This document shows positions 1 to 58,298 of a stretch of DNA of 58,298 nt, piece by piece. The translations under genes were made by a program, and so were the position numbers. The stretch lies in the NCBI RefSeq assembly GCF_003054705.1, contig NZ_QAYX01000010.1, positions 1-58,298 of the forward strand, given 5' to 3'. The stretch comes from Opitutus sp. ER46. Lineage in GTDB: Bacteria > Verrucomicrobiota > Verrucomicrobiia > Opitutales > Opitutaceae. Below the pieces are notes generated by a model. That model saw only the letters and a list, made by a program, of their open reading frames with translations. It ran no database searches and had not been told where the DNA came from. How positions within the stretch are numbered: the first letter of the stretch is position 1; each line of letters opens with the position of its first letter.

Positions 1-49
1 TTAATTTTCATCCTCGCTCCTCGGTTTTCGAGAACCACATCCCTTCACG

Positions 50-380
50 AAGGAGCGCGAAAATCTGGGGCGGCTGATCGCGAGGGAGGAATGCGGGTGC
101 GGCGGCGACCACCGCCCGTTTTCGCGGGTCGGTTCGCGGCCGTTCGCGGTGGACCCTGTTTGGGAGGACGGAACCGTTCGGAAGGAAGGGTAACCACGAA
201 TGGACTCGAAGGGACACGAATGGACCCGGAAGCCCGCAGACGGCGGACGAGATGACGGGTGAACCGCGAAAGGCGCGAAGGAACGCGAAAATCTGGCGTG
301 GCTGATCGCGAGCGATGAATGCGGGTGTGGCGGCGACCACCGCCCGTTTTCGCGGCTCGGTTCGCGGCCTTTCGCGGTGA
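50..380. repeat. Two diverged direct copies of a CGCGAA-rich interspersed repeat
   Basis: Positions about 50-152 and 279-380 are two clearly related copies of roughly 100 bp. Both run from a CGCGAAAATCTGG word through GACCACCGCCCGTTTTCGCG to TTCGCGGT. The words CGCGAA and TTCGCG recur at about 9-10 bp spacing. The same word family recurs near 16300, 16430, 16570, 16790, 16930 and 45060, so this is a dispersed family. The reading frame across this stretch on the minus strand is two copies of the repeat read as protein and is not a credible gene. Confidence 0.75.
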
Positions 381-422
381 CCTGACCCTGGTATGGAGGA
401 CTTAGGCGGCTGGGGGCTTAAA

Positions 423-489
423 CCGAGATAACTAGCCAAATCTGGCTAGTTACGGGGGCTAACTAGCCAGATTTGGCTAGTTATCTCGG
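423..489. repeat. Perfect 30-bp inverted repeat with a nested palindrome in each arm
   Basis: Arms 423-452 and 460-489 are exact reverse complements, separated by the 7-nt CGGGGGC. Each arm itself contains AACTAGCCA, a 4-nt spacer and TGGCTAGTT, so the site can form one long hairpin or two short ones. It is markedly A+T-richer than its surroundings. There is no T-tract as expected of an intrinsic terminator. It could be a paired operator, a REP-like element or a processed RNA hairpin. Confidence 0.9.
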
Positions 490-790
490 ACGAGCGACGC
501 TTTCGGCGGCGGGTGGTTCGCGTCCCCGGGCGCGGACGGTCACCATAAAACGGCGCGGGCGATTTTCGTCGGGTGCCTGCGCGCTTGAGTGCGCCACAGC
601 GGTCAGGCGCAGGCGGCGGGGCGCGGGGCCGGCGGTTTAGTTCCGACCACGCACGAGACGGCGCGACGACTCGGCGCGCCGCTGCGAGGCAATCCGGCCG
701 GAGGCCTGCGGCGACCAGACCAGACCTGCGTCGCGATCCACTGGAGACCGCGCGGCGATCCGTGGCGCGGCGATCCAACCGGGACGCAAC
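490..790. other. No gene seen
   Basis: G+C-rich stretch downstream of the histidine kinase gene. The open frames here are Arg/Pro/Ala-rich and show no domain. I see no RNA gene or clear hairpin. Confidence 0.6.
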
Positions 791-2230
791 TCACACCGCG
801 GGTTCGGCGGCGGGGGTGGGGGCGTTCGCGGCGGGGGCGGGCGTGCTCGGGGCGGGGAAACGGAGGACGAAGCGGGCGCCGCCGGCGGGGGCGTCTTCGA
901 TCGCGATCGTGCCGCCGTGGGCTTCAACGATCGCCTTCACCATGCTGAGGCCGAGGCCGAGGCCGCGCTGGGAACGGCTGGCGTCGCCGCGGTACAGTCG
1001 GCGGAATACGGCCTCACGTTCGGCCAGCGGCACGCCGGGACCGTTGTCGGTCACGCTGAGCTCCACGCCTTCGGCCCCGATGCGGCCGGCCAGCGTGACC
1101 TTGCCGCTGGCAGGCGTGTATTTCAGCGCGTTGTCGACGAGATTGTTGATCGCCTGGCCAAGCCGGATCGCGTCCGCGTCGAACTCCACGGGCGCCGGGG
1201 CGTCGACTGTGATCGTGATCCGCTTCTCCTCGGCGACTTCGCGGTAGAGGTCGGCGGCGCGATCAAGCGCGGTGCGGACGTCGTGGCGTTCCCGATGCAG
1301 CTTCAGCGCGCCGGCTTCGGCGGCGGAGATGTCGAGCAACGCCTCCAGCAGGTGCAGCACCCGGTCGGACTCGTCCACGCAATCGGCCAGCGCGTCGCGC
1401 GCCTGGGCGGCGTCACCCGAATCCTGCAACGCAAGTTCGGCGGTGCCGCGCAGGCGCGTCAGCGGGGTGCGCAGGTCGTGCGCGAGGTTGTCGAGCGTCT
1501 CGCGGAGGACGCGGACGTGCGCGGCGTTCTTGTCAAGGAGCGTGTTGAGCTGGCGGACGAGCTCGGCGAGTTCGCCGCGGCCGTTGGGGCCGGGGACGCG
1601 CGCGGCGAGGTCGCCGGTGTCGAGGATCCGGCGGGCGGTGTCGGACACGGCGCGCAGTGGGCGCGTCGAGCGCCAGGCGAGGATGGTGCCGACGAGGATG
1701 GAAACGAGCAGGGCGCCGGCGCCGACGCCGATGAACGCGCGCCGCAGCGGCGCGAGCAGGACGGCGGTGCTGTCAGTCAGCACGCCGACCTGCAGCAACC
1801 GGCCATCGTTGAGGCTGTGCGTGGCCATGGCGTAGTCGCGCAGGACGTTGGCCGTGGGCAGGCGCAGGGTGGGTGTCTCGCGGTTGAGGACGAACGGGCC
1901 GAAGGGCACCTGCTGCACCTGGGTTTCGATCCAGGACGGCGGCGCGCCGACCCAGTCGTAGGTGCTGTCGGGATTCACGATCCGGACGAAGTACGGCTGC
2001 GGGTCGCGGATCGAATCGATGGCGCGCTTGAGCAGGATGACGCCGCCGGCGTCGTAAGCGGCGGCGAACGTCTCGGCGCGCTTGGCGGCGTTCTGGCGCT
2101 CACGGCCCTCGAGCGAGTTGGCGAGGATCCAGTAGAGCACGCCGAAGAGCACCGCCGCGCACACGGCGAAGACCAGCGCGTATTGGACCGCGAGGCGGAA
2201 CGCGAGGGACTGCCGGAGCCGCTCAAGCAT
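791..2230 (-). CDS. Two-component sensor histidine kinase, HAMP type
   Basis: A 479-residue membrane sensor kinase that should autophosphorylate and pass phosphate to the adjacent OmpR-type regulator. A hydrophobic segment lies at about residues 13-38, a periplasmic sensor region at about 40-163, and a second membrane segment at about 165-186. HAMP follows at about 187-240. The H-box is NLAHDLRTPL with phospho-acceptor His251. N, G1 (DNGPGVPL) and G2 (GLGLGLSM) boxes of the ATPase domain follow, then an Ala/Pro-rich tail. Its ATG overlaps the stop of the upstream regulator gene by 8 bp, so the two are co-transcribed and probably translationally coupled. The layout resembles the QseC/TctE group, but the stimulus cannot be read from the sequence. 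Confidence 0.93.
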   Translation of the reverse strand: MLERLRQSLAFRLAVQYALVFAVCAAVLFGVLYWILANSLEGRERQNAAKRAETFAAAYDAGGVILLKRAIDSIRDPQPYFVRIVNPDSTYDWVGAPPSWIETQVQQVPFGPFVLNRETPTLRLPTANVLRDYAMATHSLNDGRLLQVGVLTDSTAVLLAPLRRAFIGVGAGALLVSILVGTILAWRSTRPLRAVSDTARRILDTGDLAARVPGPNGRGELAELVRQLNTLLDKNAAHVRVLRETLDNLAHDLRTPLTRLRGTAELALQDSGDAAQARDALADCVDESDRVLHLLEALLDISAAEAGALKLHRERHDVRTALDRAADLYREVAEEKRITITVDAPAPVEFDADAIRLGQAINNLVDNALKYTPASGKVTLAGRIGAEGVELSVTDNGPGVPLAEREAVFRRLYRGDASRSQRGLGLGLSMVKAIVEAHGGTIAIEDAPAGGARFVLRFPAPSTPAPAANAPTPAAEPAV

Positions 2231-2894
2231 GGGGCCGAAAAACGTAGCCGACGCCTCGCACCGTCTCGAGGCGCGTGTGGTCGGGATCTATTTTCGCGCG
2301 GAGCCGGGAGACGACGACGTCCACGACGTTGGTCTGCGGGTCGAAGCTGTAGTCCCAGACATGCTCGAGGATCATGGTCTTCGAAACGGGGCGGCCGGCG
2401 TGCCGCAGCAGGAACGCCAGCAGCGAGAACTCGCGCGGCTGCAGTTCCACGGGCTGGCCGGCGCAGGTAACCTCGCGGGTGACGAGGTCGAGCGTGACGT
2501 CGCCGGCGGTGAGGCGAGTGGCCTCCGGCGACTGGCTGGCGCGGCGGATGAGGGCCTGGACGCGCGCGAGGAGCTCGGAGAAGGCGAACGGCTTGGTAAG
2601 GTAGTCGTCGCCGCCGCTCTGGAGGCCGCGGATGCGATCGTCGACGGAACTCTTGGCGCTGAGGAAGAGGACGGGCGTGGTGCGGCGCGCGGCGCGGAGC
2701 CGGCGGACGAGGCTGATGCCGTCGAGCTTCGGCAGCATGATGTCGACGACGGCGGCGTCGTAGTCGGTCGACTCCAAGAGGGCCAGGCCGGTCTCGCCGT
2801 CGGGCGCGTGATCGACGGCGTAGCCGGCCTGTTTCAGGCCGCGGACCACGAACGAGGCGATCTTGGCATCATCTTCGACGATGAGGACGCGCAT
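2223..2894 (-). CDS. OmpR/PhoB-family response regulator
   Basis: A 223-residue regulator. The receiver domain (about 1-115) begins MRVLIVEDDA with the acidic pocket at residues 8-9, phospho-acceptor Asp51 in VVDIMLPKLDG and the conserved Lys101 in LTKPFAF. The C-terminal winged-helix DNA-binding domain (about 128-223) contains LQPREFSLLAFLLRHAGRPVS and ends in VRGVGYVF. The frame is open for 145 more codons upstream, but that stretch is low-complexity. I therefore take the ATG of MRVLIV, which gives the usual family length. It is first in a two-gene operon with the sensor kinase, overlapping it by 8 bp. Confidence 0.94.
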   Translation of the reverse strand: MRVLIVEDDAKIASFVVRGLKQAGYAVDHAPDGETGLALLESTDYDAAVVDIMLPKLDGISLVRRLRAARRTTPVLFLSAKSSVDDRIRGLQSGGDDYLTKPFAFSELLARVQALIRRASQSPEATRLTAGDVTLDLVTREVTCAGQPVELQPREFSLLAFLLRHAGRPVSKTMILEHVWDYSFDPQTNVVDVVVSRLRAKIDPDHTRLETVRGVGYVFRPHA

Positions 2895-3059
2895 GGGGGG
2901 CGGAGGGAGGACGGAAGAAACGGAGGGGGGGACGGAGCGACGGAGGACGGAAGAATGGAGTACGGATCGAGGAGCCGCGAAGAACGGAGGCTGGAAGGAA
3001 GGAGGAAGATCGCGATGGAAGCGGGTCGCGGGATGCGGGACAAGGTCGGTGTTGGCGGG

Positions 3060-3400
3060 GCCCGAGGGGGGGCATCCGGCCGGCGGCGTCCGGCCGGTCT
3101 TTCTCTTACTCGTACTCTTTCTCTTTCTTCCCGAACGGATGGCTCGGAGGGGACGGATGGAACGGAGGGGACGGATGGCGCCGCGCGGGAGCGCGGCGCG
3201 AGAACGAGAACGGCCTTCGGAGTGGAGAGTGAGCCTTCGGAGTGAAAGTGAGAGTGAAGGTGAAAGTGGGGAGCCTTCGGAGTGAGAGAGGGAGTGGGGA
3301 GACGCTGATCCCGGGGGGGCGACCCTCAATCCCTCAATCCCTCAATCCCTCAATCCCTCAATCCCTTGAGAGTAAGAGAAAGAGGAAGAGTAAGAGAAAG
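3060..3400. repeat. Simple-sequence modules (TCTTTCTC, GTGAAAGT, CCCTCAATC)
   Basis: The 5' flank of the response-regulator operon is built from short-period arrays. There is a CTCTTTCTC / TCTTACTC tract at about 3102-3133 and a GGACGGATGG duplicate at about 3149-3178. A GTGAAAGTGAGAGT array preceded by CCTTCGGA lies at about 3232-3275. Five CCCTCAATC-type 9-mers lie at about 3323-3366, and a complementary GAGTAAGAGAAAGAG tract at about 3367-3402. The last tract is roughly the reverse complement of the first, so the block is bounded by inverted arrays. The GTGAAA and CCCTCAATC modules recur in the same order near 48199-48290. Confidence 0.8.
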
Positions 3401-3423
3401 AGTCCGGCGGACGCCGGAAGAGG

Positions 3424-3475
3424 AACGGTCCCGGCTCGTGCCCAACACCCCTGCTTGGCACGAACCGGGACCGGT
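3424..3475. repeat. Imperfect 23-bp inverted repeat
   Basis: The left arm (about 3424-3446) reads CGGTCCCGGCTCGTGCC and the right arm (about 3453-3475) reads GGCACGAACCGGGACCG. They are complementary apart from a few mismatches, around an A/C-rich loop. No T-tract follows. It lies between the simple-sequence block and the end of the degP-like gene, so it could be a transcription boundary or a small mobile hairpin. Confidence 0.65.
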
Positions 3476-3572
3476 TAACTAGCTACAACAACACAACAAC
3501 TACCAACCTTGAAGAACGCTGAGGGGGGACGGCGGCTGGGCGCGGCCCCCCGGGGAAACTTTCGATCGTGGC

Positions 3573-5096
<1,524 letters not shown>

Positions 5097-5251
5097 GGCG
5101 TTTTTCTCGGTTTTGCTGGACCGAAGATGCCACAGCCCCCTGTCGGGCCCCTTGCGCGACCATTACAGAATGGAAAGGTTCGGGCGGCGCCCGAGGGTGG
5201 GCGGCCGCGCCGAACAATCCGGCAAATGCGAGCGAGGCGGGCGGGCGGCGC

Positions 5252-9187
<3,936 letters not shown>

Positions 9188-9329
9188 GCCCGCGGCGGAT
9201 CAAGCGAGGTTTTCGGCGCCACGAAGCCCGGCGGCGCGCGGCTGGTGTAACTTTCGGCGGGCGTGCGGTGTACTGCGATTGGCGCCGGCCGGGCGTCTGT
9301 TCCCGCGCGCGGTGGGCGCCGCCTTCGCC

Positions 9330-11810
9330 ATGTCAAACCTCCGCCTTGCCCTGCGCCTGTTCGCCCAGTCGCCCGGCTTCACCGCCATCATCGTGCTGAC
9401 CCTCGCCATCGGGATCGGGGCCAACACCGCCATCTTCAACCTGGTGAGCGCGACGTGTCTGCGCCCACTGCCGTACCCGGAGGCGGACCGGCTCATTGCC
9501 GTGACGGAGCGGACCGCCTCGGGCGGCGACATGAGCGTGTCGTATCCGAACTTCGTCGACTGGCGCGCCACGCAGGATGTGGCGAGCGGGCTCGCGATCT
9601 TTCGCAGCGATGGCGCGAAGCTGGTGACGCGCGACGGCGCGGAGCGGGTGACGGTGGTGCAGGTTTCCCAGGACTTCTTCCAGGTACTCGGCTACCGCAT
9701 GGCGCTGGGCCGGGAGCTGCGGCCGGAGGACGACCGCGCGGCGGCGGCGCCGGTGGCGTGGCTGACGCATGCCGCGTGGCAGCGGTATTTTCACGGCGCC
9801 GTGGACATCGTGGGCCGGAGTGTGGTGCTGGAAGGGCAGGCGACGGAAATCGCGGGCGTGTTGCCGGCGGAGTTTCGGTTTCACCGGCATGCGGACGTGT
9901 TTGTGCCGATCGAGCCGATCGTGGACCGGCAGTTCATGCGGGAGCGCGAGAACCATAACGGCACGGCCGTGATCGGGCGGCTCAAGCCCGGCGTGACGAT
10001 TGAGCGGGCGGCGACGCAGCTCGCCGCGATCGGGCAGCGGCTGGAGCAGCAGTACCCGAAGGCAAACGCCGGGATCCGCGTGGCGGTGCTGCCCTTGCGC
10101 GAGCAATTGCAGGGGCGGGGAACGATGAACCTCTTCCTCCTGCTCGGGGCGGTGGGCACGGTGCTGCTGATCGCGTGCGTGAATGTCGCGAACCTCCTGC
10201 TCGCGCGCTCGTTCAACCGGCGCCGGGAAATGGCAATTCGCACGGCGCTCGGGGCGTCGCGGCGCGACCTGTTCTCCCAGCTCCTGATCGAAAGCTTGGT
10301 GTACGCGCTGACGGGCGGCGTGCTCGGCACGGCGATCGCGTGGTTTGGCTACGCGTTCGTGGCGCGGCTGGCGCCGTGGGAGATGAAGGAACTGCTCGCG
10401 GCGGGCGGCAGCTTTGACGCCTGGGCGTGGTTGTTCATGGCCGGCGTGACGCTTCTCACGGGCGTCGGCTTCGGTTTCGCGCCGGCGTGGCAGCTTTCGC
10501 ACAGCGATCCCAACGACGCGCTCAAGCGCACGCCTGCCGCGGTGCGCACGGCGTTCGGACGCTTTCACCTGACGGACGGGCTCGTGGTTGTGCAGGTGTC
10601 GCTCGCGGTGATGCTGCTGGTGGGCGCAGGCCTGCTGATCCAGAGCCTGTATCGGGTCGCCATGGCGCCCACGGGACTGCGACCGGACCGCGTGATCACG
10701 CTGCAGGTCGCAACGCCGCCGACGGCGGCGATGACGCGGGATCCGCATGCGTTTATCCGGCACCACGAGGCGATGCTCGCGCGGCTGCAGAGTGTGGCGG
10801 AGATCGAGTCGGTGGCGTTCTGCTCCTCGCTTCCGTACACCTGGGACAGCTCGTCGAACTGGTTCTTCCGGCCGGACCGGCCGACGCCGGAGCCGGGCAA
10901 GTTCCCGCTGGCGAACGTGCACGTGGTCACACCGGACTATTTTCGCACGATGGGCATCCCGTTACTGCGCGGCGCTGCGTTTGATGGCCGCGAACGGCGC
11001 GCGCCGCTGGTGGCGGGGCAGGCCATCAGCATGGCCACGGTCGCGCAGCTCTATGAAGGCTTCGTGGTGGATACGGTGATCAGCCGGAAAATGGCGGAAC
11101 AGCACTGGCCGGGCGAGGACCCGATCGGGCGCACGTTCCAGATCGGCCAGCCGCAGATGAAGCTGCCGCAGATGCGGGTGATCGGGATCGTCGGCAACAC
11201 GCTGCAATTCGGCGCCGAGCGCGGGGAACAGGTCGAATACTACACGCTGCTTTCGCAATGGCCGGCGACGCTCGGCCTGCACCTGGTGGTGCGGACGCGG
11301 GCGGACGCCGCCGCGGCGCTGGCGTCCATCCGGCGCGCGGTGCGCGACGTGGCACCGGACGAACCCATCTATGATGTGAAGCTGATGTCGGACCGCGTGG
11401 CGGAGTTTGCGAGCAACCGCCGGTTCAGCATGGGGCTGTTCGCGTTCTTTGCCGGCGTGGCCGTGTTACTGGCGAGCGTGGGCATCTACGGCGTGCTGGC
11501 GTGCGTAGTGGGGCAGAGGACCCGCGAGATCGGGATCCGGATGGCGCTGGGTGCGTCGCGCCTGAATGTGCTGGGACAGATCGTCGGGCGGGGGCTGGGG
11601 CTTGCCGGCCTGGGCGTCGGGCTCGGCCTGGCGGCGGCGTGGGCGGCCAGCCGGTTCCTGCAATCGCAGCTCTTCGGCGTGTCGACCACCGACCTGCTCA
11701 CCTACCTGGCGAGCGCGCTCTTCCTGCTCGCGGCCTCGATCCTGGCGTGCGTGGTGCCGGCGCAACGGGCGTCGCGCGTGAACCCGGTGGAGGCGTTGCG
11801 CGCCGAGTGA
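9330..11810 (+). CDS. ADOP-type ABC permease (MacB/FtsX-like)
   Basis: An 826-residue integral membrane protein of the acidobacterial duplicated orphan permease group. The hallmark TLAIGIGANTAIFNLVSA lies just after the first membrane segment (about residues 12-40). A MacB-type periplasmic domain follows, then three membrane helices (about 275-400) carrying RREMAIRTALGASR. A second periplasmic domain and a second FtsX helix bundle with TREIGIRMALGASR complete the duplicated layout. It ends VNPVEALRAE, as is usual in this group. No ATPase gene adjoins, which fits the orphan habit; the substrate is unknown. The ATG at 9330 begins MSNLRLALR. The longer upstream frame overlaps the dnaE 5' end and is not used. 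Confidence 0.9.
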   Translation: MSNLRLALRLFAQSPGFTAIIVLTLAIGIGANTAIFNLVSATCLRPLPYPEADRLIAVTERTASGGDMSVSYPNFVDWRATQDVASGLAIFRSDGAKLVTRDGAERVTVVQVSQDFFQVLGYRMALGRELRPEDDRAAAAPVAWLTHAAWQRYFHGAVDIVGRSVVLEGQATEIAGVLPAEFRFHRHADVFVPIEPIVDRQFMRERENHNGTAVIGRLKPGVTIERAATQLAAIGQRLEQQYPKANAGIRVAVLPLREQLQGRGTMNLFLLLGAVGTVLLIACVNVANLLLARSFNRRREMAIRTALGASRRDLFSQLLIESLVYALTGGVLGTAIAWFGYAFVARLAPWEMKELLAAGGSFDAWAWLFMAGVTLLTGVGFGFAPAWQLSHSDPNDALKRTPAAVRTAFGRFHLTDGLVVVQVSLAVMLLVGAGLLIQSLYRVAMAPTGLRPDRVITLQVATPPTAAMTRDPHAFIRHHEAMLARLQSVAEIESVAFCSSLPYTWDSSSNWFFRPDRPTPEPGKFPLANVHVVTPDYFRTMGIPLLRGAAFDGRERRAPLVAGQAISMATVAQLYEGFVVDTVISRKMAEQHWPGEDPIGRTFQIGQPQMKLPQMRVIGIVGNTLQFGAERGEQVEYYTLLSQWPATLGLHLVVRTRADAAAALASIRRAVRDVAPDEPIYDVKLMSDRVAEFASNRRFSMGLFAFFAGVAVLLASVGIYGVLACVVGQRTREIGIRMALGASRLNVLGQIVGRGLGLAGLGVGLGLAAAWAASRFLQSQLFGVSTTDLLTYLASALFLLAASILACVVPAQRASRVNPVEALRAE

Positions 11811-11820
11811 GGCGGAGTGC

Positions 11821-11844
11821 GCGGGCCGGATTCCGGCCCGCTTT
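11821..11844 (+). terminator. Intrinsic terminator after the ADOP permease
   Basis: GCGGGCCG at 11821-11828 pairs with CGGCCCGC at 11834-11841 around GATTC, followed by TTT. It lies 10 bp past the permease stop codon. The U-run is short. Confidence 0.65.
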
Positions 11845-11981
11845 CGACCGACCAGGACCGCCCGCTATCCCCGTGATGCAGAGGAAATAGCGCTCGCCGG
11901 GAGCGACCTCCGCCGCAACGATTGCTGATGCGTCAGGTAACGAGGTACTTACAAAGACCTGCCGCCGGGGCAAAAAAGCCG

Positions 11982-12012
11982 TTGACGCGGACGATGGCGG
12001 GTGGCGTATTTA
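11982..12012 (+). promoter_or_regulatory. Possible sigma-70-type promoter of rpsU
   Basis: TTGACG at 11982-11987 and TATTTA at 12007-12012 are separated by 19 bp, about 40 bp before the rpsU ATG. The -35 word matches those seen before two tRNA genes in this window. The spacing is longer than ideal. Confidence 0.4.
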
Positions 12013-12051
12013 CCAACTTTTCCGTTCATCCCGTCGTACACGTCTCATCTC

Positions 12052-12249
12052 ATGGCTATCGAAATCAAGATTCGCAAAAACGAGCCGATCGATCGCGCGC
12101 TCCGTCGCATGAAGAAGAAGCTCGATCGCGAGAATATCATCAAAGGCACTCGCGCGAAGCGTTACTACGAAAAGCCCTGCGAGAAGCGCCGCCGCAAGGA
12201 GAAGGTTCAGGCCTTCACCCAGATGCTGCGCCGCCGCTACGCGGAATGA
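12052..12249 (+). CDS. rpsU: 30S ribosomal protein bS21
   Basis: A 65-residue basic small-subunit protein involved in translation initiation. It begins MAIEIKIRKNEPIDRALRRM and ends in the typical Arg-rich helix with RRRKEKV. Length is normal for the family. The frame continues 17 codons upstream, but those residues lack bS21 character and M18 is the family start. No Shine-Dalgarno-like purine run is visible just before the ATG (CGTCTCATCTC). It is a single-gene unit bounded by a candidate promoter and a strong terminator. Confidence 0.96.
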   Translation: MAIEIKIRKNEPIDRALRRMKKKLDRENIIKGTRAKRYYEKPCEKRRRKEKVQAFTQMLRRRYAE

Positions 12250-12283
12250 GTCAGATGCCGGCCTGAGGCCGAGCAATATCGAG

Positions 12284-12321
12284 CCGCGCTACCGCCCCGT
12301 TGCGGAGCGCGGTTTGTTTTT
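12284..12321 (+). terminator. Strong intrinsic terminator of rpsU
   Basis: CCGCGCT (12284-12290) pairs with AGCGCGG (12306-12312), and the inner CCGC (12292-12295) pairs with GCGG (12302-12305) around CCCGTT. TTTGTTTTT follows at 12313-12321. Its position argues against any start of the next gene upstream of about 12320. Confidence 0.85.
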
Positions 12322-12380
12322 ACCGATCGCCCCGAGCGCAAGACTCGGGTTGGCTCCAGCGGCTGCCCTTCCGGTTCGAC

Positions 12381-13337
12381 GTGAAATCTAGCCTCGCACT
12401 TTCCACCTGCTGGCTGTCTCACCGTCACAACGACGGCTACGCCATGCTGCGCGAAGTCGCCGAGTTGGGCTTCGAATACGTCGAGTTGAGCCATGGCGTG
12501 AGAATCACGCTGGTCCCGGGGGTGCTCCGGGCGGTGGAGGAAGGGCTGATCAAGGTCGCGACGACCCACAATTTTTGTCCGCTGCCCACGGGCGTGACGC
12601 AGGCGGCGCCGAATCTCTTCGAGCCGTCGTCGAACGAGTCGCGGGAGCAGGACCAGTGGCTGCGGCACACAAAGCGCTCGATCGACTTCGCGGCGCAGGT
12701 GAACGCCCGTGCGATCGTCTGCCACCTGGGCAGCGTGAAATTCTTCTGGTTCAACCCGACCCGCAACGTGCGCACGTACCTGCGGGACCATCCTGGCGCC
12801 GGGCGCAATCGCGACGACCAGGCGTACCAAGCGCTGTTGGAGAAGTCCCTCGCGAAGCTGCGCCGGCGGATGCGTCCGTACTGGGAGCAGACGAAGAAGA
12901 GCATCGGCGCGGTGCTCGACTACGCGGGGGAGAAGGGCGTGAAGCTGGGGTTCGAGAACCGCGAGCGGATGGATGAACTGCCGCTGGACGGCGACCATCT
13001 CGAACTGCTCGGCGCTTTCCCGGCGGGCGCCTCGTGCGGCTACTGGCACGACGTCGGCCACGCCGACCTGAAGGAAGGCATGGGATTGCTGCGGCATCGG
13101 GAGCACCTGGAGAAGATGGCGGCGCGGACGCTCGGCTTTCACCTGCACGACGTGGACGCGCACGGGCACGACCACCAGCCGATCGGCGCGGGGCACATTG
13201 ATTTTGAGATGGTGAGCCAGTTCTGGCGGCCGGAGCACCTCCTCACGCTGGAGTTCAGCCCCCGGCTTTCGGTGGACGACGTCCGCAACTCAAAGGAGCG
13301 CGTCGAGACCCTGCTCACCCAGCGCTTCGGCGCCTAA
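12381..13337 (+). CDS. TIM-barrel sugar-phosphate isomerase/epimerase-like protein
   Basis: A 318-residue protein of the xylose-isomerase-like (AP endonuclease 2) barrel superfamily, whose members use divalent metals to isomerise sugars or cleave abasic DNA. Visible features are LGFEYVELSHG near the N-terminus, AIVCHLGSVKF, GVKLGFENRERMD (metal-ligand Glu region), GYWHDVGHADL and TLGFHLHDVDAHGHDH, followed by HIDFEMV. These His/Asp/Glu clusters fit the metal site. The substrate is unknown. I chose the GTG at 12381 because the longer frame runs through the rpsU terminator; the exact start is uncertain. The gene converges on mutY across a shared hairpin. Confidence 0.82.
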   Translation: MKSSLALSTCWLSHRHNDGYAMLREVAELGFEYVELSHGVRITLVPGVLRAVEEGLIKVATTHNFCPLPTGVTQAAPNLFEPSSNESREQDQWLRHTKRSIDFAAQVNARAIVCHLGSVKFFWFNPTRNVRTYLRDHPGAGRNRDDQAYQALLEKSLAKLRRRMRPYWEQTKKSIGAVLDYAGEKGVKLGFENRERMDELPLDGDHLELLGAFPAGASCGYWHDVGHADLKEGMGLLRHREHLEKMAARTLGFHLHDVDAHGHDHQPIGAGHIDFEMVSQFWRPEHLLTLEFSPRLSVDDVRNSKERVETLLTQRFGA

Positions 13338-13406
13338 CGCCGCCGCGGCACGCGAGCGCCAGTCCGACAGCCTTGAACGCCTGCGGGCCCCTTGCCACCG
13401 CCCCAG

Positions 13407-13430
13407 AAGAAATCGCGTCAGCGATTTCTT
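13407..13430. terminator. Bidirectional hairpin between convergent genes
   Basis: AAGAAATCGC (13407-13416) and GCGATTTCTT (13421-13430) form a perfect 10-bp stem with a GTCA loop. It lies between the isomerase-like gene and mutY and overlaps the mutY stop codon (13429-13431). A's and T's at the stem base serve both directions. Confidence 0.75.
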
Positions 13431-14460
13431 ATTGGAGCAGCTCGGCGACCCAGCGGCGGTGGGGACCGGACAAGGTGATGGCGTCGAGTCGGGCGAGGGG
13501 GACCCACACGAGTTCGGCCGAGGGCAGCTTTCGCGGGGCGGGCGCGGCGTGGATCGTTTCGGTGATCTGAAATCGGGTGATCGCGCGGCGCTTGCGGGCG
13601 AGCGGGGCGGCGCTGCTGGCGGCGGGGTCGAAGCCGATGTGGCTGGCGAGCGGCAACTCGTGGAGGTCGGCCAGACGACGGGCGCCGGCGGGGGTGCGGT
13701 GGAGCAGCAGGCTGTCGCCCTGGCGGCACCAGACCCGCGCGACGGCGCGCTGCTCGATCTGCCTGGCGGCGAGCCGCGGGTAGGCTTCGGGTTCGCCGGC
13801 GCGCGCGGCGGCGCAGAACGTCCGCACCGGGCACGTGAGGCAGAGCGGGCTCTGGCGGAGGCAGACGGTCGCGCCCAGCTCCATCATGGCCTGGTTGTGG
13901 TTGCCGGGGGCGGACGGCAGGAGGAGCTCGGTCGCGAGCTCGGTGAAAGCCTTGGCGGCGCTGGCGGAATCGCGGAACGGCGTCGGATCGGCGGTGAGGC
14001 GGGCCAGGATGCGAACGACGTTGCCGTCGACGCAGGCGGCGGGCTGCCCGAAAGCGATGCTGGTGATGGCGGCGGCGGTGTAGGGTCCGACGCCGGGCAG
14101 TTCGAGCCACTCGGCGGGCGTGCGGGGCAGGGCGGGAAGGGCGACAACGGCCTGGGCGAGCCGGTGCAGGTTGCGGGCGCGGGAGTAGTAGCCGAGGCCC
14201 TCCCAGAGCTTGAGGACGCGCGCCTCGGGGGCGGCGGCGAGCGCGGCGAAGTCGGGCAACTCGGCCAGCCAGCGGGCGAAGTAGGGCAGCACGGTCTTCA
14301 CCTGCGTCTGCTGCAGCATGAACTCGCTCACGACTGTCTTGTAGGCGGACGGGTGTTCGCGCCACGGCAGCGGGCGGGCGCTGGCGCGGTACCAGCGATG
14401 CAGTGCGTGCTGAAAGTCGGCTTTGGCGGCGATCAGGGCGCGGGAGCGGGCGGAAGGCAT
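13429..14460 (-). CDS. mutY: A/G-specific adenine DNA glycosylase
   Basis: A 343-residue glycosylase that removes adenine opposite 8-oxoguanine. It has the N-terminal RPLPWREHPSAYKTVVSEFM segment with catalytic Glu in SEFMLQQTQV, then the helix-hairpin-helix ELPGVGPYTAAAITSIAFG and the conserved Asp in ACVDGNVVRIL. The 4Fe-4S ligands have spacing C-x6-C-x2-C-x5-C (within CLRQSPLCLTCPVRTFC). The last third is a NUDIX-like 8-oxoG recognition domain. ATG 14460 matches the usual start, and the frame upstream is not conserved-looking. It is divergent from the RNase HIII gene, 136 bp apart. Confidence 0.95.
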   Translation of the reverse strand: MPSARSRALIAAKADFQHALHRWYRASARPLPWREHPSAYKTVVSEFMLQQTQVKTVLPYFARWLAELPDFAALAAAPEARVLKLWEGLGYYSRARNLHRLAQAVVALPALPRTPAEWLELPGVGPYTAAAITSIAFGQPAACVDGNVVRILARLTADPTPFRDSASAAKAFTELATELLLPSAPGNHNQAMMELGATVCLRQSPLCLTCPVRTFCAAARAGEPEAYPRLAARQIEQRAVARVWCRQGDSLLLHRTPAGARRLADLHELPLASHIGFDPAASSAAPLARKRRAITRFQITETIHAAPAPRKLPSAELVWVPLARLDAITLSGPHRRWVAELLQ

Positions 14461-14596
14461 GGTGGGGCGCGGATTGGCCGGGAAAACCGGGCGACGGCGC
14501 AAGCCAAATAGGCACGGCCGCACGGTGGCGAACGCCTGCGCCGATGTTTCCACCAAAAGCTTTGCCCTTTGGACCTGATTTTGCGGCCATCCGCGC

Positions 14597-15610
14597 ATGG
14601 CCAAGAAACCAGGCGGCGACGAAGACGCCCCGAAGAAGATCGCCAGCTATACGGTGAAACTCGACGACGCGCAGATGGAGACCCTGCGCGGGATCCTGGA
14701 GCAGCGCGGCTGGACGCCCTTCGAGGTGGCGTACACCCGCTTCGCGTTCAAGGCCGACCACCTCAAGGTCAACGTCTCGGCCTACACGAGCGGCAAGGTC
14801 GTGATTGCCGGCAAGGGCACGGAGGACTTCGTGCGGGACGTGCTCGAGCCCGAGGTGACGGGCGCGGCCAAGCTCGGCTACGACGACGTGCTGCATCCGG
14901 ACTGGTTCGAGTCGCATGCCGGCATGGATGAAAGCGGCAAGGGCGACTTTTTCGGGCCGGTGGTGGCGGCGACGGTGATCGCGGACCGCGTGGCAATCGA
15001 AGGTTGGATCAAGGCCGGGGTGAAGGACTCGAAGCGGATCGCGGACATGCAGATCATCAAGCTCGACCAGCTTATCCGGGACACGCCCGGGGTGGCGGTC
15101 CGCACCTGCTTCTGCGGGATGCCGAAGTACAACGAGCTGATGGGGCGGCCCGGGGCGAACCTGAACCGGCTGCTGGCGTGGCAGCACGCGACGGCGCTCG
15201 AGCAGGCGCTCGCCACCAAGCGGGTGCCGTGGGGCCTGCTGGACCAGTTTACGGAGCAGCCGTTGGTGCAGCGCGAGCTGGCCCGCAAGAACGTGGCGGG
15301 TTTCGACCTGCGGATGCGGACGAAGGCGGAAGAGGACCCGGTCGTGGCGGCGGCCTCGATCGTGGCGCGAGCCGAGTTTCAGCGGCAGATGGTGATGCTC
15401 TCGAAGCAGTTTGGCGCGCGGCTGCAGAAAGGCGCGGGCCCGTTGGTGAAGGAGCAGGCAATGCAGATCATCCAGCAATTCGGCGCGCGGGCGCTGGGCA
15501 ACTTTGCCAAGCTGCACTTCCGGACGGCGTACGAAGTGGTTTCGGCGGCGGGCAAACTCGACGAGTTGCCGCTGAAGGAGCCGGCGGCGCGGATGGAGTG
15601 GGGCAGCTAG
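14597..15610 (+). CDS. rnhC: Ribonuclease HIII
   Basis: A 337-residue nuclease that removes RNA from RNA-DNA hybrids. The N-terminal TBP-like substrate-binding domain (about residues 15-90: YTVKLDDAQMETLRGILEQ) separates HIII from HII. The catalytic RNase H fold begins GMDESGKGDFFGPVV (Asp111 and Glu112), with VKDSKRI and ADDDPVVAA-type positions later (AEEDPVVAAASIVARAEF). Length is typical. It is divergent from mutY. A separate RNase HII gene lies only 1.5 kb downstream. Confidence 0.95.
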   Translation: MAKKPGGDEDAPKKIASYTVKLDDAQMETLRGILEQRGWTPFEVAYTRFAFKADHLKVNVSAYTSGKVVIAGKGTEDFVRDVLEPEVTGAAKLGYDDVLHPDWFESHAGMDESGKGDFFGPVVAATVIADRVAIEGWIKAGVKDSKRIADMQIIKLDQLIRDTPGVAVRTCFCGMPKYNELMGRPGANLNRLLAWQHATALEQALATKRVPWGLLDQFTEQPLVQRELARKNVAGFDLRMRTKAEEDPVVAAASIVARAEFQRQMVMLSKQFGARLQKGAGPLVKEQAMQIIQQFGARALGNFAKLHFRTAYEVVSAAGKLDELPLKEPAARMEWGS

Positions 15611-15637
15611 CCGCCTCCGAAATTCGCCCGCAGGCTG

Positions 15638-16165
15638 CTAGGCGCGCGGCGTGTTGCCGGGGGCGGAGGTGGCCGCGCGCGGCGCGGCGTGTTTCCGGGC
15701 CTCGTCGACCGCGAGCTCCTCGATGTAGCGGGTAAAATCCTCGTCCTCGCCCTCGACCAATTCGGGGAGCGCGGCGCGAAATTCGGGGCGGGCGACCCAC
15801 TCGCGCATGTAGTCCTCCCATGACTTCCACAAGCGGCGGGTCTGCTTGTTCATGTTCTCTTCGTACACGAGCAGGTAGGCGCGTTCGAAGAGCGAGATGA
15901 GGATGCCGAAGATCGCGAGCCGCCGTTCCTGCTGCTCGGAGGTGAGTTCCTGGGCGCGACCGTCGCGGCGGAGGAGCTGCAAGTCGGCGTTGTCGAGGAC
16001 GAGCTTGAGGAACTCGCGGTATTCGTCGGACAGGCGCTGGTAGATCTCCTCGTCCTCGCTCTGCCGTTCTTTGCGCTGCTCCATCAGGAACACGATGATC
16101 GCGAACGGCAGACCGACCACGGTCACGATGTAGCTCAGGAGCTCCCAGGTTTCGAGCGACAGCAT
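15638..16165 (-). CDS. Membrane-anchored hypothetical protein
   Basis: A 175-residue protein I cannot assign to a named family. One membrane segment lies at about residues 9-28 (LSYIVTVVGLPFAIIVFLM), followed by a long charged, mostly helical cytoplasmic part with EEIYQRLSDEYREFLKLVL and ERAYLLVYEENMNKQTRRLW. The architecture (short outside N-terminus, single helix, helical body) recurs in proteins annotated as hypothetical in many bacteria. It is convergent with rnhC, 27 bp from its stop codon, and its 5' end abuts the tandem repeat block. Confidence 0.75.
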   Translation of the reverse strand: MLSLETWELLSYIVTVVGLPFAIIVFLMEQRKERQSEDEEIYQRLSDEYREFLKLVLDNADLQLLRRDGRAQELTSEQQERRLAIFGILISLFERAYLLVYEENMNKQTRRLWKSWEDYMREWVARPEFRAALPELVEGEDEDFTRYIEELAVDEARKHAAPRAATSAPGNTPRA

Positions 16166-16223
16166 GACCTCTGGTTACGCGAGGGGCTTGAAAGGTGCAA
16201 GTTACGTGTCGGGTCGGGTGTTG

Positions 16224-16600
16224 GCGCGCGCTGAACCGCGCGCGACGTTGGCAGGTTGCAGGTTCGAAGGTTGCAGGTTCCGAACCACGGAAGAGGAGGT
16301 GGACCGCGAAAGACGCGAAAGGGCGCGAAAACCTGGGGTGGACGGGGGCGCGCGCTGAACCGCGCGCGCGACGTTGGCAGGTTGCAGGTTCGAAGGTTGC
16401 TGGTTCCTGAACCACGGAAGAGGAGGTGGACCGCGAAAGGCGCGAAAGGGCGCGAAAACCTGGGGTGGACGGGGGCGCGCGCTGAATCGCGCGCGCGACG
16501 TTGGCAGGTTGCAGGTTCGAAGGTTGCAGGTTCCGCACCACGGAGGATCGGGGCCGAGGACTGCGGGTTTTCGCGGCTCGTTTCGCGTAATTCGCGGTAA
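16224..16600. repeat. Three tandem ~125-bp repeat units
   Basis: Units begin near 16224, 16348 and 16475, so the periods are 124 and 127 bp. Each contains GCGCGCTGAACCGCGCGC, then GACGTTGGCAGGTTGCAGG, TTCGAAGGTTGC, an ACCACGGA word, and (in the first two) an ACCGCGAAAG-CGCGAAAGGG-CGCGAAAACC module ending CTGGGGTGGACGGGG. The third unit ends in a TTTTCGCGGCTCG variant near 16565-16600. Short frames on both strands here are translations of the repeat. Confidence 0.88.
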
Positions 16601-16784
16601 GCTCTGGTTAGGGGATCGGGAGGTTGAGAGTGAGTAACGGCGAAGGGACGAAGGGACGGACGCCAAGGCAGTTTTGAACAGGAGATAAGGGAGGGAACAG
16701 AGGGTCGGTTTCAGCGCGGGTTGGCGGAATCTTTCTCGTTCTCTCGAGGGATTGGGATGCGGGGTGGGCGACGCACGGAGGAGG

Positions 16785-16960
16785 GGAACCGCGAAAGACG
16801 CGAAGGGGCGCGAAAATCTGATGTGGACGGGGCGGGCGCTGAGCCGCGCGTGCGACGTTGGCAGGTTGCAGGTTTGAAGGTTGCCGGTTCCGAATCACGG
16901 AAGGTCGGGGGCGAGAACCGCGGGTCTTCGCGGCTCGGTTCGCGTATTTCGCGGTGCACT
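16785..16960. repeat. Diverged fourth copy of the 16224 repeat family
   Basis: ACCGCGAAAGACGCGAAGGG at about 16789 is followed by GGGCGCTGAGCCGCGCGTGC, GACGTTGGCAGGTTGCAGG and CGGGTCTTCGCGGCTCGG. The order of modules is shifted relative to the tandem block. It lies just upstream of the RNase HII gene. The 16600-16785 spacer shows no gene. Confidence 0.7.
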
Positions 16961-17076
16961 CCTCTTCTGTCCTCGGCGCGGTTTGTGGTCCAGAAGCTGC
17001 CGAGTTGCAGGAGGCGGGCGGGAGCCGGAAGGCGCGGGGCTTGCCAGCCATGGAGGGGGACTCTGTGATCCCCGGG

Positions 17077-17955
17077 ATGAAGCGCCGCCAGCTGCGCGGG
17101 TTCGACCTGAAGCAAATCGAAGGAGTAAACAGCCTCATCGGCGTCGATGAGGTGGGGCGGGGCGCGTTTGCCGGGCCGGTGGTGGCGGCGGCGGTGTTGG
17201 TCAATCGCGAGTTCCTGGAAAGCCGGTGGGCGCTGACGAAGAGCGGCCGGGTGAACGACTCGAAACTCCTGACGCCCGAGCAGCGGGAGGAGCTGTGGGG
17301 GGAGTTTGAGAAGCTGACGGCGGCCGGGCTGATCCATGCGAACCACGGGTCGGCGTCGGTCGAGGAGATCGCGCAATTGAACATCCTGGGCGCCACGAAG
17401 CTGGCGATGCGGCGGGCGCTGGAGGGCATTTACCCGGCGACGGCGTTTCAGCCCGAGCGCACCGAGCCGGACCTGTTTTCCAGCCTGGAAGAGCGCGAGG
17501 CGTACACGCCCACGGTCTCGGCGCGGGTCCTGATCGACGGGTTGCCGTTGCGGAGCTTCCCGTACCCGCACCGGGCGTTCGTGCACGGTGATGCGCGCTC
17601 GCTCTGCATCGCCATGGCGTCGGTCATCGCGAAGGTGACGCGCGACCGGCTGATGGTGGCGATGGAGGCGAAGCACCCGGGCTACGGCTTTGCGCAGCAC
17701 AAGGGGTACGGCACCGAGGAACATCGCGACGCGGTGCTGCGGCTCGGGCGGTGCGTGGAGCACCGCGAGGCGTTCCTGCGGAAGCTCCTGGCGGTCCGGA
17801 TCGACCCGGCCCAGATGAACCTTTTCGAGAAGGGTGGCGCGGCCAAACTGGCGCCGGTCGACACTGACCCGGAGGTCGAGGGCGAGGGGGAGTCCGCCGG
17901 TGGCGGGACGGAGCCGGCGGCGAGCGAAACGAAGCCGGTGGGCGCCGACACCTGA
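17077..17955 (+). CDS. rnhB: Ribonuclease HII
   Basis: About 292 residues; it nicks ribonucleotides in DNA and RNA-DNA hybrids. GVDEVGRGAFAGPVVAAAV carries the first acidic pair (Asp24, Glu25). VNDSKLLTPEQREEL follows, and the C-terminal half contains VHGDARSLCIAMASVIAKVTR and HPGYGFAQHKGYGT. It is longer than E. coli RNase HII because of an insertion around residues 120-160 (FQPERTEPDLFSSLEEREAY) and an acidic, disordered-looking tail. The open frame extends into repeat DNA upstream. ATG 17077 (MKRRQLRGFD) and ATG 17050 are both possible. Confidence 0.93.
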   Translation: MKRRQLRGFDLKQIEGVNSLIGVDEVGRGAFAGPVVAAAVLVNREFLESRWALTKSGRVNDSKLLTPEQREELWGEFEKLTAAGLIHANHGSASVEEIAQLNILGATKLAMRRALEGIYPATAFQPERTEPDLFSSLEEREAYTPTVSARVLIDGLPLRSFPYPHRAFVHGDARSLCIAMASVIAKVTRDRLMVAMEAKHPGYGFAQHKGYGTEEHRDAVLRLGRCVEHREAFLRKLLAVRIDPAQMNLFEKGGAAKLAPVDTDPEVEGEGESAGGGTEPAASETKPVGADT

Positions 17956-18028
17956 GCGGCGCGGGACGCGCCCGGCCGGATACGGGTTTCAGCTTCCCGT
18001 TGTCGCGGCTTCGGCTTTGCTCGTGGCC

Positions 18029-19213
18029 ATGGCCGGCAAGAAGACGACTTCGCTAGATCGGGTGCTCGGGCGGCTGGATACGCTCGACACGGTTAATCTC
18101 ACGAACCTCGTGCAGCGGCTGGCGCGGGAGCGGGCGCTGTTCGAGGAGATCTTCAACACGCTGCAGGAAGGCATCCTCGTCATTCGCGACGACGGCGCGA
18201 TCGAGTACGCCAACGCCTCGGCCTATGCGCTGATCGGGCTCGGGTCGGACGAACTCACCGGCGAAACGCTGTGGCGGCTGGTGCCGGGACTGCGGACCTC
18301 GCTCGGGGCGACGCTGGACGACACCCGCGCGGTGGCGCCGGTGGCGACGCGGGAATTCGAGCTGACCTACCCGGAGCCGCGGACGGTGCGGATGTACATG
18401 GTGCCGTTCACGCAGCCCACGCGCGGGGCGGCGCGGCGGTTCGTGATCATCCTGTCGGACATCACCAAGGATAAGGAAACGACGGAGGCGCGCATCGAGA
18501 ACGAGCGCACGTCGTCGATCCTGCTGCTGGCGGCGGGCGTCGCGCACGAGTTGGGCAATCCGCTGAACTCGCTCACGATTCACCTCCAGTTGATCGAGCG
18601 GAAACTGAAGCGCCTGGGCGCGGGCAAGGAAGTCGACGCCGTCGCGGATTCCGTACGCGTGTGCCGCAACGAGGTCTCCCGGCTCGATGGGATCATTACC
18701 AACTTTCTCGAGGCGATCCGGCCGCGTCCGCCGGACCTCGCCGACACCGACCTCAACGACGTCCTCGACGAAGTCCTGCGTTTCCAGCACCGCGAAATGG
18801 AGGACCGGGGCATTGCGGTGGAGGCGGAGACGTCGGAGGCGCTGCCGCACGTGATGGCGGACCGCAACCAGCTGAAGCAGGTGTTCTTCAACCTCACCAA
18901 GAACGCCATGGAGGCGATGCGGCCTGGCGGGAAGCTGCGGATCCGCTCCCGGGCGGACGACGACTACGTGTATCTCATGGTTGGAGACACCGGCGCGGGC
19001 ATCAAACAGGAGGATCTCGTGCGCCTGTTCCAGCCTTACTACACCACGAAGGCGGGCGGCAGCGGGTTGGGCCTGATGATCGCGCAGCGCATCATGCGCG
19101 AGCACGGCGGCCACATTGGCATCGAGAGCAAGGAAGGCGTGGGCACGATCGTAACCCTGCAGTTCCCGCGCAAGGACCGCCGCGTGCGCATGCTCCAGAG
19201 CGGCGGGCGCTAA
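18029..19213 (+). CDS. NtrB-like PAS sensor histidine kinase
   Basis: A 394-residue kinase without membrane segments. A short N-terminal helix precedes a PAS domain (about residues 38-150; EIFNTLQEGILVIRDDGAIEYANASA). The H-box is VAHELGNPLNSL with His173. The ATPase domain has the N-box NLTKNAMEAM, then GDTGAGIKQEDL and GSGLGLMIAQRI. The order PAS, HELGNPL H-box, GLGL is that of NtrB-class kinases paired with sigma-54 activators. The likely partner is the NtrC-like gene 2.5 kb downstream, an inference from type and proximity. ATG 18029 is preferred because the longer frame overlaps the rnhB 3' end. Confidence 0.9.
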   Translation: MAGKKTTSLDRVLGRLDTLDTVNLTNLVQRLARERALFEEIFNTLQEGILVIRDDGAIEYANASAYALIGLGSDELTGETLWRLVPGLRTSLGATLDDTRAVAPVATREFELTYPEPRTVRMYMVPFTQPTRGAARRFVIILSDITKDKETTEARIENERTSSILLLAAGVAHELGNPLNSLTIHLQLIERKLKRLGAGKEVDAVADSVRVCRNEVSRLDGIITNFLEAIRPRPPDLADTDLNDVLDEVLRFQHREMEDRGIAVEAETSEALPHVMADRNQLKQVFFNLTKNAMEAMRPGGKLRIRSRADDDYVYLMVGDTGAGIKQEDLVRLFQPYYTTKAGGSGLGLMIAQRIMREHGGHIGIESKEGVGTIVTLQFPRKDRRVRMLQSGGR

Positions 19214-19252
19214 GCGCGGCCAGCGGTTGCGATCAGCAGCGAACTGCGGGCG

Positions 19253-19286
19253 CAAAAAAAAGGAGCGCGGTGGCACCGCGCCCCTC
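19253..19286 (-). terminator. Intrinsic terminator of the lipoprotein gene
   Basis: GCGCGGT (19265-19271) pairs with ACCGCGC (19275-19281), with flanking GGA and CCTC partly extending the stem. On the minus strand this is followed by eight T's (A-run at 19254-19261). It ends the minus-strand lipoprotein transcript and lies just beyond the plus-strand kinase stop. Confidence 0.82.
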
Positions 19287-19300
19287 GGAAATCGGAGGTG

Positions 19301-19969
19301 CTACTTTCGCACCGAGTCGCGGATGACGTTCTTCACGAGCACCACCTGGGACTCGGTCTTGCCGCCGATGCGGAGGCTGAGCTTCAGCGGAATCTCGTCC
19401 GCCGTGACGCCGAGCTGCGAGACCATTGGCTCGAGCGAGTCGCGCTCGCCGGGGGCAATCGTCAGCTTGGCGGGTTGGGCGGCAAAGTTGCCGAGGTCGG
19501 AATTCACCTCGCTGGCGGAGAACTCAATCGGCGTGGTGCCCTTGTTCTCGAAACCCACGCGGAGTGTCACCGGCGGCATCGGGCTGCCGGCGGCGCGGCG
19601 GGCCATCGCCTGGCGCACGTAGTCTTGCATCGCCTCCTTCTGCTGTTCCTCGGAGTCACCGTAATCGAACGAGTAGCTCTCGCTGAACGCGTCGGTGTCG
19701 CGCTTGAACCAGCCCTTGCGCTCCGGGGGCGCGGCCTTGCTGCCGGCGCCGCGCTGGAAGCCGCGGGACACGGTGACGAGCACCTGAATCTGACCGCCGG
19801 CAAACGTGGCGTCTCCCTTCATCGCGACCGGACGTTCGCCGGGAGCGAGCCGGGCCTCTTCCGCCATGAGATCACGGGGCACGGCCGGGTTGCTGCATCC
19901 CGCCCCGGCGAGGAGCGAGGCGGCGAAGATCACGGCGGCAAGTTTCAGGGGTAATGGCGTCTGCTTCAT
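19301..19969 (-). CDS. Lipoprotein of unknown function
   Basis: A 222-residue protein with a signal peptide ending in the lipobox LAGAGC (Cys at about residue 25), so it should be lipid-anchored in the envelope. The mature part has a Gly/Ala/Pro-rich region, then DYGDSEEQQKEAMQDYVRQA, followed by a beta-rich half with PPVTLRVGFENKGTTPIEF. That half resembles the immunoglobulin-like repeats that measure a modified-versus-native character in surface lipoproteins. I do not recognise the family. It is transcribed alone, opposite to both neighbours, with its own terminator. Confidence 0.82.
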   Translation of the reverse strand: MKQTPLPLKLAAVIFAASLLAGAGCSNPAVPRDLMAEEARLAPGERPVAMKGDATFAGGQIQVLVTVSRGFQRGAGSKAAPPERKGWFKRDTDAFSESYSFDYGDSEEQQKEAMQDYVRQAMARRAAGSPMPPVTLRVGFENKGTTPIEFSASEVNSDLGNFAAQPAKLTIAPGERDSLEPMVSQLGVTADEIPLKLSLRIGGKTESQVVLVKNVIRDSVRK

Positions 19970-20113
19970 GTGTAAGTCGTGCGGGCGGCGACATCATGCG
20001 AAGCCGCCGGCGATTGCAAGGGCGCGCATGTCAAAACCGGTGCGGCCGGCGGCCCGTCCGAAAGAATCTTTCTGGCCAACCACCCGTCTTGCTGCTGACA
20101 ACATGCCCTCTGC

Positions 20114-20662
20114 ATGGACACCAGTTCAACGACGGCGCTGGCGGACTTGGTCCGACGAGCTCAGACGGGCGAAGAAGTCGCCCAACGGGAGCTCATTGTC
20201 CGTTACCAGCACCGTGTCGCGGGTTTCATCTACGCCATGACCGGTCGCAGCGATTACGTCGAGGACCTGGCGCAACAGGTGTTCATCAAGATGATCCGCG
20301 CCCTGGACCGTCTCGAGGCGCCGGCGCAGTTCGAGTCCTGGCTGTTCCGGCTGGCGCGCAACACCTGCATCGACCAGCTGCGGCGCCAGAAGCTGCGTCG
20401 GATTTTTCTGCCGTTCGGTGAGGAGCACGAAAACATTCCCGAGCCTCCCGGCGCCGTGGATACCGAGGAGCTGGACGCGCTGCGGCATGCGCTGGCGCAA
20501 CTGCGGCCGCAGGACCGCGCGCTGCTGGCTCTCGTGCAGGAAGGCCGCAGCCATGCCGAGATCGCCGTGATTCTTTCCACCAGCGTCGCCGCCGTGAAGG
20601 CCCGCCTGCACCGCGCGCGTGAGCACCTCCGCGAACATTACCAACCGCAACATGAAGACTGA
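20114..20662 (+). CDS. ECF-type RNA polymerase sigma factor
   Basis: A 182-residue sigma-70-family factor of the extracytoplasmic-function type. Region 2 (about residues 20-90) includes RYQHRVAGFIYAMTGRSDYV, EDLAQQVFIKMIRAL and the WLFRLARNTCIDQLRR helix. Region 4 (about 120-175) ends ILSTSVAAVKARLHRAREHLRE, a recognition helix-turn-helix. No regions 1 or 3 are present. The next gene starts before this one stops (11-bp overlap) and encodes a small membrane protein, the usual place for an anti-sigma factor. Confidence 0.93.
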   Translation: MDTSSTTALADLVRRAQTGEEVAQRELIVRYQHRVAGFIYAMTGRSDYVEDLAQQVFIKMIRALDRLEAPAQFESWLFRLARNTCIDQLRRQKLRRIFLPFGEEHENIPEPPGAVDTEELDALRHALAQLRPQDRALLALVQEGRSHAEIAVILSTSVAAVKARLHRAREHLREHYQPQHED

Positions 20663-21017
20663 AGACCAAGCGTGGCGCCAGCTGCAGCAGCATGCTGCCG
20701 CTCAACTCCACCCCGATTTTTCCCAGCGGGTGCTGCGTGCCGCACATGGTCCTGCCGTCGACACCTGGCAGCAGTTGCAGGCGCGCGGGGCCAGCTCCCT
20801 CCGGCCGGGCTTCGCCGAGCGCGTCCTCCGCGCCGCGCGCCACCTCCCGGGTGTGCCGTCCTTCATTGATCAGATTGCGCTTGGGGCTGCCACGGCCGGG
20901 GTGTGCCTGTTGGGCGTCCTGTACGTGCACTCCCGCAGCACCCAGCACCAGGAGGAGATCAATCTCGCGCGCTGGGAGCAGCTCGCAGCCGAGGTCCAGG
21001 AGTACGACGTGCAATGA
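20652..21017 (+). CDS. Small membrane protein, candidate anti-sigma factor
   Basis: A 121-residue protein with one membrane helix at about residues 72-92 (IALGAATAGVCLLGVLYVHS). The N-terminal cytoplasmic part contains two copies of a short motif, HPDFSQRVLRAA and RPGFAERVLRAA, each preceded by W-x-QLQ. The tail is short. Position (overlapping the ECF sigma stop, and itself overlapping the next start by ATGA) and topology suggest it holds the sigma factor at the membrane. No zinc-binding anti-sigma motif (HxxxCxxC) is visible, so the role is inference. Confidence 0.72.
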   Translation: MKTEDQAWRQLQQHAAAQLHPDFSQRVLRAAHGPAVDTWQQLQARGASSLRPGFAERVLRAARHLPGVPSFIDQIALGAATAGVCLLGVLYVHSRSTQHQEEINLARWEQLAAEVQEYDVQ

Positions 21018-21673
21018 AGCAACGCGTCCTCATCGCCGTTTTGACGCTGCTTGGCTTTGCGGCGGGTTTCGCCGCCCGGTTGCTCACCGAATCGGGCCCC
21101 AATGTCCCGCCACCTCCGACCCCCGGCACCGAGTTTGTCCGCTCCGGCAATGGTGCCGGCCAGGCGGAAAACAAGGAGCGCCGCTCGCCAACGTATTCGG
21201 AGAAGGATCGCACCCGGCTGCTCACCGACATCCAGAAGATCCGCCCGCAGATCGAAACCTACCGCGTGCGCATCGACCAGATCGGCGACGAGTTCGAGCG
21301 CGACGTCCTCGCGATTCTCGATCCCGAACAGCGCCAGAAGTTCGAGGCCCGGCTGAAGAAGAACGCCGAACGCCGAGCCAAGGGCGAGAAGGAGGCCGCC
21401 GAGACCACCACGCTGTCCGACGAGCAGATCTTCCGCCTGCAGCAGGAGCCGCTTTGGAACGCGCTCTGGAACGTCGCGATCAACTGGCGGCTCGAGCGCC
21501 TCACCCGCGACTACAAGCTCGACGACCAGCAGCAGGCCCGCGTGCGCGTCCTCCTGCAGCAGCGCCGCGAGAAGTTTCTCGAGCTCGTCGACGCCACGCC
21601 GCCCCCGAGCATCATGCTGAGCCGGCTCGCGCCCCAGGCCGAGAAGCTTGGCGCCGCTCCCGCAAAGAACTGA
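21014..21673 (+). CDS. Spy/CpxP-like periplasmic protein
   Basis: A 219-residue protein with an N-terminal signal/anchor (about residues 4-22, VLIAVLTLLGFAAGFAARLL). A long charged helical body follows, with LDPEQRQKFEARLKKN and LDDQQQARVRVLLQQRREKF. These resemble the L-T/D-x-E-Q-R repeats of Spy, CpxP and heavy-metal-sensing periplasmic proteins. The gene is third in the overlapping ECF operon, so it may report envelope stress to the membrane protein. The assignment rests on motif resemblance only. Confidence 0.7.
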   Translation: MKQRVLIAVLTLLGFAAGFAARLLTESGPNVPPPPTPGTEFVRSGNGAGQAENKERRSPTYSEKDRTRLLTDIQKIRPQIETYRVRIDQIGDEFERDVLAILDPEQRQKFEARLKKNAERRAKGEKEAAETTTLSDEQIFRLQQEPLWNALWNVAINWRLERLTRDYKLDDQQQARVRVLLQQRREKFLELVDATPPPSIMLSRLAPQAEKLGAAPAKN

Positions 21674-21719
21674 CCCGCGGACTTGACCGGCTGGGGGTGT
21701 ACTGCGTCAATATGGCGCA

Positions 21720-23123
21720 ATGGTTCCCAGCGTACTGATCGTTGACGACGAGAAGCACACTCGCGAAGGACTGCAGCAGGCGTTGACGGAGAATTTCGAC
21801 GTCACCGTGGCGGCCAACGCGGAGGAGGCGTTCAACCTGATGGACGCCCAGCCTTTCGATGTCGTGCTCACGGACTTGCGCATGCCCGGCAAGTCGGGGC
21901 TCAAGATCATCGACAAGGCGCTGACGCTGCCGAACCGGCCGGCGGTGCTGATGATGACGGCCTATGGCAACATCGATTCCGCGGTGGAGGCCATGAAGCG
22001 CGGCGCGGTGGATTTCCTGACCAAGCCCGTCAACATCGAGCGGCTCGAGGTCCTGATCCAGCGGGCGCTGAAGACCAAGACGCTGGAGGTTGAGGTGCAG
22101 CAGCTGCATGAGCGGCTCGATGAGCGGTTCAGCATGGAGGGAATCATCGGTACCTCCGCGAAACTGAAGGAGGTCATCGAGCGCGTGCGGCTGGTGGCGC
22201 CTTCGCGGGCGACGATCCTGATCGAGGGCGAGTCGGGCTCGGGCAAGGAGCTGATCGCGCAGGCGATCCATCAGGCGAGTCCGCGGGCGCGGGCGCCGTT
22301 CATCGCGGTGCATTGCGCGGCGCTTTCGGAGAACCTGCTCGAAAGCGAAATCTTCGGCCACGAGCGAGGCGCGTTCACCGGTGCGGTGGAGCGGCGGATT
22401 GGCCGCTTCGAGTCGGCCAACAACGGCACGCTCTTCCTCGATGAAATCGGCGAGATCTCGGCGTCGACCCAGGTGAAGCTGCTGCGCTTCCTCGAGACCA
22501 AGACGATCGAACGGGTCGGTGGGTCGAAGCCGGTGGAGCTGGACGTGCGCCTGGTGGCGGCGACAAACCGCAACCTCGAGCAGATGGTGCGCGACGGGAA
22601 ATTTCGCGAGGACCTCTTCTTCCGGCTCAACGTGGTGCGGGTGACGATGCCGCCGCTGCGGGAGCGCACCGAGGACATCCCGCTGTTGCTGGCGCACTTC
22701 ATCAAGCAGTTCTCAGAGGAGAACGGCGTGCCGCCGCTGACGATCGAACCCGGGGCGCTGCGGACGTTGCAGGCTTATGCCTGGCCCGGGAATATCCGCG
22801 AGCTGCGCAACTTCTGCGAAAACGCCGTGGTCCTGCGCCGCGGCGGGAGCCTCACCGAATACGACCTCGAGCCGAAGTTCCGCGGCGGCGCGGCGCTGGC
22901 GGCGCCGGGAGCGGCGCCGGTGGGCGGGACGTCCGTGCCGGGACAGGCCACAGTGCCAACGAACTCCCTCTCCGTGGAGGACAACGAGAAGCGGCTGCTC
23001 CGCGAGGCCCTGATCAAGGCGCGCGGCAACCGGACGCGGGCTGCCGAGCTCATGGGCGTCAGCCGCCGCACACTGCATCGCAAGCTGGCTCAATGGCCGG
23101 AGCTCGACGTGACCGACAAGTGA
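21720..23123 (+). CDS. NtrC-family sigma-54-dependent response regulator
   Basis: A 467-residue activator. The receiver domain has Asp52 (VVLTDLRMPGKSG) and Lys102 (LTKPVN). The AAA+ domain has Walker A GESGSGKE (about 170-177), the sigma-54 contact loop GAFTGA (217-222), Walker B TLFLDEIGE and the arginine-finger region LFFRLNVVRVTMPPLRER. A Gly/Ala/Pro linker leads to a Fis-type helix-turn-helix (about 430-465; RTRAAELMGVSRRTLHRKLAQ). It sits 46 bp after the Spy-like gene and directly before the polysaccharide genes. The NtrB-like kinase upstream is the likely partner. I could not find a clear -24/-12 promoter nearby. Confidence 0.94.
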   Translation: MVPSVLIVDDEKHTREGLQQALTENFDVTVAANAEEAFNLMDAQPFDVVLTDLRMPGKSGLKIIDKALTLPNRPAVLMMTAYGNIDSAVEAMKRGAVDFLTKPVNIERLEVLIQRALKTKTLEVEVQQLHERLDERFSMEGIIGTSAKLKEVIERVRLVAPSRATILIEGESGSGKELIAQAIHQASPRARAPFIAVHCAALSENLLESEIFGHERGAFTGAVERRIGRFESANNGTLFLDEIGEISASTQVKLLRFLETKTIERVGGSKPVELDVRLVAATNRNLEQMVRDGKFREDLFFRLNVVRVTMPPLRERTEDIPLLLAHFIKQFSEENGVPPLTIEPGALRTLQAYAWPGNIRELRNFCENAVVLRRGGSLTEYDLEPKFRGGAALAAPGAAPVGGTSVPGQATVPTNSLSVEDNEKRLLREALIKARGNRTRAAELMGVSRRTLHRKLAQWPELDVTDK

Positions 23124-23166
23124 GCGCGGCCCCAGGCTCGTTTCCCGGCATCGAGGCGCCAACCGC

Positions 23167-24981
23167 ATGAAGTCTCCCCAGGAGTTCATCCACTGGCTGG
23201 AGATGGGGGCGGGCGCCCGTTGGATCCGGCTGGCCGCAGTCCTCACCGCGGTGCTCGCGCTGTCGCTGGTCATCGCGTGGAAGCAATTCAAGGGACCGAA
23301 CAGCGAGGCCACGCTCGAGCAGGCCGACGTGGGACGACAGGTCGCGGCCGGCCAAGGCTTCACCACGCTGGTCAACCACCCGCAGACCGTGGCGGTGCTG
23401 ACGTTGCGCGGGCGCAGATTCGATCCGGCTGTGCCGCAGCCCGAGCTGCACCATGCGCCGCTTTATTCGACTGTGATCGCGGCCGGGCTGCGGCTGCTGC
23501 CGGAAGCGCGGCGCGCCGAGCTATTCAAGGCGCCGGCACAATCGACGGACACCTTCGGCGGTGACGCTTTCCTGCTCGCGATGAACCTGGTGCTGCTGTG
23601 GCTGGCGATCTGGCTGACCTACGAGCTGGGGCGGCGGCTCTTCGAGCCCAGGGTCGGCTGGGTGGCCGCGCTGGCGGTGCTGGTGTCGCTGCCCTTCTGG
23701 CAGCAGGCGCTGGCGCTCAACGGCACGCCCCTGCTGATGGTCCTGGTCCTGGCAACGTTCCTGGTTTGGCACGCCGTCGATCGCCGGGCGGAGAGCTTGG
23801 CAACGGCGGACGTGGCGGAAGGCGCGGGGTGGGGCCGGCTTCTGGGGTGGATCGCCGGGCTCGGCGCCGGTTGCGGGCTGCTTTTCCTGACCGAATACTC
23901 GGCGGGCGCCCTGGTGCTGGTGGCGGCCGGTTATCTCCTCGTGCGGCTGGGCGAACGCCGGCGGTGGACGGCAATGGCCGCCCTGGCGCTGGGATTTGCA
24001 GTCGTCAGCGGCCCCTGGATGGTGCGCAACGTGGCGTTGACCGGGCACCCGGTGGCGCTCGCGGCGCAAAATGTCGCCTTGCGGGCAGGGGATCCCACGG
24101 CGGAGCCGGGGGTGGCGCGGGCGACGTTGTCGGCGGACGCGCCTTCGCTGTCGCTGCGCAAGCTCGGCAACAAGACGCTGACGTCGTTGCAGGAAACGGT
24201 GAAGACGAAGCTCTGGGCGGGCGGCGCGATGTGGTTCGTGGCCTTCTTCGTGGCCGGCTGGCTGTACGCTTTTCGGTCCCCGGTGGCCAACCGCCTGCGC
24301 TGGGTCTTCACGGCCAGCCTGGGCGTGCTGCTTTTGTCGCAGGCGATGCTGAACTCGGGGGAATCCGAGCGCTTGGCCGCGGTGTGGCTGTCGCCGCTGA
24401 TCATGATCTTCGGGGCGGGGTTCTTCTTTGTGTTGCTGGGCAGCAACGCCTTGCTGGGCGGCTGGCCGCGCGCGATCGCCGCGGTGCTGCTGGTGGCGCA
24501 GGCGCTGCCGCTGGTGCACGACGTGATGGCTCCTCCGCCGCGGGTGCGGTTTCACTATCCGCCGTATTTCCCGGCCCTGCTGCGCGGGATGAGGACCGAG
24601 CTGGAAATCCGGCAGGCCGACCGGTTTGGGCTGATGGCGGACATCCCGGCCGGCATGGCGTGGTATGCCGGGACGCGGGTATGGACGCAGCCGGCGCGGC
24701 TGCGGGACTTCTATGCGGTGTCGTTGGAGCAGCCGATCGGCGAGCTGGTGCTGACGCCGCGCACGCTCGACCGGCCCTTCTTCTCGGAGTTGAACGCGAC
24801 GCCCCCGCCGCCGGGGGCGCTCGGAAGCGTGGCGAATCGATTTGGCGATTGGGGAGAGATTTACGGCGGGCTGGTCACCGGGACCTTACCCCGCGAGTTT
24901 CCCCTGAAATCGCTCCACCGGGTCACCGAAAACCTGTGCGTTTTGCTCAATCCGGCCCTGCCGCCGGTCCGGGGAAAGTAA
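23167..24981 (+). CDS. Polytopic membrane protein, GT39/PMT-like glycosyltransferase
   Basis: A 604-residue protein with about ten or more hydrophobic segments, for example LAAVLTAVLALSLVIAW near the N-terminus, MNLVLLWLAIWLTYELGRR and AMWFVAFFVAGWLYAF. An acidic, soluble loop follows the first helix. The soluble C-terminal domain contains ADIPAGMAWYAGTRVW and LRDFYAVSLEQPIGELVLTPR. This is the layout of lipid-linked sugar transferases of the GT39/ArnT/PMT superfamily. The substrate is unknown. It lies 57 bp before the outer-membrane barrel gene and may work with it and the tyrosine kinase in surface polysaccharide assembly. Confidence 0.75.
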   Translation: MKSPQEFIHWLEMGAGARWIRLAAVLTAVLALSLVIAWKQFKGPNSEATLEQADVGRQVAAGQGFTTLVNHPQTVAVLTLRGRRFDPAVPQPELHHAPLYSTVIAAGLRLLPEARRAELFKAPAQSTDTFGGDAFLLAMNLVLLWLAIWLTYELGRRLFEPRVGWVAALAVLVSLPFWQQALALNGTPLLMVLVLATFLVWHAVDRRAESLATADVAEGAGWGRLLGWIAGLGAGCGLLFLTEYSAGALVLVAAGYLLVRLGERRRWTAMAALALGFAVVSGPWMVRNVALTGHPVALAAQNVALRAGDPTAEPGVARATLSADAPSLSLRKLGNKTLTSLQETVKTKLWAGGAMWFVAFFVAGWLYAFRSPVANRLRWVFTASLGVLLLSQAMLNSGESERLAAVWLSPLIMIFGAGFFFVLLGSNALLGGWPRAIAAVLLVAQALPLVHDVMAPPPRVRFHYPPYFPALLRGMRTELEIRQADRFGLMADIPAGMAWYAGTRVWTQPARLRDFYAVSLEQPIGELVLTPRTLDRPFFSELNATPPPPGALGSVANRFGDWGEIYGGLVTGTLPREFPLKSLHRVTENLCVLLNPALPPVRGK

Positions 24982-25038
24982 TTGCCTAGGTAACGGCCCG
25001 CCGAGTACGGTCGCCGGCAAATCTCCGGTCCCGACCCT

Positions 25039-26220
25039 ATGAAGTTTTCTCATGCCTTGGTCGCTGTCTGCCTCGTCGCGGCACTGCCGGTGCGGGCGGT
25101 TTACGCCCCGATTCCCGAACAGGAGCAGGGCAAGGATCTCACGGTCTCGGTGCGCGCCGGTTTGTTGTACGACAGCAACATCTTCGGTGGGGCGACCGGC
25201 GCGATAAACAGCAACGTTTACCAGCTTGCGCCGCGGCTGACCTACAATGCCTCGCTGACCGACCAGACCTTCTTTTCGGCCATCTACGGCCTCGGGCTCG
25301 ACTACATTGAGCGCAGGCCGGGCACCAAACTCCTGGACAGCCACGACTTGACGCTGCGCCTGGCGCACGCGTTCGACCAGAGTCGGATCCTGGACCTCAC
25401 CGATACCTACATGCTGGCGCGGAATCCCGAGTCGCTGCTCAACGGCATCCCTCAGAACACCGACCAGTCCTACGCCCGGAACCAGTTTGATGGGAGCTAC
25501 AGCATGCCGGTGACGCCGAAGATCTCGCTCACCTACAAGGCGCGCTCGGCCAACATGAAGTACCGCAATGCGTCGCTCGGCCGGCTGCTGGACCGGCTTG
25601 AGAACCTCTACGGCGTGGCCGGCAGTTACGCCATTCTGCCGGAGCTGAAGGGCGTCGTGGAGTATCGGCATCTGGACGTGTACTACTGGACCGAGGGCGA
25701 AAATAAGAACAAGCGCTCGGACTACCTGATGGGCGGCGTCGACTACGAGGCGGCGAAGAAGCTGACCCTCGCGGCGCGCCTGGGAAGCGAGTGGCGCAAT
25801 CGCGCGAACGAGGAGAGCACCACCGGGCCGTTCGTCGAGTTTTCGGGCCGCTACCGCTATGCCGAGAAATCGGTGCTGGCCGGCGGCTTCGCCTACACGA
25901 TCGACGAGGCCTCCGACGTGGCGCGGTTCACGGACCAGGAGGTGCAGCGCTACTTCGTCAGCGTGCAGCATTCGCTCACCGCGCTGATCGTCGCCTCGGT
26001 GTCGGTCAACTACGAGCCGGCGGTGCTGCAGGCGCGGCGGGCGCTCGGCTTTGTGGATCTGAACGAGGAGACCACGCGGTTCGGCGCGGCGCTCACGTAT
26101 TCGCCGACGAAGAACTGGAGCATTTCCGCCACCTACGACTGGGATCACACGTCGTCTGACGACCCGATGCGCGCGACGGAGCGCCACCGGTTCGGTTTGA
26201 ACGCGAGCTACACGTTCTGA
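25039..26220 (+). CDS. Outer-membrane beta-barrel protein
   Basis: A 393-residue protein with a signal peptide (MKFSHALVAVCLVAALPVRA). The body is made of alternating, aromatic-rich strands (LSYSFD-like patterns such as VRAGLLYDSNIFG, LTYNASLTDQTFFSAIYGLG) and ends in a terminal Phe strand, RFGLNASYTF, as outer-membrane barrels do. It probably belongs to the barrels that export or anchor exopolysaccharide, inferred from the 5-bp gap to the Wzc-like kinase gene. No enzymatic motif is visible. Confidence 0.85.
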   Translation: MKFSHALVAVCLVAALPVRAVYAPIPEQEQGKDLTVSVRAGLLYDSNIFGGATGAINSNVYQLAPRLTYNASLTDQTFFSAIYGLGLDYIERRPGTKLLDSHDLTLRLAHAFDQSRILDLTDTYMLARNPESLLNGIPQNTDQSYARNQFDGSYSMPVTPKISLTYKARSANMKYRNASLGRLLDRLENLYGVAGSYAILPELKGVVEYRHLDVYYWTEGENKNKRSDYLMGGVDYEAAKKLTLAARLGSEWRNRANEESTTGPFVEFSGRYRYAEKSVLAGGFAYTIDEASDVARFTDQEVQRYFVSVQHSLTALIVASVSVNYEPAVLQARRALGFVDLNEETTRFGAALTYSPTKNWSISATYDWDHTSSDDPMRATERHRFGLNASYTF

Positions 26221-26225
26221 GCAGC

Positions 26226-28376
26226 ATGGCCAACGTCCACGCTGCTCCAGTCGGTGCGTCGGTTGCAGGGTTTCTGCAGATTCTTCGCCAACGCCAGTGG
26301 TTGATTGCGCTGATCCTGGCGCTCGTGGTGGTGACCACGATCGGGGTGACGGCCTTCCTGCCCAAGGGCTATCGCGCGACCACGAAAGTGCGGGTGGAGC
26401 GGCCGGACGGGCAGGTGAAGCTCTTCCAGGCGCAGACGAGCCCGAGCTACGACCCGGTTTTCCTGCAGGATCAGTTCAAGATCATGCAGTCGGAGAAAAT
26501 TCTCTACCCGGTGATCGAGCGGCTGGATCTGAACCGGAAGATCGCGGCGCTGAAGGACTCGCCGGCGGCTTTCCCCTCGGCGGTCACCTACGCGATCCTG
26601 ACGCGGAAGATGCTGCGGGTGGAGTCGCAGCGGGCGTCTTCGGTGATCGAGATCAACGTGGATGCGGAGGATCCGCAGCTCGCGGCCGACATCGCGAACG
26701 AAGTGGCGCGCACGTATTCGGCGGATCGGATCGCGCTCGCGACCTCGGACCAGAGTGAGGGCATGGCGCAATTGCGGCAGGAGCTGCTGAAGCAGGAACA
26801 GGCGGTTACGCGCCAGCGCGATGCCGTCGAGAAGCTGCGCAAGGAGCTGAATATTTCCGGCGTGGACCTGAACGCGCGGTACTCCGACATGGAGATCGAG
26901 ACGCTGCGGCAGATGCAGAACACGCTGATCGCCCTGAGCGTGGACGCGATCGGGCGGAAGACGCGCTGGGAGCGGTTCAAGTCGATCCCGGCGGGCGAGC
27001 GCCAGAGCCTGGTCAACTCGGAGCTGATCCCGGACCAGAACATCCAGAACCTGTTGCAGGCGTACCTCGTGGCCGACCAGAAGGTGACGCAGTTGCAGGG
27101 CCGGTTGGGCGAGGCACACCCGGACCTGATCGCGGCGGTGGACAACCGGGCGAAGATCAAGGAGCAGCTCGATGCGCAACTGCGCGGGTACGAAAACTCG
27201 CTCGAGATCGCGTACAAGGAAGCCGAGGCCCGCGTGGCGGAGCTCAAGAGCCAGTTGGCGCAGGCCAAGGTGGACCAGATCCTGTCCGCGCGGGATCGGA
27301 TGCGTCCCTTCGAGGAGGCGGCGCAGAAGCTGGAGGACGAAACGCGGTTGCTGACGACGCTGAAGCTGACGTTGCGGCAGCGGGAGATCGATTTCCAGGT
27401 GCCGAAGAAGACGATCGAGATCCTGAACACGGCGGAGGCGCCGCGCTTCCCGATCCGGCCGAGCTGGCCCCTGAATCTCACGTTTGCGTTCGTGTTCGGC
27501 GCCGTGCTCGCGGTCGGCGTCGCGGTGGTGCTCGAGTATTTCGACACGAGCTTCCGGAACGTGGCGGACGTCGAGGCGCGGCTGGGTCTGCCGGTGCTGG
27601 GGGTGATTCCCTTTGCCCAGGATCCGTTGGCGCGCGGCGGCGACGACCCCGCGGAGCTGGAGCCGTACCGGGTGCTCTACACCAACTTGAACCTGGCGTT
27701 GAAACCGGGGCAGGCGCATGCGCTCGTGTTCTCGTCGGCCGGGCCGGGCGAGGGGAAGTCGACGACGCTCCACCGGCTGACGCGGCTGATGGGCGAGATG
27801 GGTGACCGCGTGCTGTTGATCGACGCGGACCTGCGACGTCCGACGCAGCATCGGATTGCCGAGCGGCCGAGATCGCCAGGCCTGAGCGATCTGCTGACTG
27901 CGCAGAAGACACTGGATGAGGTGATCCAGAAGAGCATCTCGCCGGGGCTGGACTTCATCGCGAGCGGCGCGGCCGGCAATTTCACGCTCTCGCTGATCTA
28001 CGCGAACCGGCTGCGGGAACTGATGACGACGCTGCGTGGGCGGTACGACCGGATCGTGTTTGATTCGCCGCCGATCATCGGGGTGAGCGACACGAGCGTG
28101 CTGATGACGGTCGTCGATGGAGTGGTGTTGCTGATCCAGCACCGGCGCAACCCGCAGAGCATGGTTCTGCGCGCGCAGCAGATCGTCGGCGGCGTGAAGG
28201 CGTCGATCCTGGGCATCGTGCTGAACCAGATTCCCGGCAACGCTGGCGGTGACTACGGTTACTACACGAGCAACTACGCCTACTATCACGAAGGCTCACG
28301 GCGCACGCGCCGTTCAGCACGTTCCGACAAGAAGCCCGAGGCCGGCGGCGAGGATCGCCTGGACCTGCACGAGTGA
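26226..28376 (+). CDS. Wzc-like polysaccharide co-polymerase / BY-kinase
   Basis: A 716-residue inner-membrane protein controlling exopolysaccharide chain length and export. The N-terminal Wzz domain starts with a membrane helix at about residues 24-45 (IALILALVVVTTIGVTAFL). A long periplasmic coiled-coil region (about 190-390) follows, with a second membrane helix near 420-440. The BY-kinase domain has Walker A SAGPGEGKST (505-513), Walker A' LLIDADLRRP and Walker B IVFDSPPIIG. The C-terminus has a Tyr cluster (GGDYGYYTSNYAYYHEG), the substrate for trans-autophosphorylation. Fusion of Wzz and kinase parts is the Gram-negative type. A run of ten or so G's follows the stop codon. Confidence 0.93.
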   Translation: MANVHAAPVGASVAGFLQILRQRQWLIALILALVVVTTIGVTAFLPKGYRATTKVRVERPDGQVKLFQAQTSPSYDPVFLQDQFKIMQSEKILYPVIERLDLNRKIAALKDSPAAFPSAVTYAILTRKMLRVESQRASSVIEINVDAEDPQLAADIANEVARTYSADRIALATSDQSEGMAQLRQELLKQEQAVTRQRDAVEKLRKELNISGVDLNARYSDMEIETLRQMQNTLIALSVDAIGRKTRWERFKSIPAGERQSLVNSELIPDQNIQNLLQAYLVADQKVTQLQGRLGEAHPDLIAAVDNRAKIKEQLDAQLRGYENSLEIAYKEAEARVAELKSQLAQAKVDQILSARDRMRPFEEAAQKLEDETRLLTTLKLTLRQREIDFQVPKKTIEILNTAEAPRFPIRPSWPLNLTFAFVFGAVLAVGVAVVLEYFDTSFRNVADVEARLGLPVLGVIPFAQDPLARGGDDPAELEPYRVLYTNLNLALKPGQAHALVFSSAGPGEGKSTTLHRLTRLMGEMGDRVLLIDADLRRPTQHRIAERPRSPGLSDLLTAQKTLDEVIQKSISPGLDFIASGAAGNFTLSLIYANRLRELMTTLRGRYDRIVFDSPPIIGVSDTSVLMTVVDGVVLLIQHRRNPQSMVLRAQQIVGGVKASILGIVLNQIPGNAGGDYGYYTSNYAYYHEGSRRTRRSARSDKKPEAGGEDRLDLHE

Positions 28377-28425
28377 TCGGCGGGGGGGGGGCGCGCGGCG
28401 CTTGGCCACACGTCTCGGCAGGCTG

Positions 28426-28863
28426 CTAGGGGCCGATGGGCAGACCGACCGCCGCCGCGAGCTTCTTCTGGTTTGTGTCGAATGTAAGAAACAAGGCTGC
28501 CTGCAGCGTGCGTGCCGACCCGATGTGCAGGATATCGAACGAGCGGTGTCCACCGTTTGCCGTGTAAGTGTTGGATAGTGTCCGAGCTTCTTCGACGACG
28601 GCATCCAAGTCACGCTGGGCTGGCTGGAGCAGCCCTGCTTGCATATCGGCTTCGAAAGCGGTCAGCGTGGCGAAGGCTTCGTCGCGCGTGATGAGCTGGC
28701 GGAACGTGGCGAAATGGACCGCATTGGTGAGTTCGTATCGATTCAGAGGCGTCACGGTGATCGGACTGCTGGAGTCCGCGATCCAGGCGCGCGCTGCAGC
28801 CGAGTTTACGTCTGAGCCGTACAAGGAGAAGAGGAAGCTGGTGTCGGCGACGATTGTAGGCAT
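28426..28863 (-). CDS. PIN-domain toxin (VapC-like)
   Basis: A 145-residue PIN ribonuclease. The acidic active-site residues are visible: Asp7 (IVADTSFLFSLY), Glu44 (NRYELTNAVHF), Asp110 (RSFDILHIGSA) and Asp129 (LTFDTNQ). Such toxins cleave tRNA or rRNA and are held inactive by the antitoxin. The chosen ATG (MPTIVADTSF) is the classical PIN start; an in-frame start four codons earlier is possible. It follows the antitoxin gene by 42 bp and is presumably co-transcribed from the palindrome-overlapped promoter upstream. Confidence 0.9.
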   Translation of the reverse strand: MPTIVADTSFLFSLYGSDVNSAAARAWIADSSSPITVTPLNRYELTNAVHFATFRQLITRDEAFATLTAFEADMQAGLLQPAQRDLDAVVEEARTLSNTYTANGGHRSFDILHIGSARTLQAALFLTFDTNQKKLAAAVGLPIGP

Positions 28864-28905
28864 GGCGGGACCCAATCGGTGGTCGGCCGGGCCGGGAGGC
28901 GGGCG

Positions 28906-29151
28906 CTAGTCGCCCTGGCTCTCCGCCAGGATGGAGGCGGACTGCTCGGCGGTAAGGTGCCGGGTCCAGGGCGCGCGGGTGAGGGCCGCGCTTCGCGACC
29001 AATCGACGGTCTGAGGGACCTTCATCGTCGGCGGTACAACCCGGGCGACGATTTGGCCCCGACGCGTAACCTGGACCTCCTCGCCGGCGCCGACCCAGCG
29101 AAGGATCTCGGCATAGTTGTTCCGGAGTTCGCGTACCGACGCCGTTTTCAT
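28906..29151 (-). CDS. Phd/YefM-family antitoxin
   Basis: An 81-residue protein. The N-terminus MKTASVRELRNNYAEILRWV and RRGQIVARVVPP are the Phd/YefM DNA-binding fold. The C-terminal part (TRAPWTRHLTAEQSASILAE) is the likely toxin-binding segment. It precedes the PIN toxin gene. Its start codon lies inside a 23-bp perfect palindrome, the expected site of autorepression. The pair is Phd/PIN, a common VapBC variant. Confidence 0.9.
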   Translation of the reverse strand: MKTASVRELRNNYAEILRWVGAGEEVQVTRRGQIVARVVPPTMKVPQTVDWSRSAALTRAPWTRHLTAEQSASILAESQGD

Positions 29152-29172
29152 GTGCTACATCGTGTAGCACAT
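29150..29172. promoter_or_regulatory. Palindromic operator of the toxin-antitoxin pair
   Basis: ATGTGCTACA (29150-29159) and TGTAGCACAT (29163-29172) are perfect 10-bp arms around TCG. The left arm overlaps the antitoxin start codon (29149-29151). Repressor binding there would block initiation, and the mRNA is probably leaderless or nearly so. Confidence 0.85.
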
Positions 29173-29221
29173 CGCTCTGAAGGCAAGGCGGACATCCTTT
29201 TGTGCCCGTCGGGAGTGCGGT

Positions 29222-29255
29222 AAAAACACAAAAGCCCTTGATCTCTCAAGGGCTT
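29222..29255 (-). terminator. Intrinsic terminator of tRNA-Gly
   Basis: AAGCCCTTGA (29232-29241) pairs with TCAAGGGCTT (29246-29255) around TCTC. On the minus strand the hairpin is followed by TTGTGTTTTT. It is 7 bp past the tRNA 3' end. Confidence 0.88.
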
Positions 29256-29261
29256 GGAAAA

Positions 29262-29337
<76 letters not shown>

Positions 29338-29352
29338 AAAACAGGGTGCTAA

Positions 29353-29380
29353 GGAGTAGGCCCGCGAAGACCGCCGTCAA
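29353..29380 (-). promoter_or_regulatory. Candidate promoter of tRNA-Gly
   Basis: On the minus strand TTGACG (29380-29375) and TACTCC (29358-29353) are separated by 16 bp, ending about 15 bp before the tRNA. The -35 word and spacing are the same as before the CAU tRNA at 51915. Confidence 0.5.
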
Positions 29381-29561
29381 CAGCTATTTTCAAAGTTTTG
29401 ATCTCCCAGAGGATGGCGGGCAGTGGACGCGGAATCTCGGCCAATTTCTGCAACGTGCGCGGAGGCCGGATACGGGAGTGGGGGCGGTGCGGAGTGCGAG
29501 GTGGGGCTGATTTCCTCCGTGTGTATTCAGGGGCAATCGTGCTAACTCGCCGGCCTACCAC

Positions 29562-30242
29562 ATGAATGCCTCCGAGTTCTTTGCGCTGCCCCCTTCGCTG
29601 GCGTCCTTTGCGGCCCATTTCCCGCCCGATGTGGCGCCTTGGGAGTGGCTGAAGCGGATTGGCCCGGCGCTGGCGGCGCTGACCGAGGTGCCCGCAACCG
29701 TCACTGTTCCGCCGGGCGTGCAGGTTGAGGGCAAGGTCTGGTTGCACCCGTCGGTGAAGCTCCCGGCCTACGCCACGCTGATCGGCCCGGCCTGGATTGG
29801 CGCCAAGACCGAGATCCGTCCGGGCGCCTTCATTCGTGGCAACGTGATCATTGGCGAGGGCTGCGTCATCGGTAACGCCTGCGAATTCAAGAATTGCCTC
29901 CTCATGGATGGCGTGCAGGTGCCGCACTTCAGCTACGTCGGGGACTCCATTCTCGGGAACAACGCGCACCTCGGCGCCGGCGTCATCTGCTCGAATCTAC
30001 GCCTCGATCAGAAGCCGGTGACGGTGCGCGCCAACGGCAAGACTTACGAGACCGGCTTACGCAAGTTCGGCGCGATCCTGGGCGACGCGGCCGAGGTCGG
30101 CTGCAACTCCGTGCTCAATCCGGGCGCGATCCTCGGCCGCCGCGCGCTCGTGGCGCCGACCTCGGCGTTCTCCGGCTACCTCCCGCCCGAGAATGTCGCG
30201 TACTGTCGGTCTCAGGCGAAGATCCTCCCGCGGCGCGCCTAG
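29562..30242 (+). CDS. Left-handed beta-helix acyl/nucleotidyl-transferase-like protein
   Basis: A 226-residue protein with an N-terminal helical cap (about 1-50). A hexapeptide-repeat beta-helix follows at about 50-190: VTVPPGVQVEGKVWLHPSVK, IGPAWIGAKTEIRPGAFIRG and VIIGEGCVIGNACEF. This resembles the C-terminal half of GlmU and UDP-acyltransferases, but no nucleotidyl-transfer domain is present. DNAVVGCNSVLNPG-like turns (EVGCNSVLNPGAILG) continue the helix. A free-standing sugar-nucleotide acyltransferase is likely; the substrate is not evident. It starts at ATG 29562, 224 bp after the tRNA-Gly gene. Confidence 0.82.
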   Translation: MNASEFFALPPSLASFAAHFPPDVAPWEWLKRIGPALAALTEVPATVTVPPGVQVEGKVWLHPSVKLPAYATLIGPAWIGAKTEIRPGAFIRGNVIIGEGCVIGNACEFKNCLLMDGVQVPHFSYVGDSILGNNAHLGAGVICSNLRLDQKPVTVRANGKTYETGLRKFGAILGDAAEVGCNSVLNPGAILGRRALVAPTSAFSGYLPPENVAYCRSQAKILPRRA

Positions 30243-30437
30243 ACCGCCTCGCACTCGCGGCGCCTTTGCCGCCGGTCGCGACCACGCGCGGCATCGGCCC
30301 TGATCGTCGGCCGTTGGCCGTCCGGGCCTCCGTCGTGCCCGATCCCTTGCCGCCTCGCGGTCAGACTGTGGGGGCCTGCCGCCGGACCCGCTGCTTGGGA
30401 CCGGTGGATTTTTCGACTGACTTCCCCGGGGGCAGTC

Positions 30438-31424
30438 GTGTCTGCTGCTGCCTTTCGCATGCGTACGCTCACTGGCATTCAGCCCTCCGGGACGCTCCAT
30501 ATCGGCAACTACTTTGGCGCCATGCGCCCGGCCATCGATGCGCAGTCGCGCGGTGATTGTTTCTACTTCATCGCCGACTACCACTCGATGACCTCGCTGT
30601 TTGACCCGGCCCAGCGCCGGACGAACACCCTTGGCGTCGCCCTCGACTGGCTCGCGGCGGGGCTCGATCCGAAGCGGTGCGTGTTCTGGCGCCAGAGCGA
30701 CGTGCCCGAGGTCGCCGAGTTGATGTGGCTCCTTGGCACCCTGACGCCGATGGCGCTCCTGGAGCGCGCGCACAGCTACAAGGACAAGCTTGCCAAGGGC
30801 ATCGCCCCCAACTTCGGCCTGTTCGCGTACCCGGTGCTCATGGCCGCCGACATCCTGCTGTACGACACCAACGTCGTGCCGGTGGGGCGGGACCAGAAGC
30901 AGCACGTCGAGATGACGCGCGACATGGCGATCAAGTTCAACCTGGCCTATGGCGAGACCTTCGTGGTGCCCGAGTCGGAGATCCGCGACGAGATCGCGGT
31001 CGTGCCCGGGCTCGACGGCCAGAAGATGAGCAAGAGCTACGGCAACACGATCGACATCTTCGGCGAGGAGAAGGCCACGCGGAAGAAGATCATGGGCATC
31101 GTGATGGACTCCCGCACGCCGGCCGAGCCGAAGCCCGATGCCGACCGCAACATTGCCATCCAGCTTCTCAAGCTCGTCGCGCCCGCGGAGGTCGCGACCG
31201 ACTACGAGAACCGGCTGCGCGCCGGCGGACTCGGCTACGGCGACCTGAAGAAGGCGCTGTTCGAGCACTACTGGAACTACTTCGCCGCCGCCCGCGCTCG
31301 CCGCGCCGAACTCGCTGCAAACATGGACTACGTTCACCAGGTGCTCCGCGACGGGGCCCAGCGGGCGCGCGTCGTGGCCGATGGCGTGCTGGCCCGGGCC
31401 CGTACTGCGAGCGGCCTGCGCTGA
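30438..31424 (+). CDS. trpS: Tryptophanyl-tRNA synthetase
   Basis: A 328-residue class I synthetase. The HIGH signature appears as TLHIGNYFGAM near the N-terminus and the KMSKS loop as GQKMSKSYGNTID. Middle elements RQSDVPEVAELMWLLG and VPVGRDQKQHVEMTRD are typical of bacterial TrpRS. Length is normal. The frame offers a GTG at 30438 with GGGGGC about 6 nt before it, and an ATG at 30459 (MRTLTGIQPSG); I prefer the GTG. No leader peptide or T-box element is visible upstream. Confidence 0.95.
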   Translation: MSAAAFRMRTLTGIQPSGTLHIGNYFGAMRPAIDAQSRGDCFYFIADYHSMTSLFDPAQRRTNTLGVALDWLAAGLDPKRCVFWRQSDVPEVAELMWLLGTLTPMALLERAHSYKDKLAKGIAPNFGLFAYPVLMAADILLYDTNVVPVGRDQKQHVEMTRDMAIKFNLAYGETFVVPESEIRDEIAVVPGLDGQKMSKSYGNTIDIFGEEKATRKKIMGIVMDSRTPAEPKPDADRNIAIQLLKLVAPAEVATDYENRLRAGGLGYGDLKKALFEHYWNYFAAARARRAELAANMDYVHQVLRDGAQRARVVADGVLARARTASGLR

Positions 31425-31448
31425 TTCCTTCCTGCCCGCCGCGCGCCG

Positions 31449-32114
31449 CTAGATGACGATCGGCGCCGGTGGTCTCGGCAGCTGCGCGATCGCATTCATG
31501 ATGCGCTGGCTGGCGAGCTGATAGCGCTCCTTGCCGGCGCGCGGGTCGTCGTAGGCCTCCGGCGCGATGGGCTGCCCGAAAACCACCGAGATCGGTTTGC
31601 CGGGGGTGGGGACCTTGGCGCCGCGGCCAAAGGCTTCAAACGAGCCAAAGATCCGCGCCGGCACCACCGGCACCTGCGATTTGCACACGATGAAGCCCAC
31701 CCCGGGTTTCGGCGCCTGCAGGTTGCCGTCAGGTGACCGCGTGCCTTCCGGGAAGAGGATCATCACCTTGCCGTCGGCCAGCGCGCGCAGCACGCGTTTC
31801 AGGGCGCCGACATCCTGCCCGCCGTCGCGGTCAACCGGGATTGTGCCGACTGCGTCCAGCCACCAGGAGGCGAGCTTGCCGGACCAGAGGGTCTTGCGCG
31901 CAAAGAAGCTCATCTGCCGCGGCACGTGCGCGCCGATGAACGGCGGATCCAGGTGGCTCGCGTGGTTGGCGGCGATCAGGAAGGGACCCGTACGGGGCAG
32001 GTTCTCCCGGCCCGCGACGTCGCCGCGAAAGAACATTTCGAAGCTGACGCGTATCGTGTAGTGGCAAACCCCGTACAGCGGGTCCATCCACACCTGCGGA
32101 AAGGCTTCGCTCAT
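31449..32114 (-). CDS. plsC: 1-acyl-sn-glycerol-3-phosphate acyltransferase
   Basis: A 221-residue enzyme that acylates lysophosphatidic acid in the inner membrane. The catalytic motif is NHASHLDPPFIG (H-x4-D) and the glycerophosphate-binding motif is FPEGTRSPDG. IPVDRDGGQDV and PVVPARIFGSFEAF complete the family blocks. It is the last gene of a minus-strand group; its ATG overlaps the aroA-cmk stop codon (ATGA). It is convergent with trpS. Confidence 0.93.
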   Translation of the reverse strand: MSEAFPQVWMDPLYGVCHYTIRVSFEMFFRGDVAGRENLPRTGPFLIAANHASHLDPPFIGAHVPRQMSFFARKTLWSGKLASWWLDAVGTIPVDRDGGQDVGALKRVLRALADGKVMILFPEGTRSPDGNLQAPKPGVGFIVCKSQVPVVPARIFGSFEAFGRGAKVPTPGKPISVVFGQPIAPEAYDDPRAGKERYQLASQRIMNAIAQLPRPPAPIVI

Positions 32115-34120
32115 GGGAGGCGGCGGGCAATCTGCTCCGCCATCAACTCCACGACCTGGGGCAGGCTGACGTGCGTGGTGTCGATCGAGGTCGCGCCCTG
32201 CGGACAGGCCAGCGGCGCGGTCTTGCGGCCGCTGTCGATCCGGTCGCGCTCGGTGATCGAGTCCTGGTGCCCCTCGTTCGCGCGCCGACGGGCGCGCTCC
32301 GCCGGATCGGCGTGCAGGAAGAAGCGGAAGTCGGCCTCTGGAAAAATGACCGAGCCGATGTCACGGCCTTCCATCACGAGGCCGCGGAAACCATGGATGC
32401 GCCCGACGTCGGCCTGGCCGCGCTGGTACGCGAGCAGCGCGGTGCGCACTTCGGGGATCGCGGCGAAATGGGAGACGTGGTCGTTGACCTCGCGGCTGCG
32501 GATCTCGTCGCCCGCGACGCGCCCGCCGATTTCCATCTGGGCGGAGCGACCGTTCAGCCGGGTCGTCAGCTTCAGGTCGCCGAGCGCCGCCTTCACCGCC
32601 GGCAAGTCTGACGCGCTTACGTGCCGGCGCAGCAGCTCCGCCGTGATCGCCCGATAGAACGAGCCGGTGTCGACATGCAGGAGGTTGAAGCGATCCGCCA
32701 GCGCGCGGGAAGAGGAGGACTTGCCCGATGCCGCACCGCCATCGATCGCGACAATGAGGAAGGGGGAGGAGGGCATCGCCCTAGACGATTTTTCGCGCAC
32801 GGTGCCGAGCAACTCAAAAAAGTGCGGGAAAGTTTTCGCGCAGCATTCCGGGTGTCGAATCGTGAGCCACGGCTGCCCATCGCCGCGCAGATCGTGGCTG
32901 CCGAGAATGCCAAAGCTCATTGCAAACCGGTGGTCGCCATAGGTCTCGATGGTCTCACCGGGGCGTAGAGGTTGGGGGTGAATCTCGAGACTGTCCTCGG
33001 TCTCGATCACCTTCTGGCCGAGCCGCGTGAGCTCGCGCGCCATGCCGGCCACGCGATCGGTCTCCTGCTTGCGCGTGTGCGCGATCCCGGTGATCCGCGT
33101 CGGCCCGCGTAGCAGCGGAGCGAGGGCGGCGAGGGTGAGAAACGTATCGGAGAACCCGCTGAAGTCCTGCGTCACGCCCTGCGGGGGCGTGCCGCGCGGC
33201 AGCGCGACCTTCAGTCCGCCTTCTGCCAGCGGGGTCACGCTGAGGCCAATCTGCTGCAGTACGGTTGCGAAGGCGGTGTCGCCCTGCAGTCCTTCGCCCG
33301 GGCCGCGCAAGTCGGCGACGCGAAGCGTGCCGCCCGTCGCGAGCGGCAAGGCGAGGAAGTAACTGGCGGCGGTCGCATCGGGTTCGACGGCGTAGCGGCC
33401 GCTGGCGAGCGTGTACGGCCGGCCCGCCGCGACGCGCAGGGTATCCTCGGCAACCGGTTCCACCGCCGGTTGGCCAAAGTGCTCCATGAGCCGCGTCGTC
33501 ATCCGCACGAACGGCCAGCGCACGCCGCCGATGAGCTGGATTTCGAGCGGTTGCGCCGCGCGCGGGGCGACCATCAGCAGGGCGGAGAGGAGCTGGCTGC
33601 TCTCGCTGGCATCGAGGGTCACGCGCCCGCCCCGCAAGCCACGGGCGCGAATCTCGATCGGAAAAAATCCTTCCTCGCCAAGGCAGCGGATATCGGCGCC
33701 GAGCGCGCGCAGCGCCTCGAGCAGCGGCCGCATCGGGCGCTTTCGCATCTGCGCCACGCCGTCGATCAGGTACACGCCGGCCGGGGCCGTGGCACACAGG
33801 GCGGTGAGAAACCGGGCCGCGGTGCCCGCGAGACCGACGAAAAGCGCGACGGTTTTGCCCGCGAACGCACGCGACTGGCCGCCGACCGTGACGGTGTGCT
33901 TGGCGGCATCGGCCGCGACGTCGAATCCGAGACGGCGCAACGCTTCCGCCATCAGGTGCGTGTCTTCGCTGAAGAGCGCCCCGGTGAGAGTGACCGGTTC
34001 ACGGCAGAGCGCCGCCAGCAGGAGCGCGCGATTGGTCAGGCTCTTCGATCCCGGCAGCGTCACCTCGCCCCGCGCGGGCTGGGTGAACGGTGGGATCGGC
34101 AGGAGCTCGGGAAGCGGCAT
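32111..34120 (-). CDS. aroA-cmk: Bifunctional EPSP synthase / cytidylate kinase
   Basis: A 669-residue fusion. Residues about 1-440 are 5-enolpyruvylshikimate-3-phosphate synthase of the shikimate pathway: LPGSKSLTNRALLLAAL near residue 22, LFVGLAGTAARFLTAL, and YGDHRFAMSFGIL near the end. Residues 449-669 are cytidylate kinase with P-loop GGAASGKSSS (461-468) and GLVMEGRDIGSVIF. A Met at 449 begins the kinase, but there is no stop between them, so it is a true fusion (this fusion is known in some bacteria). The frame is open upstream to a TTG, but that segment reads repeat DNA (alternating His-Phe), so ATG 34120 is chosen. It follows tyrA and overlaps plsC. Confidence 0.95.
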   Translation of the reverse strand: MPLPELLPIPPFTQPARGEVTLPGSKSLTNRALLLAALCREPVTLTGALFSEDTHLMAEALRRLGFDVAADAAKHTVTVGGQSRAFAGKTVALFVGLAGTAARFLTALCATAPAGVYLIDGVAQMRKRPMRPLLEALRALGADIRCLGEEGFFPIEIRARGLRGGRVTLDASESSQLLSALLMVAPRAAQPLEIQLIGGVRWPFVRMTTRLMEHFGQPAVEPVAEDTLRVAAGRPYTLASGRYAVEPDATAASYFLALPLATGGTLRVADLRGPGEGLQGDTAFATVLQQIGLSVTPLAEGGLKVALPRGTPPQGVTQDFSGFSDTFLTLAALAPLLRGPTRITGIAHTRKQETDRVAGMARELTRLGQKVIETEDSLEIHPQPLRPGETIETYGDHRFAMSFGILGSHDLRGDGQPWLTIRHPECCAKTFPHFFELLGTVREKSSRAMPSSPFLIVAIDGGAASGKSSSSRALADRFNLLHVDTGSFYRAITAELLRRHVSASDLPAVKAALGDLKLTTRLNGRSAQMEIGGRVAGDEIRSREVNDHVSHFAAIPEVRTALLAYQRGQADVGRIHGFRGLVMEGRDIGSVIFPEADFRFFLHADPAERARRRANEGHQDSITERDRIDSGRKTAPLACPQGATSIDTTHVSLPQVVELMAEQIARRLP

Positions 34121-34193
34121 ACGAAGCGAGCAGCGTCGGCCAACTTGCGGGGCGTGTGAAGGGGAAAATCCGGCGGGCGCGCCGCGCCCGCCG

Positions 34194-34331
34194 AAGTGAA
34201 AGTGAAAGTGAAAGTGAAAGTGGGCGGAAGGCGCGGAGTGGCTGGTTGCGCCGGAGTGAGCGTCCTTCCCGGACGGGCGGCCGCCCGTCCTTCGTAGGAT
34301 TTTTGCGGGCCCGCCCCGCAAAAATTCTACG
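34194..34331. repeat. GTGAAA array and two palindromes between tyrA and aroA-cmk
   Basis: At about 34194-34222 there are five GTGAAA-type hexamers. At 34271-34290, GGACGGGCGGCCGCCCGTCC is a perfect 20-bp palindrome. At 34293-34309 and 34315-34331, two 17-bp arms with one mismatch (CGTAGGATTTTTGCGGG on the left) surround CCCGC. The last hairpin contains the tyrA stop codon (34327-34329) and an internal T-run in either direction, so it may terminate tyrA. Confidence 0.85.
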
Positions 34332-35181
34332 GTCGGAACTGGTCGCGGTAAGCCTTGCCGCGTTCGATGCGCGAGACGACTTCGTGATAGTCGCGGTTCA
34401 GGAGCGCGGCCTTGAAGCCGTGCAACTCGTCCTCGAACTGCTGCAGCGCACGCAGCACCTCATCGCGGTTCTGCTCGAGAATGCTTCGCCAGATCTGGGC
34501 GTCGCTGCCCGCAATCCGCGTGGTGTCCCGCAGTCCGCCGCCGGCGTAGTTGCGCCACGCAGGATTTTTCTGCGCGAGAAACGAACAAAGGCTCGTCGCG
34601 ATCACCTGGGGCAGGTGGCTGATGTGGGCGACAATCTCGTCGTGCCGGTCGGGATCGACGGTGACCACCTCGGCACCGAGCGCATGCCAGAAGCCGACCA
34701 CGGTTTCCACCGCGGCGGCGGCCGTGTCGGGCAGCGGCGTGACGAAGCACGTGCGCCGCTGGAAGAGCTCGGCGGTGCTGTGTTCCCAGCCGGTCTTTTC
34801 GGACCCGGCCATCGGATGCGAGCCCACGAACGGGTTGGCCGACTTGAGCGCCGCGGCGGCGTGGCGGGCGATCTCGCCTTTCACGCTGCCGACGTCGGTC
34901 ACGATTGCGCCGGGCGGAAGCGAGGCGGCGATCTGTGTGACCAGCGGGACAATCTTGTCCACCGGCGAAGCCACCACGACCAGGCTGGCGGCGCGGGCGG
35001 CGGCTTCGGGCGTGTCTGCGACCTCGTGACACCACGGCTGCTCGCGCAGCTTCAGCCGCGATTCGGGGCGGCGTGCCCAGAGGACGATGCGGTCGGCGAT
35101 GCCGGCGGTGTGCGCGGCGCGGGCGACGGAACCGCCGAGCAGCCCGGGGGCGAGAATGGTGATTTGGGAGAGTCGCGGCAC
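34327..35181 (-). CDS. tyrA: Prephenate/arogenate dehydrogenase
   Basis: A 284-residue enzyme of tyrosine biosynthesis. The NAD-binding start is ITILAPGLLGGSVARA: the first Gly of the usual GxGxxG is Ala here. VVVASPVDKIVPLV, DVGSVKGEI, FVGSHPMAGSEKTGWEHS and HDEIVAHISHLPQVIA are the family's diagnostic blocks. The fold is shorter than bifunctional TyrA proteins (no chorismate mutase or ACT domain). GTG 35181 (VPRLSQITIL) gives normal length. Placed before aroA-cmk, it links tyrosine and chorismate synthesis. Confidence 0.93.
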   Translation of the reverse strand: MPRLSQITILAPGLLGGSVARAAHTAGIADRIVLWARRPESRLKLREQPWCHEVADTPEAAARAASLVVVASPVDKIVPLVTQIAASLPPGAIVTDVGSVKGEIARHAAAALKSANPFVGSHPMAGSEKTGWEHSTAELFQRRTCFVTPLPDTAAAAVETVVGFWHALGAEVVTVDPDRHDEIVAHISHLPQVIATSLCSFLAQKNPAWRNYAGGGLRDTTRIAGSDAQIWRSILEQNRDEVLRALQQFEDELHGFKAALLNRDYHEVVSRIERGKAYRDQFRP

Positions 35182-35324
35182 GGCGTACCAACCACGCAAA
35201 AACGCCCGGGGCTGTCGAGCCGGCGGCGGGGTGGTGACGCAACGGCTGCTAGGGACGCGGGCGGAGGGAAGGTGAGGGCCCGCGTCGCCCAATCGCGCCC
35301 GCGGGCACCACGGCCCCGGCCAAG

Positions 35325-35410
35325 GGGGATAGGTCCGTTTGGGGCTCAGCCATTGGGAAGGTCCGGTCTCCTCCCTCAATCCCTCAATCAGGGACAGGTC
35401 CGTTTTGGCC
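35325..35410. repeat. Interspersed AGGTCCGTTT and CTCAATCCCT words
   Basis: AGGTCCGTTTGGGG near 35331 and AGGTCCGTTTTGGCC near 35396 flank a short CTCCCTCAATCCCTCAATC tract (about 35370-35389). This is the third place in the window with the CCCTCAATC module. No gene is visible between tyrA and the EVE-domain gene. Confidence 0.6.
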
Positions 35411-35413
35411 CGG

Positions 35414-35830
35414 CTAGCGCGCGCCGCCGAGCGCGAGGATGCGTTCGAACTCGGCGCGCGTGACCGGCTGCACGGAGAGGCGCGAGAGCTTCAGCAGCGC
35501 CATCTCGCGCAGCTCGGGGATCGTCTTGATCTGCGCGAGCGTGACGGGCTGGGGCAGGGCGGTGCGGGCCTTGAGTTCTACCGCCACCCAGCCTGGTTCG
35601 TCGGCGGTGGTGTCGGGGAAGGCAGTCCGGCTGACTTCGGCGGTGCCGATGACGGCCTTGGTGGTGACGCTCTCGTAGAAGAGCACGCGGTCGCCGCGCT
35701 GCATCGCGTTGAGGTTCAGGCGGGCGGCATAGTTGCGGACGCCGGTCCAGTCGGTGCGCCCGTCGCGTAGGAAATCGTGCCAGCTGTAGGTCTCGGGCTC
35801 GGACTTCACCAGCCAGTATTGCGTTGTCAT
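35414..35830 (-). CDS. EVE-domain protein
   Basis: A 138-residue stand-alone EVE domain, a PUA-like fold thought to read modified bases in nucleic acids (human THYN1 is a homologue). YWLVKSEPETYSWHDFLRDG, WTGVRNYAARLNLNAM and GDRVLFYESVT are diagnostic. Stand-alone EVE proteins occur in many bacteria, some near defence genes; here the neighbours are housekeeping. ATG 35830 fits. It is divergent from a tiny membrane-protein gene 29 bp away. Confidence 0.92.
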   Translation of the reverse strand: MTTQYWLVKSEPETYSWHDFLRDGRTDWTGVRNYAARLNLNAMQRGDRVLFYESVTTKAVIGTAEVSRTAFPDTTADEPGWVAVELKARTALPQPVTLAQIKTIPELREMALLKLSRLSVQPVTRAEFERILALGGAR

Positions 35831-35859
35831 GACACGGTGGGTTTGGTGCGCTGCAGCAA

Positions 35860-35976
35860 ATGGAACCCACGGAGGCTGAAAAGCTAAAAGCCCGGCGCAC
35901 GCAGGTGTTTCTGCTGCTGCTCACGGCCGTGATGATCGGGGTTCCGGTGGCGATTTTCTTTTTGCGCGGCTCCTAG
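35860..35976 (+). CDS. 38-residue single-helix membrane protein
   Basis: A very short frame: MEPTEAEKLKARRTQ (charged, cytoplasmic) followed by a hydrophobic helix VFLLLLTAVMIGVPVAIFFL and RGS. The charge distribution (positive side before the helix) makes it a plausible real protein. It is 24 bp before the PIN-TRAM gene on the same strand, so the two may be co-transcribed. No family is recognised. Confidence 0.6.
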   Translation: MEPTEAEKLKARRTQVFLLLLTAVMIGVPVAIFFLRGS

Positions 35977-36000
35977 AGCGCAACCCTCGCGCCCCGACTC

Positions 36001-37008
36001 ATGGACAAGACTCTGCTGCCAATTCGGCTCGTGTTCATCGCGCTGTGCTCTGCCGGCGGATGGCTGGTGTGCTACACCATCAGTGAGTGGGATGCCTTCC
36101 GCGCCTTGGCGGTGGCCATCGGCTTCCTGATCGGCGTGCTCGTCGTCCTCGTGGACGTGCTGCTCAAGGGCTTTTCCTTGCGGGGCCTGTCGGCGCTGAC
36201 CTTTGGGCTCTTTGTCGGCTCGCTGATTGCCTACATGCTGAGCGTATCGCCGCTGCTGTCGGAGGGTGACCCGCAGGTGATCTACCTGGTGCGACTGGGG
36301 CTGTTCCTGATCTGCACCTATCTCGCGACGGTGATCGCGTTGCGCGGCAAGGATGAGTTCAACCTGATCATCCCGTACGTGCGCTTCGTGCCGCACGAGG
36401 TGGATGTGCCGCTCGTGGTCGTCGACACCAGCGTGTTGATCGACGGCCGGATCGCGCGGGTGTGCGAGTCGGGCTTCCTGACGTCGGCGCTCGTGATCCC
36501 GCGATTCGTGCTGAACGAGCTGCGCGCGGTGGCCGATTCGAACGACCCGACCAAGCAGGCCCGGGGCCGACGTGGGCTGGAGGTGCTCAATGAGCTGCGG
36601 AAGATCAAGCACCTGGACATCCGGATCACCGAGAGCGAGGTCACGAAGCGCGAGGATGTGGATGCGAAGCTGGTGTTCCTGGCGCAGTCGATGCGGGCGA
36701 AGCTGCTGACGACGGACTACAACCTGGCGAAGATGGCCGAGTTTCACGGCGTGCCGTGGCTGAATTTCAACACCCTGGCGCGCTCGCTGCGGCCGGAGCT
36801 GATGATCGGTGAGCGCATCGAGGTGGACCTGGTGAAACCCGGCAAGGAGGAAACCCAGGCGGTCGGGTTCAACGAGGACGGCTCGATGATCGTGGTGAAC
36901 GGTGGCCGCGGGCTGATCGGCCGCCGCGTCGAGGTGGAGATCATCAGCGTGCTGCCGACCGCCGGCGGGAAGATGATTTTCGCCCGGCACGTCGCGGGAA
37001 CGGAGTAG
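36001..37008 (+). CDS. Membrane PIN-TRAM domain protein (YacL-like)
   Basis: A 335-residue protein with four hydrophobic segments in the first 115 residues. A PIN nuclease domain follows: VVVDTSVLIDGRIARV with Asp142, LIPRFVLNELRAVAD-like LVIPRFVLNELRAV, KREDVDAKLVFLAQ and LLTTDYNLAKMA. A TRAM RNA-binding domain follows at about 265-335 (LMIGERIEVDLVKPGKEETQAVGF). This is the YacL/Rv3587c-type layout. It probably acts on RNA at the membrane, but the substrate is not known for most members. Confidence 0.9.
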   Translation: MDKTLLPIRLVFIALCSAGGWLVCYTISEWDAFRALAVAIGFLIGVLVVLVDVLLKGFSLRGLSALTFGLFVGSLIAYMLSVSPLLSEGDPQVIYLVRLGLFLICTYLATVIALRGKDEFNLIIPYVRFVPHEVDVPLVVVDTSVLIDGRIARVCESGFLTSALVIPRFVLNELRAVADSNDPTKQARGRRGLEVLNELRKIKHLDIRITESEVTKREDVDAKLVFLAQSMRAKLLTTDYNLAKMAEFHGVPWLNFNTLARSLRPELMIGERIEVDLVKPGKEETQAVGFNEDGSMIVVNGGRGLIGRRVEVEIISVLPTAGGKMIFARHVAGTE

Positions 37009-37011
37009 CCG

Positions 37012-37041
37012 CCGCCTGCGCCGCGAGCGCGGTTCAGGCGG
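37012..37041. terminator. Hairpin after the PIN-TRAM gene
   Basis: CCGCCTG (37012-37018) pairs with CAGGCGG (37035-37041), with an inner CCGCG / CGCGG stem around AG. There is no U-tract. It lies between convergent genes, so it may slow or end transcription from either side. Confidence 0.45.
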
Positions 37042-37135
37042 ATGACTCCCGGCGTCGTCGAGTTCAGTTCGATCCGGCCTTGGGATTGGCCCGGTTTTCA
37101 GGGTCTCGTATTACGCTCGTCGGATTCTCCCGCGC

Positions 37136-39400
37136 CTAATTCGTCGGGGCCGCTCGGCTGCCGCGGCGCACCGCCTGGCTGGCGTCTTGGCGGCGGAGGC
37201 CGTGACCAATCGCGAGTTCCAGGCCGGTGACGGCGTGGTATTGGTCCGCGTCGGTGATCGCCGGGGCGAAGGTGACTCCGGTTGCCGCCGCGATCTCCAC
37301 GATCGGCGTCATCATCGGGATGAACTCCCGCGCCACCGCGAACTCCTCGAATTGCACGTCGGACAGGTCCTGCTCGAGGACGAAGCCGTAGGCGCCGAGG
37401 CCCTGGTCTGCCCGGGTGACAATGACCTTCCAGAAACGCGAGGGAATCCTCACCAGGATCCTCGCCCCGCCGGGGCCCTTGCCTTGGAATATCTGGTCGT
37501 TCGCGTCGAGCACGGGGCCGGCGAAGACGCACAGCCGCTCGCTGGCCGCCTGCGCCAGGACCAGATTCTCCAGGTCGCCCCAGTTGTTCACGCCATTGAC
37601 CGAGCGGTTGAAGTCACCCACTTGCGGCGAGCAGTTTGTCAGGTGGTACGTGTCGCCGTTGCCGCGCCGAAGTTCATCGTACGTGCGTCCCCAGGCAACG
37701 TCTTCGCGCCGCACAAGGTGTCCCTTGTCGAAGGCCTGCCGGTCCTTGTTGTAGAACACGTCGGGCAGCTGGAATTGTGCCTCGAGGCGGGGGTCCGGGA
37801 ACCACTGCTCGATGTCATTCGGGCCGAGACCGGAAAGTCCCTTGCGGCTGTAATCGCGGCCTGGTTCTGGTTTCCGCAGCGCGGACTCCTTCGTCACGTT
37901 GCTCGCAGTCACCAGCGCAATCCGGCGGGCGGCGTGCATGCGGATCGAGAAGTTCTGGTACTTCAGCACATCCTCACCTGCGGTCGTTCTGGCGAGGACG
38001 TTGGGATCGGCCGCCGTCGGCATCGGCACGGAGGGCACCGTCGCGTCGGCCGACTCGTTGCGAAGGAAATCGGGGTCGTAGCCGGATCGCCCGGCGTAAT
38101 CGGTTTCGTGCCAGGGCGAGCGCATCGTCTCCAGCCGTTGATCGGACGCCGCGACCGCGGTCACCACCGCACCGACGGCGTGTGTCTCGCCGATGGTCAC
38201 GGTGATCTTCAGCGGAATTTCGATCTCGTACCGGCGCTCGGAGCGGGTACCCAGCGCCGCCACGTCCGTGGGGGTGGGGGCGGGCGCGGACTGTCCATCT
38301 CCGTTCGGGTCGGCGGATTCGAACGCATCCGCCCTGGCCCACCAATCCGGCCAGGCGGCGGCGTCGGCGCGCGCCGGACCGTCGAAGGTGACGCCGGCGT
38401 CGATCACCCGCGCGTCGCGCCCGAGCTCCGAGCTGGGCACGGCGTAGTTCTGCTCGCGGTAAACGCCACCGAAGTGGAGCCCAAGCACCTGGCCCGTCTG
38501 CAGGTCGATCAGTGCCGCGCCGGAGACTCCGCCGAGGGTGGAGCTGTCGTGCGTGGCCGCCCTCACGATCTTGCCGAAGCTCGCGGCGTTCATTGCCGAA
38601 TGCAGCTCTCCAGGCAGCAGGCGCTTCACGCCATAGTTGTCCTGGAACAGATTGCTCTGCACGTCCGCGGGATTGCGCGGATCGAAGGATGGGTAGCCGA
38701 CGAGGGCGATATCCCGGCCAGACAGGTCACGCGCGTCGGCCAACGCCAACGGCAGGCTCGGCAGGGTGTCGATCCCCTCGATTTCGAGCAGGGCCATGTC
38801 CCAGTAGGGGTGAATCATCACGACGCGCCGGGCCTTGAAGCTCGGGCCAGTCGGCCGATTCAGCTCGTGGGTCGGATTGAACGCCGCGGCGCCCGGCGTG
38901 AAGGTGATCCGCGTGCCGAGCCCGGTGGCGAAGAGTTCCGCCACGTGGCGGTTGGTCATGATCAACCCGCGGCCGACCACGAACCCGGTCCCGCCGTACG
39001 GCAATCGCGAGTTGGCTGGCAGATCGATGCGGCCGACCGATCTGCACGCCGCCTCGAGCCGGCTGCGAATCGCCGCGTCGTCGGAAAGCTGGGTCCACAG
39101 CGGATGCCCGCTCGTGAAGCTCCCATCGACGATGTCGATCGCGGGCCGGAGGTCCGCGTCGATGATCGCCTCGAGCATGTACCGCGAGTCGGCATCCGGT
39201 TCGCGGTTCAGCGCCAGCGTCTCCAGCGCCACGCGGACCGAGCCCATCCTCGATTCCGCGCCGGGGACACGGACCGATTCCAGGGGTTCGGCCGGCGGCC
39301 GCAGCGTGCCTGCCGCAACGAGCGCGCGCAGGCCCTCGATGCCGCCGTGCTTCCGTGCGATGAGTTCGACGTGTTTCTTGAGATCGTACTCGCGGTTCAT
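37136..39400 (-). CDS. Trypsin-like protease fused to a DNA/RNA non-specific endonuclease
   Basis: A 754-residue two-effector fusion. The N-terminal 90 residues are helical. The trypsin-like domain carries His152 (MTNRHVAELF), Asp201 (YWDMALLEIEG) and Ser293 (LGGVSGAALIDL). A Pro/Ala linker and a short beta-rich segment follow (RRYEIEIPLKITVTIGE). The endonuclease domain (about 520-720) is the beta-beta-alpha-metal NUC1/EndA type: FDKGHLVRREDVAWG with His561, and HLTNCSPQVGDFNRSVNG with the metal-binding Asn. No signal peptide is visible. It follows its upstream partner by 38 bp with AAGGA before the ATG. Known nucleases of this type cut DNA and RNA; the fused protease could control release. 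Function inferred. Confidence 0.85.
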   Translation of the reverse strand: MNREYDLKKHVELIARKHGGIEGLRALVAAGTLRPPAEPLESVRVPGAESRMGSVRVALETLALNREPDADSRYMLEAIIDADLRPAIDIVDGSFTSGHPLWTQLSDDAAIRSRLEAACRSVGRIDLPANSRLPYGGTGFVVGRGLIMTNRHVAELFATGLGTRITFTPGAAAFNPTHELNRPTGPSFKARRVVMIHPYWDMALLEIEGIDTLPSLPLALADARDLSGRDIALVGYPSFDPRNPADVQSNLFQDNYGVKRLLPGELHSAMNAASFGKIVRAATHDSSTLGGVSGAALIDLQTGQVLGLHFGGVYREQNYAVPSSELGRDARVIDAGVTFDGPARADAAAWPDWWARADAFESADPNGDGQSAPAPTPTDVAALGTRSERRYEIEIPLKITVTIGETHAVGAVVTAVAASDQRLETMRSPWHETDYAGRSGYDPDFLRNESADATVPSVPMPTAADPNVLARTTAGEDVLKYQNFSIRMHAARRIALVTASNVTKESALRKPEPGRDYSRKGLSGLGPNDIEQWFPDPRLEAQFQLPDVFYNKDRQAFDKGHLVRREDVAWGRTYDELRRGNGDTYHLTNCSPQVGDFNRSVNGVNNWGDLENLVLAQAASERLCVFAGPVLDANDQIFQGKGPGGARILVRIPSRFWKVIVTRADQGLGAYGFVLEQDLSDVQFEEFAVAREFIPMMTPIVEIAAATGVTFAPAITDADQYHAVTGLELAIGHGLRRQDASQAVRRGSRAAPTN

Positions 39401-39438
39401 GGTGGGTCCTTGGCTGCAGCCCGACGTGGGCGTTCGGT

Positions 39439-40761
39439 TCAGCGGGCGAGAATTTCCGGCGGCAGGCGGTTCACTTTGTAGAATCCGCCGTCGACCGGGA
39501 TGGTGCCGGCGCTGATGACCGCGCCGGTGCGGCCATCGATCAACGTGTAGCTGACCACGACGCCCCCCATCGTGAAGAACGGCATCGTGCCCAAGAAGCT
39601 CCAGAGGTTCTTCCGCGTGTAGCATGTGCCGCCGGTCGTCGAGACGCGGGCGATCATGAGGTGGGCGGCGGCCTTCAGCTTGTTGCGCACTGCGTCCTGC
39701 TGGACCACGGTCACGACCGCGAACTTTCCCTTTTCGTCGGCCGTCGTGAGTTTCGTGAGGAAGGCGTCGTAGGAAGCCAGTGTGATTCTGGCCTGCTCGA
39801 CGGCCGGCTTGAGCGTCGCCAGTGTCGCGGTCGCCTCCCTTTTTTCCTGCTCCGTGCCGTGCGCCGCCGCGTTGTTCAGTACTTCGAGCGACGCCACGGC
39901 GGCGTCGTATGCCTGCTGCAGCTCGATCCGCCGCTGCGCCAGTCCCTGCAGGTGGAGGAGGACCGGAGATGTCTGCAGCACGGCGGACGAGTTGTAGAGT
40001 GCAGGTACTTCCACCGTCATGGACTTGTTGCTGAGGGAGCCGGCCAGCGCGGAGAGCAGCAGGAGATCGTCGTTTGCGATCGCCACGCCCTGGACAGAAT
40101 AGTCGGTCCGGAAGAATCCGAGAAGCTTGTCCACGGCCTCCAGCCCCGCGCCAATCACCGCGGGAGTGATGACCTCGGTGATCGACTTGCGGGGCGCCTC
40201 GGTGGTCGCCGCCGCTTTCAGTTTGGCGGCGGCGCGGGACACGGCGGCGTCGATGGCGTTGAACTGCGCGTCGAACGCGATCAGCGCCTGAAAATCGGGC
40301 AGATCGGAACTGCCAAACAGCACGATGGGCCCCCGGGCTTTGTCGCCCACGGTCGCGGCGATCTTCTCGGCGGCGATCGTGATCGCCCGCGATGCGAGCA
40401 ACGCTGCCTCGATGGTGCCGGCCTTGTCGCCGACCTTGACCTCGCCTTTGTATTCGGCGGTCGGGACGGACAACGTGTTTTTCAGGATCGCCGCCTCGCT
40501 GTCGGAAAGCGCCCTCTGCTGGGCGGCGAGACTGGCTGCCTGGGTGGCTGCCGTGATCGCGGCCGCGGCAGGGTCAGGCGTCTGGGCCTTGGCCAGGTCC
40601 TTCTTCGCGGTGAGCAGGGTGGTCTCCGCCTTGATGGCTTCAGCTTGGGCGGTGCGGAGGGCGGCGAGGGCCTTGAAGTCCTCGGGGGTGGACGGATTGT
40701 CGAGGTTCGGGGTATCGGCCATGGCGAGACATGCTTGGAGTGCGAGGGCGGTCAGGAGCAT
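39439..40761 (-). CDS. Alanine-rich helical protein of unknown function, partner of the protease-nuclease
   Basis: A 440-residue protein I do not recognise. After a hydrophobic start (LLTALALQACLAMA, perhaps a weak signal), there is a coiled-coil-like stretch (about 30-90; Ala/Lys/Glu-rich) with LRTAQAEAIKAETTLLTA. Long helices follow, and near the C-terminus GGTCYTRKNLWSFLGTMPFFTMGG and SYTLIDGRTGAVIS. It could start at Met40722 instead (MADTPNLDNP). It is first of a two-gene unit with the trypsin-nuclease fusion, 38 bp apart, suggesting they act together. Confidence 0.7.
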   Translation of the reverse strand: MLLTALALQACLAMADTPNLDNPSTPEDFKALAALRTAQAEAIKAETTLLTAKKDLAKAQTPDPAAAAITAATQAASLAAQQRALSDSEAAILKNTLSVPTAEYKGEVKVGDKAGTIEAALLASRAITIAAEKIAATVGDKARGPIVLFGSSDLPDFQALIAFDAQFNAIDAAVSRAAAKLKAAATTEAPRKSITEVITPAVIGAGLEAVDKLLGFFRTDYSVQGVAIANDDLLLLSALAGSLSNKSMTVEVPALYNSSAVLQTSPVLLHLQGLAQRRIELQQAYDAAVASLEVLNNAAAHGTEQEKREATATLATLKPAVEQARITLASYDAFLTKLTTADEKGKFAVVTVVQQDAVRNKLKAAAHLMIARVSTTGGTCYTRKNLWSFLGTMPFFTMGGVVVSYTLIDGRTGAVISAGTIPVDGGFYKVNRLPPEILAR

Positions 40762-41237
40762 CTCCGCGCGTGGCCGCCGCAGCGCGGGAACAAGCGCGGA
40801 GGATGGGGCAATACGTGCCGGTTTTCGGCCGGAGGACGCACGCCGAACGAACAGTGAGGCTCGGTATGCTGACATGCTGGTAAGGCGAACTGGGATCGTT
40901 GCCTGGTGGGGTAGACTGGTGCAGCAGGACGGGGCGAACGCGACAGTGTGCGGGAAATCGCTCCCAATTGGGAGGACCGAAACTACCGGAATTCCAGTAG
41001 TCCGCGGGCCCCCGACCCGCGGACGAGAGCGAGTCTCTGACGCCGTGCCTTGGGCTTTCGCGCTGGAGCTGTAGCATCAGGTCAACCGCCCGCCCGTTGG
41101 GGATCGAGTCGCCGGTACCCGCGTCGCGGGTGTAATCCAACCCCGCGCCGACGAGGCGCTTCGGCTCCCGTCGCTGGTGGAAACGAGGTGAAAAGAAGCG
41201 CGAGGAGAAAAAGGCAATTAACGCCGAAAAAAAGGTG
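40762..41237. other. Intergenic region upstream of tRNA-Ala, no gene seen
   Basis: About 480 bp between the partner gene and the tRNA. Short frames are on both strands but without domain character. A GGTACCCGCGTCGCGGGTG hairpin-like word lies near 41110. A-rich tracts (GCCGAAAAAAAGG) precede the tRNA promoter. Confidence 0.5.
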
Positions 41238-41267
41238 TTTACTTGCGGGCGTTGATTCCGCAATTAC
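41238..41267 (+). promoter_or_regulatory. Possible promoter of tRNA-Ala
   Basis: TTTACT (41238-41243) and AATTAC (41262-41267) are separated by 18 bp, ending 13 bp before the tRNA. The match to consensus is weak. Confidence 0.35.
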
Positions 41268-41280
41268 GTCACCTCCTCAC

Positions 41281-41356
41281 GGGCCAGTAGCTCAGTTGAT
41301 AGAGCGCATCGTTCGCAACGATGAGGTCGTCGGTTTGATCCCGATCTGGTCCACCA
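41281..41356 (+). tRNA. tRNA-Ala (anticodon CGC)
   Basis: A 76-nt cloverleaf with acceptor GGGCCAG / CTGGTCC. Position 3-70 is G-U, the alanine identity pair. Anticodon arm CATCG, TTCGCAA, CGATG gives CGC. CCA is encoded at 41354-41356. Its last 10 nt are the start of the 57-bp direct repeat. Confidence 0.94.
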
Positions 41357-41403
41357 TCCTTCGCTCAACCGCCAGCGGTTGAGGCTACGGATGGCAGGCC
41401 ATC
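41347..41403 (+). repeat. Direct repeat copy 1 (includes tRNA-Ala 3' end)
   Basis: 57 bp identical to 41806-41862. It holds two hairpins: CTCAACCG CCAG CGGTTGAG and GATGGC AG GCCATC. Confidence 0.92.
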
Positions 41404-41497
41404 TTTCAGAAGACGGACGCAGTATCGACTGCCCCGGCGAAGGATGCCCTCCGTAGGGTTGCCGAAGGAGGGCCAGACGTGCGACAACGGCAAAGTC

Positions 41498-41743
41498 GTG
41501 CACTACGTTTACATTCTCGAATCAGTAAGGGAGCCGTCCGAGAAATACGTGGGCCTGACCGACGATCTCCGTGCCCGGCTAAAGGACCACAACGCCGGTC
41601 GCTCGCCACACACCGCCAAGCATCGACCGTGGAATCTCGTATGCTACCACGCCTTCGCAGATGAGCGCCGGGCGGTCGCATTCGAGAGATATCTGAAGAC
41701 CGGTTCCGGACACGAGTTTCGTCGGCGGCATTTCGGTGTTTAG
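41498..41743 (+). CDS. GIY-YIG domain protein
   Basis: An 81-residue minimal GIY-YIG nuclease-like domain of the UPF0213/YhbQ-like class. It begins VHYVYILES and has EKYVGLTDDLRARLKDHNAG, where GIY and YIG become VYI and YVG, followed by the conserved Arg and the HNAG motif. The catalytic Glu is in AFERYLKTGSG. It lies between the two 57-bp repeats. GTG 41498 gives the family start; ATG 41444 is 18 codons upstream through a hairpin (CCCTCCGTAGG / CCGAAGGAGGG). Molecular role unknown; related nucleases cut branched or structured DNA. Confidence 0.88.
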   Translation: MHYVYILESVREPSEKYVGLTDDLRARLKDHNAGRSPHTAKHRPWNLVCYHAFADERRAVAFERYLKTGSGHEFRRRHFGV

Positions 41744-41805
41744 CACCTCGCCGGATTGTTCGCACGATTTGTTTAGCGGGTCTCGGTTTGTGCTAAACGG
41801 ACTTG

Positions 41806-41862
41806 TGGTCCACCATCCTTCGCTCAACCGCCAGCGGTTGAGGCTACGGATGGCAGGCCATC
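41806..41862 (+). repeat. Direct repeat copy 2 of the tRNA tail
   Basis: Identical to 41347-41403. Preceded by GTTTAGC (41771-41777) and its complement GCTAAAC (41792-41798), a 7-bp inverted repeat. Confidence 0.92.
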
Positions 41863-41932
41863 CTGGAATGCAGGATGAGCGCGCGGGGAAGGACGCGAAG
41901 GATGCGAATCTCCAGGTTCGTCAGGCCTGAGG

Positions 41933-42598
41933 CTATTCGAAGATCCTGAATTCGGCTTGGCCGTTCACCTTGCCAACCACGACTCCGCGCCGAACGACTC
42001 CGACCCAGGTCTCATTCCACTTCCGGTTGTAGATGTAGATTCTGCCTTCCTTGATCTCGCCTTCCAGTCTGACGACGCCCGCATTGGGATTCTTACTGTT
42101 GCTCTGCTCCAGGTAAAACCAGGGGCCTTCCGTGCGGGTGACGAAAAGCGTGCCGCCCTGTCCTCCCAGCGCGTTGGTTTCCCAACGCAGGGTCCTGCCG
42201 GTAATGAATGGTGCGGGCCCTGCCTCACGGTGGGCCGCTGGGAGTATCTGAAAGTTGGAGTGGGCGGTACCCGCCGAAAGGGTGCCAACGATCTTGTCGT
42301 GGAGCAGCTCGCCCTCCCACACCTCTTTCCACTGACCGACGTTCAAGAGGATGACCTTTCTTCCATTGTCGATTACGGCTCCAAACATCCTGACGGCGCC
42401 CACAGACCGATTGTGTTCATTGGTCTGCTCAATCTCGAAGAGCGCTCCGTCAACGGCCGTGACTTTCATCAACCCGCTCTGGCCACCTTCGATGGTCCAA
42501 CGCAAGACCTCCCCCCTCCTGATCATGGGAATACCCTGGGCCGATGCGGATGCGATCAGCGCGATGACGAGGATGAGGGAGCCGAGGATTTTTTTCAT
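41933..42598 (-). CDS. Secreted protein with two similar domains
   Basis: A 221-residue protein with a signal peptide (MKKILGSLILVIALIASASA). The mature part has two related ~90-residue beta-rich halves. Each has a RGEVLRWTIEGG / GRTLRWETNALGG start, an FEIEQTNEHNRSVGAV / YLEQSNSKNPNAGVV core, and a KVILLNVGQWKEVWEG / RIYIYNRKWNETWVG end, so it arose by internal duplication. No enzymatic residues stand out. I do not recognise the family. It is monocistronic with no visible operon partner. Confidence 0.78.
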   Translation of the reverse strand: MKKILGSLILVIALIASASAQGIPMIRRGEVLRWTIEGGQSGLMKVTAVDGALFEIEQTNEHNRSVGAVRMFGAVIDNGRKVILLNVGQWKEVWEGELLHDKIVGTLSAGTAHSNFQILPAAHREAGPAPFITGRTLRWETNALGGQGGTLFVTRTEGPWFYLEQSNSKNPNAGVVRLEGEIKEGRIYIYNRKWNETWVGVVRRGVVVGKVNGQAEFRIFE

Positions 42599-42696
42599 AG
42601 GGTACCAATCAGAGGCGAAGGTGAGGTCGGGCGCGTCGGATAACGCGCCAGAGCTATCACACTGTCGGCATGAGTAGATACGTTGTCACCCCATTC

Positions 42697-43212
42697 TTAC
42701 CAACAAGGAGATTTGATTCCCGCTGACCGCCGCGGTTGTCCGAGTTCGGCCCGCGGCATTTCGGCGCCTGGGATCCGTCGCCCCTCTGAGGGCATTTGAA
42801 GCCTAATGAGACGAAGGGGGCTTCGGTGTTGATCGGGCGTGTTCCGCGCGCGGGCCGTGCTCTGAACGCGGTCGCCAAATCGGCTCGCGAACGCCGTCCC
42901 CAGGGATCGATCGATCTCGACCGCGAGTGTCCGCTCCTTCGCCAGAAAAATGGTCAAAACGATCACACGGGCGCCTTCCTTGCGCGCTTGGATCGTTCCC
43001 GATGAATTCGCGAAATACGCGAAGGTCTCAAGGTCGCTGGCCAACAGAATCTGATCCTTCATGTCGTGACCTTTTGCCACCGTTCGAAGGGTGGCCGAAA
43101 TAGACTGCCGATCCGCGTCTGTGGCGTCTGCGATCACGTATCCTCGCGGTAGGCCCCAAATACCGGCGTGCGCAACGGCGGCGAGAAATAGGAAAACGCC
43201 GACATAGCGCAT
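42697..43212 (-). CDS. Small secreted protein, possibly degraded at the C-terminus
   Basis: A 171-residue frame with a signal peptide (MRYVGVFLFLAAVAHAG). Residues 18-115 look coding (GYVIADATDADRQSISATLR, DMKDQILLASDLETFAYFAN, VIVLTIFLAKERTLAVEIDR). After about residue 120 the sequence turns Arg/Pro-rich with no fold-like pattern, suggesting that the end is frame-shifted or read-through. Function unknown. Confidence 0.5.
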   Translation of the reverse strand: MRYVGVFLFLAAVAHAGIWGLPRGYVIADATDADRQSISATLRTVAKGHDMKDQILLASDLETFAYFANSSGTIQARKEGARVIVLTIFLAKERTLAVEIDRSLGTAFASRFGDRVQSTARARNTPDQHRSPLRLIRLQMPSEGRRIPGAEMPRAELGQPRRSAGIKSPCW

Positions 43213-43499
43213 CACACCTCGGACAGCTGACGATGAACTGCGGCTGCGCAGGGCGCGACTCGTGTGCGAGCCCGATGCCTGATGGATTCCGACGTGGTGC
43301 AGATTCGGCCCTCTCATCGCTGTGATTCATCGAACTCTGGGGCCCGCTTGAGACTCTTCAATGGACAAAACTTGGCGCTCCGGTGGTAGCGCGAGAGGTT
43401 CTCGGTTTTGGCGGAAATGATGGGGGCGGGTTCTTCTGGCTTCCCGAATTGATCGTTGCGCCGGTGGGGGGCGGGCGGAACATCGGCGGTTCCCACACC

Positions 43500-44279
43500 A
43501 TGACGCCCCACGAGAAGGCTGTTAACGCGATCAATGCTCGCCTCGAGCGCCTCCAGGCCAACCTGGTCGAGGCCAAGGACGAGAACACCCAGCGGATGCT
43601 CTTCGAAGCGATCCTGGTCACCATCGCGCTCGCCGAGGGACTAAACGACTACATCGCCAAGGTGGGCGCCTACGCCCAGCGGCGGCACGCCACGGTGAAG
43701 GAGGCGCACACCGCGCTCATCGCCCAGCACAACACGCTGCTGGAGTCGGGCCGCGCGCTGCTCGAGCAGTACAAGGCCAATCCGGCCGACTCCTCCCTGC
43801 GCAAGGAGATCGACCTCGCGCAGCAGCGGATGGAGAGCATCCAGACCACGGTCCGCCGCGGCGCGAACGCCCTCCAGCGCGAACTGGCCCCTGGCATCGG
43901 ACTCATCGATCCGCTCGCGGGCGAGCTCCGGCGCTTCGCCGAGGCCGACCAGCCCGAGACGCTGAAGCGGCTCATCCCCGACGTCATCGAACACGTGCGC
44001 GAGCTCTATTCCGCCCACCCGTTGCCCGCGAAGGGGCTCATCGATGCGGCGGATTGGGCCAAGGTGGTGGCGGCCGAGTTCGCCCAAGTGACCGAGTTTT
44101 ACGACCTGTATGCGCGCGCCGGTTACCAGATCATCCTCGCGTTCGAGCTGCTCGCCCTGGCGCTCGCGGACGAGCCGCCGCAATCGGCGGAGGAGACCAC
44201 GCGCCGGGCCAACGAAGCGTTGGTCGCGCGGCTCAAATCGACATCGGCGAGGCTTCACGGCGCACAAGAAAAGGACTGA
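43500..44279 (+). CDS. Helical protein of unknown function
   Basis: A 259-residue, mostly helical protein (AINARLERLQANLVEAKDEN, DLAQQRMESIQTTVRRGA, DLYARAGYQIILAFELLALA). No signal peptide, no cysteine and no known domain. The repeated heptad-like Leu/Ala spacing suggests helical-bundle structure. It starts at ATG 43500; upstream frame is low-complexity. Conserved hypothetical status cannot be confirmed without a search. Confidence 0.7.
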   Translation: MTPHEKAVNAINARLERLQANLVEAKDENTQRMLFEAILVTIALAEGLNDYIAKVGAYAQRRHATVKEAHTALIAQHNTLLESGRALLEQYKANPADSSLRKEIDLAQQRMESIQTTVRRGANALQRELAPGIGLIDPLAGELRRFAEADQPETLKRLIPDVIEHVRELYSAHPLPAKGLIDAADWAKVVAAEFAQVTEFYDLYARAGYQIILAFELLALALADEPPQSAEETTRRANEALVARLKSTSARLHGAQEKD

Positions 44280-44438
44280 AAGCTGAATGCTGAACGCTGA
44301 AGGGCTGAACCCGACTGACGGCACGTGCCTGGTGTCGAATGACGAATAGCAAACTAGAGACGGGCGTGCTTGCGGCACGCTGCACGCGGGCGCAGGGCGG
44401 TTTTGACTTCGCCTGCGCGGGCCTGTCCTCTCTCGGAC
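44280..44438. repeat. GCTGAA heptamer array and spacer
   Basis: Four degenerate GCTGAA(N) words at about 44282-44310, another simple-sequence family of the window. No gene is seen up to 44438. Confidence 0.6.
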
Positions 44439-44837
44439 ATGGGGCTCTTCTCTCGCATCTTTGGCGGCGGGTATCGTCCGCCCGGTCGCCCGTCGGCCGA
44501 CGCTGATCACCGGTCGGACGCCTGGCCCTTTGACCAGGCACCGGAAACGGCGGCCGTCACGACGCGGCAGGTGATGGAAGAGCGGCACGTCATCCAGGTC
44601 GTCATCCACTACGGGGATGATCACTCGTGGGCCTTCCTCTGCGGCACGACCGATGCCCAGGACGATGGCCGTGTGATGACGATGCAGACGCTCCTGGAGG
44701 TGGACGACACCCTGCGCTCGATTGCCGACCTGCCGCCGGGGTGGCGCGCGTGGCGGGAGAAGCGAGGCGACGCTTGGTTCAAGGAGCCTGATCCGGCCTT
44801 CGGCCAGCCCGACTGCGCAGACTCGGGCAACGCGTGA
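44439..44837 (+). CDS. Small protein of unknown function
   Basis: A 132-residue protein: MGLFSRIFGGGYRP (short amphipathic start), a Pro/Asp-rich region, then a folded-looking core (QVVIHYGDDHSWAFLCGTTD, MTMQTLLEVDDTLRSIADLPPGWRAWREK). It ends in an acidic Pro-rich tail. No family recognised. It follows the previous gene by 160 bp. Confidence 0.68.
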   Translation: MGLFSRIFGGGYRPPGRPSADADHRSDAWPFDQAPETAAVTTRQVMEERHVIQVVIHYGDDHSWAFLCGTTDAQDDGRVMTMQTLLEVDDTLRSIADLPPGWRAWREKRGDAWFKEPDPAFGQPDCADSGNA

Positions 44838-45044
44838 TTTAGAAACCGCGCCGCAGTCGCCAGAACCCAACCGTTGGAGCTTAACCGTGATCCACGCGAA
44901 CGGACGCGAAGATCCAAAGCCGTCCGCCTCGCCACGTGATTTCGTCGTGCGACCGGCCACTCGCGAAATGTCCATGCGCTGACCGTTCTCAGGGCAGGGG
45001 CATCGTTGTGGAGCTTCGCACAACCGCTTCGCCCTCCAACCTGC

Positions 45045-45110
45045 GCTGGCCACAGGTTTTCGCGGCTTTTCGCGCCTTTCGCGGTCCCCGTGTTATCCGC
45101 GATTCGCGGC
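45045..45110. repeat. Single CGCGAA/TTCGCG repeat copy
   Basis: CCACAGGTTTTCGCGGCTTT at about 45050 is followed by TCGCGCCTTTCGCGGTCCC, the same word family as at 50-380 and 16300-16960. It lies just past the 3' end of the STAS-like gene. Confidence 0.7.
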
Positions 45111-45509
45111 TCAGTGCGCGAGTTCGGCTTCGGCTTCCTCGCGCGTCTCGCAGGTCGCGGTCGGGACTTTGCCCCGGTAATGCGTCAGCGAAAGCAGGTT
45201 GAACCCGATGTCCTTGTCGGGATCCGGGATCACCCGCACGACCTTGCCGATGCCGGCGGCCATGCAGACGTCCATCATCCGCGTGAGTTCGCCTACGCAC
45301 TCGAGCTCCATGTGCTCGAGGTCGGCGAGATCGGTGAGCATCGTAAATCCCTGCCCAAGTTCGCCTAGCTGCGTCTTCATGTAGTCGACCTGCTTGCGCA
45401 TGTCGGTCGGACGCACGACGCCGCGAAACGTGGCCCGGACGAGGTGGCGGGAGGGCTCCGTCGCGACCTGGAAGGGTGGTGGTTTGGCGCTGGGTTCTGA
45501 CCTAGGCAT
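45111..45509 (-). CDS. STAS/SpoIIAA-like protein
   Basis: A 132-residue protein of the SpoIIAA-like class. HLVRATFRGVVRPTDMRKQV, LGELGQGFTMLTDLADLEHM and CMAAGIGKVVRVIPDPDKDIG give the strand-helix pattern of the domain. It is a single STAS-like domain with a Pro-rich N-terminal extension. Such proteins bind partners in regulatory switches or lipids; the partner is not adjacent. ATG 45509 is chosen over 45563 because the extension lacks pattern. Confidence 0.72.
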   Translation of the reverse strand: MPRSEPSAKPPPFQVATEPSRHLVRATFRGVVRPTDMRKQVDYMKTQLGELGQGFTMLTDLADLEHMELECVGELTRMMDVCMAAGIGKVVRVIPDPDKDIGFNLLSLTHYRGKVPTATCETREEAEAELAH

Positions 45510-45593
45510 CGCTTTCCAAGCAATCGGGACGGCGCGGCACGTCAATCCGGAGAACACGCGCAATCACATGGCTCGGCGGCGGCGCGGCCTCGC

Positions 45594-45628
45594 AGTGAAA
45601 GTGAGAGTGAGAGTGAAAGTGAGAGGGA
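45594..45628. repeat. GTGAAAGT simple-sequence array
   Basis: Alternating GTGAAA and GTGAGA hexamers, the same module as at 3232-3275, 34194-34222 and 48208-48238. Confidence 0.78.
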
Positions 45629-45865
45629 GGAGCGCGCGGAGCAGATGTGGAAATGGAGTGTGGCTACTCGGCGTGGGGCGAACGATTGGGGAGGCGGATC
45701 GTCGGGGCGCGAAGTTTCGCGATATCTGGGGCCACGACGTCGAGTGCTCGGCCGCGAAACCTGTTCGTAACGGGCGCGGGGCAAACATGGCTGGTTTCTT
45801 GGCGCTGCATTTGCTACAGTGCCCACGAATCAGGGGTTCGAAACACCTCGTCCAACTCACACACC

Positions 45866-46318
45866 ATGACCGCGATGAAGAAGAACAACGCCAAGACCAA
45901 GTCGCCTGCCCCAGCGACCCGTTCGACCAAGACTGCCAAGAAGAAGTCCGCCGGGATGGACCCGCAGACGATCGACTCTCTTACTGCCGCGCTGGCCCAG
46001 CCCGCCGCGTCGGAGGTGAAGACGGCCGCGCCTTCGGTGAAGGCCGTTCCGCCCGCTCCGGTGTTCACGAAGATCGTGGCGCGGATCGACGTCGGTTTCG
46101 GCAACGCGCTTTACGTGCGCGGCGACGGTCCCGGCCTGAGCTGGAATCAAGGCGTGCGCATGGAGTGCGTGTCGTCGGATCAGTGGGAACTGATCCTCGG
46201 TGAGTTCGCCCGGCCTATTTCGTTCAAGCTTCTGCTCAACGACATGACCTGGTGCACCGGGCCCGACAGCGTCGTGGCCTCCGGCAGCACCGTCACGCTC
46301 ACGCCCGAATTCGCCTGA
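45866..46318 (+). CDS. Small protein with a CBM48/CBM20-like beta domain
   Basis: A 150-residue protein. The first 60 residues are Lys/Ala/Pro-rich and disordered-looking, with KKNNAKTKSPAPATRSTKTA. The C-terminal about 80 residues (VARIDVGFGNALYVRGDGPG, WNQGVRMECVSSDQWELILG, FKLLLNDMTWCTGPDS) match the starch-binding or glycogen-branching-associated immunoglobulin-like fold. No catalytic domain accompanies it. It may bind glycan or act as an adaptor. Two in-frame Met codons are 3 codons apart; the first is taken. Confidence 0.65.
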   Translation: MTAMKKNNAKTKSPAPATRSTKTAKKKSAGMDPQTIDSLTAALAQPAASEVKTAAPSVKAVPPAPVFTKIVARIDVGFGNALYVRGDGPGLSWNQGVRMECVSSDQWELILGEFARPISFKLLLNDMTWCTGPDSVVASGSTVTLTPEFA

Positions 46319-46328
46319 GCCTTTGGCT

Positions 46329-46365
46329 CGACGCCGGCCGCCCCAGGCGCGACCGGCGTCGTATT
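46329..46365 (+). terminator. Hairpin after the CBM-like gene
   Basis: CGACGCCGG (46329-46337) pairs with CCGGCGTCG (46353-46361) around a 15-nt loop, followed by TATT. The U-tract is weak. Confidence 0.5.
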
Positions 46366-46564
46366 CCGCAGTTTTACCGAGCCGCTTCTGATGCGGTCGC
46401 GGGCTGGGGCGTTGCCTGCAAAGTACGCGGGGATCATCGCGTCGGGGGCGGCGGCGCAAGTGTCCTCACTTGGACCCCCAGATGATTCGATCACAGGGTG
46501 GAAACGTGGCGGGTGCCTCCCAACGGGGACGGGTTGGCTACGCCCGTGCTGGCGCGTTCGCCGT

Positions 46565-47275
46565 CTAGCGGGCGTTCGCTTCCGGATCCGGATTGAGCGC
46601 GAGGAGACGATTCCGCAGCAGCGTCAGGCCGTTCTCGCGGTCGGCGAGTTGCTCGGCGGTGACGACTTCGCAATGCATGCGCACGCGTGAAAACGGTTTT
46701 GGCAGGCAGAACTTGTCCCAGCTCCGCAGGCGCCACACGCCGGTGAACTCGCAGCCAAACACGAGCAGCGGCGCGCCTGTCCTCCGCGGCACGATAACGG
46801 CGCCGGGCTTCACGTCGTACATGGGCCCGCGCGGGCCATCGGGCGTGATGCCGATGTCGTAGCCCGCGCGCTGCGCCGCGAGGAGGGCGGTGGCGGCCTC
46901 GCGTCCGAGCCGGCTGCTGGAGCCGCGCGCGGCGCGCATACCGACCAGCGAGAAAAAGGCCGTGAGCCAGGCGCCGTCGCCGCTGGCGCTGATTAGGGCC
47001 ACCAGGGGGCGCTTACCGCGGTAGCGGCGATAGATCTCGGGCGCGAGGAACAGCCGGTTGTGCCAAAGGATGAACGCGATCGGCACGTCGCGCTTCGTGA
47101 TCGCGCGCCTGGCGTCTTCGTCGATTTCGAACCGCAGCGTGCGGCCCCAGAGCTGGAGCAGCATCGCCAACGGCCACAGCACGAGCCGCCGCCACCCGGA
47201 GATCTCGTGAACCACGGAATCGGGCTTGGCGGGAGGCGGCGGCACAGCGGCGGAGTCTGTCTCGGGCGAATTCAA
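46565..47275 (-). CDS. DUF374 lysophospholipid acyltransferase-like protein
   Basis: A 236-residue protein of the LPLAT/DUF374 type. It has an N-terminal membrane segment (GWRRLVLWPLAMLLQLWGR), the acyltransferase-like block ILWHNRLFLAPEIYR, and GITPDGPRGPMYDVKPGAV in the position of the FPEGTRS-type motif. It is probably an inner-membrane acyltransferase of lipid or surface-glycolipid synthesis. The open frame extends far upstream through simple-sequence DNA; the TTG at 47275 (also a GTG at 47215) is a likely start, since a conserved upstream part is not visible. Confidence 0.75.
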   Translation of the reverse strand: MNSPETDSAAVPPPPAKPDSVVHEISGWRRLVLWPLAMLLQLWGRTLRFEIDEDARRAITKRDVPIAFILWHNRLFLAPEIYRRYRGKRPLVALISASGDGAWLTAFFSLVGMRAARGSSSRLGREAATALLAAQRAGYDIGITPDGPRGPMYDVKPGAVIVPRRTGAPLLVFGCEFTGVWRLRSWDKFCLPKPFSRVRMHCEVVTAEQLADRENGLTLLRNRLLALNPDPEANAR

Positions 47276-47299
47276 GTGGCGCTTTGTCCCACGAAAGCG

Positions 47300-47420
47300 G
47301 GGCTGCCGCCAAGCCAGAAGCCGGAGGCCAGAGACCAGAAGCCGGAGGCAAAGCCGGGGACGGACCTGTCGCGGTTCGGACCCTGCAACGTTCAAACCTG
47401 CGACTTTCCAACCCTGAGTC
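47300..47420. repeat. Short repeats upstream of the acyltransferase
   Basis: CCAGAAGCCGGAGGC occurs twice (about 47314-47328 and 47335-47349). A reverse-oriented TGCAACGTTCAAACCTGCG word near 47388 is a diverged copy of the GGTTGCAGGTTCGAAGG family of 16224-16600. Confidence 0.6.
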
Positions 47421-47467
47421 CGGGCGCGGTTGGCGTTTTGGCGCGGGAGGGGTTCGTTCGCGGGGTG

Positions 47468-48010
47468 ATGGTTCCGTGTCCCCACCTGCCTCCCGCGCGG
47501 CCGGGTCTCGACTGGCGGCGGCTGCATGCGTTTCGCGCCGCCGAGCGGCGCGGGGAATTCTACTTCGCCTGCCTTGAGTACGCGCAGGCGTTGTGGGAAC
47601 GCCGGCTGGCGGCGCGGGCGCTGCTCTGTCTCGATCGCGCCTTCGGCGCCGACCTGACTGGCGAAGAACCGGTGCTGCGGTCGTGGCCGCTCCCGTATGC
47701 GGCGCTCGCGTGGATGCTCCGCGCCACGCCGCCGGATGTCTTTCTCGGCAACCCGCGCGTCCACTTTCAGCACTTCGCCGGCCGGATGAACGAACCGCGC
47801 CGCGAACAGCGCCGCGCGCGCGCGTGGGCCTGCTGGGCGATTGTGCGACGGCTCCGTCCCAATCTCGGAGGTGATCCTCACCACCGGATCGAGGAGCCGG
47901 CCGCCGACTGGATCGAAAAGCGCCTCGCGCAGCACGGTCATCCGGGCGAGGTCACGCTCTGGCGTTCCGTGTTGCTCCACCCGGCGGAGCCGGATGGAGC
48001 GCGGAACTAA
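47468..48010 (+). CDS. Hypothetical protein
   Basis: A 180-residue protein, unrecognised. It opens MVPCPHLPPARPGLDWRRLH, then FYFACLEYAQALWERRLAARALLCLDRAFGADL, and WPLPYAALAWMLRATPPDVF. The pattern is helical with TPR-like Tyr/Ala spacing. It ends in WIEKRLAQHGHPGEVTLWRSV. It is divergent from the DUF374 gene. Confidence 0.62.
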   Translation: MVPCPHLPPARPGLDWRRLHAFRAAERRGEFYFACLEYAQALWERRLAARALLCLDRAFGADLTGEEPVLRSWPLPYAALAWMLRATPPDVFLGNPRVHFQHFAGRMNEPRREQRRARAWACWAIVRRLRPNLGGDPHHRIEEPAADWIEKRLAQHGHPGEVTLWRSVLLHPAEPDGARN

Positions 48011-48319
48011 CCGAGTGAAGTCCTAGGAGGTAAGAACCTCCCAGAGCGAAGCTCGGAGCATTGATAGCTCTTTCTTGTCGGCGGCGCCTGTGGCGCCGGG
48101 GACTTCGTGGTTACCGAGTAACCCGATCGTGTGTTTTGTCACTGCGCGGGCAGGAATACTCCCGCGGGCGCCGAATGACGATGCTTATATCCGGCGACGC
48201 GCCTTCGGAGTGAAAGTGAGAGTGAGGGTGAAAGTAGGGAGCCACTGACTGGCTGACCCTCAATCCCTCAATCCCTCAATCCCTTGCTCCCTCATTCCCT
48301 TACTCCCTCGTCCCGGCGT
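48011..48319. repeat. Repeat-rich gap: GTGAAAGT then CCCTCAATC modules
   Basis: GCCTTCGGAGTGAAAGTGAG at about 48199 is followed by a GTGAGGGTGAAAGT array to about 48238, then CCCTCAATC-type 9-mers at about 48249-48290. The order matches 3232-3366. A CGGCGCC/GGCGCCG hairpin lies at 48082-48098. No gene is visible. Confidence 0.8.
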
Positions 48320-49822
48320 TCACGCCGGGCGCAGCACGCGCGCGAGTGTCTCCATGCCGCGGGCGATCTGCACCTCTGACGGTGCGGCGAAGCCGAGCAG
48401 GAGGCCCGGGCGAGCCGGGCCCTGTAGGTAGAACGGCGAGAGCGCGGTGACGTTGATTCCCGCCTCGGCTGCGCGGCGTTGCACGCGCACGTCGTCGGCG
48501 CTGGCGGGCAGGAAGCCGACCGCGTGGATACCCGCCTCGGTCGGCTGCAGATTCAACTTCGTGCCCAGGTGTCGCCGCGCCGCGGCAAAGAGCGCGTCTC
48601 GGCCCTCTCGATACCGATTGCGCATGCGGCGCAGGTGCCGCTCGAAGTGGCCCTCGGCAATGAAATCGGCCAGCACTGCCTGCTCGATGGGCGAGGTGTA
48701 CCGGTCGACCGCTTCGCGCAGCGCGGCGAAGGGCGCAACGAGCGCCGTCGGCAGGACGACGTAGCCGAGCCGCAGACCGGGGAACAGAAGCTTGTTGAAA
48801 CTCCCGGCGTAGATCACGCGGTTGGCACGGTCGTTCTCCTGCAAGGCGCCGAGCGGGCGCACGTCGTAGCGAAACGCGCCGTCGTAGTCGTCCTCGAACA
48901 CGTACGTGCCGCGGTCGCGCGCGAGTGCGAGCAACGCGAGTCGGCGTTCGAGGGAGAGGGTTGCGCCGAGCGGAAACTGGTGCGCCGGCGTCACGTAGAT
49001 CATCGCCGGTGCGGGCGGTTGGCGGCGTCCGCCGGGAACCACCATGCCCGCGGCGTCCACCGGGATCGGCACCACGTGGGCGCCGGCACGGCGCAGCAGC
49101 CGGGCGGCACCGGGGTAGCCTGGATTCTCCATCCACGCGTGGTCGCCCGGGCGCAGGAGCAGGCGGAGGATGAAGTCGAAGGCCTGCTGCGTGCCGGAGA
49201 CGACGGCGATCCGATCGACGTCGCAAACCACCGAGCGGGTTGCCGCCAGGTGTTCAGCGATGGCGGCGCGGAGCGGACGGTAGCCGAGGGGATCGCCGGC
49301 GGTCAGCAGCGCGGTGCGGCCCAGGCGCAGCCGCCGGCTTGTCAGCTGGGCCCAGATCGCGAGCGGGAAGGCGTCGAGACTCGGACGATAAATGTCGAAC
49401 GCGGCGGGGGCGGGACTCGCCGGCGACGTCGCAGCCGTTGCGGACGCCGAGCGCGAGCGGCTGGTGGCGATGGCGGCCGGCGCATTGTGGGATGCCCGGC
49501 TGCCCGGCCCGATCGCGCGTTGGGGGCGGGCGGGAGCGGCGTCGATGAACGGGTCGGGCAGCGCGGCGGCGACCACGGTACCGGAGCCGTGGCGGGTCAC
49601 GAGGTAGCCCTCGGCGCGCAGTTGCGCGAAGACGCCGACGACGGTGGCGCGGGCCAGACCCTGCTGCCGGGCGAGGTCGCGCGAGGACGGTAGCCGCGCG
49701 CCAGGTGCGAGGCGTCCGCCGACGATCGCGCGACGCAACTCGCCGTGCAGCCAGCGGTGCAGCGGCTGGTGGCGCGGGCGCGGGGCGAGTGGGAAGTCCT
49801 GGAAGCGCGGGAGGCGGGGCAT
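48320..49822 (-). CDS. MocR/PdxR-type transcriptional regulator
   Basis: A 500-residue GntR-family regulator. The N-terminal winged helix (about residues 18-85) has LHRWLHGELRRAIVGGRLAP, ARLPSSRDLARQQGLARATV and LRAEGYLVTRHGSGTVV. An aminotransferase-like PLP domain follows, with the probable PLP Lys344 in YAGSFNKLLFPGLRLGYV. Other blocks are GTQQAFDFILRLLL, WMENPGYPG and YVFEDDYDGAFRYD. An Ala/Ser-rich linker joins them. It is divergently oriented from an EamA transporter gene 70 bp away, which it probably regulates in response to a PLP- or amino-acid-related ligand. Confidence 0.93.
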   Translation of the reverse strand: MPRLPRFQDFPLAPRPRHQPLHRWLHGELRRAIVGGRLAPGARLPSSRDLARQQGLARATVVGVFAQLRAEGYLVTRHGSGTVVAAALPDPFIDAAPARPQRAIGPGSRASHNAPAAIATSRSRSASATAATSPASPAPAAFDIYRPSLDAFPLAIWAQLTSRRLRLGRTALLTAGDPLGYRPLRAAIAEHLAATRSVVCDVDRIAVVSGTQQAFDFILRLLLRPGDHAWMENPGYPGAARLLRRAGAHVVPIPVDAAGMVVPGGRRQPPAPAMIYVTPAHQFPLGATLSLERRLALLALARDRGTYVFEDDYDGAFRYDVRPLGALQENDRANRVIYAGSFNKLLFPGLRLGYVVLPTALVAPFAALREAVDRYTSPIEQAVLADFIAEGHFERHLRRMRNRYREGRDALFAAARRHLGTKLNLQPTEAGIHAVGFLPASADDVRVQRRAAEAGINVTALSPFYLQGPARPGLLLGFAAPSEVQIARGMETLARVLRPA

Positions 49823-49891
49823 GGAAAAGTGGTCTGGTGAAGATCCTTCAAGTGGACCAAAGCACAAGGCCACCTCGTGCGAAAGTGGGGC

Positions 49892-50854
49892 ATGCATCGC
49901 ACCGACCTTCTGCTGCTCCTGGGCCTCGCGGCCACGTGGGGCGCTTCGTACCTGTTCCTGCAACTGGGGGCCGGCGAGTTTGGGCCGCTGGCGCTGGCGG
50001 GGGTGCGTGCGGCAGGCGCGGCGCTGGTGCTGCTGCCCGGCGTGGTTCGCCGGGAGGCGCGGGCGGCGCTGCGCGGGCACCTTTGCCCGGTGGCGCTCCT
50101 TGGCGTGATCAACAGCGCGCTGCCGTATGTGCTCTTTGCGTACGCGTCGCTGACGCTGTCCGCGGGGTTGACCGCGCTGTTCGTGGCGCTGACGCCGCTG
50201 GCGACGGCTGCATTCGGCGCCTGGTGGGGCGAGGAACGGCTGACCCGCGGCCGGTTTGCGGGCATGGCGCTGGGGGTGGCTGGAGTGGCGTGGCTCGCGA
50301 GCGGGAAACTCGGGGTGAAGCCGGGGGCGACGGGAGTGCCGGCGCTCGCGATCGCGGCCTGTGTCGTCGGCACGGCGCTGTATGGGTTTTCGACGGTGTA
50401 TGCGCGGCGTCGATTGCGGGCGATAGCGCCGCTGACAGTCGCGGCGGGGAGCCAGCTGGCCGCGGCGGCGGTACTCGCGCCCGCGGCGGTGTGGGCCTGG
50501 CCGGACGTGGTCCCGGGAGCGGGGGCGTGGGCGGCGGCCGCGGGGCTGACCGTGCTGTGCACGGCGCTGGCGTACCTCGTCTTCTTCCGGCTGATCCAGC
50601 GGGTGGGGCCGGCGCGGACGAGCGTGGTGACGCTCCTGATTCCGGCGTTTGGGCTCGGCTGGGGCGTGTTGTTCCTGGGCGAGCGGGTGAGCGTTGGGTT
50701 GCTCGGAGGGTGCGGCTTGATCCTGTTCGGAACAGCCCTGGTGACCGGCAGGCTGCGCTGGCTCGGGCGGGGTGCGGCGGTGGCGCGGACTGCGGTGGCG
50801 GCGGGAGGGCTGGAACAGGCTCGGCGTAGCGCGCGGGAGGCGGAGTGTCGCTGA
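49892..50854 (+). CDS. EamA/DMT-family transporter
   Basis: A 320-residue membrane protein with about ten hydrophobic helices in two homologous halves (first helix LLLLLGLAATWGASYLFLQL; second half VAAGSQLAAAAVLAPAAVWA). The motif WGASYLF near the start and FGAWWGEERLTRGRFAGMAL at the end of the first half are typical of drug/metabolite exporters. ATG 49892 is favoured, with AAGTGGGG just before it. It is divergent from the MocR gene. Confidence 0.92.
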   Translation: MHRTDLLLLLGLAATWGASYLFLQLGAGEFGPLALAGVRAAGAALVLLPGVVRREARAALRGHLCPVALLGVINSALPYVLFAYASLTLSAGLTALFVALTPLATAAFGAWWGEERLTRGRFAGMALGVAGVAWLASGKLGVKPGATGVPALAIAACVVGTALYGFSTVYARRRLRAIAPLTVAAGSQLAAAAVLAPAAVWAWPDVVPGAGAWAAAAGLTVLCTALAYLVFFRLIQRVGPARTSVVTLLIPAFGLGWGVLFLGERVSVGLLGGCGLILFGTALVTGRLRWLGRGAAVARTAVAAGGLEQARRSAREAECR

Positions 50855-51019
50855 CGTTGGCGTGCGTCTGCCGGAGAGCGGCGTCGCGCATAAAGGAATC
50901 GAAATGCGGATGCAGGGGACCGTCCGCACAATCGTTCTCGTTCTCTCGGACCGCGCGACGTCGCACACCGGGCCGGGCGCTGCCGCCGCACCGGGCGGTC
51001 GCGGCCCAACGCGCTCGGG
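50855..51019. other. Short intergenic gap, no gene seen
   Basis: GC-rich spacer between the convergent EamA and YetF-like genes. No hairpin or reading frame worth naming. Confidence 0.5.
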
Positions 51020-51532
51020 CTAGGCACCGTCACTTTTCACGACGGACACCTCGCCGTTGCGCTCGAGGGTCGCGCGGCGGACCTTGGCGGGCGAGTCGAC
51101 GCCCTTGAGGCGAAGGTCCTCGTCGAGGTCCTCGCGGCTGAGATCGTGCCGGTCGAGCATCGCGGGCTGCACGTTGCCCTCGTCGATCAGCACGGCGGAG
51201 TGACCCTTGAGGAGGTTGCCGACGAAGGCCGAGCGAACGGCGAGCCAGCTCACGCCCCGATGGAGCAGGACGAGCATGAAGCCGACGGCGAGGGTGGGAA
51301 AGAAGGCGGCGCTGCCGTTGATGGCGCGGGAGAGACTGGAGGCGATGATGAGGGTGAGCAGGACATCGAGCGCGTTGCGGCGGGCGAAGAAGCGCTTGTG
51401 CGCGAGCCGGAGCATAATGAGCGCGGCGATGGAGACGACGATGGCCCGGGCGGCCATCTGGTACGTCTTCAGGTCCTCGGGGTTGGCATCCAGACCGAGC
51501 AAGGTGTTCAGGAAGTCGGTGAGGGTATCCAT
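51020..51532 (-). CDS. YetF/DUF421-family membrane protein
   Basis: A 170-residue protein with three or four N-terminal membrane helices (AIVVSIAALIMLRLA, ALDVLLTLIIASSLSRAING, LAVGFMLVLLHRGVSWLAV) and a C-terminal DUF421 domain (GNLLKGHSAVLIDEGNVQPA, RHDLSREDLDEDLRLKG). Members sit in the membrane in spore-forming and many other bacteria; function is uncertain. The ATG at 51532 gives the usual length. Confidence 0.88.
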   Translation of the reverse strand: MDTLTDFLNTLLGLDANPEDLKTYQMAARAIVVSIAALIMLRLAHKRFFARRNALDVLLTLIIASSLSRAINGSAAFFPTLAVGFMLVLLHRGVSWLAVRSAFVGNLLKGHSAVLIDEGNVQPAMLDRHDLSREDLDEDLRLKGVDSPAKVRRATLERNGEVSVVKSDGA

Positions 51533-51825
51533 GGTGCCAGCGGCACGGACCGGGGCGGTCGGGGCGGGTTCGACCGGCGCGGCGCCTACCGGGCGCCGTC
51601 GCCGGGGCGATATCCTGCTGCCGTGGGGAGAGTTGGCCGGGAGGTCGAGGGGGCGTCGCCGGCTGCGTGGGCGAGAGTGCGCGGCGGGGATCGGTGCTGG
51701 GATTGGACCCACCGGACGCAGGCAGGCGGTGGGGGCCGATTGGGGGCTACGGGCGGAGGCGCAAGCGGGCGGCGGGAGCGGAAATGGGCCGGAAAAGGCG
51801 CCGTTTGGGTCGGCCAACGAAACCC

Positions 51826-51853
51826 TTGACGGGTAACCGGCTCCCCGTAACGT
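51826..51853 (+). promoter_or_regulatory. Candidate promoter of the CAU tRNA
   Basis: TTGACG (51826-51831) and TAACGT (51848-51853) with a 16-bp spacer. Same -35 word and spacing as the tRNA-Gly promoter. Confidence 0.5.
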
Positions 51854-51914
51854 CCGCATTCCACGTCGATCGCCGGGTCAGAAATGACCGCGTGGCCGAC
51901 GTCTTCAAAGGCAC

Positions 51915-51989
<75 letters not shown>

Positions 51990-52027
51990 GCCTTCCTAGA
52001 GGGAAAACTCGCTTGGGGCATTACCCC

Positions 52028-52046
52028 TGCCAAGAAGTTCTTGGCA
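52028..52046. repeat. Inverted repeat between tRNA and recombinase
   Basis: TGCCAAGA (52028-52035) and TCTTGGCA (52039-52046) around AGT. It may be a recombinase arm site or a tRNA-trailer hairpin. Confidence 0.55.
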
Positions 52047-52086
52047 GTCTGTTGGAGGAATCAGTGTTCCGTTCATATGCCCAAGG

Positions 52087-53283
52087 GTGGGCAGACCGAA
52101 GGAACCACCCAAGATCACCAAGAAAACCCTCCCAAACGGCGTGGAGCGGTTTCTTGTGCGCTGGGTGGTCATGGGCCAAGACCGACGCAAGGTCGTGGCT
52201 TCCGTGGAGGAGGCACAACTGGTCGCGAAGCAATGGGTGGATGACGGCAAGCAGGAATTGCGGGTCCTTCAAACCCGTTTGACGGCTGATGAACTTGGCG
52301 GCGCCGAAGCTATGCAGCGTGTCCTACGCACCGTTCTGCGAATCGACTTTGAGACGGCAACCGCTTGGCTCTTGGCGAACTACAAACGGCCAGCGACGAT
52401 CGAATGGACGAAAGCGATCCCTGAATACGAGACCGATCGCAGGAAAGTGGGGATCACCGAATCGCAAATCAGCAACGTGGTGAAGGCAGCAAAAAGGTTT
52501 GCTGCCTTTGTCGGACGTCCTCTCGTGGGAAGCCCCACTCGCGTCGAAGTCGAAGGCCTGCTCAACACTTTGTCGGATGACGTGGGCCCGTCGACTTACA
52601 ACGGTCTGCTGAGCGATGTGTCCGCCTTTCTCGGCTGGTTGGTGACCAAAGGATACCTGCCAGAAAACCCGGCTGAGGGAATGGAGCGGCGGAAAGTGAA
52701 GCGTGGAAAACCGCCAGTGCTGCAACCCGCCGCGGTCCAGTCACTGCTTCGCGATTTGGAGGTCAACGCACCGGAATGGGTCCCCTACGCCGCCTGCTGC
52801 GTCTTCGGTGCACTCCGCCCAGGCATGCGCGAGGGCGAGGCCAACCGACTCGATGCGGACCTCCGTGCCGGCAAAACCGTGCTTCATCCTGGCGGAATTG
52901 AGATCCATGGAAAGGCGCACGGGGACCGCATCCTTCCTTGGAAGCTCTGCGGGCCACTCAAGGAGTGGCTGGACGCATACCCGGCGAACGATGGATTGTG
53001 GCCAGCAGAAACGCCTCGCATCGCAGATCGGGAATGGAGCGAAGTCCGGGCAAAGCACATATTCCCCTGTGCCGACGTGCTGCGGCATACGGCGATTTCC
53101 GCCATGTGCTACGCTCCGGGCGCGTCGCCTGCAAAGGTTGCCATCGGGGCCGGCACGAGCGAGTCGAGGATTCGTACCAATTACTTGGGCCGCTGGTCCG
53201 AGGAGCTGACGAAAGCACTCTGGGACTTGAAGCCCGTACGTCAGAACACTTTGTCCGCGAAGACACGCGACCAAGCGGCGTAA
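52087..53283 (+). CDS. Tyrosine recombinase/integrase
   Basis: A 398-residue site-specific recombinase. The catalytic domain shows FGALRPGMREGEANRL (Arg244), a KAHGDRILPW segment, LRHT with Arg333 and His334 in ADVLRHTAISAM, and Tyr366 in RTNYLG. The first His of the usual HxLRH box reads Asp330. The N-terminal half is a core-binding domain with helices (VVKAAKRFAAFVGRPLV). A GTG start at 52087 begins MGRPKEPPKITKKTLPNG; ATG 52077 is out of frame. Its place directly after the tRNA marks an integrative element. Confidence 0.87.
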   Translation: MGRPKEPPKITKKTLPNGVERFLVRWVVMGQDRRKVVASVEEAQLVAKQWVDDGKQELRVLQTRLTADELGGAEAMQRVLRTVLRIDFETATAWLLANYKRPATIEWTKAIPEYETDRRKVGITESQISNVVKAAKRFAAFVGRPLVGSPTRVEVEGLLNTLSDDVGPSTYNGLLSDVSAFLGWLVTKGYLPENPAEGMERRKVKRGKPPVLQPAAVQSLLRDLEVNAPEWVPYAACCVFGALRPGMREGEANRLDADLRAGKTVLHPGGIEIHGKAHGDRILPWKLCGPLKEWLDAYPANDGLWPAETPRIADREWSEVRAKHIFPCADVLRHTAISAMCYAPGASPAKVAIGAGTSESRIRTNYLGRWSEELTKALWDLKPVRQNTLSAKTRDQAA

Positions 53284-53694
53284 CCAACGGCCCTTCTCGC
53301 GTCGTAGCCGTCCGGCTATGCCACTAACCACGCGCCACGCGGCTTTGACATGGACCATGGAGCAGGTATCTGCGCAGGGGTTGTTCAGATCAGAGCTGAT
53401 GTTGCGTTCGATCTCAATTGGATGGCCTCGTTGGCTACCGCACGATCCGTACAGGCGGAATCCGCTTGCCGGCGGGAGCGGTGCCGCAGCGGAAGTCATC
53501 ACATTTTCTGCCGCGGAAAATGTCGGTATACCCGTCCTGCGGCGTGCGGCGCGCTCGGATTGGAAACCGCTCCTTCTAGTCGCGGCTTTGACCCAGTGCG
53601 AACTCGTGCTTGGATCGGCTTTGCCGAACGAGGGCGTGCATTGCGGCGAGGCATTGAATCTGCGGCGCTCCCGCCCCAGTGTCCCGAACTCCAG
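53284..53694. other. 410-bp gap with an inverted repeat, no convincing gene
   Basis: A frame continuing the following gene upstream is Cys/Arg-rich and looks non-coding. At 53501-53508 and 53516-53523, ACATTTTC and GAAAATGT form a perfect 8-bp inverted repeat with loop TGCCGCG, possibly an operator or promoter-region hairpin of the nuclease-STAND gene. Confidence 0.55.
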
Positions 53695-56600
53695 ATGGAT
53701 ATCCCGCCTATCGAGTCGCCCGCCAATCAACAAGCCCACGACAAGTTTCGCGGGTATGGATATCAATGCTGGCTCACCGTCGATGCTTGGCTTGAGCTGA
53801 AGCCGAACGATCTACTTTTTGCCGAACGGGCAGAGGATTTCGTAACATTTTCGGATCAGCAGGCGCAGGTAGCCCAAGTCAAGGCCCTCACGGGCGAAAT
53901 CACCTTGCGCAGTGAAAGCGTCGCCGAAGCTATCAACCATCTGTGGGCATTTCAAAAACTGAGTCCCGCGACCGATATCCGGTTCAGTTTTCTGACGACG
54001 GCCGGCGTGACGACCGAAAAAGGCGACCCATTCGATGGCGTAACAGGGCTTTCGCTGTGGAAGACCGCGGCCGCGACGGGCAACCTTGCCAAGGTCGAGG
54101 CGTTGCGAGCGTTTCTAGCAGCCGACGAATCCGTCGGCAAAAATCTGGATCAGGATGTCCGGGACTATTTGAAATCGGCGACGCCAGCCGACTTCCTGGC
54201 AAAAATCGTTCGTGCGCTCGTCTGGGAAACAGGCCGCGATGACGATTCCGGCGTTCGCGCCACGGTCGAGAGCCGGCTCGCGGTCCTCGCCGAGCGGCAT
54301 TTTGGCGCCACGCCGGCACACGGGCGCAATCTTGCCGCCACCTTGTTCGCCGACGTCTATGCGGTCGCCTCAGCCAAGGAAAAAGTTGCCCTGACGGCTG
54401 CGGGACTGCTCGCGGCCACCCAGCGCCATCTCGTGCCGGACGTGCTTACGGCCTTGTCAGCGCGTCGGCAGGAATTACTCGGCGGAGTCTTCGCCGGCGC
54501 GACCGGTGTCACGCCAAACTGGTTTTTCTCCGACACAGTACCGCCGATTGAACCGGGCGCGGACTTTTCCCGGCGCGAGTCGGCTGTGGCCGATCTGCAA
54601 AAGGCCGTCGGCGTCGCGGCGTTCATCGTGATCGTAGGCTCGTCCGGCATGGGCAAGAGCACTCTGGCGCAACTTTTTGCCGCAGCTACTGGCGGCAACT
54701 GGCTTCTTTTCAGGGCGAGCGAGGAATCGTTCCGCACATTTCGCGGGGTCCAGGAATGCATCTCACTCATCGCTCAACAGCCGCCGCCCTTCGGTTTGCT
54801 GATCGATGACTTGCCGTGGGAGCGCTTGGACGCCGGAGCGATGAATCTCATGCGCGGCCTCGCGCTTATGGCCCGCCGACGCGGCGCGCGTCTCGTCTTT
54901 ACCAATCAGCGGCCGCCCAGTGCGGTGGAACTGGCCTCTGCCGGACTGAGCGAGGCCGTCGTGGTGAAGGCGCCACCGCTCATCGACGCCGAGATCGTGG
55001 AAATCACTACTCGGATGGGCTGCGCCGATCAAAAGATCGCCGAACGCTGGGCTCCGATGGTAGCCGCGCAAACTTCCGGGCACCCCCAGCTCGTCCATGC
55101 GCAACTGATCGCATTGCGCGAGAGGGGTTGGCCTGATGTTTCCGTGGATGAATTCTCCGCCGCGAGTGCGGCCGTGCAGGAGGCGCGAGACAGGAAACAG
55201 ATCCTGCTCGCAAACCTGGGGGTTGACGAAACTGAACTGCTCACGCGACTCAGCGTATTGTTTGGACCTTTCCGTCGCGATCACGCTCTGGCACTCGGTC
55301 AGCAACTCGAACGCATCGTCAAGGCGACCGCCGCTTTCGAACGACTGCACGGGCCTTGGATCGAACGGGCGTCGTCGGAGCGTTTTCAGCTCTCGCCCTT
55401 GATCGGCCCCTCCTTGCTCGTGGGGCTCACGCCCGAGCGCACGAAAGCCATGCGGATTGCCGCGGTCGAGGCGGTTGTCTCCTGCAAGCCGTTTGAGGCC
55501 ATCGATGCCGTCCACGCGATGCTTAATGTCGTCCTCAGTCAGGCCACGGACTATGCGACTCCTCTCCTCATGCAATTCATGTGGGTGCCCAAAGAGCACT
55601 CCGCCGGGCTACACGCCCTTCTCTCGTGGGCTCCGTTCATGTTCACGGACGGCCAGCCGGTGTTTCCGGGCTGGCCGGCGGTCGATTTTCTTTTCCGGGT
55701 GCTACAGTTTGAAGTCGCGGCCGATACGCTGCCCGCCCAATGCGAACATTTCCTCGGGCTCTGCGATCAAATCATCGCGGCGGAAAGGGATTCCGAATCA
55801 GCGGATTCGTTGCGCGCAATTCTTGCGTTCAGCCTGGTGAAGGCTGAGGGCGCCCCCGTCCCGTTCCGCCGGCTCCTTTGGTGCATCGACGTGCTGCGGC
55901 ACGTGACCGCTCAGATGAACAAGGAAGGCGCAAACCTCCCGAGTAAATTGCTGCCTGACATTTTCCATGCCGAAAGCGCCGAGGATGAAGCGGAGGTTTT
56001 CGTTGTGCTCGGGATTTTCATGCGGGCAGGCAGGCTCTCAGAGCTGAGGCAATTGCTCGAAACTTTGGAGCACGCGAGCGACGAAGATCGCAGCCGCTAC
56101 TTAAGGGCGCTCTGCCGCTTCAAGCCGTCCGTGCTGATGGCGTTCGACCGAGTGTGGCTCGCCGAGGAGAAAAAACCGATTCGGTCGTGGGATGCGACCC
56201 TCGCATTGTTTCACGATTTCCTCAATGCCGCGGTGCAATGGGGGAACGAGCTGTTTGCCGCCTGCGCGGCACGTGGCATTTCGGTAATCGAGAATGAATA
56301 CCTGAACCGCCCCGAAGAGGCGGCGCACGTGCTTGATCGCTTGGCGCCCGCCGATCCCGAAGTGGCTGCGATCATCTCGGAACAACGCGGCAAAATCGCG
56401 TTCCTGGCGAAGCGCTATCCCGAGGCTCAGAGACACTTCGAGGCATCACTATCCAATAATCCGTGGCGCGGGCTCACCCTGAGCGGTGTTGTTAACTGCT
56501 ATCAAAACGCCGGCACGGCGGCCGGTCATGCCGGCGACTGGGCGGCATCAGCGGCGCATTTTTTGGCCGGGAGCGAACTCGCCGCCGAGGACGAAGATGA

Positions 56601-57759
56601 GGTTCGCGCGTTCGCAATGCTCGCGGACTCTGCTTTTGCTCTGTGGCAAACGGGACAGCATGATACAGCTGTCGAGCGGCTGGGGTTGGCGCTCGAACGC
56701 GCACCCCAATTGCCCGATCCTCGTTCGAGCCTTGGCGCACTGCGCGCTCTGAAGGCTTTCGGTCACATGCTGAATCAACTGGCTTGGGCTGGTCGGGGTC
56801 GCGCGGCCGATGTAGACCATGCACCCTTAGTCGCAGGATTTTGCAGCGATCCGCGGGCCGACGAGCGGTTGCGCGAACTTCCGCCGCCCAACGTCGCTTA
56901 TTTTTGGATGCTCTACTTGTGGCTCGAACTCGACCACTTGCCCGCGCTTCCGCGCTACGCGAACAAATGGGCCGAATTGAGGCAGGTCCGGCTGCCATCG
57001 CTCCAATATTTCTTATTGGAGCTTGAAACCCGGCGCCGCCTCAAAGCCGCCGACTACGCAACCTTGCTACCCTTGGCGCTGGAGACTGCGGCGACCCTGG
57101 CGGCGCTTCATGCCTTGAAGATCGAGGACCCCAGTCAGTTCGTCACCCCTGTCGCCGATTTGCCTCCGCAGCCGTATGAGCTGCTGGCACCGTTTCCCAT
57201 TCCCATTCTACTGCTCAGCACTCTGACATTTGCCGCCTTGTCGTCTCACCCAGTTGGGCCGGTTCTTGAGGCCTGGAGGGCCGCAGCTGCTGGCACGCCC
57301 CTGCAAAACGAATTAACGAACCTGCTTGATGGACTCGCGGGCGCCTTTGCAGCGCCTATCGACGACTCCACGGCGGCCGCGGCCTCGGAAGCAGATGACT
57401 GGGTGCGTTGGGCGCACGCGCTGCGCGTCGTGACGGAACTTCCGGTGGCTCCCAATCCGCTGCTCGTCGTCACAATCTTCTTCTCGTTTTCGCGCTGGCC
57501 GGTGCGGTCGTTCGGCTGGTTCGTGGACACCATGGCCCTCCTTGATCGCAAGATTTCCGCGCAGTGGGTGCGGGCTTGCGAGCAGCGTTTCGCATTCAGC
57601 AACCCAACTCTCTTTGTGCCGGAAATAAGGGGCCTGGCCACCGATCCAGAAGGCACGGTTGCACATATCGCCAAAATCGCGGTCGCCGCCGTTCCTTCGC
57701 TTCATGTGAACGTGGGCAAAGGTTTGCTCGACGCGGTGCGTCAGGTCGCAACCTCCTGA
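53695..57759 (+). CDS. Nuclease-STAND NTPase, candidate anti-phage protein
   Basis: A 1354-residue protein with three parts. (1) Residues about 10-130 look like a Cap4/DUF4297 PD-(D/E)xK nuclease: FRGYGYQ at 18-24, Glu44/Asp48 in AERAEDFVTF, and Gln61-Val-Lys63 in AQVKALTGE. (2) A P-loop ATPase: Walker A GSSGMGKST (315-323) and Walker B FGLLIDDLP with Asp371/Asp372, the STAND arrangement. (3) A long alpha-helical repeat tail (about 560-1354), TPR-like (for example RYPEAQRHFEASLSNNPWRG). Known STAND defence proteins (Avs) recognise phage proteins through such tails and activate an N-terminal nuclease. Placement on an integrase island supports this; the target is unknown. ATG 53695 is chosen because the upstream frame lacks domain character. 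Confidence 0.8.
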   Translation: MDIPPIESPANQQAHDKFRGYGYQCWLTVDAWLELKPNDLLFAERAEDFVTFSDQQAQVAQVKALTGEITLRSESVAEAINHLWAFQKLSPATDIRFSFLTTAGVTTEKGDPFDGVTGLSLWKTAAATGNLAKVEALRAFLAADESVGKNLDQDVRDYLKSATPADFLAKIVRALVWETGRDDDSGVRATVESRLAVLAERHFGATPAHGRNLAATLFADVYAVASAKEKVALTAAGLLAATQRHLVPDVLTALSARRQELLGGVFAGATGVTPNWFFSDTVPPIEPGADFSRRESAVADLQKAVGVAAFIVIVGSSGMGKSTLAQLFAAATGGNWLLFRASEESFRTFRGVQECISLIAQQPPPFGLLIDDLPWERLDAGAMNLMRGLALMARRRGARLVFTNQRPPSAVELASAGLSEAVVVKAPPLIDAEIVEITTRMGCADQKIAERWAPMVAAQTSGHPQLVHAQLIALRERGWPDVSVDEFSAASAAVQEARDRKQILLANLGVDETELLTRLSVLFGPFRRDHALALGQQLERIVKATAAFERLHGPWIERASSERFQLSPLIGPSLLVGLTPERTKAMRIAAVEAVVSCKPFEAIDAVHAMLNVVLSQATDYATPLLMQFMWVPKEHSAGLHALLSWAPFMFTDGQPVFPGWPAVDFLFRVLQFEVAADTLPAQCEHFLGLCDQIIAAERDSESADSLRAILAFSLVKAEGAPVPFRRLLWCIDVLRHVTAQMNKEGANLPSKLLPDIFHAESAEDEAEVFVVLGIFMRAGRLSELRQLLETLEHASDEDRSRYLRALCRFKPSVLMAFDRVWLAEEKKPIRSWDATLALFHDFLNAAVQWGNELFAACAARGISVIENEYLNRPEEAAHVLDRLAPADPEVAAIISEQRGKIAFLAKRYPEAQRHFEASLSNNPWRGLTLSGVVNCYQNAGTAAGHAGDWAASAAHFLAGSELAAEDEDEVRAFAMLADSAFALWQTGQHDTAVERLGLALERAPQLPDPRSSLGALRALKAFGHMLNQLAWAGRGRAADVDHAPLVAGFCSDPRADERLRELPPPNVAYFWMLYLWLELDHLPALPRYANKWAELRQVRLPSLQYFLLELETRRRLKAADYATLLPLALETAATLAALHALKIEDPSQFVTPVADLPPQPYELLAPFPIPILLLSTLTFAALSSHPVGPVLEAWRAAAAGTPLQNELTNLLDGLAGAFAAPIDDSTAAAASEADDWVRWAHALRVVTELPVAPNPLLVVTIFFSFSRWPVRSFGWFVDTMALLDRKISAQWVRACEQRFAFSNPTLFVPEIRGLATDPEGTVAHIAKIAVAAVPSLHVNVGKGLLDAVRQVATS

Positions 57760-57874
57760 CTCTTTTATTCAGCCTTCGTTTGTGGCCAGCCACTGCCGCA
57801 TTATGTCCGGCTAATGACGATCGGTGCCTTGTAGGCTAAAGGTGCGGACGGTTTTCAAAATCAATCGGCATTGG
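57760..57874. other. Short gap after the nuclease-STAND gene
   Basis: No clear terminator hairpin. CTCTTTTATTCAGCC follows the stop codon. No gene. Confidence 0.4.
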
Positions 57875-58275
57875 TCAGTTGGCACGCGGCAACGCCGGCT
57901 GCATTTCCGGAGGGAGCCTCGCAATGCATCGTTTTGTGATTCGGTTGAGGCTCTCTTGGATGAACGGGAGCCTGTTCTCGATTTTGCAGAGAGAGTCCAG
58001 GTGTTGCCCGAAATGAAATTTCTGGGTTCGAGGTGAGGAGTCATCTTCCTTCGCGTGCCTTATCGCACGGAGGAGTGTCGTCGACCCAGCCCGCACACGT
58101 TCGACCATTTTTTCGAATTCTCCGATGCTGAGGAAGAACACGTTCTCCAGAGGGAGCGGCAGCCTCGTCCCGAATTCCCGCGTTAAGTTTGAAGTAAGGC
58201 TCTCACCGAGCGTATTCGCGAGGTGGCTGCTGCATCGTAAGCGTTCAATTTGGACGGCTGATGTATATCCAACAT
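57875..58275 (-). pseudogene. Frameshifted ORF of unknown function at the element edge
   Basis: On the minus strand, a start at 58275 reads MLDIHQPSKLNAYDAAATSR for 30 codons to a TAA. In another frame, downstream coding continues as TREFGTRLPLPLENVFFLSIG, EFEKMVERVRAG, RAIRHAKEDDSS and QKFHFGQHLDSLCK to a stop at 57875 (the in-frame initiator there is only a GTG at 58141). The two segments read as one protein with a -1 shift near 58200. It may be a decayed gene, a sequencing or assembly error, or less likely a programmed shift. No family recognised. Its start lies inside a palindrome, as in autoregulated antitoxin genes. Confidence 0.5.
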
Positions 58276-58293
58276 GCTATATATCAATAGCAT
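58274..58293. promoter_or_regulatory. Palindrome overlapping the start of the terminal ORF
   Basis: ATGCTAT (58274-58280) and ATAGCAT (58287-58293) form a 7-bp inverted repeat with a 6-nt A+T spacer. The minus-strand start codon is 58275-58273, inside it. This resembles an autoregulatory operator, as at the toxin-antitoxin pair near 29150. Confidence 0.6.
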
Positions 58294-58298
58294 ATATT

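Follow-up and report, generated by a model that had tools for sequence, protein, structure and literature searches.

The question raised by this locus of Opitutus sp. ER46 is whether the large protein encoded beside a tRNA gene and an integrase gene is an immune sensor, and of which kind. The stretch of DNA analysed here (the window) is contig C10 in full, 58,298 nucleotides long. A preliminary description had proposed a 1354-residue protein that joins a nuclease to a STAND NTPase, is carried on an integrative element and serves defence in the manner of Avs proteins. Our analysis indicates that the gene is intact and that its product is a large, probably anti-virus protein. The frame is open on the forward strand between 53350 and its stop codon, which ends at 57759, and we took the ATG at 53695 as the start because the close relatives P0003 and P0002 begin there or a few residues away, which upholds the proposed length (Table 1).

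Table 1. Features of the STAND gene and its island (window positions; L025 positions lie on contig C17).
Feature	Position	Strand	Remarks
Cap4-like nuclease / STAND NTPase / helical tail protein	53695..57759	+	1354 aa
PD-(D/E)xK nuclease domain, residues 10-140	53722..54114	+	predicted core alpha-beta-beta-beta-alpha-beta
Presumed catalytic Asp48	53836..53838	+	D 107/108, gap 1/108
Presumed catalytic Gln61-x-Lys63	53875..53883	+	Q 107/108, K 105/108
Helical connector, residues 141-288	54115..54558	+	predicted model; pLDDT <50 at 249-286
STAND nucleotide-binding domain, residues 289-425	54559..54969	+	predicted model and fold matches
Walker A GSSGMGKST, residues 315-323 (K321)	54637..54663	+	K321 108/108
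Walker B LLIDD (D371, D372)	54796..54810	+	D371 108/108, D372 101/108
Helical and winged-helix region, residues 426-575	54970..55419	+	CED-4/Apaf-1 fold match extends through region
GHP, residues 462-464, taken as GxP motif	55078..55086	+	H463 104/108, P464 102/108
All-helical tail, residues 576-1354, presumed sensor	55420..57756	+	predicted model of 561-1354
TPR-like repeats, residues about 892-1010	56368..56724	+	Pfam TPR_12 1.6e-4, TPR_14 0.002, under curated cut-offs
tRNA-Met (CAT), attachment gene	51915..51989	+	ARAGORN; Rfam
attL, tRNA 3' end plus 6 bases	51966..51995	+	exact 30-bp copy (attR) at L025 2074-2103
Divergent tyrosine recombinase (integrase), 398 aa	52087..53283	+	NCBIfam XerC 7.8e-8, XerD 2.2e-6 over about residues 160-299
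8-bp target duplication GCTGCATC, left copy	58229..58236	.	right copy at L025 63-70
Left end of IS66-like element	58237..58298	.	interrupted by contig end
GIY-YIG protein, island cargo	L025 327-926	-	TIGR01453 1.9e-7, under cut-off; PADLOC HEase 2.8e-12
265-aa protein, island cargo	L025 1058-1855	-	no Pfam, PADLOC or NCBIfam match at limits used

Every motif named beforehand was recovered in the translation, namely FRGYGYQ, D48 and Q61-V-K63 near the N-terminus and the P-loop GSSGMGKST with the Walker B aspartates in the core. The N-terminal domain combines a predicted alpha-beta-beta-beta-alpha-beta core with the D and (D/E/Q)xK residues of Cap4/DUF4297 PD-(D/E)xK nucleases. The STAND core contains a P-loop, a Walker B motif, the GHP that we take to be the GxP motif of STAND proteins, and a winged helix C-terminal to the NTPase. 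Profile searches and structure prediction, both of which had been suggested as checks, bore this out in different degrees. Of all profiles, PADLOC LmuA fitted the nuclease domain best (residues 11-171, 3.2e-9), while Pfam gave nothing above its curated cut-offs for the whole protein, with nSTAND1, nSTAND3 and NACHT below them at E 0.02-0.08. The predicted structure has a nuclease-like N-terminus and a core that matches the Avs3 and CED-4/Apaf-1 folds; the top Foldseek match of the model of residues 1-650 was Avs3 (PDB 8dgc; E 1e-11, 14% identity). The suspected long helical-repeat tail was modelled as all-helical (pLDDT 89.2, pTM 0.82). A single chain thus carries the effector, STAND and repeat-tail parts of Avs (AVAST) proteins, and this domain order, the conserved residues and the predicted fold matches support the proposed reading as an Avs-type nuclease-STAND defence gene.

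To describe the family, predicted proteins were searched three times, scoring being limited to the 8000 candidates sharing most words. The STAND protein as query gave 32 matches including itself, from which alignment A1 was built (the protein and 30 relatives; P0032 left out); A1 as query added partial matches only; and a Sphingopyxis relative as query gave 92 proteins. Pooling the first and third searches yielded 119 proteins, and 108 were aligned after 11 of less than 1200 aa were dropped. Partial matches (P0032, P0033-P0046, P0135-P0137) were excluded, and P0129 was retained although BLAST aligns just 19% of the query to it. Among the 108, the triad D48/Q61/K63 reads DQK in 105, DQR in two and has a gap in one (the full-length members without DQK are P0105, P0117 and P0132), and K321, D371 and W555 are invariant. 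Column occupancy is at least 80% in each of residues 1-575, 576-1110 and 1111-1354 for 101/108 sequences, and at least 70% in each for 106/108. Mean pairwise identity, calculated for 28 A1 sequences (378 pairs; P0002, P0018 and P0031 left out), was 0.41 at residues 10-140, 0.39 at 426-575, 0.31 at 289-425, 0.28 at 851-1060, 0.26 at 141-288 and 0.18-0.23 elsewhere in the tail. Although the tail varies more than the effector does, its whole length can be aligned across relatives from Verrucomicrobiota, Rhodothermales and Pseudomonadota, with E868, A876, S1051 and W1194 kept in 104/108 sequences, D978 in 102/108 and G1048 in 98/108. The pairwise match to the tail piece of a distant Rhizobium copy covers residues 783-988 only, so the far tail is linked to the family through the multiple alignment and not through pairs. 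This pattern suggests that the tail is one conserved sensing or switching scaffold rather than a swapped module.

Shorter relatives of 751-770 aa also exist, and a two-component form with a split sensor was considered and rejected. The Rhizobium leguminosarum plasmid copy (L065 5977-10016) is split over two overlapping frames, and its pieces look like a frame-broken copy; they align almost without gaps to one continuous relative (83-87% identity), and a two-component form is therefore not claimed. The other relatives of 751-770 aa may be similarly frame-broken.

With regard to the genomic setting, the tRNA and intervening integrase of the preliminary description are both present, and its integrative element gained an attL and an attR in addition. 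The integrase adjoins the tRNA and a direct repeat of the tRNA 3' end lies at the far end, as in tRNA-targeted integrative elements; no tRNA was found at the attR copy on C17. The integrase had no Pfam integrase match and its catalytic part is divergent; one weak relative occurs in its own genome (C23, 37% over residues 167-254). GC content in 2-kb windows is 0.594-0.625 from 52001 onward versus 0.712-0.736 immediately before, and is likewise near 0.60 at 41001-43000, outside the island. A tRNA-Met-like sequence occurs in 29/29 genomes searched, own included. An orthologous empty site was sought in eight same-genus neighbourhoods with 10 query proteins (four from the right flank, two from the left flank, the integrase, the STAND protein and two cargo proteins), and none was found; tblastn at 1e-4 gave zero matches there and recovered 10/10 queries from our own loci as a positive control. 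The flanks differ in these neighbourhoods, so the empty site is not demonstrated by an orthologue.

The contig end at 58298 falls inside an insertion sequence, whose 62 bases in the window recur in contigs C7, C9, C20 and C24. Contig C17 starts with the opposite IS end followed by GCTGCATC, identical to the 8 bases before the IS end in the window, and from this target duplication we infer that C10 and C17 join within the island. Together with attL and the attR on C17, this junction places the island between 51966 and C17:2103, through the IS, at about 8.3 kb without it. The same pattern with its own 8 bases is seen at C7/C6 (GGAAAAAC) and C9/C18 (ACTCGGCG); an IS66-like element with 8-bp duplications breaks the assembly at these three flank pairs. 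The C24/C23 pairing is less clean, and no partner contig was found for the flanks on C20, C21 and C25. An IS66 TnpA-like frame (3.2e-5, under cut-off) adjoins the C21 copy. The stretch that separates the STAND gene from the IS holds an 88-aa open frame (57875-58141, reverse strand), which is the sole frame of at least 80 aa clear of the gene there and may be what is left of a disrupted gene. The GIY-YIG protein of the island is related to intron or homing endonucleases.

Relatives are sparse near the host and scattered far from it. Within the genus, matches were detected in 2/27 genomes, its own and G401 (29%), and within the class in 8/384, with its own and three others matching over nearly the whole length. 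G206, G258 and G302 were excluded as relatives (about 100 residues or fewer matched, at the P-loop), as was G213 (a match in two pieces with a stop). The genome-contig search gave four loci. PLSDB plasmids contributed 14 matching records, from alpha- and betaproteobacteria and Deinococcus, one of which covers at least 80% of the query. No relative was found among 113 pattern stretches in viral contigs or in phage records. Where the family members found carry names, these are hypothetical protein, TPR repeat protein or ATPase, and no title or abstract opening found names the nuclease-STAND-tail architecture; coverage was partial and absence from print is not claimed.

Several relatives lie near other defence-like genes in a survey that covered the relatives' loci alone. 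The relative of G074 is bordered by two Gabija-like GajA/GajB pairs and a Fic protein (L041 3097-7819, 14530-18081), a CBASS cyclase lies about 4 kb from the Rhizobium etli relative, and the Deinococcus one has TIR, HEPN and Fic genes on its upstream side. HEPN, HipA and an AAA/helicase pair neighbour the Caulobacter relative, GASH is near that of R. leguminosarum, PDC-S22 (1.6e-128) follows within about 0.3 kb at L003, and an RT-Protease_XI match (6.5e-17) is about 6 kb away at L004. A VapC pair is the sole such neighbour in Sphingopyxis, the Bradyrhizobium and Paraburkholderia neighbourhoods are ambiguous, that of Ciceribacter is unannotated, and the scanned neighbours at L006 and L038 gave zero PADLOC matches.

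Our protein is a new member of an already known kind of system. It differs from Apaf-1, CED-4 and plant NLRs in having a nuclease as effector and a TPR-like tail in place of WD40 or LRR repeats. In Lamassu, LmuA, whose profile fits our nuclease domain best, is paired with the SMC-like LmuB. Neither an lmuB nor a herA gene was seen next to the STAND gene, whose neighbours are the integrase and tRNA upstream, the 88-aa frame downstream, and the GIY-YIG and unmatched cargo proteins on C17, which sets it apart from both Lamassu and HerA-DUF4297. In HerA-DUF4297 (PDB 9c1m, 8xav) the nuclease is a separate protein and partner of the HerA hexamer (PMC12198126), whereas here it is fused to the STAND NTPase. 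Avs3 shares a STAND core and an N-terminal Cap4-type nuclease, as described in PMC11291478, and differs in length (2028 residues in the 8dgc chain versus 1354); the match at 14% identity was obtained with the model of residues 1-650 and does not bear on kinship of the tails. Scans that covered members of this family alone brought up no Avs-named model, either in the PADLOC listing at E 0.01 (10 families for 31 members, 8 for 20 members) or in the 25 families listed of 71 in NCBIfam; Foldseek ranks Avs3 first.

The literature describes Avs proteins as tripartite single chains of effector, STAND and repeat tail (PMC12931631) that recognise phage proteins, with the STAND domain of Avs3 uniting its nuclease domains (PMC12198126, PMC12931631), and reports that DUF4297-HerA degrades double-stranded DNA upon dimerisation of the same nuclease domain as here (PMC11291478). 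This logic fits our protein, which we consider likely to be a single-protein Avs-like (NLR-like) immune sensor carried by a small island that integrates at a tRNA gene. The N-terminal Cap4-type nuclease domains would be kept separate by the STAND core as long as the protein is at rest. Once the helical tail binds something made by the invader, most likely a phage protein, the NTPase core would bind or use ATP, and the protein would oligomerise; the nuclease domains would then meet as dimers and cut double-stranded DNA, and infection would be stopped, probably with cell death. Activation by assembly, DNA cleavage and the anti-phage role are proposed here by analogy with these relatives.

It is conceivable, though unlikely, that the defence is directed at plasmids or mobile elements and not at phages, with a tail that senses a protein of conjugation or replication and a nuclease that destroys incoming DNA. 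The plasmid-borne relatives would agree with this, and competition between elements is plausible for a gene on an integrative island, but the closest characterised structural relatives, Avs3 and HerA-DUF4297, act on phages. An active-looking nuclease on a mobile island would also suit a stress-triggered, toxin-like suicide module with a host-derived trigger, kept for island stability. We regard this as improbable: no antitoxin was recognised beside the gene among the frames of the window and the scanned frames of C17 (the 88-aa frame excepted), and a conserved 779-residue tail with an NTPase switch would be a high price for mere addiction. That the protein is a transcription regulator of the MalT-like STAND kind seems very improbable, given that the 15 Pfam families in its listing include no HTH model and that its nuclease-like N-terminus keeps the catalytic residues.

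Returning to the Avs-like sensor, we suggest only tentatively, and with more doubt than conviction, that it represents a distinct type, whose tail senses a single conserved invader product outside the range of every Avs characterised, with E868, A876, D978, G1048, S1051 and W1194 as the binding or switch surface. The nuclease-STAND sensors described here form a sizeable family that reaches across distant bacterial groups. If the proposed function is correct, the family would add to the range of NLR-like receptors in bacteria, and the conservation of its tail would offer a route to the invader product that is recognised.
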